DNA from: Planctomycetota bacterium
GTDB taxonomy: Bacteria; Planctomycetota; Planctomycetia; Gemmatales; Gemmataceae
Length of the DNA stretch: 41,614 nt
Direction: 5' to 3'
Assembly: GCA_016872595.1 (NCBI GenBank)
Contig: VGZJ01000018.1
Span: 1-41,614 of the forward strand
The first letter of the stretch is position 1; the number at the start of each line of letters is the position of its first letter. Made by a program: the position numbers and the translations under genes. Below the pieces are notes generated by a model. The model was not told the DNA's origin and made no database searches. It saw nothing but the letters and a program-made list of their open reading frames with translations. Shown here one piece after another: positions 1 to 41,614 of the stretch.

Positions 1-175
1 TCACGGCCGACAGGCCGACCACGTCGGCGACCGCGGCCGGGGTGCGGGGGTGGTCGATCCGGGCGAGGAGCCAGAGGGCGTGCCACCGGGGCTTCTCGAC
101 CGGGTGGCGGCAGGATGTGTACCGGTACCGCAGCTTGCCGACCGGCAGGTGGCGGACGAATGGCAGGCGACGCAT
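1..175 (-). CDS. IS630-type transposase, N-terminal part (runs off window)
   Basis: Leftward frame from ATG at 175 giving 58 residues before the window edge, with no stop reached. It opens MRRLPFVRHLPVGKLRYRYT and continues with RWHALWLLARIDHPRTPAAV and ADVVGLSAV. This matches the start of IS630/Tc1-type transposases, where a helix-turn-helix domain precedes the DDE catalytic core; the core would lie outside the window. A strong Shine-Dalgarno (GGGAGGGA, complement of 181-188) sits 5 bases before the ATG. The assignment rests on recognising the N-terminal pattern only, and I cannot tell whether the element is intact. The 111 bases to its right (176-287) show no gene and should hold the promoter end of the element, but I could not define a terminal inverted repeat. 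Confidence 0.6.
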   Translation of the reverse strand, partial: MRRLPFVRHLPVGKLRYRYTSCRHPVEKPRWHALWLLARIDHPRTPAAVADVVGLSAV

Positions 176-287
176 GGAATTCCCTCCCGCACCAACGGCT
201 TCCGGGAACATCGTAGGGAATCAGCACCATTCCGTATGACCGTGGCGGGTGGGATGATGTGACTATAGCCGAAGGGGTGCCAAGCAC

Positions 288-317
288 GAAGCCCGCGGGC
301 TTGCACCCGCGGGCTTC
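288..317. terminator. Perfect 12-bp hairpin, probable terminator
   Basis: Arms 288-299 (GAAGCCCGCGGG) and 306-317 are perfect reverse complements around a 6-base loop. The hairpin lies 41 bases past the stop of the leftward 59-aa gene and upstream of the transposase gene, which fits an intrinsic terminator separating the two. There is no clear U-run on either strand, so rho-independent action is an inference. Confidence 0.5.
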
Positions 318-358
318 GGAGGGGAACCGACCGGGGGAGGTCGGAGGGGATCAGGGAT

Positions 359-538
359 TTAGGCGACCAGCGCGCGGTCGGCCTTGCGGCCGGGGGCGAC
401 CGGGGCCGCGCGATCGGCCGACATCTCTTCCTTCACGCGGCGCGTCAGCTTGAGGACGTAGGCCACGTCACGGAGGAGTTGCTCGGCGGCGGTCTCGGTG
501 GTCTTGGCGACTTCGGCGGTCTTGGTGATCGCGGTCAT
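359..538 (-). CDS. Small protein of 59 residues, unknown function
   Basis: Leftward frame with ATG at 538 and TAA at 359. A clean AAGGAG (complement of 545-550) stands 6 bases before the ATG, which is the main reason to call it a gene. The protein starts MTAITKTAEVAKTTETAAEQ, has a helical, charged middle (LLRDVAYVLKLTRRVKEEMS) and ends in an Ala/Arg-rich tail. No signal peptide, membrane segment or cysteine is present. It looks like a single amphipathic helix with a disordered tail. A hairpin follows its stop and no co-directional partner is close. I recognise no family; a small helical binding protein is possible but unproven. Confidence 0.6.
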   Translation of the reverse strand: MTAITKTAEVAKTTETAAEQLLRDVAYVLKLTRRVKEEMSADRAAPVAPGRKADRALVA

Positions 539-757
539 GGTTGGCTCCTTGCGGTTGAGTTTCCTTCGATGAGGGAAGGAAAAGCAGGGGCCATGCCGCG
601 GCGCGGATTATTTTGCGAAATCGCGCGGAGTGCTTGTTTTCAAGCGTTTTTCGCGATGGCCGCGCGCCGGCACACTTTGCCGGACCGTTGTAACCGTTGC
701 GACTTCACAGAAAGAGTACATTCCGCGCGGGACGGAGTTACAACAGGGGCTTTGTAG

Positions 758-808
758 GGCGGGACGCGGCGTTGCGCCGTCCCGCCACAGCCCGCAGAAC
801 GGCGGGAC
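758..808. terminator. Two mutually exclusive hairpins beyond the epimerase gene
   Basis: GGCGGGAC occurs at 758-765 and again at 801-808, with its complement GTCCCGCC between them at 779-786. The middle arm can therefore pair with either side, giving 8-bp stems; the left hairpin is extended by 4 bp across a small bulge. The element lies just past the stop of the leftward epimerase gene (845), as expected for a terminator. The rest of the 306-base gap (539-844) holds the Shine-Dalgarno and presumably the promoter of the 59-aa gene; I see no gene in it. Confidence 0.45.
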
Positions 809-844
809 CGCGCAGAGTCTTTTCCCGTCCGACACGCCGCAATC

Positions 845-1858
845 TCACGGCTCGTCCGTCACCACGACGGGCGCGGTCTTCGGCGCTTCGAGGTCGCTGG
901 TGTCCAGCCGCCCCTCGCTCTGGAGTTGCTTGAAGATGGCGACCGTTTCGCGGATGCCGTCGGCCAGTGCGGTCTTCGGCATCGGGCCGAGGTCGCGCTG
1001 GAGGCCGTCGTCGGACAGGTCGTAGGCGATGGCGATTTGCGTGGTGCCGAAGGTAACGAGCTTGGCCGCGTCCGGCAGCACGGTCGCCAGCGCCGCGTGG
1101 AAGTCCTGCATCGGCACCACCGCGCCGCGCAGGTTGTAGCTCTTCGCCCCGGAGTACGGGCGCTCGAGGCTGTTCACGAAGGTCTTGGCGACGTCGTCCA
1201 CATATTGGAAGTCGGTCCAGCCGCCGAAGTTGATGTGGTACGGGCGGCCGAGCAGCACGGCCTTGATCGCCTTCGTCGGCTCGCTGGTCATGCCGAGGTC
1301 GCGGCCCACGCCGTACACGGTCCACGGCCGCAGCCCGACCGACGAGAGGCCGAAGTCTTGGAAGTAGATGCGGGCGTTGCCCTCGTTGCAGCACTTGAAG
1401 ACGCCGTAGTGCGTGCTGGGGACGAGCGGGGCGTCGTCGCCCTGCGCGCCGGCGGGGTACTTGTCGGGGCCGCCGAACACGGCCGCGGAGCTGGCGTACA
1501 CGAGCCGCTTCACCTGCGCGCCGGCGGCCCTCACCGCCTCGAACACGGCGAGCGTTCCGAGCACGTTCACCTTCGCTCCCAGAAGCGGGTCGGCCCGGCA
1601 CGTCGGCACCTGCAGGCCGGCGAGGTGGATGACGTGCGAAATCTGGTACTGCGCGAGGGCGGCCGAGAGCGCCTTGAGGTCGCACACGTCGCCCTGCACG
1701 AACGTGACCTTGGCGACCTCGCTTTCGGGCAAGATCAGACGCAGCCGGCGGGCGTCCTCGCGCAGGTCGAGTACCCACACCCGCGCGCCGCGCGCCAGCA
1801 GGTTGCGGATGATCCACGCCCCGATGAACCCGTACCCGCCGGTAATCAGCACGCGCAT
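845..1858 (-). CDS. NAD-dependent epimerase/dehydratase (extended SDR)
   Basis: A 337-residue extended short-chain dehydrogenase/reductase. The Rossmann dinucleotide motif is TGGYGFIG (residues 6-13), the central-strand serine lies in YASSAAVFGG (S123/S124), and the catalytic pair is Y151-x3-K155 in STHYGVFK. These features are typical of nucleotide-sugar epimerases, dehydratases and reductases acting on NDP-sugars or similar polyols; the substrate cannot be read from the sequence. Length is normal for the family. Start chosen at the ATG that puts the Rossmann motif at residue 6, preceded by AGGGG. It lies downstream of gyrA on the same strand but is separated by a long inverted repeat, so a separate transcript is likely. 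No sugar-transferase neighbour is present to hint at a pathway. Confidence 0.85.
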   Translation of the reverse strand: MRVLITGGYGFIGAWIIRNLLARGARVWVLDLREDARRLRLILPESEVAKVTFVQGDVCDLKALSAALAQYQISHVIHLAGLQVPTCRADPLLGAKVNVLGTLAVFEAVRAAGAQVKRLVYASSAAVFGGPDKYPAGAQGDDAPLVPSTHYGVFKCCNEGNARIYFQDFGLSSVGLRPWTVYGVGRDLGMTSEPTKAIKAVLLGRPYHINFGGWTDFQYVDDVAKTFVNSLERPYSGAKSYNLRGAVVPMQDFHAALATVLPDAAKLVTFGTTQIAIAYDLSDDGLQRDLGPMPKTALADGIRETVAIFKQLQSEGRLDTSDLEAPKTAPVVVTDEP

Positions 1859-1894
1859 TCTCGACCCCTAATTCGGTTGGTTCTCAGTGGGTGG

Positions 1895-1985
1895 ATTTTC
1901 GATTGCAGATTTGTGATTGACGATTGAAGAAGCGTGGCGGTGCGGCCGGTCTTCAATCGTCAATCACAAATCTGCAATCGAAAAT
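1895..1985. repeat. 36-bp perfect inverted repeat (91-base palindromic element)
   Basis: Arms 1895-1930 and 1950-1985 are exact reverse complements over 36 bases with a 19-base GC-rich loop. The arm is AT-rich and built from GATTG/GATTT-like words, unlike the GC-rich genes around it. It fills the gap between the gyrA stop (1991) and the epimerase start (1858), both leftward. It could terminate gyrA transcription or protect its 3' end. The word-like make-up suggests a dispersed repeat family. Confidence 0.85.
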
Positions 1986-1990
1986 GTCTT

Positions 1991-4681
1991 CTACTCGCCC
2001 ACGGTGTCGCGGGCGACCTTCGCCACGGTGACGAGCTTGTCCTCGCCGTTGAGGTTCATCACCTTCACGCCCTGCGTGTTGCGGCCGACGATGCGGATGT
2101 CGTCCACCTTGCTCCGCGTCACCATCCCGTCCTTCGTGATGAGCATGATCTCGTCGCCGTCGCGGACGCTGGTGATGGCGATCACGGGGCCGTTCTTGGC
2201 CGTCACCTTCACGTCCTTGACGCCCTTGCCGCTCCGCCGCTGGAGCCGGTAGCGCATGCTCGACGGGTCGCTCTCGGACTCTTCGCCTTCGGCGATCTCG
2301 ATGTCGGGATCGCTCGCTTCCGGCGCGGCCGAATCGTCGTCGCCCTCGACCTCGCCTTCGGGCACGGCGGTGTTCACGCCGAAGGGGGTGCGCTTCCCGT
2401 AGCCGTTTTCGCACACGGTGAGCAGCAGGCCTTCCGGGTCCGCGACCACCATTCCGACCAGTGCGTCGTCCTTGCCGAGCTTGATGCCCTTGACCCCGCG
2501 GGCCGTGCGGCCCATCGCGCGGGCGTTCGACTCGCGGAACCGGATCGCCATGCCCTTGCGGGTGCTCAGCACGATCTCGTCGCCCGGCTTCGTCAGCGCC
2601 ACGTCGATCAGTTCGTCGCCGTCGTCGAGCGTCAGCCCGATGACGCCGCCGGCGCGGACGTTGCTGTAGGCCATCAGCTCGGTCTTCTTCACGATGCCTT
2701 GGCGCGTCGCCATCATCAGGAACTGGTTCTCGACGAACTCGCGCACGGGCACGATGCTGGTGATCTTCTCGTCGTCTTTGAGGTTCGGGAGGTAGTGCTT
2801 GAGGCTCCGGCCGGGCGAGGTGCGCCCCGCCTCTGCGATCCGGTACACCTTGAGCCAGTGGCACTGGCCCTTGTTGGTGAAGCACAGCAGGTACGCCTTC
2901 GTGCTGGCGACGAAGAAGTGTTCGACGAAGTCGTTGTCGCGCAAGCCCCCCTGCACGCCCTTCCCGCCGCGGCCCTGTACCCGGTACTCGGTCAGCGGCA
3001 TCCGCTTGGCGAACCCCTCGTGCGTGATCGTCACGACGTTCGGCTCGTCCTCGATCAGGTCTTCCATGTCCACGTCGGCGCTGTCGCCGGTGATCTCGGT
3101 ACGGCGGTCGTCGCCGTACTTGTCGGCCGTCTTCTCGAGGTCGTCGCGGATCACCGCCCGCACGTTGGCGTCGTCGGAGAGCAGCGTTTCGTACCCGCGG
3201 ATCTGCTCGCGCAGCGACGTGTACTCCTTCAAAATCTCGTCGCTCTCGAGCGCCGCGAGCTGGCCCAGTTGGAGCCGCACGACGGCTTCCGCTTGCTGCT
3301 CCGTCATCTTGTACTCGGTCACGACGCCGAGTTCGCGCTGCAGCGCCGCGAACGCCGCCGCCCCGAGCGCGCGCTCCATGAGCGCCGCGGGCACGGCCAG
3401 CCCTTGCAGCCGCACCTTCGCCTCGGTGCGGTTCGGCGACGTGCGGCAGATGCGGATCACGTTCTCGATGTCCGCGATGGCGATGAGCTGCCCTTCGAGG
3501 ACGTGCCCGCGCCGCTTGGCCTCGCGCAGCAGGAACTCGGTGCGCCGCTTGATGACCGTGACGCGGTGTTCGAGGAACTTCTGCAGCACCTCCTTGAGGG
3601 TCAGCTCGCGCGGGCGGCCGTCCACGATCGCCAACATGATGACGCTGACGGTCTTCTGGAGCGTGGAGAACTGGTACAGTTGGTTCAGCACGAGGTGCGG
3701 GTCGGTCTTCGCGGTCAGCTCGATGACGATGCGCACCGGCTCGCCGGAGCGCGCGCTGGACTCGTCGCGAATCGCCCTGATCCCGCTGACGCGGTCGGCC
3801 TTCACCAGTTCGGCCAGTTCCTTCACCAGCGGGTCGCGCGAGACTTGGAACGGCACTTCCGTAATGAGGATGCTCGGCGCTTTGCCCTTACCCTCTTCCA
3901 TCACCCGCGCGCGGGCGCGCAGGGTGAGCTTGCCGGCGCACTTGGCGTAGGCGTCCAGAATCCCCTGCCGGCCCATGATGACGCCGCCGGTCGGGAAGTC
4001 CGGGCCGGGGATGATCTCGATCAGCTCGTGCAGCGACGTGTGCGGGTTGTCGATGAGCGCGACCAGCCCCTTGCACACCTCGCGCAGGTTGTGCGGCGGG
4101 ATGTGCGTCGCCATGCCGACCGCGATGCCGTCGGAGCCGTTGACCAGCAGGTTCGGGAACTTGCTGGGCAGCACGAGCGGTTCGCGGAACTTGCCGTCGT
4201 AGTTGTCGATGAAATCGACGGTGTCGCGCTCGAGGTCTTCGAGCAGGTCGGCGGCGGGCGGCGCGAGTCGGGCCTCGGTGTAGCGGTGAGCCGCGGGGGG
4301 CAGCCCGGCAATGGAGCCAAAGTTCCCCTGCCCGTGGATCAGCTTGTACCGCAGGTTCCAGTCTTGGGCCATGCGCACGAGCGAGTCGTAGATGGACTGG
4401 TCGCCGTGCGGGTGATACCGTTTCATCGTCTCGCCGATGATGCCGGCGCACTTGCTCGTTGCGGACGACGGCCCGAGGCCGAGGTCGTTCATGGCGACGA
4501 GGATGCGGCGCTGCGACGGCTTGAGGCCGTCGCGCACGTCCGGGAGGGCGCGGCTGACGATGACCGATTGCGCGTAGGTCAGGTAACTATCCCGCAGTTC
4601 GTCGATGATGTCGAGCGGGTTCACCGGGGCGGCCGGGGGCGGCGCGTCCGGGCCGGGGGGCGGTGTGATGGGGTCGGCCAA
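1991..4681 (-). CDS. gyrA: DNA gyrase subunit A
   Basis: An 896-residue type IIA topoisomerase A subunit. It cuts and rejoins DNA with GyrB to introduce negative supercoils. The winged-helix region carries the quinolone pocket ([12 protein letters not shown], residues 89-100), and the catalytic tyrosine is Y134 in HRYTEARL. The C-terminal beta-pinwheel holds a GyrA box (QGRGGKG, 569-575), which favours gyrase over topoisomerase IV. A second box-like motif (QRRSGKG, 814-820) follows an acidic insertion rich in Asp, Glu and Ser. The position equivalent to E. coli Ser83 is Gln95, while Asp87 is kept as Asp99. The start is TTG at 4681 with a perfect AAGGAGG four bases upstream. gyrB is not in the window. 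Confidence 0.95.
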
Positions 4682-4685
4682 GAGG

Positions 4686-4692
4686 CCTCCTT
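4686..4692 (-). promoter_or_regulatory. Shine-Dalgarno deciding the gyrA TTG start
   Basis: CCTCCTT on the plus strand reads AAGGAGG leftward, 4 bases before TTG 4681-4679. No ATG in frame nearby has a comparable site, and the next residues (ADPITPPPG) lead into the conserved N-terminal region at the expected distance. Confidence 0.7.
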
Positions 4693-4881
4693 CGCAGGCG
4701 CGATCCGTGCGAGTGTTGTTCCGTGAAGAACTGTGTTATTTTACGAGAAACCGGCGTTCCGAACCAGCGCCGTAGCCCGCCGTGCGGAACCTTTTTGCCG
4801 CGCCGGAAGTTGAATATGGGCAAGCTGTTCGGGCCGGGCCGAGCGGCACGCCATCGCAACCCTCCGCGAACGAGACACGTT

Positions 4882-5526
4882 ATGCGTTCGACCGTACTTT
4901 TCACCGCCGGTGCGCTCCTCGTGTGGGCCACGTTCGCCGCCGCGCAACCCACCCCCAAAGAGGGCAAGAAGGACGACAAGGCCGCGCCCGCCGACGCGAC
5001 CAAGCCCACCGCCGCCGCGGAGGTCACGCGCGCCAAGGCGCTCAAGGCCAAGATGTCCGTGGACTTCAAAGACGCGCGCCTCGGCGACGTATTGAAGGAG
5101 TTCGCTGCGCAGGTGGACATGAGGGCCGATGTGACGATCCTCTGGGCTTACGGCCCGGATTTCCCCTACGCCAAGAAGGTGTCGTACGCCTGCAAAGACA
5201 AGCCGCTGGAAGCCGCGCTCGACGAACTTCTCAAAACCGACGGCCTCGGGTACGTGGTGGTATCGAAGGGCGGCGACAAGTACGACGGCTGGGTGCGCCT
5301 GACGACGACCGGCGAGCGCGGGTACGAGAAGGGCGCGGAGCCGGTGCCGCCCGCGACCGCCGCCGAGGAAGCCGACGCGGTCGAGAAACTCGGCCTCGCG
5401 AAGAAGTTGATCGAGGCCAAGAAGGACGAGCAGGCCAAGACCGTGCTGACGTTCATTCTGAAGCGCTACCCCGGCGCGAAGGCCGCTGTCGAGGCGAAGG
5501 AACTGCTGGCGAAACTAACCAAGTGA
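4882..5526 (+). CDS. Exported protein with STN-like domain
   Basis: A 214-residue secreted protein. Start set at ATG 4882 because it gives a normal signal peptide (MRSTVLFTAGALLVWATFAA, cleavage near AAA-QP); the frame stays open upstream to 4723 but that extension has no signal-peptide character. After a Lys/Ala/Pro-rich linker comes a region like the secretin/TonB short N-terminal (STN) domain: SVDFKDARLGDVLKEFAAQV, then KPLEAALDELLKTDGLGYVV. The C-terminal part (GLAKKLIEAKKDEQAKTVLT onward) resembles a helical repeat of the TPR kind. Such domains are common in exported planctomycete proteins, and binding rather than catalysis is the likely role. It is divergent from gyrA and shares a 200-base promoter region with it. 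Confidence 0.7.
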   Translation: MRSTVLFTAGALLVWATFAAAQPTPKEGKKDDKAAPADATKPTAAAEVTRAKALKAKMSVDFKDARLGDVLKEFAAQVDMRADVTILWAYGPDFPYAKKVSYACKDKPLEAALDELLKTDGLGYVVVSKGGDKYDGWVRLTTTGERGYEKGAEPVPPATAAEEADAVEKLGLAKKLIEAKKDEQAKTVLTFILKRYPGAKAAVEAKELLAKLTK

Positions 5527-5529
5527 CAG

Positions 5530-5557
5530 CGAGCGGCGCGGCGTAAGCCCGCCGGTG
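5530..5557 (+). repeat. 28-base dispersed repeat directly after a stop codon, copy A
   Basis: This 28-base segment is identical to 17317-17344. Both copies start within a few bases of a stop codon (here 3 bases after the STN-like gene). It contains GGCGTAAGCCCGCCGGT. Copy A lacks the long complementary arm present at copy B. Confidence 0.8.
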
Positions 5558-5584
5558 ATTCGCGAGGGTTGGACGGGCGTGGGG

Positions 5585-5614
5585 GAGGTCGGCGGTTCCA
5601 ATCCGCCCCGGGCT
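5585..5614 (+). other. tRNA 3'-end-like remnant (T arm plus acceptor strand)
   Basis: GAGGTCGGCGG / TTCCAAT / CCGCC resembles the variable loop, T stem, T loop and second T-stem strand of a tRNA such as bacterial tRNA-Thr. The five-base stem 5591-5595 with 5603-5607 is perfect and is followed by CCGGGCT, like an acceptor strand. Position 57 of the T loop is C instead of a purine, and I could not fold a D arm or anticodon arm upstream. It is best read as a relic or an attachment-site-like fragment, not a working tRNA. Confidence 0.3.
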
Positions 5615-5721
5615 AATACCGCAAGGGGTCCGGCAGCTCCGGGAGAGTGCCCCGCGTCCGTCTTACCCTTGCGACCTATTGGATAGCTATGGCGAACGCA
5701 GTTGGGTACGAGGAACATGTC

Positions 5722-6408
5722 GTGAGTGGGATTTGGGGCGCGCGCGACGTACCGTGGATCCCGCCCGAAATGGCGGAGCCGGACGGGTTCGTCGGCGTCG
5801 GCGGCGACCTCGCGCCGTCGACGCTGCTCCGGGCCTACGCCGACGGCGTGTTCCCGTGGTTCAACGCCGACGATCCGATCTTGTGGTGGTCCCCGGACCC
5901 GCGCGGCATCATCGACCTCGCGCCCGGTGCGCCGGGCGAGTACGGCGGGCTACACGTCTCGCGCCGGCTCGCGCGCACGATCCGTTCCGGCAAGTTCCGC
6001 GTGACCGTGAACACCTGCTTCGCGGCGGTGATGCGCGCGTGCGGCGAGCGCCGGCCCGAAGGCACGTGGGTGACGCCCGACATGCTCCGCGCGTACACCG
6101 AACTGCACCGCTTGGGGCACGCGCACAGCGTCGAAACGTGGGTCGGCGACGAGCTGGCCGGCGGCACCTACGGGCTGGCCGTGGGCGGGCTGTTCGCGGC
6201 CGAGTCGATGTTCTTCCGCGTCACCGACGGCTCGAAGGTGGCGCTGGCCGCGCTCGTGCAGCGGCTCCGCGCCCGCGGGTTCACGCTCCTCGACGTGCAG
6301 ATGACGACCGAGCACACGGCCACAATGGGCGCGGTCGAAATCTCCCGCCGCGACTACCTCAAGCGGCTCCGCAAGGCCGTCGCCACGATGGGCGTGAGCT
6401 TCGTGTAG
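5722..6408 (+). CDS. aat: Leucyl/phenylalanyl-tRNA-protein transferase
   Basis: Transfers Leu or Phe from aminoacyl-tRNA to proteins with N-terminal Arg or Lys, marking them for ClpAP-type degradation (N-degron pathway). Family motifs are in order: GFVGVGGDLAPSTLLRAY, GVFPWFNADDPILWWSPDPR, GTWVTPDM, HSVETWVGDELAGGTYGLAV, GGLFAAESMFF, and TLLDVQMTTEHTATMGAVEI. GTG 5722 was chosen because GAGGA lies 7 bases upstream and the 228-residue product matches the family's usual 230 or so; an in-frame ATG at 5689 is the alternative. It faces the leucine-rich-repeat gene with only 28 bases between stops. Confidence 0.93.
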   Translation: MSGIWGARDVPWIPPEMAEPDGFVGVGGDLAPSTLLRAYADGVFPWFNADDPILWWSPDPRGIIDLAPGAPGEYGGLHVSRRLARTIRSGKFRVTVNTCFAAVMRACGERRPEGTWVTPDMLRAYTELHRLGHAHSVETWVGDELAGGTYGLAVGGLFAAESMFFRVTDGSKVALAALVQRLRARGFTLLDVQMTTEHTATMGAVEISRRDYLKRLRKAVATMGVSFV

Positions 6409-6429
6409 CGCGCCGCTTGCGGCTTCGCG
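6409..6429. terminator. Short hairpin between convergent genes
   Basis: The 28 bases between the aat stop and the stop of the leftward gene fold into CGC/GCG and GCCG/CGGC stems with a small bulge and a CTTG loop. A bidirectional terminator is plausible. The U-run is absent. Confidence 0.35.
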
Positions 6430-6436
6430 AGTGCGT

Positions 6437-7306
6437 TCAATCCGCCAGAATCATACACTTCGGCAGTGCCTTCCGCAGCTCGGCGATCCCTTCGGCCGTG
6501 ACGCGCGAGCCGCGCGTGTCGATGAACCCCAACTTCTTGCAGTTGTAAATGTGGACGAGGCCCGCGTCCGAAACCGGCGTGTTGTAGATGCTGAACCGCG
6601 TCAGGTTCGTGTGCCCGGCGAGGTGGGCCATGCCCTTGTTCGTGACCAGCGAGTGCGCGAGATCGAGGAACGACAGTTTCTTCAAGTCCTTCAGGTGTTC
6701 CATCCCCACGTCGGTGAGCAGAATGTGGCCCAGCGCGAGTGATTCGAGCGACGTGCAGTTCTTCAGGTACGCGATGCCGGTGTCGCTGATGTCGGTGTCG
6801 TTCAGGCTCAGGTGCTGAAGCCCCTTGCAGTCGGCCAGATGCGCCAACCCGCCGTCGTTGATGCGGGCGTTCTTGTCGAGCGTGACGCGCGTCAGCGTGA
6901 ACGGCGTCTTCGGCAGTTCCTCGGCCTTGAACACTTCGGGACGGCGGTTGCTGATGTTGATGACCGCGCCGATGGACAGCAGGTATTCCGCGGCCTTGCG
7001 GTCGGCCTCGCCGTCGGGCTTCGGCGGCGGCGCGGGCGCGTCCGGCCTCGGGCGCGGCGGCGGCGCGACCTCGACCGGCTTGTCCTTCTTCGATTCGGGC
7101 GGCGCGGCCGGCTCGTCGGGCTTGCGGGGCTTGCTCAGGATCGCCGCGCCCGCGGCCAGCGCGACCATGAACGCGACGACCCCGCCCGCGATCAGCACCA
7201 CCTTCCGCCCCGACGCCCGCGGCGGCGGTGTCGCGCGCGCGGGCCGCGCGCCGCCTTCCTCGATGAGGTAAGGGGCGTCGCTCTCGTCGTCCGGCGGCTC
7301 GGGCAT
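6437..7306 (-). CDS. Membrane-anchored leucine-rich-repeat protein
   Basis: A 289-residue protein. The N-terminus is acidic and short (MPEPPDDESDAPYLIEEGG), followed by one membrane helix (KVVLIAGGVVAFMVALAAGA, about 34-56), a Pro/Lys/Asp-rich linker, and about seven leucine-rich repeats of 24 residues. Repeats such as LQHLSLNDTDISDTGIAYLK and LSFLDLAHSLVTNKGMAHLA fit the GALA/cysteine-containing-like class common in planctomycetes. Topology suggests a cytoplasmic tail with the repeats outside the cytoplasmic membrane, acting as a protein-binding surface. The gene starts 23 bases after the stop of the zinc-ribbon gene, so the two are probably one operon. The long frame continuing upstream is a GC-rich artefact over the zinc-ribbon gene. 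The ligand is unknown. Confidence 0.8.
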   Translation of the reverse strand: MPEPPDDESDAPYLIEEGGARPARATPPPRASGRKVVLIAGGVVAFMVALAAGAAILSKPRKPDEPAAPPESKKDKPVEVAPPPRPRPDAPAPPPKPDGEADRKAAEYLLSIGAVINISNRRPEVFKAEELPKTPFTLTRVTLDKNARINDGGLAHLADCKGLQHLSLNDTDISDTGIAYLKNCTSLESLALGHILLTDVGMEHLKDLKKLSFLDLAHSLVTNKGMAHLAGHTNLTRFSIYNTPVSDAGLVHIYNCKKLGFIDTRGSRVTAEGIAELRKALPKCMILAD

Positions 7307-7329
7307 GGGTTGGATTCTCGGTTCGTGGG

Positions 7330-8010
7330 TCAGTCGTCGTCGGATTCGATGGGTGTCATACGAAACTCCGCGCGGTTCCGATAGAGGACGACGCACGACC
7401 CGACGGCACACACGATCTCGAACACCCCCAGCGCGATCACATACGGGTTGTCGCTCGCCACGACCGCGGGCAGGTACGCCTGCGCCATGAGGCACATCCA
7501 GCAGAACGCGGCGATCCGCGCCCAGCGCTTGCGCCGCCACAGTCCTACGCCGGTCACGGTCAGACCGAGGCCCATCGCCGCCAGCACCACCGTGAACACC
7601 ATGAACACGGGCAGGCAGAAATTGGCAATCGCGACCGAACAGCCGTGCGGCGGGTACTCGCGCACGGTGCCGTCCTTCTGGACGACGCGCGTCGGCTCGC
7701 GCGCCTTCTGCCGCGCATATTCGATGGAGACCGTCAGCCCGACGCCGACCGCGGCGTGAAGCGCGCCCATTGTGATGACGAACACCGCGACCACCGACAC
7801 GGCGACCGTGCGCGTCGGGGCCGGGCGCGGCGGGGGCGGTAGGAACGAGTCGCCGTCCGCGGGGTCGGGTTCGGGCGCGTCGGGCGCGTCGGGCGCGTCG
7901 GGCGCGTCGGGCGCGTCCGCGAACCGATTCTTGCACGCGGGGCAGCGCGCGCGGCGCTCCTCGTCCTTCGTGAGCGGAACCGAACAGTGCGGGCAAAACG
8001 TCACGGCCAC
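7330..8010 (-). CDS. Zinc-ribbon multi-pass membrane protein
   Basis: A 226-residue protein starting at GTG 8010. A rubredoxin-like zinc ribbon at the N-terminus uses C6-x2-C9 and C23-x2-C26 (FCPHCS, RCPACKN). Then come a repeated Asp-Ala-Pro stretch, a Pro-rich linker, and three to four hydrophobic segments (AVSVVAVFVITMGALHAAVG, NFCLPVFMVFTVVLAAMGLG, IAAFCWMCLMAQAYLPAVVA, VIALGVFEIVCAVGSCVVLY). The family is not one I can name; similar zinc-ribbon plus membrane proteins are frequent in planctomycetes and mostly uncharacterised. It heads a two-gene unit with the leucine-rich-repeat protein. Its upstream region holds the GTTGCACAAC array. Confidence 0.75.
   Translation of the reverse strand: MAVTFCPHCSVPLTKDEERRARCPACKNRFADAPDAPDAPDAPDAPEPDPADGDSFLPPPPRPAPTRTVAVSVVAVFVITMGALHAAVGVGLTVSIEYARQKAREPTRVVQKDGTVREYPPHGCSVAIANFCLPVFMVFTVVLAAMGLGLTVTGVGLWRRKRWARIAAFCWMCLMAQAYLPAVVASDNPYVIALGVFEIVCAVGSCVVLYRNRAEFRMTPIESDDD
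7873..7917 (-). repeat. 9-bp tandem repeat inside the zinc-ribbon gene
   Basis: GGGCGCGTC is repeated five times without interruption and encodes Asp-Ala-Pro in the linker between the zinc ribbon and the membrane domain. The unit is a multiple of three, so length changes keep the frame. Confidence 0.95.
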
Positions 8011-8098
8011 GGCGGTCGCCCCAGCGTTAGGTGTGCGCCGCGCCAGCGTAACCCGCCGCCCGGCGGGGGGCTACTCCCGAAAGGGGAAAAACAAAATC

Positions 8099-8362
8099 GG
8101 TTGCACAACGCCCCGGACCGAAGTGCCACATCGCGAAAACGGTTGCACAACGCCCCCGAAGCGGCGCAAATCGGAATCGGTTGCACAACGGGTGCGCCGC
8201 GACCGACAGCGCGCGTCGCTGATGTGGCACAAATCGAAATCGGTTGCACAACACCCGCGCGCCGGTCGTGCGAGCGCGGCGGCGAACCCGGCGGGTAAGC
8301 GCCGGGGTGGTTGCACAACGCCCGCGCCGCCGAAGTTGCAAAAGGAACAGTTGTAGTACAAC
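8099..8362. repeat. Array of five GTTGCACAAC palindromes plus a variant
   Basis: GGTTGCACAAC occurs at 8099-8109, 8141-8151, 8179-8189, 8242-8252 and 8309-8319. A related perfect palindrome, GTTGTA-G-TACAAC, lies at 8350-8362. Each core is an inverted repeat (GTTG-CA-CAAC). Three copies are preceded by similar A-rich words (AAAATC, GGAATC, GAAATC), and GTGGCACAAATC sits before the fourth. Distances between starts are 42, 38, 63, 67 and 41 bases. The array lies between the stop of the 176-aa gene and the start of the zinc-ribbon gene, so it is either operator DNA or leader RNA of the latter. The rest of the 514-base gap (8011-8524) contains no gene that I can support. Confidence 0.85.
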
Positions 8363-8462
8363 TCGCGCATATCAGAATGTCCCGTTCGGAGGGGGCGCGC
8401 GGCGCGCGGCCCCACACGAACCGCCCGGTCGCGGTGACGGCTCGCGGCACTTCCTATCGAAT

Positions 8463-8489
8463 ACTATACGCGCGTTCGATGCGGATCAA
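8463..8489 (-). promoter_or_regulatory. Candidate promoter reading toward the zinc-ribbon operon
   Basis: Leftward, TTGATC (complement of 8484-8489) and TATAGT (complement of 8463-8468) are separated by 15 bases, in an AT-richer patch. The spacing is short, so this is a weak call. If used, the transcript would carry the whole palindrome array in a leader of roughly 450 bases. Confidence 0.3.
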
Positions 8490-8524
8490 GGTTGGATGTG
8501 GAAAATTGAACAGTAGTGACGTCG

Positions 8525-9055
8525 TCACGCGGGGTCGCGCTGGGCCACGACCCACCAGCCGCCGGCCGCGGCCGGGGTCAGGTACAGGGCCGCCTTCGGC
8601 GCGACCGCCCGGACGCGGTGCATGGGGCACGCCGCCGCGTCGTGCGGGCACCGAAAGTCCGTACCCAGACGGCCCGTTGCCAACACCTCTTGCGCGGCGT
8701 CCGCGAGCTGGTAAATGTGGAACGTGCGGAACACCGCGAACCGCGACATGACGACGACCTCTTCGTGTTCCACGAGGTACTCGTAGCGGTCGTCGAACCA
8801 GTCGTGCTTCTCCTCTTGGCGCGCGTCGTCGCGCGGAACGAACCGCCCGCCGCGCGCGGCCGGCACCTGTTCCCACGTGTCCGCGTCCCCAACTTCGTCG
8901 GGTTGCGGGGCGAAGAGGTGCGATTCCCGCCGCTCGTCCCACTGCTCCGCCGCGCCCCGGCGTTCGGTGTCGGTGAGCGCGCGCCACCACCGTTCGACCG
9001 CGGGCAGGGCGTCGGCGGGAACCGCCGCGCGGACATCGGCCGGAAGCTCGTCCAT
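8525..9055 (-). CDS. Hypothetical protein of 176 residues
   Basis: Leftward frame with ATG 9055 preceded by GGAG at 8 bases and base composition typical of the window. The product begins MDELPADVRAAVPADALPAV and has an acidic, aromatic middle (DWFDDRYEYLVEHEEVVVMS) and a C-terminal Cys/His cluster (FRCPHDAAACPMHRVRAV) that might bind a metal. There is no signal peptide or membrane segment, so it is probably cytoplasmic. I do not recognise the family. It stands alone, with the palindrome array beyond its stop and the low-GC patch upstream of it. Confidence 0.65.
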   Translation of the reverse strand: MDELPADVRAAVPADALPAVERWWRALTDTERRGAAEQWDERRESHLFAPQPDEVGDADTWEQVPAARGGRFVPRDDARQEEKHDWFDDRYEYLVEHEEVVVMSRFAVFRTFHIYQLADAAQEVLATGRLGTDFRCPHDAAACPMHRVRAVAPKAALYLTPAAAGGWWVVAQRDPA

Positions 9056-9126
9056 ACGCGCGCTCCGTTCCGTTCGGTCTCACAACCCCTTAACGCTGTG
9101 TGCGCGGTGTGCGGTTGTAAGACTCC

Positions 9127-9318
9127 TCACCCGCCGCTCGCAAAGCCTCGTGGCGACTGAGGGGTCTTGGGGCAACCTAAGGCACGAGCGCAGAGCAATT
9201 CTACCAGAACACTCACCCTTGCTGGCAGTGCGGGTTGGTCGATCAATAATCCGCCGTTGCCGAAGTAGCCGAGCAGCGCCCCGTCTTCTTCCCAATGGAT
9301 GTAGTTGATGGATTGCAA
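9127..9318 (-). pseudogene. Decayed HicB-like antitoxin fragment
   Basis: Leftward, the segment INYIHWEEDGALLGYF matches the start of HicB-type antitoxin domains (pattern YIHWEEDGxxLGYLxEYPDYWTQGE). The expected ADYW and QGE-like residues then appear in other frames (a GATTATTGA where Asp-Tyr-Trp is expected, then AAGGGTGAG), so at least two frame changes and a stop have broken the gene. No HicA toxin partner is recognisable next to it. The identification depends on a short stretch and is tentative. Confidence 0.35.
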
Positions 9319-9366
9319 TCAGCGCACCCCCTTCAAGCAGCTGAGGAATTGGAGATTCGCTGCTAT

Positions 9367-9981
9367 TCATTTGGGTAGCTTCTTGGTTTCTGGTCCGATT
9401 GAGAAAGAGCAGTTCGCGGCCTTCAGCAGCTGTAGTGTGCGACCTAGCTGTGAGTTTGAAGGCGTTGTGTTCAGGTTCGGCAGTAGCTCCGTCAGCATGT
9501 CTGCGAGCGCGAGCAATCGCACCGGGTTGCCTTGTAACGCCGACTGGAACCGAGGATACGATTCCCAATGAGTTCGGTCGCCTTTGATCGCGGTTACAGC
9601 CGTGATGTATGTAAACTCAGTGCAACTAGTGGCAGACCTAACGGCCGCCAGAAACGCCTCGCTCCATTTGGGTATCATCAGTTCGCGGAACGCTCTCCAA
9701 GCTTCACGGCCAGAGACGATCTTGTTTTGCTCCAATTCCGTGATCTTCGTCGAGACTTGGAATCCCGTTTGCCAGCTTTTGCAACTCACGACGACAACTC
9801 GGTCGTAGCCCTTCAACGCGGGATGGAATCCGAGCACATCGATGTCGCTGTGATTCGAGTCTTGCTTGCTGTCATAGTCAGGATGAGTTTCACGCGGAAG
9901 GAACTTGAGGTTGTGGCGCGTGAAGTAGCCCTTCGCTTGAAGGTAATCATCCACGAGTTGTTCAAGGATGTCTTCTTTCAT
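9367..9981 (-). CDS. PD-(D/E)XK-like restriction endonuclease-type protein
   Basis: A 204-residue protein in a compositionally different patch (32 of 60 bases are G or C in 9601-9660). The N-terminal part (MKEDILEQLVDDYLQAKGYF) and the motif pair SDIDVLG (D46/D48) and VVVVSCKSW (K68) follow the layout of Mrr-like or related nucleases, where an Asp on one strand is followed by (D/E)-x-K on the next. Here the acidic residue two before the lysine is Ser66, so the active site may be altered or the acid supplied elsewhere. The C-terminal half is helical with no recognised domain. It starts 26 bases after the stop of the 1324-aa gene, on the same strand. No methyltransferase is nearby, so a stand-alone nuclease or defence role is inference. 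Confidence 0.5.
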   Translation of the reverse strand: MKEDILEQLVDDYLQAKGYFTRHNLKFLPRETHPDYDSKQDSNHSDIDVLGFHPALKGYDRVVVVSCKSWQTGFQVSTKITELEQNKIVSGREAWRAFRELMIPKWSEAFLAAVRSATSCTEFTYITAVTAIKGDRTHWESYPRFQSALQGNPVRLLALADMLTELLPNLNTTPSNSQLGRTLQLLKAANCSFSIGPETKKLPK

Positions 9982-10007
9982 CGCAACCGTTCCGTGTTAT
10001 GGGTTTC

Positions 10008-13000
10008 TCACTCCCCCAAGCCCTTGTCCCAGTCTTCGATTTGGCGCTCCAGTTCTTCGTAGGTGAGGCCGGGCGGGGCCGTCGGCGGCGGTTCCGCCGT
10101 CCGATCTCTTGTCGCCCTCAGCGATTCTTCCATCCGGCGCACCCACGCGGGCACGTCGAGGCCGACGCCGATTACGGTCGCTTCGAGCGGTTCGATGGCG
10201 GTGCGCAGGCGCGCGAGCATCGGGTTCGCGTCGGACTGGCCGGCGCGGGCGGCCTCGGCCGCCGGTGCGACCTGCGCCGCGGCGCGATCGATCTCCAGCG
10301 GGCGCAGGAAGCGCTCTTCGAGGCGGTCGCGCACGGTGCGCAGCTTCACCCCGTAGCGCGACTCGCGCTCGTTCAACTCCGCGAGCAGTTCGTCCGACAT
10401 CTCCGTCGTCTTGTCGGCGATGAACGTGCGCCAGCGCGCGGCGAGCGCGTCGTACCCGCGCTGGCAGAGGGCTTCGTGGGCCAGTGCGAGGGGCCGCATG
10501 CGCCACGCCAGCCGGTCGTACCGCACCTTCAGGCGCAGCATGTCCAGCAGGATGTGAATGTTCTCGCCGTAGTCCGATTGCGTCGTCGTCGTGTTGTAGT
10601 CGCGGTACTCGTCGTAGTGCTCGATGAGCGCCTGTAGCACGATCTCCGCGCTGCGGGCGGTGCGGGTGCGGTCCACGGTGCCGGCGTCCCAGTCGGTCAC
10701 GAGCTTCGGGCGCTTGGTGTTGGCGTCGCCGGTTTCGGCCTCGTGGTCGAGCCACGCGGCCACGCCGCGCGCCAGAATGCCGCGCATGTTCGACAGGCCG
10801 AGGAACGGCACCGTGAACAGGTCGCTCCCGTACTTGGACACGAACCCCTTGATCGGCTCCCAGTCGTCGTCGTCGGTCACGGTTTCCAGCACCGACAGGC
10901 GCAGCGATTGGCTGTGCTGCACCCACAGGTTTTGGAACTCGGTGGCGATCTTGAACAGGGCGTCGGCGAGCGGGCCGTCCTCGTCGGCGGCGTCCGGTCC
11001 CCACGCGGGCGCGGCGGCGAGCAGCGCCTCGACCACGCCCGTGAGCGCGGTGCGGAACAGTTGGTCGAAGCTGCTGACGCGCCGGCCCTCCGGCGGGCTG
11101 TTCCACTCCATCTGGCGCGCCAGTTTCGTCAGTTGGAACACCTCGCGCAACAGGCCGAGGCGCGGCAGGCGCGTGACGAGGTCGTCGAGTACGGCCAGCG
11201 CGGTCTGGGCCTTGAGCACGTCGCGCGGCTTGCCGCCGTCGGACGGCGGGCAGTACAGCAGCGGCTCGCGGCGGAACAGGAGCGAGAACCCCGGCAGGAA
11301 CTGGCGCACGCCGCCCGCGTCGCCGCGCCCGATCGCGCGGACGATGTTCACCAACAGCGGCTCCCACATCTCCGGCGACGGTGGCGCGCCCCACCCCGTT
11401 GCCGGCGCTCCGGGTTCGCCGTCGTCGGCATCAGGGGGCGTGCGCTCGCCGCTCGCCAGTTCGGGCGCGCGCACGGCGGCCAGCGCGACCGCGGCCCGGC
11501 GCACCTCGACCGCGGCGCTCACGCCGAGGTCGAGCAGGTGCCCCTTGATCGCGCGGCGGCGGTCGAACTCGATCATCCCCTCGTGCCCGCCGGACGGGTC
11601 GGGCACCTCGACGGCGGTGAGGCGCGCGAGGAACGAATCGAGCGAGTCGTTGGCGCGCCGGGCCGCGCCGAGCCACGCGGCGAGCGCGTCGTGGTCGCGC
11701 CCCGCCCACACGTCGGGCCGGGCCGCGAGCCGCCACAACTTCGCCACCGCGTGCAGGAACCCGATGCGGTCCTCGATGTCGTCGGCCTGCTCTTCGAGCG
11801 TGAACGAGCCGGTGAAGTTGATCGTCGGCTCGCCCGCGAGCGAGCCGTCGCCGCCGTCGTCGGTCGAGTCCTTGTAGGTCACGCCCTCGTAGGCCGAACC
11901 GAACGTGTCGCGGTCCTCGCCTTCGTCCTCGTCGTCCTCTTCGTCGCCGTCGCGTTTCGTGCGGGCCGGCTTCGCGCCGAGCCAGTCGTGCGGATCGAGC
12001 CAGTCCTCGCTGGCGTTCGCTTCCAGCAGTTCGAAGAACCGGGCCAGCAGCGGGGCGCGCTCCGCGCCGAGGTCGGACGCGACCGCGCCGCGGAGCCAGC
12101 GCTCGGTGAGCCGCTCGAACGACGCGCCGGGTTCGTCCAGCGGCACTGTGTCGCTCTCGGAGAGCCACGTCATGAGCAGGTTCATGGCGGCCCGCCACTC
12201 GCCGCGCTCGATCAGCGGCTCGATGACCTGCGCGAACGCGGCCGGGCTGGTGAACCCGTCGCGGTGCGCGCGCCAGAACGCGATCTCGTTCGAGTTCGGC
12301 TTGCGCAGGGCCCACGCCGCGAGCGCGTCGGCCACGTGGTCGGCGGCGTCGGCGCGCTCGTGGCCCACGATCCGCGGCATGTCGGTCACGGTGCCGGTGG
12401 CGAACTTGTCCCACCACTCGGCGAACCCGCGCATGTTCGCGCCGAGGCGCGCGCGGGTGTCGGCGTCGTTGGCGACGGCCGCGGCCGCGCTCGCGCGGGC
12501 GTACAGGTCGAGTTGCCGCCCGGCGATGTGGATCAGCTCTTCGGCCCGCGGGTCGCGCACGGTGTCCTCGCGCCCGGGGAAGATGGGGAACAGCCCCTGA
12601 TAGCCGAGCACGTTCCACGGGTCGATGAGCGCGCCGCAGTCGATCCCGCGGCGCAGCAGGTCCTCGACCTCCGTCAGGAGCGGGAGCGCGGCGGGGGCGC
12701 GCTCGCGGTCGGCCGCGAACCCGGCTTCCGTCTGGCGGATGCGGATCTCCGTTCCGAAGCGCACCGCGGGCGCGTCGATCTTCGCGGCCTGCGCGCGCGC
12801 GACCGCGGGGTAGCCCATCGCGGCGTAGAACTGCGCCAGCCGGCGGTCCTGCAAATGACCGGCGCGCTGCGTGGCGATGGCTTGGTTCAGGAACTGCCGC
12901 ACCCCGGCGAACGGCTGCTTGCGCTTCTCGGCCTCGGCCCGCAGGCGCTCGCCGTGCGCGCCGGGCAGCGCCTTCAGCAGCCGCTGGTAGAAGGCGTCGC

Positions 13001-13982
13001 GGTAGCGCGCGATCCGCGGCACGAGCCTCGAGAGGGTGACGGTGGAGTCGTGGTGGTTCGGCCCCGCGCCGCTCACGCCCGCGCCCATCAGCACGGTGCC
13101 GGCGAGGACCGCCGCGGCCTCGAACAGGCGCTCGCCGGGGTCGCCCACCGCGTGCGCGCCGGGGGCCACCCACGTGAGCAGCGTGTCGAGCGTCATCTGC
13201 CGCAGCACGAACCGGCGGAAGAACCCGGCGTTGTCGATGGTGTGCGGGTCCCACTCGCCGAACAGCACGTTCGGGCGCTTGTTGATCGGGTGGAAGTGGT
13301 CGTGCGCGCGCGGGTCGAAGGCCAGCTCGTCGAGCTTCGCGGGGTCGAAGCTCGCTTCTTCCAACAGCGTCGGTTCGGTATCGGTGAGGAGCTTGAGCGC
13401 GGGCCGCACGATGTCGGCGTAGGCGCTGGGGCACACGCCCGCGCCGCCGAGCGCCACCGGCACCGGGCGCACCTTCTCGCGCGCGTAGAACTCGGTGTTG
13501 GGGCGCGTTTCGAGAACCGCGATGGGCCGGTAGCCGACGTAGTCGTTGAGGGCCGCGAGCGCGCCGCCCACGAGCCGCTCGGCGTCGTCCCACGGCTGGC
13601 CCTGTTTCAGCACGGCCTCGCACGCGCGGGCGAGGAAGAACGCGCTGAACAGCGCCGCGTCCGGCTGGTGCGCGAGCAGGTCGGAATGGTGCGCGCGGTA
13701 CGCGGCCGGCACGCGCACCAGCGCGGCACCGAGGACCGCGCGGGCCTGCGCGGGGTCGCGGAACGCCGCCGAGCCGCCGGCGACGAGCGCGTCGAGTTCG
13801 TGGTTCAGCCACAGCGGGAGCGCGCGCCACGGGGCCGCGTCCCCGGCCTCGATCAGGTACGCGCAGGCGTCGGCCAACCCCTTCTGGAACCGCGGGTCCG
13901 GTCGCCCGTCGGAGAAGTTGAGGTAGCCGAGCAGCTTGGCCGGGTCGGTCCTGCGGGACAGTTCGTTGATGATGCCGTCCAT
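10008..13982 (-). CDS. Large cytoplasmic protein of 1324 residues, unknown function
   Basis: One continuous frame, starting at ATG 13982 with AAGGA 10 bases upstream; the frame stays open to 14051 but that extension lacks a Shine-Dalgarno. No signal peptide or membrane segment is seen. The N-terminal half is Ala/Arg-rich and helical. Around residues 675-695 lies a highly acidic linker (DGDEEDDEDEGEDRDTF). The C-terminal half is again helical, with conserved-looking stretches such as DLFTVPFLGLSNMRGILARG and LEERFLRPLEIDRAAA, and ends in a Pro-rich segment followed by YEELERQIEDWDKGLGE. I recognise no catalytic motif or named domain; a helical scaffold is the most that can be said. Codon usage matches the genome, unlike the nuclease gene directly downstream. 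Confidence 0.8.
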   Translation of the reverse strand: MDGIINELSRRTDPAKLLGYLNFSDGRPDPRFQKGLADACAYLIEAGDAAPWRALPLWLNHELDALVAGGSAAFRDPAQARAVLGAALVRVPAAYRAHHSDLLAHQPDAALFSAFFLARACEAVLKQGQPWDDAERLVGGALAALNDYVGYRPIAVLETRPNTEFYAREKVRPVPVALGGAGVCPSAYADIVRPALKLLTDTEPTLLEEASFDPAKLDELAFDPRAHDHFHPINKRPNVLFGEWDPHTIDNAGFFRRFVLRQMTLDTLLTWVAPGAHAVGDPGERLFEAAAVLAGTVLMGAGVSGAGPNHHDSTVTLSRLVPRIARYRDAFYQRLLKALPGAHGERLRAEAEKRKQPFAGVRQFLNQAIATQRAGHLQDRRLAQFYAAMGYPAVARAQAAKIDAPAVRFGTEIRIRQTEAGFAADRERAPAALPLLTEVEDLLRRGIDCGALIDPWNVLGYQGLFPIFPGREDTVRDPRAEELIHIAGRQLDLYARASAAAAVANDADTRARLGANMRGFAEWWDKFATGTVTDMPRIVGHERADAADHVADALAAWALRKPNSNEIAFWRAHRDGFTSPAAFAQVIEPLIERGEWRAAMNLLMTWLSESDTVPLDEPGASFERLTERWLRGAVASDLGAERAPLLARFFELLEANASEDWLDPHDWLGAKPARTKRDGDEEDDEDEGEDRDTFGSAYEGVTYKDSTDDGGDGSLAGEPTINFTGSFTLEEQADDIEDRIGFLHAVAKLWRLAARPDVWAGRDHDALAAWLGAARRANDSLDSFLARLTAVEVPDPSGGHEGMIEFDRRRAIKGHLLDLGVSAAVEVRRAAVALAAVRAPELASGERTPPDADDGEPGAPATGWGAPPSPEMWEPLLVNIVRAIGRGDAGGVRQFLPGFSLLFRREPLLYCPPSDGGKPRDVLKAQTALAVLDDLVTRLPRLGLLREVFQLTKLARQMEWNSPPEGRRVSSFDQLFRTALTGVVEALLAAAPAWGPDAADEDGPLADALFKIATEFQNLWVQHSQSLRLSVLETVTDDDDWEPIKGFVSKYGSDLFTVPFLGLSNMRGILARGVAAWLDHEAETGDANTKRPKLVTDWDAGTVDRTRTARSAEIVLQALIEHYDEYRDYNTTTTQSDYGENIHILLDMLRLKVRYDRLAWRMRPLALAHEALCQRGYDALAARWRTFIADKTTEMSDELLAELNERESRYGVKLRTVRDRLEERFLRPLEIDRAAAQVAPAAEAARAGQSDANPMLARLRTAIEPLEATVIGVGLDVPAWVRRMEESLRATRDRTAEPPPTAPPGLTYEELERQIEDWDKGLGE

Positions 13983-14093
13983 CCGCCGCCGTTCCTTGAT
14001 TCCGCGCCGCGGAGGTTCCGCGTCCGATACCGTACAGCATAAAACAACCACGCCGGTCGAGAAAGGCCGGCACGCCCCAAACGGACGGTTCTC

Positions 14094-14711
14094 GTGACCC
14101 CACCCGCGCTCCGCGCCGTCGCCCTCGTCAGCGGCGGCGGCACCACGCTCCAGAACTTGCTCGACCGCGCCGCGACCGGCGCGCTACCGGCCCGCGTCGT
14201 CGGGGTCGTGGCGAGCCGGGCCGACGCCTTCGGGGTCACGCGCGCGCACCGCGCCGGCGTGCCGGTGAGCGTGGTGGAAAAGGCGCGCCGCGCGACCTTC
14301 GCCGACGACGTGTGGGCCGCGGTGCGGGCGTTCGCGCCGGACGTGGTGTGCCTCGCGGGGTGGCTGCACCTGCTCCCGATCCCGGCCGACTTCCGTCACA
14401 AGGTGCTGAACATTCACCCGTCGCTCTTACCCGCCTTCGGGGGCAAGGGCATGTACGGGCACCACGTTCACGAAGCGGTGCTGGCCTACGGCGCGAAGGT
14501 CAGCGGCTGCACGGTCCACTTCGCCGACGACACCTACGACACCGGCCCGATCTTGGTGCAGAAGTGCGTGCCGGTGCAAGAGGGCGACACGCCCGACGCG
14601 CTGGCCGCGCGCGTGTTCGCCGCCGAGTGCGAGGCGTACCCCGAAGCGCTCGCGCTGCTCGCCGAAGGCAAGGTGACGGTGCAGGGCCGACGGGTCATCG
14701 TGTCGGGGTAG
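14094..14711 (+). CDS. purN: Phosphoribosylglycinamide formyltransferase
   Basis: Third step of purine synthesis: formyl transfer from 10-formyl-tetrahydrofolate to GAR. The 205-residue product starts at GTG 14094 and opens with the ALVSGGGTTLQNLL phosphate-binding loop. The catalytic NIHPSLLP motif gives N106 and H108, the same numbers as in E. coli PurN. The conserved aspartate region is FADDTYDTGPILVQ. Length is typical. It is divergent from the 1324-aa gene and converges on purD, which catalyses the preceding step. Having consecutive pathway genes tail to tail rather than in one operon is a little unusual. Confidence 0.95.
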   Translation: MTPPALRAVALVSGGGTTLQNLLDRAATGALPARVVGVVASRADAFGVTRAHRAGVPVSVVEKARRATFADDVWAAVRAFAPDVVCLAGWLHLLPIPADFRHKVLNIHPSLLPAFGGKGMYGHHVHEAVLAYGAKVSGCTVHFADDTYDTGPILVQKCVPVQEGDTPDALAARVFAAECEAYPEALALLAEGKVTVQGRRVIVSG

Positions 14712-14743
14712 CTCGTGCGACGCCGCGAGCGGCTTCGCACGAG
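14712..14743. terminator. Bidirectional hairpin filling the purN-purD gap
   Basis: The 32 bases between the two stop codons are a single hairpin: CTCGTGCGA (14712-14720) pairs perfectly with 14735-14743, and GCC/GGC extends the stem inside. It could end transcription from both sides. Confidence 0.6.
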
Positions 14744-16105
14744 TCAGCCAGTGGGGGGCTTGCGGAACCGGGCCGGGAGCTTCGGCGGTTCCGCCGGCGG
14801 CACCACCGGCTTCGGCTTCAGCGCCTTGTCCGCGATGTCCGTGCGGTAGTGCATCCCGGTGAAGGTGATGAGCTTCACCGCTTCGTAGGCGCGGGCCTTC
14901 GCTTCGGCCAGCGTGTCGCCGAGCGCGGTCACGCCCAGCACGCGCCCGCCGTCGGTGACGACGCGGTTCTGGTCGTCGAACTTCGTGCCCGCGTGGAACA
15001 CCTTCACCCCCGGCAGCGCGTCGGCCTCCGCGATCCCGGTAATCACCTTGCCGTTCGTGTACTTGCCGGGGTAGCCGCCCGAACACAGCACCACGCACAC
15101 CGACGGGCGCGCGTCCCACTCGATGTTTTCGTACTCCTGAAGGCGCTCGTCCGCGACCGCTTCCAACAGGTCGAGCAAGTCGGTTTTCAGGCGCATCATC
15201 AGCACCTGCGTTTCGGGGTCACCGAACCGACAGTTGAACTCCAGCACGCGCGGCCCTTGGTTCGTCAGGAACAGGCCGGCGAACAGGGTCCCCTGAAACG
15301 GGAACCGCTGGCGCTTCATCGCGTGGATGATGGGGAAGAACACGCTGCTTTCGAGGTCGCGCATCAGTTCCGGCGTGGCGACGGGCGCGGGGCAGTACGC
15401 GCCCATGCCGCCGGTGTTCGGCCCTTGATCGCCGTCGTGTACGGCCTTGTGGTCTTGGCACGCCGGCAGCGGCAGGAACGTGTGCCCGCTGACCAGCGCC
15501 AGCACCGACACCTCTTCGCCCTCGAGTCGCTTTTCCACGACGATGCGCCGGCCGGCTTGCGCGCCGAACTCTTCGCGCGTCATGATCCGCTCGACGGCCT
15601 TTACTGCTTCCTCGCCGGTCTTGCACACCACGACGCCCTTGCCCGCGGCCAACCCGTCGGCCTTCACCACGACGGGGTACTCGCGGGTGGTGATCCAGTC
15701 GCGCGCCGACTGCGGGTGATCGAACACGCTGAACTCGGCCGTGGGCACGTCGGCGTGCCGCATCAGCTCCTTCGCGAAGACCTTGCTCCCCTCGATGCGG
15801 GCCGCGTCCTTCGACGGCCCGAACACCTTGATCCCCTTGGCGCGGAGCGCGTCGGCGAGGCCGTTGCACAGCGGGTCTTCCGGCCCGATCACGACGAGGC
15901 CGACGGCCTCCTTCGCGCAGACCTTGATGAGCTTGTCGGCGTCGTTGGGGTCGATGGGGACGTTGGTGACGCCGTCGCGCGCGGTGCCGGCGTTGCCGGG
16001 CGCGCAGAACACGTTGCCCGCGCGCGGCGACTGCTTGAGCCGCCACGCCAGCGCGTGCTCGCGCCCGCCCTTGCCGATCACGAGAACGTTGATGCGGTCT
16101 GCCAT
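14744..16105 (-). CDS. purD: Phosphoribosylamine-glycine ligase (GAR synthetase)
   Basis: Second step of purine synthesis: ATP-dependent ligation of glycine to phosphoribosylamine. The 453-residue ATP-grasp enzyme starts VLVIGKGGREHALAWRLKQS and carries GPEDPLCNGLAD, the ATP-binding VVKADGLAAGKGVVV, the DHKAVHDGDQGPNTGGMGAY glycine/phosphate region and FNCRFGDPETQ near the metal site. The family is usually about 420-430 residues; the excess is a Pro/Lys-rich C-terminal tail. Its start has no obvious Shine-Dalgarno. The 242 bases to the next gene hold a candidate promoter for the metal transporter and nothing else visible. Confidence 0.96.
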   Translation of the reverse strand: MADRINVLVIGKGGREHALAWRLKQSPRAGNVFCAPGNAGTARDGVTNVPIDPNDADKLIKVCAKEAVGLVVIGPEDPLCNGLADALRAKGIKVFGPSKDAARIEGSKVFAKELMRHADVPTAEFSVFDHPQSARDWITTREYPVVVKADGLAAGKGVVVCKTGEEAVKAVERIMTREEFGAQAGRRIVVEKRLEGEEVSVLALVSGHTFLPLPACQDHKAVHDGDQGPNTGGMGAYCPAPVATPELMRDLESSVFFPIIHAMKRQRFPFQGTLFAGLFLTNQGPRVLEFNCRFGDPETQVLMMRLKTDLLDLLEAVADERLQEYENIEWDARPSVCVVLCSGGYPGKYTNGKVITGIAEADALPGVKVFHAGTKFDDQNRVVTDGGRVLGVTALGDTLAEAKARAYEAVKLITFTGMHYRTDIADKALKPKPVVPPAEPPKLPARFRKPPTG

Positions 16106-16279
16106 GCGAACAGTTTATCCGCCCCACGCGCGGAAGCGAGTGTGCGACCGGCGTGAGTGCGACTTCGCGGGCGCGCGCATGGGGGGTGGCGCAGGAGTCG
16201 GTTATCCGGTTGGACGCGCTATGCGGACGCGCGACCGCGCCGCGCGTCTGAGTTGATTGTCGGCCTCGTCCGTTTCCTC

Positions 16280-16323
16280 TCGACTTAGGACACTGTTTCG
16301 CCTAGACTAACTGTACCATTAGG
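16280..16323 (+). promoter_or_regulatory. Candidate promoter with overlapping TTAGG/CCTAG half-sites
   Basis: TCGACT (16280-16285) and TAGACT (16303-16308) are spaced by 17 bases and could be -35 and -10 boxes for the metal-binding lipoprotein. TTAGG (16285-16289), CCTAG (16301-16305) and TTAGG (16319-16323) form two overlapping inverted pairs over the same DNA. DtxR/MntR-family metalloregulators bind TTAGG/CCTAA-like palindromes, so repression by Mn, Fe or Zn is conceivable. No regulator gene is nearby. Confidence 0.35.
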
Positions 16324-16347
16324 CGGAACTACTCTGGCGGAGGCATT

Positions 16348-17310
16348 GTGGTGCGCACCTTACGGAACGCTTTCGGGACAGCGGTTTTGGTCGCGTGCGC
16401 GGCGCTGTTGGGTTGCGGCAGCAACAAACCGCCGGAGTTCAAGGGTGGCGAGAACGGCGAGAAGGTGCGCGTCGTCGCCACCACGACGATGATCGCGGAC
16501 ATGGCGAAGCGCGTCGGCGGTGACCGCGTCACCGTCGAAACGCTCATGGGGCCGGGCATCGACCCGCACCGCTACCAACCGACCAACGAGGACCGCAAGA
16601 AGATCGAAGGCGCGCACCTCGTCTTTTACAACGGCCTGCACCTCGAAGGGAAGATGACGGACATCTTCGAGAAGAGCAAGGGCCGCATCCGCGCGGTCGC
16701 CGTCGCGGAGGTGATCGACAAGAAGGACCTGCTCGAAGCCGACATCGACGGCGGTTCGCACGACCCGCACGTGTGGTTCAACGTGACCCTGTGGGCCAAG
16801 TGCGTGGCCCCGGTGCGTGACGCGCTCGTCGCGCTCGACCCCGCGGGCAAGGACACCTACGAGAAGAACGCCGCCGCGTACCTCGCGGAACTGGACGCGC
16901 TCGAGAAGCACGTCCGCGCCGAACTCGCAAAGGTGCCCGCGGGGAAACGCAAGCTCGTCACCTCGCACGACGCCTTCGGCTACTTCGGCAAGGCCTACGG
17001 GTTCGAGGTCAAGGGCTTGCAGGGCGTCAGCACGGCGAGCGAGACGAGCACAAAGGACCGCAAGGAACTGGCGAAGTTCCTCGGCGAGCACCAGATTCCC
17101 GCGGTGTTCACGGAAACCTCTGTACCCGACGAGGGGCTGAAGGCCGTCCTCGACACCTGCCAGAGCGACTACAAGCACAAGGTGGCGCTGATCGGGGGCG
17201 ACGAGGCGCTCTTCTCGGACGCGCTCGACGCGCCCGACAAGCCCGCCGGCACCTACGCCGGCATGATCCGCCACAACGTGAAGGTGATCGTGGACGCGCT
17301 CTCGAAGTGA
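16348..17310 (+). CDS. TroA-like metal ABC transporter substrate-binding lipoprotein
   Basis: A 320-residue cluster A-I substrate-binding protein for Zn, Mn or a similar metal. GTG 16348 has GGAGG four bases upstream (a second GTG lies at 16351). A lipobox LLGC places the lipidated cysteine at C23. Metal ligands by comparison with TroA: H74 in GIDPHRYQP, H141 in HDPHVWFN, H207 in SHDAFGYF and D291 in LFSDA. The stretch AYGFEVKGLQGVSTASE is strikingly TroA-like, and the His-rich loop of ZnuA is missing, which argues against a pure ZnuA. It is followed, after a hairpin, by the ATPase gene. Metal identity cannot be settled from sequence. Confidence 0.88.
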   Translation: MVRTLRNAFGTAVLVACAALLGCGSNKPPEFKGGENGEKVRVVATTTMIADMAKRVGGDRVTVETLMGPGIDPHRYQPTNEDRKKIEGAHLVFYNGLHLEGKMTDIFEKSKGRIRAVAVAEVIDKKDLLEADIDGGSHDPHVWFNVTLWAKCVAPVRDALVALDPAGKDTYEKNAAAYLAELDALEKHVRAELAKVPAGKRKLVTSHDAFGYFGKAYGFEVKGLQGVSTASETSTKDRKELAKFLGEHQIPAVFTETSVPDEGLKAVLDTCQSDYKHKVALIGGDEALFSDALDAPDKPAGTYAGMIRHNVKVIVDALSK

Positions 17311-17316
17311 GGGCCG

Positions 17317-17410
17317 CGAGCGGCGCGGCGTAAGCCCGCCGGTGCTACGCGACTGAAACCACGCCCGCGCGAATGGAGTTGTTCAGCTACCGGCGGGCTT
17401 ACGCCGCTCG
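17317..17410. repeat. Inverted repeat between binding protein and ATPase genes (28-mer copy B)
   Basis: 17317-17344 repeats the 28-base segment at 5530-5557. Within it, GGCGTAAGCCCGCCGGT (17327-17343) is exactly complementary to 17389-17405, giving a 17-bp stem with a loop of about 45 bases. It lies 6 bases after the binding-protein stop and 41 bases before the ATPase start. In an operon this position suits a 3' mRNA stabiliser or partial terminator that lets the binding protein outnumber the ATPase. Confidence 0.8.
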
Positions 17411-17451
17411 CCGATGATCCGAATCTCGTAGCAGGTTGTGGAGCGCGAAGC

Positions 17452-18237
17452 ATGTCGGGCACAGCGACCATCGACGTAGCGCGAACGGCGGGCGTGTCGG
17501 CTCCCCCCGCCCCAGTGTCTTCCCCGGCCATCGAGGTTCACGACCTCACGGTCGCCTACCGCGACAAGCCGGTGCTTTGGGACATCGACCTGACGGTGCC
17601 GGCCGGTGTGCTCATGGCCGTGGTGGGGCCGAACGGCGCGGGCAAGACCACGCTCATCAAAGCGATCCTCGGCCTGTTGAAGCCGGTGTCCGGCGCGGTG
17701 CTCGTTCACGGGACGCCGTACGCGCCGCGCGCGCGGGCGGTCGCCTACGTCCCGCAGCGCGGCACCGTTGATTGGGACTTCCCCACGACGGTGTTCGACG
17801 TGGCCATGATGGGCACCTACGGGCGGCTCGGCTGGTTCCGCCGGCCGGGGGCCGCGGAGCGCGCCGCCGCCGCCGACGCGCTCGCGCGCGTCGGCATGAG
17901 CGCGTTCGCCGACCGCCAAATCAGCCAGCTCTCCGGCGGGCAGCAGCAGCGCGTGTTCCTCGCGCGGGCGCTCGTCCAAGACGCGCCCGTGTACCTCATG
18001 GACGAGCCGTTTCAGGGCGTGGACGCGGTGACGGAAAAGGCCATCGTGGACATCCTGCGCGAGCTGCGCGCCCGCGGCCGAACGGTCGTCGTGGTTCACC
18101 ACGACCTCGCGACCGTGCCGGACTACTTCGACTGGGTGACGCTGCTCAACGTGCGCAAGATCGCCAGCGGTCCCACCACAACCACCTTCACCGAAGCCAA
18201 CCTCAAGCGCACCTACGGCGAGCGTTACAGCCGCTGA
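17452..18237 (+). CDS. Metal ABC transporter ATP-binding protein (TroB/ZnuC-like)
   Basis: A 261-residue ABC ATPase of the metal-uptake class, expected to drive a TroC/ZnuB-type permease. Walker A is GPNGAGKT (59-66), the Q-loop region is [20 protein letters not shown], which is typical of this class, the signature is LSGGQQQR (from 160), Walker B is [12 protein letters not shown] (180-191), and the H-loop is VVVHHD. An N-terminal extension of about 25 Ala/Pro/Ser-rich residues precedes the domain. It follows the binding-protein gene on the same strand, but the next gene is a convergent histidine kinase, so no permease gene follows. The permease must be elsewhere or the system is incomplete. 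Confidence 0.9.
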
Positions 18238-18241
18238 GATG

Positions 18242-18282
18242 GGCCTGCGGATGGCGCAGACTTCGGCGTTCATCTGCGGGCC
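18242..18282. terminator. Hairpin between convergent ATPase and histidine kinase genes
   Basis: GGCCTGCGGATG (18242-18253) and CATCTGCGGGCC (18271-18282) pair over 12 positions with two G-U-compatible mismatches on one strand, around a 17-base loop. It lies within the 52-base gap between the two stops. Confidence 0.4.
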
Positions 18283-18289
18283 ATTCTTC

Positions 18290-20014
18290 CTACTCGGTGG
18301 GCGGCAGTACGGGGTGCGTGCCGGACGGGGCTTGCGCGTCGGCGAACGGCGACTTCATCGGCAGCCGCACGGTGAACTTGCTCCCCTTGTCGATCACGCT
18401 CTGCACGAGGATGTCGCCGCCGTGCTCGCGGACCACCTTGCGGCTCACCGGCAGGCCCAGCCCGGTGCCGCGGCTCCCCTTCGTGCTCACGAACGGTTTG
18501 AAGATGGCCTCCAACTTGTCGGCCGCGATGCCGGGGCCGTTGTCGAGCACGATCACCTTCGCCCACGCCCCGTCCGGTTCTAGTAGAGCTTGAACCGCGA
18601 GCTTCGGGTTCGGGCGGTCCTCCAGCGCGTCGAGGGCGTTGGTCACGAGGTTCAGCACGGCGCGGTGGATGCCGTCCGGGTCGCACGGGACCGCGCCCAC
18701 GCCGGTGCCGGGGTGCCATTCGAGCGCGATGCCGCGGTCCTGCGCCCGGCCGCGCACCATTTCCACCACGTCCTCGCACAGCTTGTTCAGGTCGGTCGGC
18801 TCGATGGCCGGCGCGCGCTCCTTCGAGTAGCTGAGCATGTCGAGCATGAGGTCGTCGATGCGCGCTTGGTTCCGCTCGACCAGCTTCCAGCCCTTGCCGA
18901 GCAGGTCGCGGTCGTCGTCCTTGAGCGCGCCGCGCACCATGTCGGCCCCGAATCGCACGCCCTGCATGATGTTCTTGATGTGGTGCGAGAGGGCCGCGAT
19001 GGTCTGGCCCACGGCCGCGAGGCGCTCGGCGTTCACCAGCGCCTCGTGGTACCGGCTCTCCTCGACCGCGATGGCCGCTTGGTGCGCGATCGCGCTGGCG
19101 AGGTGCAGGTGGTCCTCGGTGAACTTGCCCGACTCCAGCCCGCGGCTCACGGCCTGTTTCAGCGTCGATTGGGTGTCGAGGAACAGCACGCCCACGGTCT
19201 CGCGCCGGCCCTTCATCGGCACGCAGATGGCCTCGCGGATGTTGTGCCGGTGCAGGCTCTCGGCCGCGCGGAAGCGGTCGTCGGTGTGGACGTCCGAGAC
19301 GAGAATGCCCTGCCGCTCCTTCAGGACGTAGTCGACGACGGTGCGGCTGACGCCCAGTTCCTCCTGCCGGTTGGTGCCCTCGCGGTACCGCACGGCCTTG
19401 GGCACGAGCCGCCCGGCCTCGTCGCGCAGCATGAAGCACCCGTGGTCCGCGTCCACCGACTTGAACACCAGCTCCATGACCGTGGTGAGGAGCTGGTCCA
19501 CGTCGAGGATGTGGCTGACGGCCTCGGCGGTTTCGTACAGGGCCGCGAGGCCGGCGAGCCGGGTGCGGAGCCAGTCGGTGGCCGCGGCCGGGCGCGACAG
19601 GATCTGGCTCCCGGCGTCGGCGGCGACGGTGCGCACGATGGCCGACGCGAGGTCTTGGTCCGGGCGCGCCTGTAGGCGCACGCGCTCGGTCAGGTCGTTG
19701 GCCCCGGCCGCGGCCTCGTTGCGGCTCACCGTGAACATGAGCAGCGTTTGGCCGAGCGAGATCGTGTCGCCGCTGCGCAGCGGGGCCACCTGCACCGGCT
19801 GGCCGTTCAGCAGGGTGCCGTTGCCGCTGCCGAGGTCGAGCAGTTCGTACCCGGCCGGGCCGGCCCGCACCTCGAGGTGCCGGCGCGACACCTGCGTGTC
19901 GTGCAGGGCGACGGCGTTGGCCGAGTGCCGGCCGATGGTCACGCCGCCGGTCCCGCCGGGTAGCTCGAACTGCTTCCCCTCGTCCACGCCGCGAATGACG
20001 ATCAGCCGGGGCAC
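18290..20014 (-). CDS. FHA-GAF sensor histidine kinase
   Basis: A 574-residue soluble kinase. Start moved to GTG 20014, which has AAGGAG six bases upstream; the frame is open to 20053 without such a site. An FHA domain (1-97; R29 in GRHSANAV, S43 in SRRH, N66 in GSGNGT) should read phosphothreonine. A GAF domain follows (about 150-320), with a possible small-molecule or redox input. The dimerisation/phosphoacceptor helix carries H344 in ALSHHIKN, and the ATPase domain has NLVTNALDAL (N box), DNGPGI (G1) and GTGLGLPVS (G2). No response regulator is adjacent, so it is an orphan. The FHA domain suggests input from a Ser/Thr kinase, making cross-talk between phosphorylation systems possible. Confidence 0.9.
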   Translation of the reverse strand: MPRLIVIRGVDEGKQFELPGGTGGVTIGRHSANAVALHDTQVSRRHLEVRAGPAGYELLDLGSGNGTLLNGQPVQVAPLRSGDTISLGQTLLMFTVSRNEAAAGANDLTERVRLQARPDQDLASAIVRTVAADAGSQILSRPAAATDWLRTRLAGLAALYETAEAVSHILDVDQLLTTVMELVFKSVDADHGCFMLRDEAGRLVPKAVRYREGTNRQEELGVSRTVVDYVLKERQGILVSDVHTDDRFRAAESLHRHNIREAICVPMKGRRETVGVLFLDTQSTLKQAVSRGLESGKFTEDHLHLASAIAHQAAIAVEESRYHEALVNAERLAAVGQTIAALSHHIKNIMQGVRFGADMVRGALKDDDRDLLGKGWKLVERNQARIDDLMLDMLSYSKERAPAIEPTDLNKLCEDVVEMVRGRAQDRGIALEWHPGTGVGAVPCDPDGIHRAVLNLVTNALDALEDRPNPKLAVQALLEPDGAWAKVIVLDNGPGIAADKLEAIFKPFVSTKGSRGTGLGLPVSRKVVREHGGDILVQSVIDKGSKFTVRLPMKSPFADAQAPSGTHPVLPPTE

Positions 20015-20146
20015 GTCGCGCTCCTTCTCGTGGGCGCACATACCGTACCGCACCGGCGGGCGCGGGGCAATCGGGGAGGCGCGCGAACCGCGCCGCGCGC
20101 GCGGGCGTAGGTCACATTACCGGCGCGCGGCCCGCGCCGTAGAATC

Positions 20147-20455
20147 GTGCCCGTGACACTCGGCGAGTTGCAACAGCGGATCCGCGACCTGTTCGGCCAG
20201 AAGGACGGCCGGCGGGGGGTGGAAGGCACGTTCATGTGGTTTATGGAAGAGGTGGGCGAACTGGCCGCGGCGCTCCGCGACCCGACCGCCGACCCCGGGA
20301 ACCTCGCGCTGGAGTTCGCGGACGTGCTCGCGTGGCTCGCGACCCTCGCGAACATCGCCGGCGTAGACCTCGACGCCGCGGTTCAGCAGAAGTACGGGGC
20401 CGGGTGCCCCAAGTGCCGTGCGACCCCGTGCGCGTGCGGCGCGGCGAAACCGTGA
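20147..20455 (+). CDS. MazG-like nucleotide pyrophosphohydrolase with Cys tail
   Basis: A 102-residue protein of the all-alpha NTP pyrophosphohydrolase superfamily, which hydrolyses NTPs or dNTPs to NMP and pyrophosphate. The metal-binding pattern is present: E34/E35/E38 in WFMEEVGELAAAL and E56/D59 in EFADVLAWL. The C-terminus adds C87-x2-C90 and C95-x-C97 (GCPKCRATPCACG), which could bind zinc and is not part of the classic domain. Starts are GTG 20147 or GTG 20153. A TAGAAT box at 20140-20145 lies so close that the message may be leaderless and start near 20153. The stop overlaps a possible GTG of the next gene. Confidence 0.8.
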   Translation: MPVTLGELQQRIRDLFGQKDGRRGVEGTFMWFMEEVGELAAALRDPTADPGNLALEFADVLAWLATLANIAGVDLDAAVQQKYGAGCPKCRATPCACGAAKP

Positions 20456-20490
20456 ACCTCCGAAAAGCCCGAACCCGTCGAGCCGAATTC

Positions 20491-22872
20491 ATGCCAACCG
20501 CGGCCGTCCGATACTCCCTCGCGGTCGCGGTCGCGCTCGCGTGCCTCGCGCCCGCGCCCGCCGCGGACAAGGACAAGGTCAAGATCACCGGCGCGACGGT
20601 CGGGTTCCGCGCCGCGGCGCGCGACGCCGACCCGGTTGCCAAGTTCGGCGCGGCGGCCCCTGTTGCCGTGACTCTCCAAGTTCAGAGTGCCGTCGACGAG
20701 TCGGCGGAACTGGTGTTCGAAGCTCCGGACGCCGACGAGGTGAACGCCGTGCTCGCGGTGCCGCTGGCCCTCGCGGGCGTCGCGCCCGGCACGTCGGTCA
20801 GTGTGACGGGCTACGTGCGCCCGGCCGCGGCGTCGGGCGAAGTCACGATCACCGTGCGCGCCAAGTCCGGCGCGCCGCTCTCGGAACCGTATCGCGTGCG
20901 CGTGAAGCCGCGCGAGCCGCTGCAATACGTTGTGCTGGCAATTGGCGGCGTGCCGGCCGGCTTCGAACTGCCGAAGGGCGCGACCGCGGCCGGCGGCGCG
21001 GACCCCGGCCCGCTGCGCAACGGGCGCGTCGAACTCGCGCACGCCGCCACGGTCGCGGACCTGCCGAACCACTGGTTCGGCTACGAGGCCGCGGACCTCG
21101 TGATCCTCCACACGTCCGCCCCGGAACTGCTGGAGCAACTGTTCGCGCCTGCCACTTCGCCCACGCGCGACGCGCTCTTCGAGTGGGTGCGCCGCGGCGG
21201 ACGGCTCGTCATTTCGGTCGGCGCGAACGCTTCGCGCGCGAGCGAACTGCCGCACTTCCAAGCGCTGCTCCCGTACGCCATTGACACGAAAGCCCCGGCG
21301 CGGAAGCCGAAGGAGGGGGCCGCGGTACTGTACTGGTCGGCCGCGGGCACCGCGAACACCACGCTCACCGGGGTCATCGGGGGCAAGGGGGAACCGCTCG
21401 TGCTGGCGACCTTCGTTCCCGGCACCAAGCCGGCGCGCGTGCTGATCCCGCCGCCGGCGCGCCGGGCCGACGCCCCGGACCCGGTCGCGGTGCAGCAGGC
21501 GCTCGGCCTCGGTCGCCTCACGGTGATCGGGTTCGACCTCGGCACGGCGCAGTTCACCGACGCGCAGGTGCGCGCCGACTTCTGGGACTGGGTGCTGCGC
21601 GACGGCGGCGCGTACCGGGCCAGCGCCGGGGGCGACGGCAAGGCGCGCCCCGCGGGCGCGCTGACCGAAGACGAGGACGAGGTCGCGGTCGCGCTCCGCG
21701 CCCACAACGACACCTTCGACGGCGTCGCGGTCGTCTCGTTCGGCTGGATCGCGGTACTGATCGTCCTCTACATCCTGCTGATCGGCCCGGTCGAGTACTA
21801 CTTCCTCAAGCGCGTCCTCGGCCGGCTCGAACTCACGTGGGTCACGTTCCCCGTCATCGTGCTGACCGTGAGCGCCGCCGCGTACCTCTCCGCGGACGCG
21901 ATCAAGGGCCGCGAGTTGAAGGTGAACAAGATCGACATCGTGGACGTGGACGCGCACGCGAACCGCGTGTACGGCACGACGCAGTTCACCGTGTTCAGCC
22001 CGAAGATCGACAACTACACGGTCGGGGTGACGCCCGCCGCGGGGTGGCCCCGCGCGGACCAGTTCCACGCGACGGTGAGTACGCTCGGCGCGCCGCGCGG
22101 CGGCAAGCCCGGCATCGTGCGCCGCAAGTACGCGGTCGGCGGCCTCGACCGCGACCTCGGTTCGGAACTGGGCGGCGTCCCTATTCAGGTGTGGTCAACC
22201 AAGGCGTTCGGCGCGAACTGGGCGCACGACTTCGAAGCCGGCGCGCGCGCGAAGTTCGAGTCGAATGTCTTTCACCCGGTCGGCGACCCGGCGCGCGTGC
22301 TCGGTTCGTTCACGCACCACTTCCCGCTGCCGCCGCTGACCGACTGCGTCGCGTTCTACGCGGGGCAGGCGTACCCGCTGCCGGGCGGCGTGATCGTCCG
22401 CGGCGAGCCGGTGCGCCTGATGCTCGATCAGGGGACGCAGGCGACCCAATGGCTCCAACAGAACGGGCAGTTGGACGCGCTGTTGAACAACGCGCAAGCG
22501 TACCGCGACCGGCCGGGCCAGAAGGCCGGGCAGAAGGCCCAGCCGAACCAGCAGGTGCTGGGGCCGTCCGGCCCGCTGCCGCTGTGGGGGCTGCTGTTCC
22601 ACGAGGCCGCTTTGAAGAACGAGGACGGCGCGTTCGCGCGGAACGCCTCGCTGCGGCGGCTCGATCAGTCGTGGCGGCTGCACGCCGACAACCGCGACGA
22701 GGTCGTCATCGTCGGCCGCGCGGTCACGCCGGTCGGCCCCGCGGAAGCGGTGCTGACGGGCGCGCCGGCGCTGCTGTCGCTGAAGGGCCAACCCGGTTCC
22801 GCCGACCGCTGGAAGATTCCGGGCACCGCGCGGCAAGAAACGTGGGTCCGGTTCTACCTCCCGGTGAAGTAG
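20491..22872 (+). CDS. Large exported/membrane protein, unknown function
   Basis: A 793-residue protein with a signal peptide (MPTAAVRYSLAVAVALACLA, then PAPAAD). ATG 20491 is preferred for that peptide; GTG 20452, overlapping the mazG stop by four bases, is possible. An N-terminal beta-rich region is followed by a Rossmann-like section (YEAADLVILHTSAPELLEQL; EWVRRGGRLVISVGAN) similar to exported glutamine-amidotransferase-like domains in which the catalytic Cys is not evident. Two membrane helices follow (FGWIAVLIVLYILLIGPVEY and TFPVIVLTVSAAAYLSADAI), then a long C-terminal beta-rich part. This layout recalls planctomycete proteins encoded near BatA-type aerotolerance genes, but none of those is here. 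Function unknown. Confidence 0.75.
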   Translation: MPTAAVRYSLAVAVALACLAPAPAADKDKVKITGATVGFRAAARDADPVAKFGAAAPVAVTLQVQSAVDESAELVFEAPDADEVNAVLAVPLALAGVAPGTSVSVTGYVRPAAASGEVTITVRAKSGAPLSEPYRVRVKPREPLQYVVLAIGGVPAGFELPKGATAAGGADPGPLRNGRVELAHAATVADLPNHWFGYEAADLVILHTSAPELLEQLFAPATSPTRDALFEWVRRGGRLVISVGANASRASELPHFQALLPYAIDTKAPARKPKEGAAVLYWSAAGTANTTLTGVIGGKGEPLVLATFVPGTKPARVLIPPPARRADAPDPVAVQQALGLGRLTVIGFDLGTAQFTDAQVRADFWDWVLRDGGAYRASAGGDGKARPAGALTEDEDEVAVALRAHNDTFDGVAVVSFGWIAVLIVLYILLIGPVEYYFLKRVLGRLELTWVTFPVIVLTVSAAAYLSADAIKGRELKVNKIDIVDVDAHANRVYGTTQFTVFSPKIDNYTVGVTPAAGWPRADQFHATVSTLGAPRGGKPGIVRRKYAVGGLDRDLGSELGGVPIQVWSTKAFGANWAHDFEAGARAKFESNVFHPVGDPARVLGSFTHHFPLPPLTDCVAFYAGQAYPLPGGVIVRGEPVRLMLDQGTQATQWLQQNGQLDALLNNAQAYRDRPGQKAGQKAQPNQQVLGPSGPLPLWGLLFHEAALKNEDGAFARNASLRRLDQSWRLHADNRDEVVIVGRAVTPVGPAEAVLTGAPALLSLKGQPGSADRWKIPGTARQETWVRFYLPVK

Positions 22873-22887
22873 CGCGCCTGTTCTGTA

Positions 22888-22938
22888 GCCGGCCTCAGTG
22901 AGGCCGGCGCTCCCGCGCCGCTCAGTGCCGGCCTCACT
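22888..22938. repeat. Palindrome with alternative pairing arm
   Basis: GCCGGCCTCA-G-TGAGGCCGGC (22888-22908) is a perfect palindrome with 10-base arms. A further GCCGGCCTCACT at 22927-22938 can compete for the right half. It starts 16 bases after the stop of the large membrane protein gene. A terminator or dispersed repeat is likely. Confidence 0.75.
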
Positions 22939-22974
22939 TCTCCGTTTCTTCCCACAGCGCGAACCGGGTCGCGC

Positions 22975-23004
22975 TTGTCGGCGGCTCGCGCCGCAGGGTA
23001 GAAT
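22975..23004 (+). promoter_or_regulatory. Candidate sigma-70 promoter for the CotH-family gene
   Basis: TTGTCG (22975-22980) and TAGAAT (22999-23004) are spaced by 18 bases, 38 bases before the GTG start. The -10 box matches the one before the MazG-like gene. Confidence 0.4.
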
Positions 23005-23041
23005 CGGGTACGCCTGCCGTCCCGCCCGCCCGGAGCCAATC

Positions 23042-24211
23042 GTGACGCGTGCCCTTTTTGCAGTAGGCTTGGTCGCCTTCGCCGTTGCCGCCGCTACGCC
23101 CGCGGCCGAACCCGCACCGGCCCCGGCCCCCACCAGCCCGCGCGACGCCTTCTTCCGCAAGCCCGCCGTTCACGCCATCAGCATCACGGTCCCGAAGAAG
23201 GAACTCGACCAGTTGAACCGCGACCCGCGGAAGTACGTCAAGTGCTCCCTAAAGGCGGGCGAGACCGAGTTCACCGACGTCGGCATTCACCTGAAGGGCG
23301 CGGCCGGGAGCTGGCGCGGGTTCGACGACAAGCCCGGCCTCACCCTGAACATGGACAAGTTCTTCGAGGGCCAACTGTACAACGGCCTCGACAAGTGGCA
23401 CCTCGCGAACTCGGTGCAAGACCCCAGCTACCTGTCGGAGTACGTGTGCGGCGAGCTGATGCGCGCCGCGGGCGTGCCGGCCGCGCGCGTCACCTTCGCC
23501 ACCCTCACCCTGAACGGACGCAAGCGCGGCCTGTACTACCTGAAAGAGGGCTACGACAAGCAGTTCCTCAAGCACCACTTCGGCAACAGCAGCGGCAACT
23601 TCTACGACGGCGGGTTCCTCCGCGAGATCGACCAGCCGCTACAGCTCATCTCCGGCGAGGGCGACGTGGCCGACCGCGCCGACCTCAAGGCGCTGCTGGC
23701 CGCGGTGCGCGAGCGCGACGAGGCCAAGCGGTTCGAGAAGCTCGAAAAGCTCCTCGACCTCGACAAGTTCCTGAGCTACGTCGTCGTGGAAATGATCACC
23801 TCGGACTGGGACGGGTACCCCTCGAAGTGCAACAACTACCGCATCTACCACAACCCGAAGACGAACAAGATCACGTTCATCCCGTCCGGCATGGACCAGA
23901 TGTTCGGCGACACCAACTGGCCGATCCTGCCGGACTGGGGCGGGGCCGTGGCCCGCGAACTGATGCGCACCAAGGAGGGGAAGAAGCGGTACATCGCCCG
24001 GCTCCGCGAGATCATGGAGAAGGTGTACCTGCCCGAGCGCTACATGAAGCTGTTGGACGAACTGGAAGCCGTGGTGCAGCCCGCGCTGGCGTCGGTGGAT
24101 GCCGGCGCGGGCCGCGACTACAAGAACCAAGTGAACCGCCTGCGCCACGCGATCAAGGAGCGCGCCCGCAACATCAACGAACAAATCAAGCGCCTGCCCC
24201 CTGAGAAATGA
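23042..24211 (+). CDS. Exported CotH-family (spore-coat kinase-like) protein
   Basis: A 389-residue secreted protein. GTG 23042 has GGAG 8 bases upstream and opens a signal peptide (MTRALFAVGLVAFAVAAATP). The CotH fold is a divergent protein kinase that phosphorylates secreted proteins. Family landmarks are AISITVPKKELDQLNRDP, DVGIHLKGAAGSWRGFDDKP, the ligand loop RGLYYLKEGYDKQFL, the catalytic-loop-like SDWDGYPSKCNNYRIYH (D255, D257) and the metal-site FIPSGMDQMFG (D285). The C-terminal helical tail matches family architecture. In planctomycetes, which make no endospores, the substrate is unknown; an extracytoplasmic protein is likely. It has its own promoter candidate and is followed by a composite inverted repeat. 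Confidence 0.88.
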   Translation: MTRALFAVGLVAFAVAAATPAAEPAPAPAPTSPRDAFFRKPAVHAISITVPKKELDQLNRDPRKYVKCSLKAGETEFTDVGIHLKGAAGSWRGFDDKPGLTLNMDKFFEGQLYNGLDKWHLANSVQDPSYLSEYVCGELMRAAGVPAARVTFATLTLNGRKRGLYYLKEGYDKQFLKHHFGNSSGNFYDGGFLREIDQPLQLISGEGDVADRADLKALLAAVRERDEAKRFEKLEKLLDLDKFLSYVVVEMITSDWDGYPSKCNNYRIYHNPKTNKITFIPSGMDQMFGDTNWPILPDWGGAVARELMRTKEGKKRYIARLREIMEKVYLPERYMKLLDELEAVVQPALASVDAGAGRDYKNQVNRLRHAIKERARNINEQIKRLPPEK

Positions 24212-24216
24212 GCAGT

Positions 24217-24334
24217 GGGCAGAGAGCAGAAAGGCATTTTTGACAGGATGAACAGGATGAAGAGTGGGGTTCGCCCTGTCGCTCCGTCTCTGTTCATCTT
24301 GTTCATCCTGTCAAAACTCTTCTGCTCTCTGCCC
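24217..24334. repeat. Composite nested inverted repeat (118 bases)
   Basis: Outer arms 24217-24229 (GGGCAGAGAGCAG) and 24322-24334 are perfect 13-base complements. Inner arms 24238-24261 and 24293-24316 (built on TTTTGACAGGATGAACAGG) match at 23 of 24 positions. The element begins 6 bases after the cotH-like stop and ends 53 bases before the patatin gene. It looks like two repeat words stacked into one stem. Confidence 0.85.
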
Positions 24335-24386
24335 GCTGCCGACCGCTCGCGTTGACACGCCGGCGGCAGTCGGGTACGTCCGGCAC

Positions 24387-25613
24387 ATGGTCGTATCGCG
24401 TTTCTGCGCCGCGGTCGGGCTTGTCGCGCTGGCGGCGCTGGTCGGGTGTCAGCCGGCGCGCCCGCTGGCGGAGCGGTGCCACCGGCACCGGGCGCTGGCG
24501 TCCGCGGACGCGCCCCCGGTCGTGCCGCCGGGCGTCGTGCTGGCCTCGCCCGCGGACCTCGTGGACGGCCTGCGCGCGCCGCGCCACGTCCTCGCGCTCT
24601 CCAGCGGCGGGTTGTACGGCGCGTACACCGCGGGCGTGCTCGACGGGTGGACCCGCACCGGCACGCGCCCGGAGTTCGACGTCGTGACGGGGTCGAGCAC
24701 CGGCGCGCTCATCGCCCCGTTCGCGTTCCTCGGCAGCGCGTACGACGCGCAGGCGATGAAGCTGTACACGAACGTGCAGGCCGAAGACATCTTCCGCATC
24801 CGGGCGTGGGTGACGATCCCGTTCCGCGACTCGCTCGCCACCACCGCGCCGCTCCGCAAGCTCATTCAGGACCAAGTGACCGAAGAACTGATGACGCGGA
24901 TCGCGGCCGAGCACCGCAAGGGGCGGCGGCTGTACGTGGGCACCACGAACCTCGAGTCCAAGCGCGCGGTGATCTGGGACATGGGGGCGATCGCGTGCCG
25001 CCCGTGCCCGGACGGGTGTACGCTGTTCCGCGACGTGCTGCTCGCGTCGGCGTCGGTGCCCGGTGTGTTCCCGCCGGTCGAGTTCCGGATCGACGTGGAC
25101 GGGCGGCGCGAGAGCGAGTTGCACATCGATGGCGCGGTCACCGCGCCGCTGTTCGTCCCTGCGGGCGTGTTCGCCACGGCCGCGACCCTGAACGGGAACC
25201 CGGACCCGACCAAACCCCCGCCCCCGGGCGCGCCGAACGTCTACGCCGTCGTAGCCGGCAAGGTGTACCCGGAGGCCGGGCCGGTGCGCCGCCGCATCCT
25301 GCCGGTGCTGGGCGCGACCACCGGCGCGCTGCTGTTCGCGCAGTGCCGGGCGGAACTGGCGAACCTGTACTGGCAGTCGCGACTGGCCGGGATGCGGTAC
25401 CACATGGTCGCGCTGCGCCAAGACGCGGACATCGGCGCGGACACCGCGGTGAGCTTCGACCAGAAGGTGATGCAGGCCTTGTACCGCGAGGGGCTGGCGG
25501 ACGGGCAGGCGGGCCCCGCGTGGCGGTACGCGCCGCCGGCGCTGGGCCCGTGCGACGGGGACTACGCCCGCGGCGGCCGGCACCTGCGCACGATGCCGGC
25601 CCCGGCCCCGTGA
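24387..25613 (+). CDS. Patatin-like phospholipase, lipoprotein
   Basis: A 408-residue protein. ATG 24387 gives a lipoprotein signal (MVVSRFCAAVGLVALAALVG-C21). The patatin catalytic dyad is present: the Gly-rich oxyanion loop SSGGLYGAYTAG, the nucleophile S104 in TGSSTGA (G-x-S-x-G) and D248 in HIDGAV. Patatins hydrolyse acyl esters of phospholipids or other lipids; lipidation suggests action at a membrane facing the periplasm. A Cys-rich loop (ACRPCPDGC) could form disulfides. The gene converges on the CHAT gene with only three bases between the two stops. Confidence 0.88.
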   Translation: MVVSRFCAAVGLVALAALVGCQPARPLAERCHRHRALASADAPPVVPPGVVLASPADLVDGLRAPRHVLALSSGGLYGAYTAGVLDGWTRTGTRPEFDVVTGSSTGALIAPFAFLGSAYDAQAMKLYTNVQAEDIFRIRAWVTIPFRDSLATTAPLRKLIQDQVTEELMTRIAAEHRKGRRLYVGTTNLESKRAVIWDMGAIACRPCPDGCTLFRDVLLASASVPGVFPPVEFRIDVDGRRESELHIDGAVTAPLFVPAGVFATAATLNGNPDPTKPPPPGAPNVYAVVAGKVYPEAGPVRRRILPVLGATTGALLFAQCRAELANLYWQSRLAGMRYHMVALRQDADIGADTAVSFDQKVMQALYREGLADGQAGPAWRYAPPALGPCDGDYARGGRHLRTMPAPAP

Positions 25614-25616
25614 CCC

Positions 25617-28214
25617 CTACGTAACGCGGCCGATCAGGTGGAACGCGCCCCAGCGGACCGGGTGATCGAACCGGGCGACGCGGTGCAGTTCGGCCACGTG
25701 AGCGCCGGTGCGCGGGGACCGCAGCAGGGCCGCGATGCGCTCGGCCTCGTCGGACATGCCCTGATCCTTCAGCAGCCGCTCGGCCGTGGCGAAGTGCGTC
25801 TTGGCCTTCGGCTCGTTCTCGGCCCAGTGCGCCGCGATCCCGGCTTGGAAGTGCGACTTCGCCGCCTCCAGCGGGTACGCGGCCTCCGGGAACGTCGCGA
25901 CCACACGGTCGGACGTGCGCACCACTTCGTCGGTCGCCATGCCGCGCACGCGCCGGCGGGCCTCGCGGATTGCCACGATGGGTTTGGCCCCGGCGCGCAG
26001 GTGGGTCAGGTAGTCGAGGGTGAACACCGCGGCGCTGGCGTCGTTCACGCACCACTGGGTGGCGAGCACGGTGCCGGCCCCGCGGAGCAGGAACGCGGTC
26101 ATCAGGCCGAGGCTCTCGTCGGCCGCGCGCCAGTCCCGCACGCCGGTCTCGCACCCGTTCAGGATCACGTGCGCGCCCTCTTTGAGGCGCGCGCGGCGGT
26201 GCATCACGTCGAGGGCCAAGAGCGGGTCGCCGCGGAGCATCAGCCGCGCGAGCGGGGCGAACGACTCGTCCCCGGTGCCGTGACAACTGAAGTGCAACAG
26301 CCCGCAGTCGGACCAGTCGTCGGTCGCGCCCGGGGTGGCGTCCGCGCCGAGGAAGTAGCGCCCGCCCGCGCCGAACTGCTCGCGCAGTTGGCGGCCCTCC
26401 CAGTCGGCGAACGGGAGCGTGCCCTTCTCGTGCCGGTTCGGGTTCGCGAGGCTGAGGACGCCCCCGGTCCAGTCCGTGGGCGGGAGCGTGAGGAGCAGGT
26501 TCGCGGCCGGCAGGTAGGCCACGTCGAACGCCTCGCACAGGTACACCGGGCGGCCGTGTTCGTACCACCGGGCCGCGTGCAGCGGCAGCGCGTTCAGGTA
26601 CCCGTGCGGCACCAAATACAGCCCGCGAACGCCCTCACGCCGCAGCGCCGCGAGCAGCGGAACGACGAGGTATTGGCCGAGTTCGTCCAACCCATCATCG
26701 TCGGGCGCGGTCTCCGTGTGGCGGATCGAGCGCAGCAACCGGTCGAGCCTCTGGCTGAACTCCTTGTCCTCGGCGGGGAACGCGAGCCGGTGGCACGTCA
26801 ACCCGCGGCGGGTGACGACGAACGCCAGCACGACCTCGTGTTCGAGCCGCCAGAAGTCGACAACGGCCCAGTCCGGCGGGAGCGCGTCGCAGTCTTGCAG
26901 GTCGCGCACGGTCGCGGGCTCCGCGTCCACGGGCGCACTCGGCGGGGCGAGCTGGCGGGACGCGCGAATCAGCTTTTCAGCGGCGTCGCGGGTACGGGCG
27001 CGGACGCCCCGTGCTTCTTCGCGCGTCGCCGCGCGCTGATCGAGCAGGGCGACCAGATCGCCGCGCATGGCGGTCAGCCGCGGGTCGGCGGGCGCGGCGT
27101 GCGTGAGCTGGCGCATCAGGTCGCCCACGACCGCGGCCTTGCCGTCCTGCGCCGCCTCGAACGCCTCGACTGGGAGGTCAAGGGCGGTCGCGTACTGAAC
27201 CGCGAGCTGCACGGAACGGTTGGCTTCAGTCAGGTACTCCAGATGGTTCTCGTCGATACCCGCGGTGCGCCGCGCGCCGCGGTAGATCGTGCGCGATTCC
27301 GTCGCCCGCGCGAAGGCGTCCACGCGCCGATCTGCGGTCCACAGCGCTTTGGCGAGGTTGCCAGTCACCTTTCCGCGCACGCCGGGGTTCCGGAAAGCGG
27401 TAAGCACTCGCTCGTACTCAACAACGGCTTCGTCATTTCGATTGAGTTTGCGGAGTGTGCCCGCCCGGTTGTTCCGGCACCGCGCGGCTTGGATCTCGAG
27501 CCCGTGCTTTTCGTACACGGCCAGCGCCGACTCGTACCCGCGCAGTGCCTCCTCGTACCAACCCAGCATCAGGAGTGTGGCCGCCCGGTTCTCACGGCAC
27601 TGCGCGGCTTGGATCTCGAGCCCGTGCATTTCGTACACGGCCAGCGCCGACTCGTACCCGCGCAGTGCCTCCTCGTACCAACCCAGCATCAGGAGTGTGG
27701 CCGCCCGGTTCTCACGGCACTGCGCGGCTTCGATCTCGAGCCCGTGCGCCTCGTACACGGCCAGCGCCGACTCGTACCCGCGCAGCGCCTCCTCGTATCG
27801 ACCCAGCAACTGGAGTGTGTTCGCCCGGATCAGCGCGATGACCGCTCCGCTCCGCGGGTCACCGTGATCCGAATAAATGGTGCGGATGACGTCTTGCAGC
27901 GCGAGCGCGAGCGCGTAACGACCGAACTCGCATAACGCGATGGTGTGACTTCTGATGATCTGTGCGGGGAAGAGCGCGTCGCGCCCGTGTCGCTCACGAA
28001 TCTCGTGGAGCCACGCGGCCAACTGTTGCGTGCTCTCGTTGGTCGCGAGCTGTGCGAGTTCGAGCGACCCGGCGATCTCGGCGACTTTCTCAATGGGCAT
28101 CATTTCCAGACCTACGCTCATCATCAGGAACAGCAGAACATCGAACGGGTTCCGCCCATCGGCCGGAATCTGAGCCAGCATTGCGGCGATTGCCGGGTTG
28201 GGGTTCAAGGACAC
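25617..28214 (-). CDS. TPR-CHAT (caspase-like) protein
   Basis: An 865-residue protein. GTG 28214 is chosen for its AAGGAG six bases upstream; the frame is open far beyond (to 29138) only because of high GC over the neighbouring gene. The N-terminus is helical. TPR-like repeats occupy about residues 120-260, three of them 40-residue units (GWYEEALRGYESALAVYE). The C-terminus is a CHAT domain of the caspase/separase clan: HGYLNALPLHAARWYEHGR, then the catalytic H645 in LHFSCHGTGD and C688 in ILNGCETGV. CHAT proteases cleave partner proteins when the TPR part senses a signal (as in the type III-E CRISPR protease). Here it ends a sigma-factor/kinase cassette, so it may be an effector under their control. 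The substrate is unknown. Confidence 0.85.
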   Translation of the reverse strand: MSLNPNPAIAAMLAQIPADGRNPFDVLLFLMMSVGLEMMPIEKVAEIAGSLELAQLATNESTQQLAAWLHEIRERHGRDALFPAQIIRSHTIALCEFGRYALALALQDVIRTIYSDHGDPRSGAVIALIRANTLQLLGRYEEALRGYESALAVYEAHGLEIEAAQCRENRAATLLMLGWYEEALRGYESALAVYEMHGLEIQAAQCRENRAATLLMLGWYEEALRGYESALAVYEKHGLEIQAARCRNNRAGTLRKLNRNDEAVVEYERVLTAFRNPGVRGKVTGNLAKALWTADRRVDAFARATESRTIYRGARRTAGIDENHLEYLTEANRSVQLAVQYATALDLPVEAFEAAQDGKAAVVGDLMRQLTHAAPADPRLTAMRGDLVALLDQRAATREEARGVRARTRDAAEKLIRASRQLAPPSAPVDAEPATVRDLQDCDALPPDWAVVDFWRLEHEVVLAFVVTRRGLTCHRLAFPAEDKEFSQRLDRLLRSIRHTETAPDDDGLDELGQYLVVPLLAALRREGVRGLYLVPHGYLNALPLHAARWYEHGRPVYLCEAFDVAYLPAANLLLTLPPTDWTGGVLSLANPNRHEKGTLPFADWEGRQLREQFGAGGRYFLGADATPGATDDWSDCGLLHFSCHGTGDESFAPLARLMLRGDPLLALDVMHRRARLKEGAHVILNGCETGVRDWRAADESLGLMTAFLLRGAGTVLATQWCVNDASAAVFTLDYLTHLRAGAKPIVAIREARRRVRGMATDEVVRTSDRVVATFPEAAYPLEAAKSHFQAGIAAHWAENEPKAKTHFATAERLLKDQGMSDEAERIAALLRSPRTGAHVAELHRVARFDHPVRWGAFHLIGRVT
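27481..27840 (-). repeat. Three 120-bp tandem repeats coding for TPR units
   Basis: Units 27481-27600, 27601-27720 and 27721-27840. The first two differ at only 2 of 120 bases, and 27541-27600 is identical to 27661-27720. The third is more diverged. The near identity at DNA level, including third codon positions, indicates very recent duplication or gene conversion. Confidence 0.95.
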
Positions 28215-28267
28215 AGCACGCTCCTTGTTGAAAATCGTGAGGGCGACGGTGTCGAACGCGCGCGGCG

Positions 28268-29275
28268 TCAGCCGCGCACGGGAACGGCGGCCGAAAAGGT
28301 CAGGGTGCGCACCAGTCGCGCGCGGTCGTCCGGCGCGACCGGCGCGTCGCCGCGCACCGTCAGGCGCAGGGGTAGGGCGTCGTCCCACGTGCCCTCGGCG
28401 AACTCGAACGCGGCGCGCGGCAGCGGGTCGGTCGCGACGGAACTGGCCCGCGGTCGCCCGCCGGGGCACACGGGGATTGTGAACGTGTGCTCGGGCGCGC
28501 CCGGCAGGCGCTCGAACCGCAGCGTCACTTCCAGCGGGGCCAACACCGGGGCCGGCGACGCGGCGAGGTACAGACACACCTGATCGGGGTTTCCCGGCAC
28601 CGACTCCGCGTGCAGGGCGAACGTGAACGACTCGGTCCGGTCCGCCGGCGGGCCGTAGAACCGCGCGCGCACCGCGGCTCTCAGGGCGTCCCCTTCGGGG
28701 TCCGATCTCAGCCCGATCAGCTTGATCGCTTGCCCCGGTACGGGGGGGCCGACCACCGCGGGCACCTTGTGTGCGAGCAGGTTGTGGGCGACTTCGCCGG
28801 CTCCGGCGCTCAGGGCCGCGCCGTAGCCCGACGGCTCGGCCCGCGCGTCGAGCGCGACCACGCGCTTGATCACCTCGATCCAGAACGGCGACGGGCCGGT
28901 ATGATCCGGGTCGTCGTCGTTGTACGCGGCCTCGTGAACCTGAATGAGCTGGTTCGCGTTCAGCAGCACCGCGGCGAGCGCGCCCGGGTCGGTGATCGCG
29001 CCGGGGCCGCGGGCGCGCACGGCCTCGTACACCTCGAACGGGAGCGGGTCGCCGAACGCCCCGCCGGGTAGCCACGTCTTCAGCAGCGCGACGTGTTCCG
29101 TCAGGGCGTCGTGATCCACACCGAGGTAGCACAGCCACTCACACACCGCGGCGCGCTCGTGGTCCTTCACGGCGGCGGCCCCGCGCGCCCGGTCGGTGAT
29201 GAGCGTGTTCACCAGCCCGCGCGGGCACGCGGGCGGCACCGTCGTCAACCATTTGGGCGGCATCTCAAGTGACAT
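28268..29275 (-). CDS. Hypothetical protein of 335 residues in the CHAT cassette
   Basis: ATG 29275 with AGAGG eight bases upstream. The N-terminal half is helical, with a conserved-looking core (VCEWLCYLGVDHDALTEHVA; VLLNANQLIQVHEAAYND). The C-terminal half is beta-rich (QVCLYLAASPAPVLAPLEVT; FTIPVCPGGRPRASSVAT; DALPLRLTVRGDAPVAP), like an immunoglobulin-type or C2-like sandwich. There is no signal peptide. It lies 72 bases after the atypical sigma gene and 53 bases before the CHAT gene, all leftward, so co-transcription is likely. I recognise no family. An adaptor or inhibitor of the CHAT protein is a guess from position only. Confidence 0.7.
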   Translation of the reverse strand: MSLEMPPKWLTTVPPACPRGLVNTLITDRARGAAAVKDHERAAVCEWLCYLGVDHDALTEHVALLKTWLPGGAFGDPLPFEVYEAVRARGPGAITDPGALAAVLLNANQLIQVHEAAYNDDDPDHTGPSPFWIEVIKRVVALDARAEPSGYGAALSAGAGEVAHNLLAHKVPAVVGPPVPGQAIKLIGLRSDPEGDALRAAVRARFYGPPADRTESFTFALHAESVPGNPDQVCLYLAASPAPVLAPLEVTLRFERLPGAPEHTFTIPVCPGGRPRASSVATDPLPRAAFEFAEGTWDDALPLRLTVRGDAPVAPDDRARLVRTLTFSAAVPVRG

Positions 29276-29347
29276 TTCAAAGACCTCTGGGCAAAGAAAA
29301 TGGTGTGGGACTTTTCGCGTGAGGCGGGGCCGACGTCGTGTCGGCCC

Positions 29348-29863
29348 TCACCCGGTCCGTTCGGTCAGGTCCGCGGCCGTGACCTCGCGGCGCTCCAGAG
29401 CGGCGCGGAGCGCGGCCCGGGCCCTCTGAAGCAGCGGGTACACTTGTGCCCGCGTGCGGCCCAACCGGGCCGCGATCTCGTCTACGGTGCGGTGGGCGAA
29501 CCACTGATCCAATACGTCGCGGTGCTCGGCGTTCAGGGTCGCAACGGCGGCGCGCACCTCCTCCAGAAGCTCGGCCCGGTCGGGGGCCGCGGCCGGGCGC
29601 GCGTAGTTCGCTTCGTGCCGTCGGCGCGCGCCCGCGCGCCGGCCCTGATCGCGCACCCAGTTCCGGGCCACGGCGATCATCCACGCGCGGCAGGCGCACT
29701 CGGTGTCGAACGAATCGGTCCCGCGCACCGCGGCCTGCTTCTGCGCGTGCGAGTAGGCGTCCGCGTCGCGGTGCCCGTCGTCCGGTAGCCCGATCCGCCG
29801 CCCCTGCTCGCGCGCCGCGCGCGTCACATGGGGTTCGGCGCTGACGATCCACACCGCGGACAT
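29348..29863 (-). CDS. Atypical RNA polymerase sigma factor (sigma-70 family)
   Basis: A 171-residue protein with a strong Shine-Dalgarno (GGAGGTGA, 3 bases before ATG 29863), so the N-terminus is probably right. Region 4 is clear: LNAEHRDVLDQWFAHRTVDE then IAARLGRTRAQVYPLLQRAR, a helix-turn-helix for the -35 box. Only the end of region 2 is recognisable (ACRAWMIAVARNWVRDQGRR, residues 58-76); the usual core-binding motif (DLVQETF-like) is missing and replaced by a divergent segment (DADAYSHAQKQAAVRG). It may be a specialised ECF factor or one needing a partner. It stands 105 bases after a complete ECF factor on the same strand and before the 335-aa gene. Confidence 0.7.
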   Translation of the reverse strand: MSAVWIVSAEPHVTRAAREQGRRIGLPDDGHRDADAYSHAQKQAAVRGTDSFDTECACRAWMIAVARNWVRDQGRRAGARRRHEANYARPAAAPDRAELLEEVRAAVATLNAEHRDVLDQWFAHRTVDEIAARLGRTRAQVYPLLQRARAALRAALERREVTAADLTERTG

Positions 29864-29968
29864 CGTTCACCTCCGTGCCGGCCACACGTTAGCGACTCCG
29901 ACAGTGAACGCCGCCCGCCCGCGCAATTCGGGAAAAAAAGCAAAAATCGCCGCGCGCCCGTACCCGCG

Positions 29969-30727
29969 TTACTCCTCGGTCAGTTTCCCGGTCGCCGACC
30001 AGTCCGCGGGGAGGAAGTCGCGGACGAACTCCAACAGGCCCAGCGCGGCCAACTCGTCGGTCACGCGGTCCGGGGTGGGGTCGGCCAAGCCCGCGCGCAC
30101 CTCGTCCACCACGAACCCGGCGAACCGGACGCGGGCGCGGCGCAGCATCTGCCGCGCGGCGTCGGCGCGCACCGGCGCGCCCGCCCGCGCCGCCAGTCGC
30201 TCCGCGAGTTGTTCCGAGGTGTCGTCCGGGTGCGCGGTGCGGAGCCGCAGCACGGTCTCGGCCCGGGTGCCGGGGTTCGCGCGCTCGTACTCGCGCAGCG
30301 CCGCCCACGCGTGGTCCAGCACGTTCTGCTGCCACGCCCCGTCCCACGCGGCGTCGGCCCGGTCGTCCGCGCCGGCGAGCAGGTCCGGGTCGAGGTCCGC
30401 GCTCTTGCGCCGGTTCCCCTTCGCCCAGTGCTTGCGCACCATGTTCCGAACGGCGGTGCGGATCAGGTCGCGGAACCGGCCGCGGTTCGGGTCCGCGCCC
30501 GCGAAGTCGCCGCTGAGGAGCCGCACGACGGCCTCTTGCGCCAGTTCGTCGGCGTCGCCGTCGTCGCGCGCGATCCCGCCCACGTAGCGGCGGATCGCGC
30601 GGGCGTACCGCAGCACCAGCGCGTGGCGCGCGGCGGCGGCGCTCTCCGGCGTGCCGGCGGCGTGCGCGGCCCGCACGAGGCTCCACTGCGTGGCGATGGC
30701 GTCGAGGCGCGACGGGTCGGCGGTCAT
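29969..30727 (-). CDS. ECF-type RNA polymerase sigma factor
   Basis: A 252-residue sigma factor. Region 2: YARAIRRYVGGIARDDGDAD, ELAQEAVVRLLSGDF (core binding) and RFRDLIRTAVRNMVRKHWAK (-10 recognition). Region 4 is extended and divergent: ETVLRLRTAHPDDTSEQLAE then DAARQMLRRARVRFAGFVVD. A C-terminal tail of about 40 residues follows. Its ATG overlaps the stop of the Ser/Thr kinase gene by four bases (ATGA), so the two are translationally coupled. Planctomycetes have many ECF factors encoded beside Ser/Thr kinases, and activation by phosphorylation is the accepted model for some such groups. No anti-sigma factor is encoded here, which fits that model. Confidence 0.85.
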   Translation of the reverse strand: MTADPSRLDAIATQWSLVRAAHAAGTPESAAAARHALVLRYARAIRRYVGGIARDDGDADELAQEAVVRLLSGDFAGADPNRGRFRDLIRTAVRNMVRKHWAKGNRRKSADLDPDLLAGADDRADAAWDGAWQQNVLDHAWAALREYERANPGTRAETVLRLRTAHPDDTSEQLAERLAARAGAPVRADAARQMLRRARVRFAGFVVDEVRAGLADPTPDRVTDELAALGLLEFVRDFLPADWSATGKLTEE

Positions 30728-33078
30728 GGCTTCGGGTCCGGCGGTTTCTTGGGGCGCACCTTGTTCAACAGGTCCGAGACGCGGGCGAGCAGGTCGCGGT
30801 ACCCGGCGTCGTCCGGGTGCTGCTTGACGAGGTCCGCGAGCAACTGCTGCGCCTTCTCGAGGTAGGCGATCGCGGTCTTCACCTCGCCGGTCGCGGAGGT
30901 CGGTACCGCGAGCGAGTACAACAGGCTCGCCGAACTATAGCGATAGAGCGGCAGGTAGTTGAATTGCGCCGCGAGCGTGTCGTACTCCGCGAGCGCGGCT
31001 TTGTACGCGGTGATCGCTTTCGCGTGGTCCTTGCGCGCGTCGTGGTAACTGGCGATCGTGTACTTGAGCCGGGCGCGGAGCTCGCGCGCCGCGACCGACG
31101 ATTGGTCCGGCAGCGCGTCGGCCTCGTCCGCGGCGCGCCCGAGCATCTCGCCCACCTCCTTCGTCTTCGCCGGGTCGTCGAACGACAGCAGGAACATCGC
31201 GAGTCGCCGGTTGGCGTCGATCACGTCGCGCCGGCGCGCCGGGTTCTCCGGCTCGGCTTTTGCAAGCCGCCGGTAGATGTCGGTCAGTTCTCGCATCTGC
31301 GCCTCGGTGGTGTCCCACTTTTTCAGGCGCATGTCGCGGTAGTGCAGTTCGAGCCGCACCAGTGCGAGTAGCTCGAGCGCCCGGGCGTCGTCGGGGTGGG
31401 CCGCGGCGAGTCGGATCGCGGCCGGTGCGACGGCGTCCAGCACCTCGTCGCTCCCCTTCAGGTCGCCGCGCCAGTGCTTGAGGCCGCCGAGTTTCGCGGT
31501 GGCGAACAGGCGGTTTCGCGTGTACAGCATCTCACCGGGGAACCGCGCCTCCAGCTCCGTCGCGATGTCGCGGCACTTCGTGTACGACTGCTCCGCGGCG
31601 GTCAGGTCGCCCGTCGCGGACTCGAGGTTCCCGAGCCGGTCGTACCCGGCCATGCGGTAGTTGAGGATGTCCGCGTCGGCCGCGAGGAACTCGGCCAGCC
31701 CGTCGAGCGTGCGCTTCGCCTGCTTGAGGACGCCCAACCGGATCGGCTCGCTTCCGGGCAGTTCCTTGAGCCGGTCGGACATCTCGAAGAACGAGCGGTC
31801 CAGTGAGACGAGCGTAATCATCAACGTTTTTTGCTTCTGCTCCTTTTCTTGCTCGGTTCGTACCTTCTCCGCCAAAATGCTCTTGTTCGCGTTCTCGACG
31901 TTCTCCTTCTCGGCCGTGATGTCCTTGTTCGCCTGATCGAGTTGCGTGTTCTTCGCCGCCAGTTCGGTATTGGCGTCCCGCAACTTGAGGTAGCCGACGC
32001 CGAGCGCGACCGCGGAGCCGAGTACGATCAGCGCCGCGACCGCGCTCGTCACCGTGAGCGCCACGTTCCGCCGCGCGAGTTTGGCGAGGCGCTCGAAGAG
32101 CCCCACCGGGCGCGCGACGATGGGCCGCCCGTCGAGGTACCGGCGCAGGTCGTCGGCGAGGTCGCGGGCCGTGTCGTACCGCTTCCGCGGCTGCTTCTCG
32201 AGGCACTTCAGGCAGATCGTTTCGAGGTCGCGGGGCACGTCCGGCTGGAGCGCGCGCGGCGGCACCGGGTCGCGGGTCAGCACCAGCATGAGCGTCTGAA
32301 CCGGGTCCGGCATTTGGAACGGGGGCCGGCCGGTGAGCGCTTCGTACAGCACCGCGCCGAGCGCGTACACGTCCGCGGGCGGGCCGACGTTGGCGACGAC
32401 GCCGCTGGCCTGCTCCGGCGGCATGTACCCCGGCGTGCCGAGGATCTCGCCCGTGCGGGTGAGCGCGCCGCCGCTGTCGGGCTTGGTGTCGGCCCCGCGC
32501 GACGCGACCGTTTTCGCCAGCCCGAAGTCGGCCACCTTCGGTACGAAGTCCGCGAGCCGGAACGGGCCGTCGCCCGCGCCCTCTTTCCGCGCCAGCAGAA
32601 TGTTCCCCGGCTTGAGGTCGCGGTGGATGATGCCTTGTGTGTGACTGTGGTGAACGGCGCGGGCCACCACCTCGACGAGGTCCGCGGCGTCGCGCGGCGG
32701 CTGCGGCGCGCCCGCGAGCGCGCGGGCCAGCGCGCCGCCGTCCACGAACTCTTGCGCGAAGTACGGGCGGCCGCCCGCGGACCCGCTCTCGTAGAGCTGC
32801 GCGATGTTCGGGTGCTGCAACCGGGCCACCGCGCGGGCCTCTTCGCGGAACCGCGCCAGCAGGTGGTCGTCGGCCTCGTGCAGCAACAATTTGAGGGCGA
32901 CGACGCGCCCCAAGCCGAGGTGCCGGGCGCGGTACACGCGCCCCATCCCCCCGCGGCCGATCAGTTCCAGCACTTCGTAGCCGGGAACCACGGGGAGCGC
33001 GGGGTCGGCGGTGCCGAGCGCCGCGCCGGGCGGCGGGTTCGGGGTCTCCGTCGGGCGGAAATCGGGGGTGGTTTCCAT
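30724..33078 (-). CDS. Transmembrane Ser/Thr protein kinase with TPR-like sensor
   Basis: A 784-residue Hanks-type kinase. ATG 33078 is used; GTG 33081 directly before it is an alternative. Kinase domain about 34-330: Gly loop GRGGMGRVY (41-49), K63 in ALKLLL, HRDLKPGN (D154, N159), DFGLAK (D184) and GTPGYMPPEQASG. One membrane helix follows (SAVAALIVLGSAVALGVGYL, near 350-370), then a coiled coil (KNTQLDQANKDITAEKENVE) and a helical, TPR-like external part ending near KKPPDPKP. This is the PknB-like planctomycete layout: cytoplasmic kinase, outside sensor. It precedes and overlaps the ECF sigma gene, a likely substrate, and starts 107 bases after bamA. Confidence 0.92.
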   Translation of the reverse strand: METTPDFRPTETPNPPPGAALGTADPALPVVPGYEVLELIGRGGMGRVYRARHLGLGRVVALKLLLHEADDHLLARFREEARAVARLQHPNIAQLYESGSAGGRPYFAQEFVDGGALARALAGAPQPPRDAADLVEVVARAVHHSHTQGIIHRDLKPGNILLARKEGAGDGPFRLADFVPKVADFGLAKTVASRGADTKPDSGGALTRTGEILGTPGYMPPEQASGVVANVGPPADVYALGAVLYEALTGRPPFQMPDPVQTLMLVLTRDPVPPRALQPDVPRDLETICLKCLEKQPRKRYDTARDLADDLRRYLDGRPIVARPVGLFERLAKLARRNVALTVTSAVAALIVLGSAVALGVGYLKLRDANTELAAKNTQLDQANKDITAEKENVENANKSILAEKVRTEQEKEQKQKTLMITLVSLDRSFFEMSDRLKELPGSEPIRLGVLKQAKRTLDGLAEFLAADADILNYRMAGYDRLGNLESATGDLTAAEQSYTKCRDIATELEARFPGEMLYTRNRLFATAKLGGLKHWRGDLKGSDEVLDAVAPAAIRLAAAHPDDARALELLALVRLELHYRDMRLKKWDTTEAQMRELTDIYRRLAKAEPENPARRRDVIDANRRLAMFLLSFDDPAKTKEVGEMLGRAADEADALPDQSSVAARELRARLKYTIASYHDARKDHAKAITAYKAALAEYDTLAAQFNYLPLYRYSSASLLYSLAVPTSATGEVKTAIAYLEKAQQLLADLVKQHPDDAGYRDLLARVSDLLNKVRPKKPPDPKP

Positions 33079-33184
33079 CACGCCCGATTGTACCCGACCG
33101 CGGCCCGCGGCGCACGCGCCGGATTATCTCCCCGCCCGGCGCGCCGCCGCGCGCCCCCACCTCACGCCGTACCCGGCCTCCGGC

Positions 33185-35536
33185 TCACTGGCTGCCGAAG
33201 ACGCCGACGCTGAAGTTGAACAGTTGCCGGTGGTCGCCGTTGGCGCGGTTCAGCGGCACCGCGAAGTCCAGCGCCAGCGGCAGCGGCCCCAGCGCCGGCA
33301 CCGAGATGCGCAACCCCATGCCCACCGACACGCGGTAGTCCTTGATCTCGAACCGGCGCTCCACGGTCCCGTGGTCGAGGAACGCCACCACGAACATCTT
33401 GTCGTTCGGCAGCACCGGGACTTGGTACTCGACGGTGTTCAGGAACGAGAACGTGCCGCCCGTGGAGAGGAAGTTTTCCGACGGGCCGACGCCGCGGAAG
33501 CTGAACCCGCGGAAGCTGCGGATGCCGCCCGCGTAGAACCGCTCGAACACCGGGGCGTTGGTCCCCGCGACCGCCACCTGCGTGCGGACGCCCAGCACGT
33601 GCCGCCCGCTCCCGTCCTCGCGCGCCAGCCGCTTCGACGAGAAGAACTGCGTGTACTCCAGCGTGCCCACCGGGAACTGGTAGTCGCCCAGCACCTGCTC
33701 GAACCCCACGTCGAACACGTTCCCGCGCGTCGGGTACACGTACGAGTCGCGCGTGTCGCGGTTCAGGCCCGCGCGCAGGCCCACGAGGAAGTGCCCGCCG
33801 CGGTCGTTGCTGATCGACGGCGGCGCGAACGCCGGCACGTCCTTCACGTTCACCCCTTCCACGCGCGTGCTGAACGACGCGCGCCAGATCGGGTCGAGCC
33901 GCCGGTCGAGGGTGAACCGCCCGCCGTAGCGGTCCTCGTTGTACTCCGCGAACGCCCGGTTGAAGTAGTACCCGGACACCGTGAGGCCGAACGGCGTGTC
34001 CAGCAGGTACGGCTCGCGCCACGTCACCGAGTACCGCTGGAAGTCGGTGCCGGGCGCGGCCTCGAGCCGCAGTTCCTGCCCGCCGCCGCGGAACGCCCGC
34101 CCGGTGCGGAAGTCGTCGAAGCTGGTCGGGAACCGCAGGATGTCGAAGTTGCGCTCGTTCAGCGCGATGTTCGCCGTCAGCCCGGCGTCCGAGTTGATGC
34201 TGCCGCCCAGCACGAACTGGCCCGTGCGCGTCTCGCGCACCCGCACCCGGATGTCTTTGAACTGCTGGTCCAGTTCGTTCGGCAGCACTTCCACGGTGGG
34301 CGGGTCTTCGGGGTCGAAGATGCCGAGCCGCGCGAGCCGCATCCGCGCGTCCTCGAGCTTCGGGTACTGGAGAATCTGCCCGGGCCGCAGGTCGAGCTGG
34401 TTCAGGATCACGCGGTCCTTCGTGATGTCGTTCCCCTCGATCACCACGCGGCCCACGAGGTCCGGCGTGCCGCGGTCGTCGAGCACGTTGTAGTTCACCT
34501 GCACCAGACCGGGTCCGACCTCGAACCAGTCCTCCTTCACGCCGATGCTGTGCCCGCGGATGCCGTGCCAGTCGCGGATGCGGGTCAGGTCCGCTTGCGC
34601 GACGCGGCGGTCGTACACCTGCCCCGGCTTCAGCTCCGCGAGCTTGTCCAGCTTCTCGGTGGCGAACGACTTGTTGCCGGAAATCTCGCGCTCGGACACG
34701 CGGTACTGCTGCCCCTCGACGATGTGGTAAACGATGGTGACGTTGCCGAGGTCCGTCGAGCGCTTCACCTCCGGGGTGATCTGGGCCGCGAGGTAGCCGA
34801 GGCCGTGGTAGTAGTCGATGAGCGCCTTGCGGTCGAGTTCGAGGCTCATCGGGTTGAACTTGCCACCGATGCGCTTGAGGAACGCGCGCTTGGTGACGAG
34901 CTGGGTCCGGAGCCGGCCGGACGCGGCCTGCACGTTGCCCACGAACTCCACGTCCCGCACCGTGACGACCGGCCCTTCCACGATGGCGTACACGACGCGC
35001 GCGTCGGTCGGCTTCGTGCCCTCGACCAGTTCGACGCTCGCGTAGTAGCGCCCGTCCTCTTGGTACTTGCGCAGGATCGCCTGCCGGCCCAACTCGTTGG
35101 CGAGCGGGTTCATCGCGTCGCCCTTGCGCAGCCCGGTCAGCGTTTGCAGGTCGCTGCGGCTGAGGTGCTGCGCGCCGTCGTAGATCACTTCCTGCACGGT
35201 GCTGGTCAGTTCGGTGACGTACACCGTGACCGTGACGCGCCCGTCGGTCTCGTTCTGGGTGAGGACGCGGACCCCGCTCGGCGTGAACCAGCGCGTGTTG
35301 AGGAGCCGGCGCACGTCCTCTTGGATCGTGGCCTCGTCGTACGCGCGGCCGGGCCGCGAGTGCATGATGTTGAGGATCTTCTGCGACTGGTGGATGCGGT
35401 TCCCGACGGGCACGATCTCCTTGATCTGCTTCCCCTGCGGGCTGTCGGCCGCGCCGAGCCAGCCGCGGCCGAACCCGAACAGGGCCAGCGCGAGCGCGGC
35501 GACTACGAGCCAGTTGCGGCGGCGGCGAACAGTCAT
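33185..35536 (-). CDS. bamA: Outer-membrane protein assembly factor BamA
   Basis: A 783-residue Omp85 protein that inserts beta-barrel proteins into the outer membrane. It has an N-terminal signal/anchor (RNWLVVAALALALFGFG), a series of POTRA domains (starting IKEIVPVGNRIHQSQKILNI; VRDVEFVGN; VSEREISGNKSF; GRVVIEGNDITKDRVILNQL) and a C-terminal 16-strand-type barrel with the family RGF motif (GGIRSFRGFSFRG). It ends in a Phe-rich strand (QLFNFSVGVFGSQ), although the last residue is Gln, not the usual Phe/Trp. Length matches BamA. Its presence supports a true outer membrane in this planctomycete. It sits downstream of the LCCL gene across a long palindrome. Confidence 0.93.
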   Translation of the reverse strand: MTVRRRRNWLVVAALALALFGFGRGWLGAADSPQGKQIKEIVPVGNRIHQSQKILNIMHSRPGRAYDEATIQEDVRRLLNTRWFTPSGVRVLTQNETDGRVTVTVYVTELTSTVQEVIYDGAQHLSRSDLQTLTGLRKGDAMNPLANELGRQAILRKYQEDGRYYASVELVEGTKPTDARVVYAIVEGPVVTVRDVEFVGNVQAASGRLRTQLVTKRAFLKRIGGKFNPMSLELDRKALIDYYHGLGYLAAQITPEVKRSTDLGNVTIVYHIVEGQQYRVSEREISGNKSFATEKLDKLAELKPGQVYDRRVAQADLTRIRDWHGIRGHSIGVKEDWFEVGPGLVQVNYNVLDDRGTPDLVGRVVIEGNDITKDRVILNQLDLRPGQILQYPKLEDARMRLARLGIFDPEDPPTVEVLPNELDQQFKDIRVRVRETRTGQFVLGGSINSDAGLTANIALNERNFDILRFPTSFDDFRTGRAFRGGGQELRLEAAPGTDFQRYSVTWREPYLLDTPFGLTVSGYYFNRAFAEYNEDRYGGRFTLDRRLDPIWRASFSTRVEGVNVKDVPAFAPPSISNDRGGHFLVGLRAGLNRDTRDSYVYPTRGNVFDVGFEQVLGDYQFPVGTLEYTQFFSSKRLAREDGSGRHVLGVRTQVAVAGTNAPVFERFYAGGIRSFRGFSFRGVGPSENFLSTGGTFSFLNTVEYQVPVLPNDKMFVVAFLDHGTVERRFEIKDYRVSVGMGLRISVPALGPLPLALDFAVPLNRANGDHRQLFNFSVGVFGSQ

Positions 35537-35681
35537 CGGGCGTCCCCCGGGGTCCGGTCGGCGGAGCGATAGCGCGGTGCGTGGGCGGGGCCATACGCGC
35601 GCCGCGATTTTGTGTCAAGATCGCGGGCCGAAGTGACGACGCACCCCGCGCCGGGGAGTGGGGGGAGATGGGGGAAGGCGG

Positions 35682-35829
35682 AATGACCAATGACCCACCA
35701 ATGACCAAGGAATGACGAAGACCAAAGGCCAGAGATCAAAGGAAGAGGGCTGAACGGCGCGCTATCTTCCTTCGTTATTGGGTCTTTGTGAGTTGGACTT
35801 CCTTGGTCATTGGTGGGTCATTGGTCATT
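35682..35829. repeat. 30-bp perfect inverted repeat touching a stop codon
   Basis: Arms 35682-35711 and 35800-35829 are exact complements over 30 bases, made of AATGACC-type words. A 6-base stem (GGAAGA/TCTTCC) lies inside the 88-base loop. The right arm overlaps the TAA stop (35828-35830) of the LCCL gene. It occupies half of the 291-base gap before bamA; the remainder shows no gene. Confidence 0.9.
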
Positions 35830-36760
35830 AAGGCCGGTTCCGCACGAACTCGTAGCCCGTGTACGTGCTGTAGTTGCTGGACGTGAGGCCGTGGCGCGTG
35901 CTGCCGACGAACGCGGGCACGTTGGCGATCACGCGCACCTTGACCACGACCGTTTCGCCCACCTTCGCCAGCCCCGCGTGAACCACGGCCGCGGCGAGGC
36001 TCGAATCGGTGGTGTAGACGTCGGTGCCGTATAGCCCGCCGTTGGCCCCGGTCACACTGAACACGAACACCTTGCCCGGCTGATTCGCGTGCCCGCTCAT
36101 GCTCGCCGGGCCGGGCACGGCCGCGGCCAGTTCCTCGGCCGCGGCCCCCGCGCCCGACTTCAGCGAGTGCGCATCGTGCAGCTTCAGCCGCAGTTCGCCG
36201 TACTGGTAGGTGCCGACGCGCAGGTACTCCGCGGACAGCCGCCCGGTGTTCTTCGAGTCGTCGGTGTGGACCACGTCGAACTCGCGCACCTCGAGCAACG
36301 CCGCGGGCACGCGCAGCTTGATGTGGGCGGCGATCTCCTCGGCCCGTCGGCTCACCTCCGGGTCTTGGCTCTTGACCGCCTTCACCACCTGCGGGTACGC
36401 GCGCTCCTTCAGTTCCTTGAGCTCCTCGGTCGCTTCCTCGCGCACCTTGAAATCGTCGTTGTTGAGTTTGGCGATGGCCCGCGCGACCTGCTCGGCGACC
36501 TCGGTGGGCACGCGCGTGGCGAAGTCGATCCGGCGCACGTCGGCGGCCGGGATTTGCAGCACGCCGTGGCGCGTCGTCAGTTCGAGCTTGTCGTCGAGCA
36601 ACTTCACCTTCATGGTGCTGTCGTCGGTGTACCGGACCTCGACGGGCGCGCCGCCGGGAGCCGACTTCTTGACCGGCCCGCCGGCGGGCGGGGGCGGTGC
36701 GGGCCGCGCGGCGGGGGCGGACAGGACCGCGGCTAGCGCGGCGAGCAGGAGCGGGCGCAC
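35828..36760 (-). CDS. Exported LCCL-domain protein
   Basis: A 310-residue secreted protein. GTG 36760 begins a signal peptide (MRPLLLAALAAVLSAPAARP) with GAGG nine bases upstream. A middle HEAT-like helical segment (DFKVREEATEELKELKERAY) is followed by a C-terminal LCCL-type domain: GANGGLYGTDVYTTDSSLAA, VVHAGLAKVGETVVVKV and FVGSTRHGLTSSNYSTYTGY. LCCL domains are extracellular adhesion or ligand-binding modules best known from eukaryotes and found in some bacteria. The usual conserved cysteines are absent here, as in many bacterial forms. It is encoded downstream of the processing protease and upstream of bamA, suggesting an envelope role. No binding partner can be named. Confidence 0.8.
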   Translation of the reverse strand: MRPLLLAALAAVLSAPAARPAPPPPAGGPVKKSAPGGAPVEVRYTDDSTMKVKLLDDKLELTTRHGVLQIPAADVRRIDFATRVPTEVAEQVARAIAKLNNDDFKVREEATEELKELKERAYPQVVKAVKSQDPEVSRRAEEIAAHIKLRVPAALLEVREFDVVHTDDSKNTGRLSAEYLRVGTYQYGELRLKLHDAHSLKSGAGAAAEELAAAVPGPASMSGHANQPGKVFVFSVTGANGGLYGTDVYTTDSSLAAAVVHAGLAKVGETVVVKVRVIANVPAFVGSTRHGLTSSNYSTYTGYEFVRNRP

Positions 36761-36876
36761 GGGGAAGCCCTCGCGAACCGGGGACGGGTGGCGCGCGATT
36801 GTACCGCCGCGCGCCGCCGCCCGACGAGGGCATTCGCCCCGGTCGTTACGTCGGCGCGACACCCGGCGGCGCGGGG

Positions 36877-38301
36877 TCAGCCGGTCTTCTTCTTGAGGTC
36901 CGCGATTGCCGCTTTGAGTTGCACGTCCTCGGCCGGCTTCGCGTCGTTCGGCAGCGGCGGCGCGCCCGGCGACACCATCGCGCGCAGCGCGTGGACCATC
37001 GACCCCGGCGGCTTCGGCACCGGCGCGGCCGGCGGGTTCGGCCCCACCGCGCCCGGCTTGCCCGCCACCCACAGCGCCCGGTAGTAGTCCCACGCCGAGC
37101 GCTCCTTCTCGTCGGGCGTCATCGGTACCACGATATCGGGCTTCACGCCCCACTCGTCCGGCTTCTCTTTGGTCGCGAGCCGGCGGTCCATGTTCTGACC
37201 GTTGGGCCGCCAGTACGTCTCGGTGGTCAGTTTGACCGCGGCCCGGCGCTCGCCCTCGCCGCCCAACCGCAGCAACTTCTGCACGCTCCCCTTGCCGTAG
37301 GTGCGCTCGCCGATGATCGTGGCGCGGCCGTGGTCTTGCAGCGCCGCGGAGACGATCTCGCTGGCACTCGCGCTGTTCTCGTTCACCAGAACGACGACGG
37401 GCCGGCCGCGGAACACCTCGCGGTCCTTCTCGGCCTTGAAGTCGCGGGTCTTGTCCGGGTCGCGCCCACGGGTGGCGACGATGGGCTTGCCCGCGGGGAG
37501 GAACAGGTTCGCCACGTCCACCGATTGGGTCAACAGCCCGCCGGGGTTGTCGCGCAGGTCGATGATCAGCCCCTTGCCGCCGTCGCGCTCGATCTCCTCG
37601 ACCGCGGCCTTGAGTTCCTTGGTGGTGAGGTCGTTGAACGCGAGCACGCGGACGTAGCCGATCCCGGCGGCGCGGTCCACGAACCAGTCCCACCTGTTCG
37701 GGTCGTCGGCCCGGCGGAGCACGCCGGTCACGGGGTGCGTGGCGACGCGCGCGCGGGTCAGGGTCACGTCGCGGTCGGCCGGCTCGCGCCCGGCGCGGCG
37801 GGTCGTGAGCGTCACCTGCGTGCCCGGCTCGCCGGTGATGAGCTTCCGCGCTTCGGGCACGGTGACGTTCTCGGTGCTCTTGTCGCCGACGCGCACGATC
37901 AGGTCGCCGGCGACAATGCCGGCCTCGTACGCGGGCGTGCCCGGCATCGGGTGATCGACCTTGAGGAACTTCGTCGGCTGGTCGATGGCGAGCACGATGC
38001 CGACGCCGCCGAAGCTCCCCTCGGTCTCGGCCTCGAACTGCTTGAGCTGCGCCGCGTTCAGGTACTCGGAGTTCCGGTCCAGCTTCTGCAAGCCGCCGTT
38101 CGCCATGTCCTCGACGAACTGCTTCCACTCCTCGTCGGTGAGCTTGCGGTAGAAGTTGGCGTCCACCTCGGCCATTACGTCCACGAGCCGGCGGACCCGC
38201 TGGTAGTCGCCCTCCGGGGCCGGGGCGCTGTACCCGACCGCCAGTCCCAGCGCGACAATCGCGGGCACGATCAGCAGCCAAGCCAAGTTGCGCAGGGGCA
38301 T
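36877..38301 (-). CDS. C-terminal processing peptidase (S41 family)
   Basis: A 474-residue periplasmic serine protease. ATG 38301 has GGAG eight bases upstream and starts an uncleaved or signal sequence (PLRNLAWLLIVPAIVALGLA). A PDZ domain (about 95-185: GSFGGVGIVLAID, GDLIVRVGD) binds substrate C-termini. The catalytic dyad is S312 in NSASASEIV and K337 in TYGKGSVQ, with D323 conserved; the Ser-Lys spacing of 25 equals that of E. coli Tsp. DLRDNPGG is the family substrate-groove motif. A Pro-rich C-terminal tail follows. It probably trims envelope proteins. It leads the LCCL and bamA genes on the same strand. Confidence 0.93.
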   Translation of the reverse strand: MPLRNLAWLLIVPAIVALGLAVGYSAPAPEGDYQRVRRLVDVMAEVDANFYRKLTDEEWKQFVEDMANGGLQKLDRNSEYLNAAQLKQFEAETEGSFGGVGIVLAIDQPTKFLKVDHPMPGTPAYEAGIVAGDLIVRVGDKSTENVTVPEARKLITGEPGTQVTLTTRRAGREPADRDVTLTRARVATHPVTGVLRRADDPNRWDWFVDRAAGIGYVRVLAFNDLTTKELKAAVEEIERDGGKGLIIDLRDNPGGLLTQSVDVANLFLPAGKPIVATRGRDPDKTRDFKAEKDREVFRGRPVVVLVNENSASASEIVSAALQDHGRATIIGERTYGKGSVQKLLRLGGEGERRAAVKLTTETYWRPNGQNMDRRLATKEKPDEWGVKPDIVVPMTPDEKERSAWDYYRALWVAGKPGAVGPNPPAAPVPKPPGSMVHALRAMVSPGAPPLPNDAKPAEDVQLKAAIADLKKKTG

Positions 38302-38347
38302 CGGTCTTCTCCGGGGCTTCGTCGTCTCGATTCCGAATGGCAGAAGA

Positions 38348-38478
38348 GGATTCACCACAGAGTCACAGAGGAAGGCAAAAGACAGAGAGGAATAACAGGA
38401 CCGTGTTCGAAACCCTGCATCCTCTGACTTCTCTGTGTGCGTTTTCCTCTGTGTGCTCTGTGACTCTGTGGTGAATCC
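38348..38478. repeat. 23-bp perfect inverted repeat (CACAGAG-type words)
   Basis: Arms 38348-38370 and 38456-38478 are exact complements over 23 bases, made of CACAGAG words; partial complementarity continues on both sides. It fills the gap between the zinc-ribbon gene stop (38503) and the protease start (38301). The loop holds more CTCTGTG-like words, so the left arm has alternative partners. Confidence 0.88.
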
Positions 38479-38502
38479 ACTTCTCTGCTGACGTTCCGCA
38501 GT

Positions 38503-38865
38503 TCAGTCGTCCTCGTCGTCCCACAACGGGCGGGCGGGGTTCACCTCTTCGAGCCGGTAGCTACCGTACCACAACAGCAGCACGAAGACGACCTCGATTG
38601 CCGCGCCGCCGAGCACCAGCACCGCGACCGAGGCGACCACCGCCGCGACGGGGTCGCCGACCCCGACCCACAGCGCCGCGGCGAGGCCCGCCACCGCGAG
38701 CGCGACGAGCGCGACCACCGCGCCCGCGATCAGCACGTCGGTGCCGCCGTACCGCAGCCGCGTGCGGCAGTGCGGGCAGTAGATGCGGTTCGGCAGCGGC
38801 GCGCGGAACACCGCCCAGATACCGATGCACTCCCCGCACGCGGGGCAGTCGTTCCCGGTGGGCAT
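38503..38865 (-). CDS. Small zinc-ribbon membrane protein
   Basis: A 120-residue protein with four zinc-binding candidates at the N-terminus (CPACGEC and YCPHCRTRL), then two membrane helices (DVLIAGAVVALVALAVAGLA and VLVLGGAAIEVVFVLLLWYG) and an acidic tail (PLWDDEDD). It has the same plan as the larger zinc-ribbon protein at 7330-8010 but no close similarity beyond that. Function unknown. It is the first gene of the long leftward series, separated from the protease by an inverted repeat. Confidence 0.7.
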   Translation of the reverse strand: MPTGNDCPACGECIGIWAVFRAPLPNRIYCPHCRTRLRYGGTDVLIAGAVVALVALAVAGLAAALWVGVGDPVAAVVASVAVLVLGGAAIEVVFVLLLWYGSYRLEEVNPARPLWDDEDD

Positions 38866-38945
38866 AGCGGCCTTATCGCGGTTGTACCGGTTGTGTGCAG
38901 TAGGCGCGTCGCGCGGGAACGCGCGGCACGGCCCGCGCTAACATT

Positions 38946-39014
38946 GTAAAGTTTACCTTACGCGGTTTGCCCGCCCATCTCCCGCCAGTTATCCTCGCGC
39001 TAGAGGTTCTCTAG
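38946..39014 (+). promoter_or_regulatory. Two small palindromes upstream of the TIGR03000 gene
   Basis: GTAAA-G-TTTAC (38946-38956) and CTAGAG-GTT-CTCTAG (39000-39014) are perfect inverted repeats in an AT-richer patch before the start at 39044. Both could be operators. I could not fix -10 and -35 boxes with confidence. Confidence 0.35.
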
Positions 39015-39043
39015 AGCCTCCAACTTGCCCGCGAGACACCGCC

Positions 39044-40138
39044 ATGTACAGCGTTGTGATGATGGCCGCGCTCACCTCCGCCCCGGACGTGCCGAGCTTC
39101 AACGGCTACTTCCGCGACCTGTTCTCCCGCGACAACGGCGGGTGTAACGGCTGCAACGGCATGGCGAAGTACAGTTGCTCCGGCGGCTGCTCCGGGTCGA
39201 TGGCGTACAACTCGTGCAGCGGCTGCAACGGCTGCAACGGCGGCTCGGTGTTCGGTCTTGGCGACCGCGTGCGCCGCTGGTTCGACCGCGACAACAACGG
39301 CTGTTGCGGCGGGCGCAGCTACGCCTGTTCGGGGTACTCGTGCAGCGGGTTCGCGTACTCGTGCTCCGGCGGGCCGGCGTATCCGTACACGCCGATGAAC
39401 TTCGGCGGGGTGCCGCACATGGCCCCCGGCATCCCGTACGCGGTGCCCGACCCCGCGCCCGGCATGGCGTTCCGCCCGGCGGTTTCGCCCGCGGGCGCGC
39501 TCGCCTCGAACGGGCCGACGGCCCGCGCCAGTGTGATCGTGCGCCTCCCGGCCGACGCGCGCCTGTTCGCCGACGGCCGCCAACTGAACCTGACCGGCGC
39601 GGAGCGCAAGTTCGTCTCCCCGGACCTGCCAACGGATCAGGAGTTCGCGTACCGCTTCCGCGCCGAGTACGAGCGCAACGGCGAAGTGCTGAGCGTGACG
39701 AAGACCGTGACCGTGCGCGGCGGGTCGAGCGTGGCGGTCGAGTTCGCCGACATGACCGCGGCGAAGGCGGCACCGCCCGCGGGCACCGGCACCCCGACCG
39801 GCACCGGCAAGCCGACCGCCCAAGAGCCGGTGAAGGTCGAGCCGCCGGTGAAGCCGGCCCCGCCCGCGCCGACGCCGGTCGATCTGCCCGGCGGCGACCG
39901 CGCGACGATCACCGTGAAGTTGCCCCCGGGCGCGACCCTGTACGTGGACGACCGGAAGAGCCCGTCGCAAGACGCGGTGCGCTCGTTCTCCACGCCGGTG
40001 CTCCCGGCCGGGCGCGAGTTCGCCTACACCATCAAGGCCGAACTGGTGCGCAACGGCCAGCCCGAAACGCTGACGCAAAAGGTGCCGTTCCGGGCCGGCG
40101 AGCGCGTCACCGTCGATTTCACGTCGCTCGGCAAGTGA
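39044..40138 (+). CDS. Cys-rich protein with two TIGR03000 domains
   Basis: A 364-residue protein. Residues 33-110 are a low-complexity Cys/Gly/Ser/Asn region (NGGCNGCNGMAKYSCSGGCS and similar) that also includes an RRWFDRDNNG segment. Two copies of the planctomycete-specific TIGR03000 domain follow at about 160-240 (ASVIVRLPADARLFADGRQL) and 285-363 (ATITVKLPPGATLYVDDRKS), linked by a Pro/Thr/Lys-rich hinge. The domain's function is unknown; its beta-rich PEGA-like pattern suggests surface or envelope binding. The cysteines could cross-link the protein, in keeping with the idea of Cys-rich planctomycete wall proteins. There is no standard signal peptide at the chosen ATG, so the export route is unclear. 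Confidence 0.82.
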   Translation: MYSVVMMAALTSAPDVPSFNGYFRDLFSRDNGGCNGCNGMAKYSCSGGCSGSMAYNSCSGCNGCNGGSVFGLGDRVRRWFDRDNNGCCGGRSYACSGYSCSGFAYSCSGGPAYPYTPMNFGGVPHMAPGIPYAVPDPAPGMAFRPAVSPAGALASNGPTARASVIVRLPADARLFADGRQLNLTGAERKFVSPDLPTDQEFAYRFRAEYERNGEVLSVTKTVTVRGGSSVAVEFADMTAAKAAPPAGTGTPTGTGKPTAQEPVKVEPPVKPAPPAPTPVDLPGGDRATITVKLPPGATLYVDDRKSPSQDAVRSFSTPVLPAGREFAYTIKAELVRNGQPETLTQKVPFRAGERVTVDFTSLGK

Positions 40139-40149
40139 CCGCGCGGCGC

Positions 40150-40593
40150 TCACGGGGCGCTCTCGAGCACGAACGTGACCGGGCCGTCGTTGACCAGTTC
40201 CACCTGCATATCGGCCCCGAAGCGCCCGCACGCGACCGGCACGCCCAACCGCTTCAGGGCCGCGGCGAGCGCCTCGTAGAGCGGTTCGGCCACGGCCGGC
40301 GGTGCGGCCCCGATGAAACTCGGTCGCCGGCCCTTCGCGCAGTCCCCGTACAGCGTGAACTGACTCACCACCAGCACCGCGCCGCCCACGTCCTGCACCG
40401 ACAGGTTCATCTTGCCGTCCGCGTCCGGGAACGCGCGCAGGTTCGCCACCTTGTCCGCGAGCCACTCGACCTGCTCGGGCGCGTCGGCGGGGCCGATGCC
40501 GAGGAGCAGGAGCCAGCCGCGGTCGATCGCGCCGACCACTTCGTTCGCCACGGTCACGCTGGCCCGGCTCACCCGCTGAAGTACGGCACGCAT
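40150..40593 (-). CDS. dtd: D-aminoacyl-tRNA deacylase
   Basis: A 147-residue enzyme that removes D-amino acids (and Gly mischarged on tRNA-Ala) from tRNA. ATG 40593 gives the family's usual N-terminus [15 protein letters not shown], with GAGG six bases upstream. Both signature motifs are present: [17 protein letters not shown] and the Gly-cisPro motif NDGPVTF. The dimeric enzyme acts in the cytoplasm during proofreading. It converges on the TIGR03000 gene with 11 bases between stops. The 219 bases to its right (40594-40812) hold presumed divergent promoters and no gene that I can see. Confidence 0.95.
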
Positions 40594-40812
40594 GTCGCCT
40601 CGCGGCAATCTGGGAAGTTCGGGCGGTCCCGTGCGCCGAGCGTACCCGCCGCGGCGCGCGAACGCCACCGCGCGCGCCGGATTCGCGCGCAAGGTGCGGC
40701 CCGCGCGCGAGTATACCCCGTGTGAAGATCGGGTTGCGGGGCACGGGACGCACCGCTATACCGCTTCACCCAGATTACCAGAAACGCGAGAAGTCACAGG
40801 GCAAGGATACCC

Positions 40813-41589
40813 ATGTTGCAACGCCGCGCCGACCGGAACGACGACCTCGAAAAGACCAGCGAACTGGCGGCCTACGAGTCCGGCCGCAGCGCCGCCGACG
40901 CGTCGGCGGAGAAGGCCGAACCGAAGAAGGCCGAAGAACAGGTCTCGATGTTCTGGCGCATCTTCGGCGGCACCATCCTGAGCATCGTCGCGCTGGTGAC
41001 GATCACCCTGTTCAACAACATCTCGTCGAGCATCGCGGAACTGCGCGCCGAGGTCAGCCGCGAGCGCGAGGCCCGCGCCGAACTGGTCAAGAAGGACGAG
41101 TTCAGCGCCCGCACGTCGGCCCAGTACGAGCGCATACGCGGCATCGACACCGTGAAGGTCGAACTCGAAGGGCTGAAGGAGAAGGTCCACTCGAACGCGG
41201 TCGCGGTGGAGGGCGTGAAGAAGGACACCGCCGGGGCCGCGGACGCCATGAAGAAGGACGCCGCGGCCCTCGAAATCCTCAAGGAGCGCGTCGCGGTGCT
41301 GGAGGCCCTGAAGAAGGACGTGGCCGCGCTCGAATCGCTCAAGGAGAAGGTGGCGACCGCGACCGCGGACCTCAAAGCCGCGCGCGAGGAGGTCGCCAAA
41401 CTCACCAACGAAGTCGACCGCAACAAGACCTCGGACCTCGAGTGCAAGGCGTTCCGCGACGCGCAGGCGAAGCAGGTGGACGAGGCCCTCAAGGAGTTGC
41501 AGAAGGGGCTGCAACTGTGCCGCGAGAAGTTGGCCCGGCTCGAAGGGGCTAAGCCCGCGCCCAAAGACCCCGCCGGCGGCGACGAGTGA
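40813..41589 (+). CDS. Membrane-anchored coiled-coil protein
   Basis: A 258-residue protein with AAGGAT seven bases before ATG 40813. A charged N-terminal segment (about 45 residues) is followed by one membrane helix (FGGTILSIVALVTITLF, near 50-67), then about 180 residues of coiled coil. Short repeated heptad-like blocks (ALKKDVAALESLKEKV and similar) make up much of it. Two cysteines sit near the end (LECKAFRD; LQLCREKL). Topology is N-terminus inside with the coiled coil outside, which would suit an envelope spacer or scaffold. No enzyme domain is present and I do not recognise a named family. Confidence 0.72.
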   Translation: MLQRRADRNDDLEKTSELAAYESGRSAADASAEKAEPKKAEEQVSMFWRIFGGTILSIVALVTITLFNNISSSIAELRAEVSREREARAELVKKDEFSARTSAQYERIRGIDTVKVELEGLKEKVHSNAVAVEGVKKDTAGAADAMKKDAAALEILKERVAVLEALKKDVAALESLKEKVATATADLKAAREEVAKLTNEVDRNKTSDLECKAFRDAQAKQVDEALKELQKGLQLCREKLARLEGAKPAPKDPAGGDE

Positions 41590-41614
41590 CTCAAGTAGTA
41601 GGCACACTCCGTGT

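Follow-up and report, generated by a model that had tools for sequence, protein, structure and literature searches.

The window, by which we mean the whole 41,614-nucleotide stretch analyzed here, is contig 18 of a 6.8-Mb genome assembled in 590 contigs (G000; the other genomes compared carry G numbers as well, and L numbers denote loci). The closest named matches of its GyrA are a Planctomycetia MAG (88%) and Gemmata genomes (81 to 82%), and judged by this protein the source organism is Gemmata-like. Within the window, a zinc-ribbon gene and a 176-aa gene, neither of which has a Pfam match, flank an array of short words (Table 1). Inside the zinc-ribbon gene, at 7879 to 7920, tandem GGGCGCGTC repeats encode a DAPDAPDAP stretch.

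The initial annotation had described five exact copies of GGTTGCACAAC in the array, and all five were found, at 8099, 8141, 8179, 8242, and 8309 on the + strand; the last is preceded by a T and is therefore left out of the CGGTTGCACAAC counts given below. The 10-mer GTTGCACAAC occurs exactly five times in the window, every time inside the array. When up to 2 mismatches were allowed, 50 matches were obtained, compared with 30.4 ± 5.5 in 100 shuffles of the window, none of which reached 50. Distances from word to word are 42, 38, 63, and 67, and the module flanks are degenerate, in agreement with the earlier remark that the spacing is uneven and that the array is not a CRISPR. A coding repeat was rejected, since some of these distances are not divisible by three and every word falls outside the called genes. 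Genes were called with a home-made codon-usage caller, in which the zinc-ribbon open reading frame of the window lost to a better-scoring overlapping frame.

What had been taken for a perfect palindromic variant of the word, GTTGTAGTACAAC, is indeed present at 8350 to 8362; however, it forms part of a second type of module (B), and since the left half of the palindrome mostly differs in other B copies, it is not simply a sixth copy. The interval of 8099 to 8362 first assigned to the array proved too narrow, as the element extends from about 8080 to 8508. Its right end carries a conserved motif, ATAsTATAC-N16-TCAAG, which on the opposite strand reads TTGANN, 17 bp, TAsTAT. This end (P) appears shaped like a sigma-70 promoter pointing into the array, and in G000 and its relatives the sigma-70-like form has a spacer of 16 to 17 bp. 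Both hexamers of the window copy match the consensus at only 4 of 6 positions, and a strict consensus promoter scan of 8000 to 8560 reported no promoter, P included; one copy in G006 (L291), read by hand, has TTGACA-N17-TAGTAT. No terminator was found in the scanned stretch of the window. At another G000 locus, L017, the gene behind P is closed, ahead of the start of P, by a hairpin with TTTTT after it that looks terminator-like by eye.

Table 1. Features of the element and of its flanking genes in the window
Feature	Position	Strand	Remarks
Whole composite element (A-modules, B-module, promoter-like end P)	8080..8508	-	Strand is the direction in which P points
A-module 1 word CGGTTGCACAAC	8098..8109	+	
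A-module 2 word CGGTTGCACAAC	8140..8151	+	
A-module 3 word CGGTTGCACAAC	8178..8189	+	
A-module 4 word CGGTTGCACAAC	8241..8252	+	
A-module 5 word GGTTGCACAAC	8309..8319	+	T in front
B-module (GCCGAAGTTGCAAAAGG...GTAGTACAACTCGCGCATATCAGAATGTCC)	8328..8386	+	Similar to A
P, promoter-like end	8461..8490	-	TTGATC 8484-8489, 17-bp spacer, TAGTAT 8461-8466; reads towards lower coordinates
Zinc-ribbon gene	7330..8010	-	At far (A) end of element; start 88 bp from first A word
176-aa gene	8525..9055	-	Stop 35 bp behind P

Copies in the genome and their surroundings

A count of the motif across the genome, which the initial annotation had proposed as a check, returned 60 copies of CGGTTGCACAAC in G000 (36 forward, 24 reverse) and none of its reversed control. 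The 10-mer GTTGCACAAC is present 89 times compared with 16 for its reversed control; in the 58 other genomes, it occurs 1 to 30 times each, mostly near the numbers of their own reversed controls. The surroundings of all 60 CGGTTGCACAAC sites were fetched, together with further B sites and two more 10-mer sites. After exclusion of L045 and L046, which hold isolated 10-mers without a module, 42 G000 loci were kept for the counts.

In these loci the direction of the words is uniform within each cluster. The consensus of the A-module is, roughly, GAAGTGGCGAAATCAAAATCGGTTGCACAACGCCCGCGC, which the B consensus, GAAGTTGCAAAACGAAAAACTCTGGTACAACTGGCGCATATCAGAATGTC, resembles; a sequence-only model of B gave 46 matches in G000 at E values up to 1. 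Profile searches revealed the plan A(1-6)-B(0-2)-[A']-P, fixed in 31 of the 42 loci. P is the last part in all 31 loci that have it, three of these matches being weak (9 to 11 bits), and no reversed module was found in the 42 loci after overlap resolution. P went undetected at 11 loci, among them loci truncated where a contig stops and loci with just one A-module. The element measures 0.3 to 0.6 kb and occupies dozens of intergenic sites in G000; the array in the window is one copy of this dispersed composite intergenic element. Inverted pairs resembling those of BIMEs were seen by eye between A-modules, inside the spacers: GTAGGTGCCGC...GCGGCACCTAC at L012 and L035, and GTGGGACAGGCC...GGCCTGTCCC at L019, L020, and L031.

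The initial annotation had named an equal frequency of the motif inside coding DNA as a ground for refutation. Instead, the 60 CGGTTGCACAAC words and 18 of 18 further GTTGCACAAC words lie outside called genes, although the 42 loci are 83% coding. The left (A-end) neighbor could be called at 38 loci and runs in the direction of P at 23 of them and in the opposite direction, facing the array, at 15; in 9 of these 15, the stop codon lies at most 14 bp from the first module. At the other end, 22 loci with P have a gene running towards it, whose stop codon lies no more than 21 bp from the P profile in 16 cases. Where both neighbors were called (34 loci), the orientations were -/- in 15, +/- in 11, -/+ in 5, and +/+ in 3. 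Pfam scans of 36 of 38 A-end neighbors and 4 of 38 P-end neighbors, 21 of which match any Pfam family, brought out no common functional theme. The protein encoded at L029:494-1087 belongs to a large paralogous family, with 17 to 57 matches in 17 genomes of the genus and 5 and 6 in two.

Words and modules in related genomes

The strict P motif, ATASTATACN{15,16}TCAAG, was searched for in 59 genomes and found 21 times in G000, 20 times in G018, 12 times in G006, and once in G003. There were single matches in G009, G024, and G045, where no array was seen, and none in the other 52 genomes; the reversed control matched nowhere in the 59. With the 16 fixed bases and one mismatch allowed, the counts were 60 in G006, 26 in G000, 23 in G018, and 9 in G003, and 0 to 2 in each of the other 15 genomes of the genus (control, 2 in total). 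The B model likewise found 9 matches in G018 (best E value, 2.4e-10) and weak ones in G003 (E values of 0.008 and 0.014). On reading, six of the G018 loci and both G003 loci contained modules plus P or a P-like end, and the G018 copies have a B-like end. A further G018 match, L078, proved not to be an element, and weak matches in G007 and G030 were rejected as elements, their sequence reading as coding. Two of the nine G003 matches to P were read (L079 and L080) and both are elements; several of the others have an altered box, ATTC.

The words themselves are GTTGCACAAC in G000, GTGTTGCACAA or GTGTAGCACAAC in G018, and GTTGGCCAAC in G006. The parts in common are therefore P and the plan. The word form GTTG-NN-CAAC, a dyad, occurs in G000, in G006, and in some G018 modules. 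Among the 52 P copies of G006 that were read, 15 belong to a class with GTTGGCCAAC words (alpha) and 14 to a class with a different conserved body (beta), while some of the remaining copies have only a short module beside P. The G006 module next to P (GGGGCCGTTCGTTGA...) has a likely counterpart, by eye, in G000 at L012, L020, and L031. Beta-class loci L262, L265, L283, and L290 have in common a body that contains the invariant hairpin ACCGCGACGGC...GCCGAATCGCGGT; several of them end near GCTTGTTTTTCAAGC. At four other G006 loci (L208, L211, L268, and L275), two tandem P motifs lie about 160 to 220 bp apart within one intergenic region.

Arrays of GGCTAACA in G012 (13 pattern matches; control, 4) look alike in plan at several loci, and no P pattern was found in that genome, either strictly or with one mismatch. 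Intergenic words GGCTAACATT were also seen in G012, at L179 to L189, often as pairs 10 bp apart and at several loci with a TATACTA-like end; these loci are perhaps one more species-specific variant of this design.

Conservation of the word was compared with that of its flanks by using a weight matrix from which the 12 core columns had been omitted, each locus being scored by a matrix derived from all other loci. With a threshold of 20 for the flank score, 55 positions on the + strand passed; 53 of these keep at least 9 of the 12 core bases, 38 of them exactly, and mean identity to the consensus was 0.947 in the core compared with 0.687 in the flanks. Lowering the threshold to 14 gave 79 positions, 70 of them with at least 9 of 12 core bases (identity, 0.879 in the core and 0.652 in the flanks). 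Seven loci had been detected by the B pattern and not by the word; they contributed 10 positions scoring at least 14, of which 8 keep 9 to 11 of 12 core bases; the remaining 2 are ends of B-modules, which keep 0 to 1. When the same scoring was done without leaving loci out, the core was kept (at least 9 of 12) in 57 of 59 positions, and in 12 of 15 and 6 of 16 at the lower flank scores of 16 to 20 and 13 to 16, respectively, a range in which chance positions and B ends enter. With a core identity of 95% and a flank identity of 69%, the word has therefore been retained as the flanks around it drift, a pattern that concerted exchange between copies could produce as well.

Probable transcription, spread, and competing explanations

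Searches with the Rfam 15 covariance models gave no match, either in the window from 7000 to 9500 (E values up to 1) or at seven loci (gathering score), and RNAalifold found no conserved pair on either strand of the G000 B-modules. For the G006 alpha class, an alignment of 14 of the 15 copies showed 6 pairs changed on both sides, a number reached by 0 of 500 shuffles; the alpha hairpin, a palindrome, could just as well be a site on DNA. The beta class, with 9 of its 14 copies in the alignment, gave 11 cells, reached by 3 of 500 shuffles, while by number of pairs (6) it was reached by 78 of 500. Both strands of the element fold better than dinucleotide shuffles. A comparison of strands, which is a weak test, gave a mean z of -2.44 in the P sense compared with -1.95 in G000 (lower in 21 of 31 elements; P = 0.026), and -2.53 compared with -2.50 in G006 (lower in 28 of 51; P = 0.61). 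Raw folding energy favors the P sense in 29 of 31 G000 copies and 41 of 52 G006 copies (beta class, 4 of 9), a difference that, given the result with dinucleotide shuffles, mostly reflects composition. A stable hairpin at the start of the putative transcript was not supported: on average, the first 46 nt past the promoter fold no better than shuffles in G006 (52 copies; mean z, -0.23), and the effect is weak in G000 (23 copies; mean z, -0.67). Weighing the form of P, the terminator-like hairpin of L017, and the G006 pairs against the contrary folding results, the absence of an Rfam match, and the negative strict promoter scan, we grade transcription as likely; the element is probably transcribed as a noncoding RNA.

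These observations lead us to favor, at a probability of about 0.45, a dispersed composite intergenic repeat in which each full copy is a small transcription unit, with P directed into the module array, and in which the word is selected for recognition by a factor. A sigma-70 type promoter at one end would fire into a series of degenerate modules that all face one way, each formed around one word (GTTG-NN-CAAC in G000 and G006), and the transcript would end at, or run into, the next gene. In the window, RNA from P would pass B and then the A-modules and reach the zinc-ribbon gene as a long leader. Selection would maintain the word as the recognition site of a cellular factor, most likely a protein that binds DNA or RNA; between species, factor and word would have changed, while promoter and plan stayed. 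This account builds on the copy number, the order and orientation of modules, the motif and spacing of P, the intergenic location, the conservation of the word, and the occurrence in four species with different words. It further supposes that P is active and yields a noncoding RNA, that the word is bound by a factor, and that the copies spread in some manner. A more specific version, on which we place rather little confidence, holds that P-driven intergenic arrays exist in several species of one genus, with promoter and plan conserved and the word rewritten between species (GTTGCACAAC, GTGTTGCACAA/GTGTAGCACAAC, GTTGGCCAAC, and perhaps GGCTAACA in G012), so that dozens of copies per genome evolve together with a single, fast-changing recognition factor.

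The initial annotation had also proposed a mobile repeat, and the dispersal that this entails is supported: copies occupy dozens of loci with unrelated neighbors and are absent from the relatives read at the three loci tested. At L015, the G018 orthologue of the left gene has another gene directly after it, with no element; at L017, the gene behind P is 89.7% identical in G018, where the 600 nt read contain no element, and the element is absent from G001, G002, and G013 as well (five further loci ended too early to judge). Orthologues at L029 in G007, G011, G012, and G017 also lack it in the stretch read. A locus in common between L029 and G006 was suspected and then doubted, because the G006 protein, a possible paralogue, is missing the C terminus present in its counterparts from G000, G007, G011, G012, and G017. 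Among the copies compared, those of G018, G006, and G003 lie beside other genes than the G000 copies do, with one possible exception, L028 and G018 L215, which may be a common locus with a small extra gene between. The distribution within the genus is patchy, G007 and G015, which are close by DNA identity at L017, having 0 and 1 P. All of this, together with the resemblance among G000 copies (66 to 82% identity over 200 to 340 nt in the best 25 of 1,586 pairwise entries), would suit an intergenic repeat spread by mobility or recombination without cellular function, whose promoter and words serve its own spread or are relics. Mobility itself found no such support. In 31 elements, whose exact ends are uncertain, terminal inverted repeats were no better within elements than between different ones (mean, 6.4 and 6.5), and the longest common flank word, as a sign of target-site duplication, was 4.9 compared with 5.0 for mismatched flanks. 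Recent copies are lacking, the highest identity over at least 60 nt being 91.8%, and the better conservation of the word than of its flanks also argues against a repeat without function, which we regard as unlikely, though less so than the explanations that follow.

The same conservation, the clustering of sites, and the dyad make a binding site possible, as had been proposed, and would be expected of an array acting at the level of DNA, as an operator or a loading site for a nucleoid protein, with the transcript irrelevant. That every G000 module faces the same way with respect to P, despite the near symmetry of the site, fits poorly with such an array, as do the irregular spacing of the words and the lack of a common function among the scanned neighbors; we consider it improbable, and found no support for an operator that serves just the zinc-ribbon gene. 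The proposed leader RNA or attenuator of the A-end gene agrees with the window, where P is directed across the array towards the zinc-ribbon gene, and with the majority of left neighbors that run in the direction of P. It does not hold generally, given the 15 left genes in the opposite orientation, 9 of them with a stop codon almost at the first module, and the absence of a functional theme among the 36 scanned, so that a leader has very little probability as the explanation of the family. Chromosomal integrons have directional, species-specific repeats behind a promoter, which the element recalls, and a cassette-poor array of attC sites could be imagined. However, attC R boxes read GTTRRRY and RYYYAAC, and the 60 CGGTTGCACAAC words give GTTGCAC and GCACAAC, neither of which fits; the arrays read leave no room for gene cassettes between words, no word lies in a called gene, and there are dozens of separate arrays. 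An integron-like array is scarcely credible.

If the preferred account of a transcribed, factor-recognized repeat is true, some Gemmata-like bacteria would contain an unrecognized intergenic transcription unit in as many as about 60 copies per genome, and a conserved promoter combined with words that change between species would allow one to ask how dozens of dispersed sites change together and what recognizes the words. The genus, with its sequenced species, offers a ready comparison for word turnover. Concerted rewriting of the word, if true, would be a bacterial analogue of the turnover of satellites or hotspot words.

Comparison with known repeat families

Judging from search results, no description of the repeat was found in the literature; the 10-mer GTTGCACAAC itself appears in 19 papers, those listed being on other subjects. 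The element was assigned to no named family; the defining features of MITEs, CRISPRs, and integrons that were tested, as well as Rfam matches, were not found. With CRISPRs it has in common repeated units with unequal sequences between them, but its repeats are short and degenerate and their spacing is irregular. REP and BIME elements often lie just behind stop codons, a location that the present element shares, as it does, by eye, the BIME-like inverted pairs in some array spacers; in contrast, the A and B words are direct repeats rather than inverted ones, and P is present. In sponge RNAs of the CsrB/RsmZ type, several copies of a short word in one transcript titrate one binding protein, and a short word repeated in an otherwise variable putative transcript could do likewise; the element differs in occurring at dozens of loci per genome and in having B-modules without a common fold.

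The Correia repeats (CREE/NEMIS) of Neisseria are short, intergenic, present in many copies, and equipped with a promoter-like end, all of which applies here, whereas the element has directional word arrays and showed neither terminal inverted repeats nor target duplication. The BOX elements of Streptococcus pneumoniae are modular intergenic repeats with a fixed order and orientation and a variable number of modules, near unrelated genes. Compared by plan and not by sequence, our element resembles them in its dozens of copies, its unrelated neighbor genes, and its fixed order and orientation with variable module number, found in 31 of the 42 loci; it differs in the promoter-like end, the strongly diverged copies, and words that differ between species of one genus. 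The best reading of these comparisons is a new family of intergenic repeats with BOX-like modularity and a putative, Correia-like promoter, probably transcribed, whose words are held by selection.
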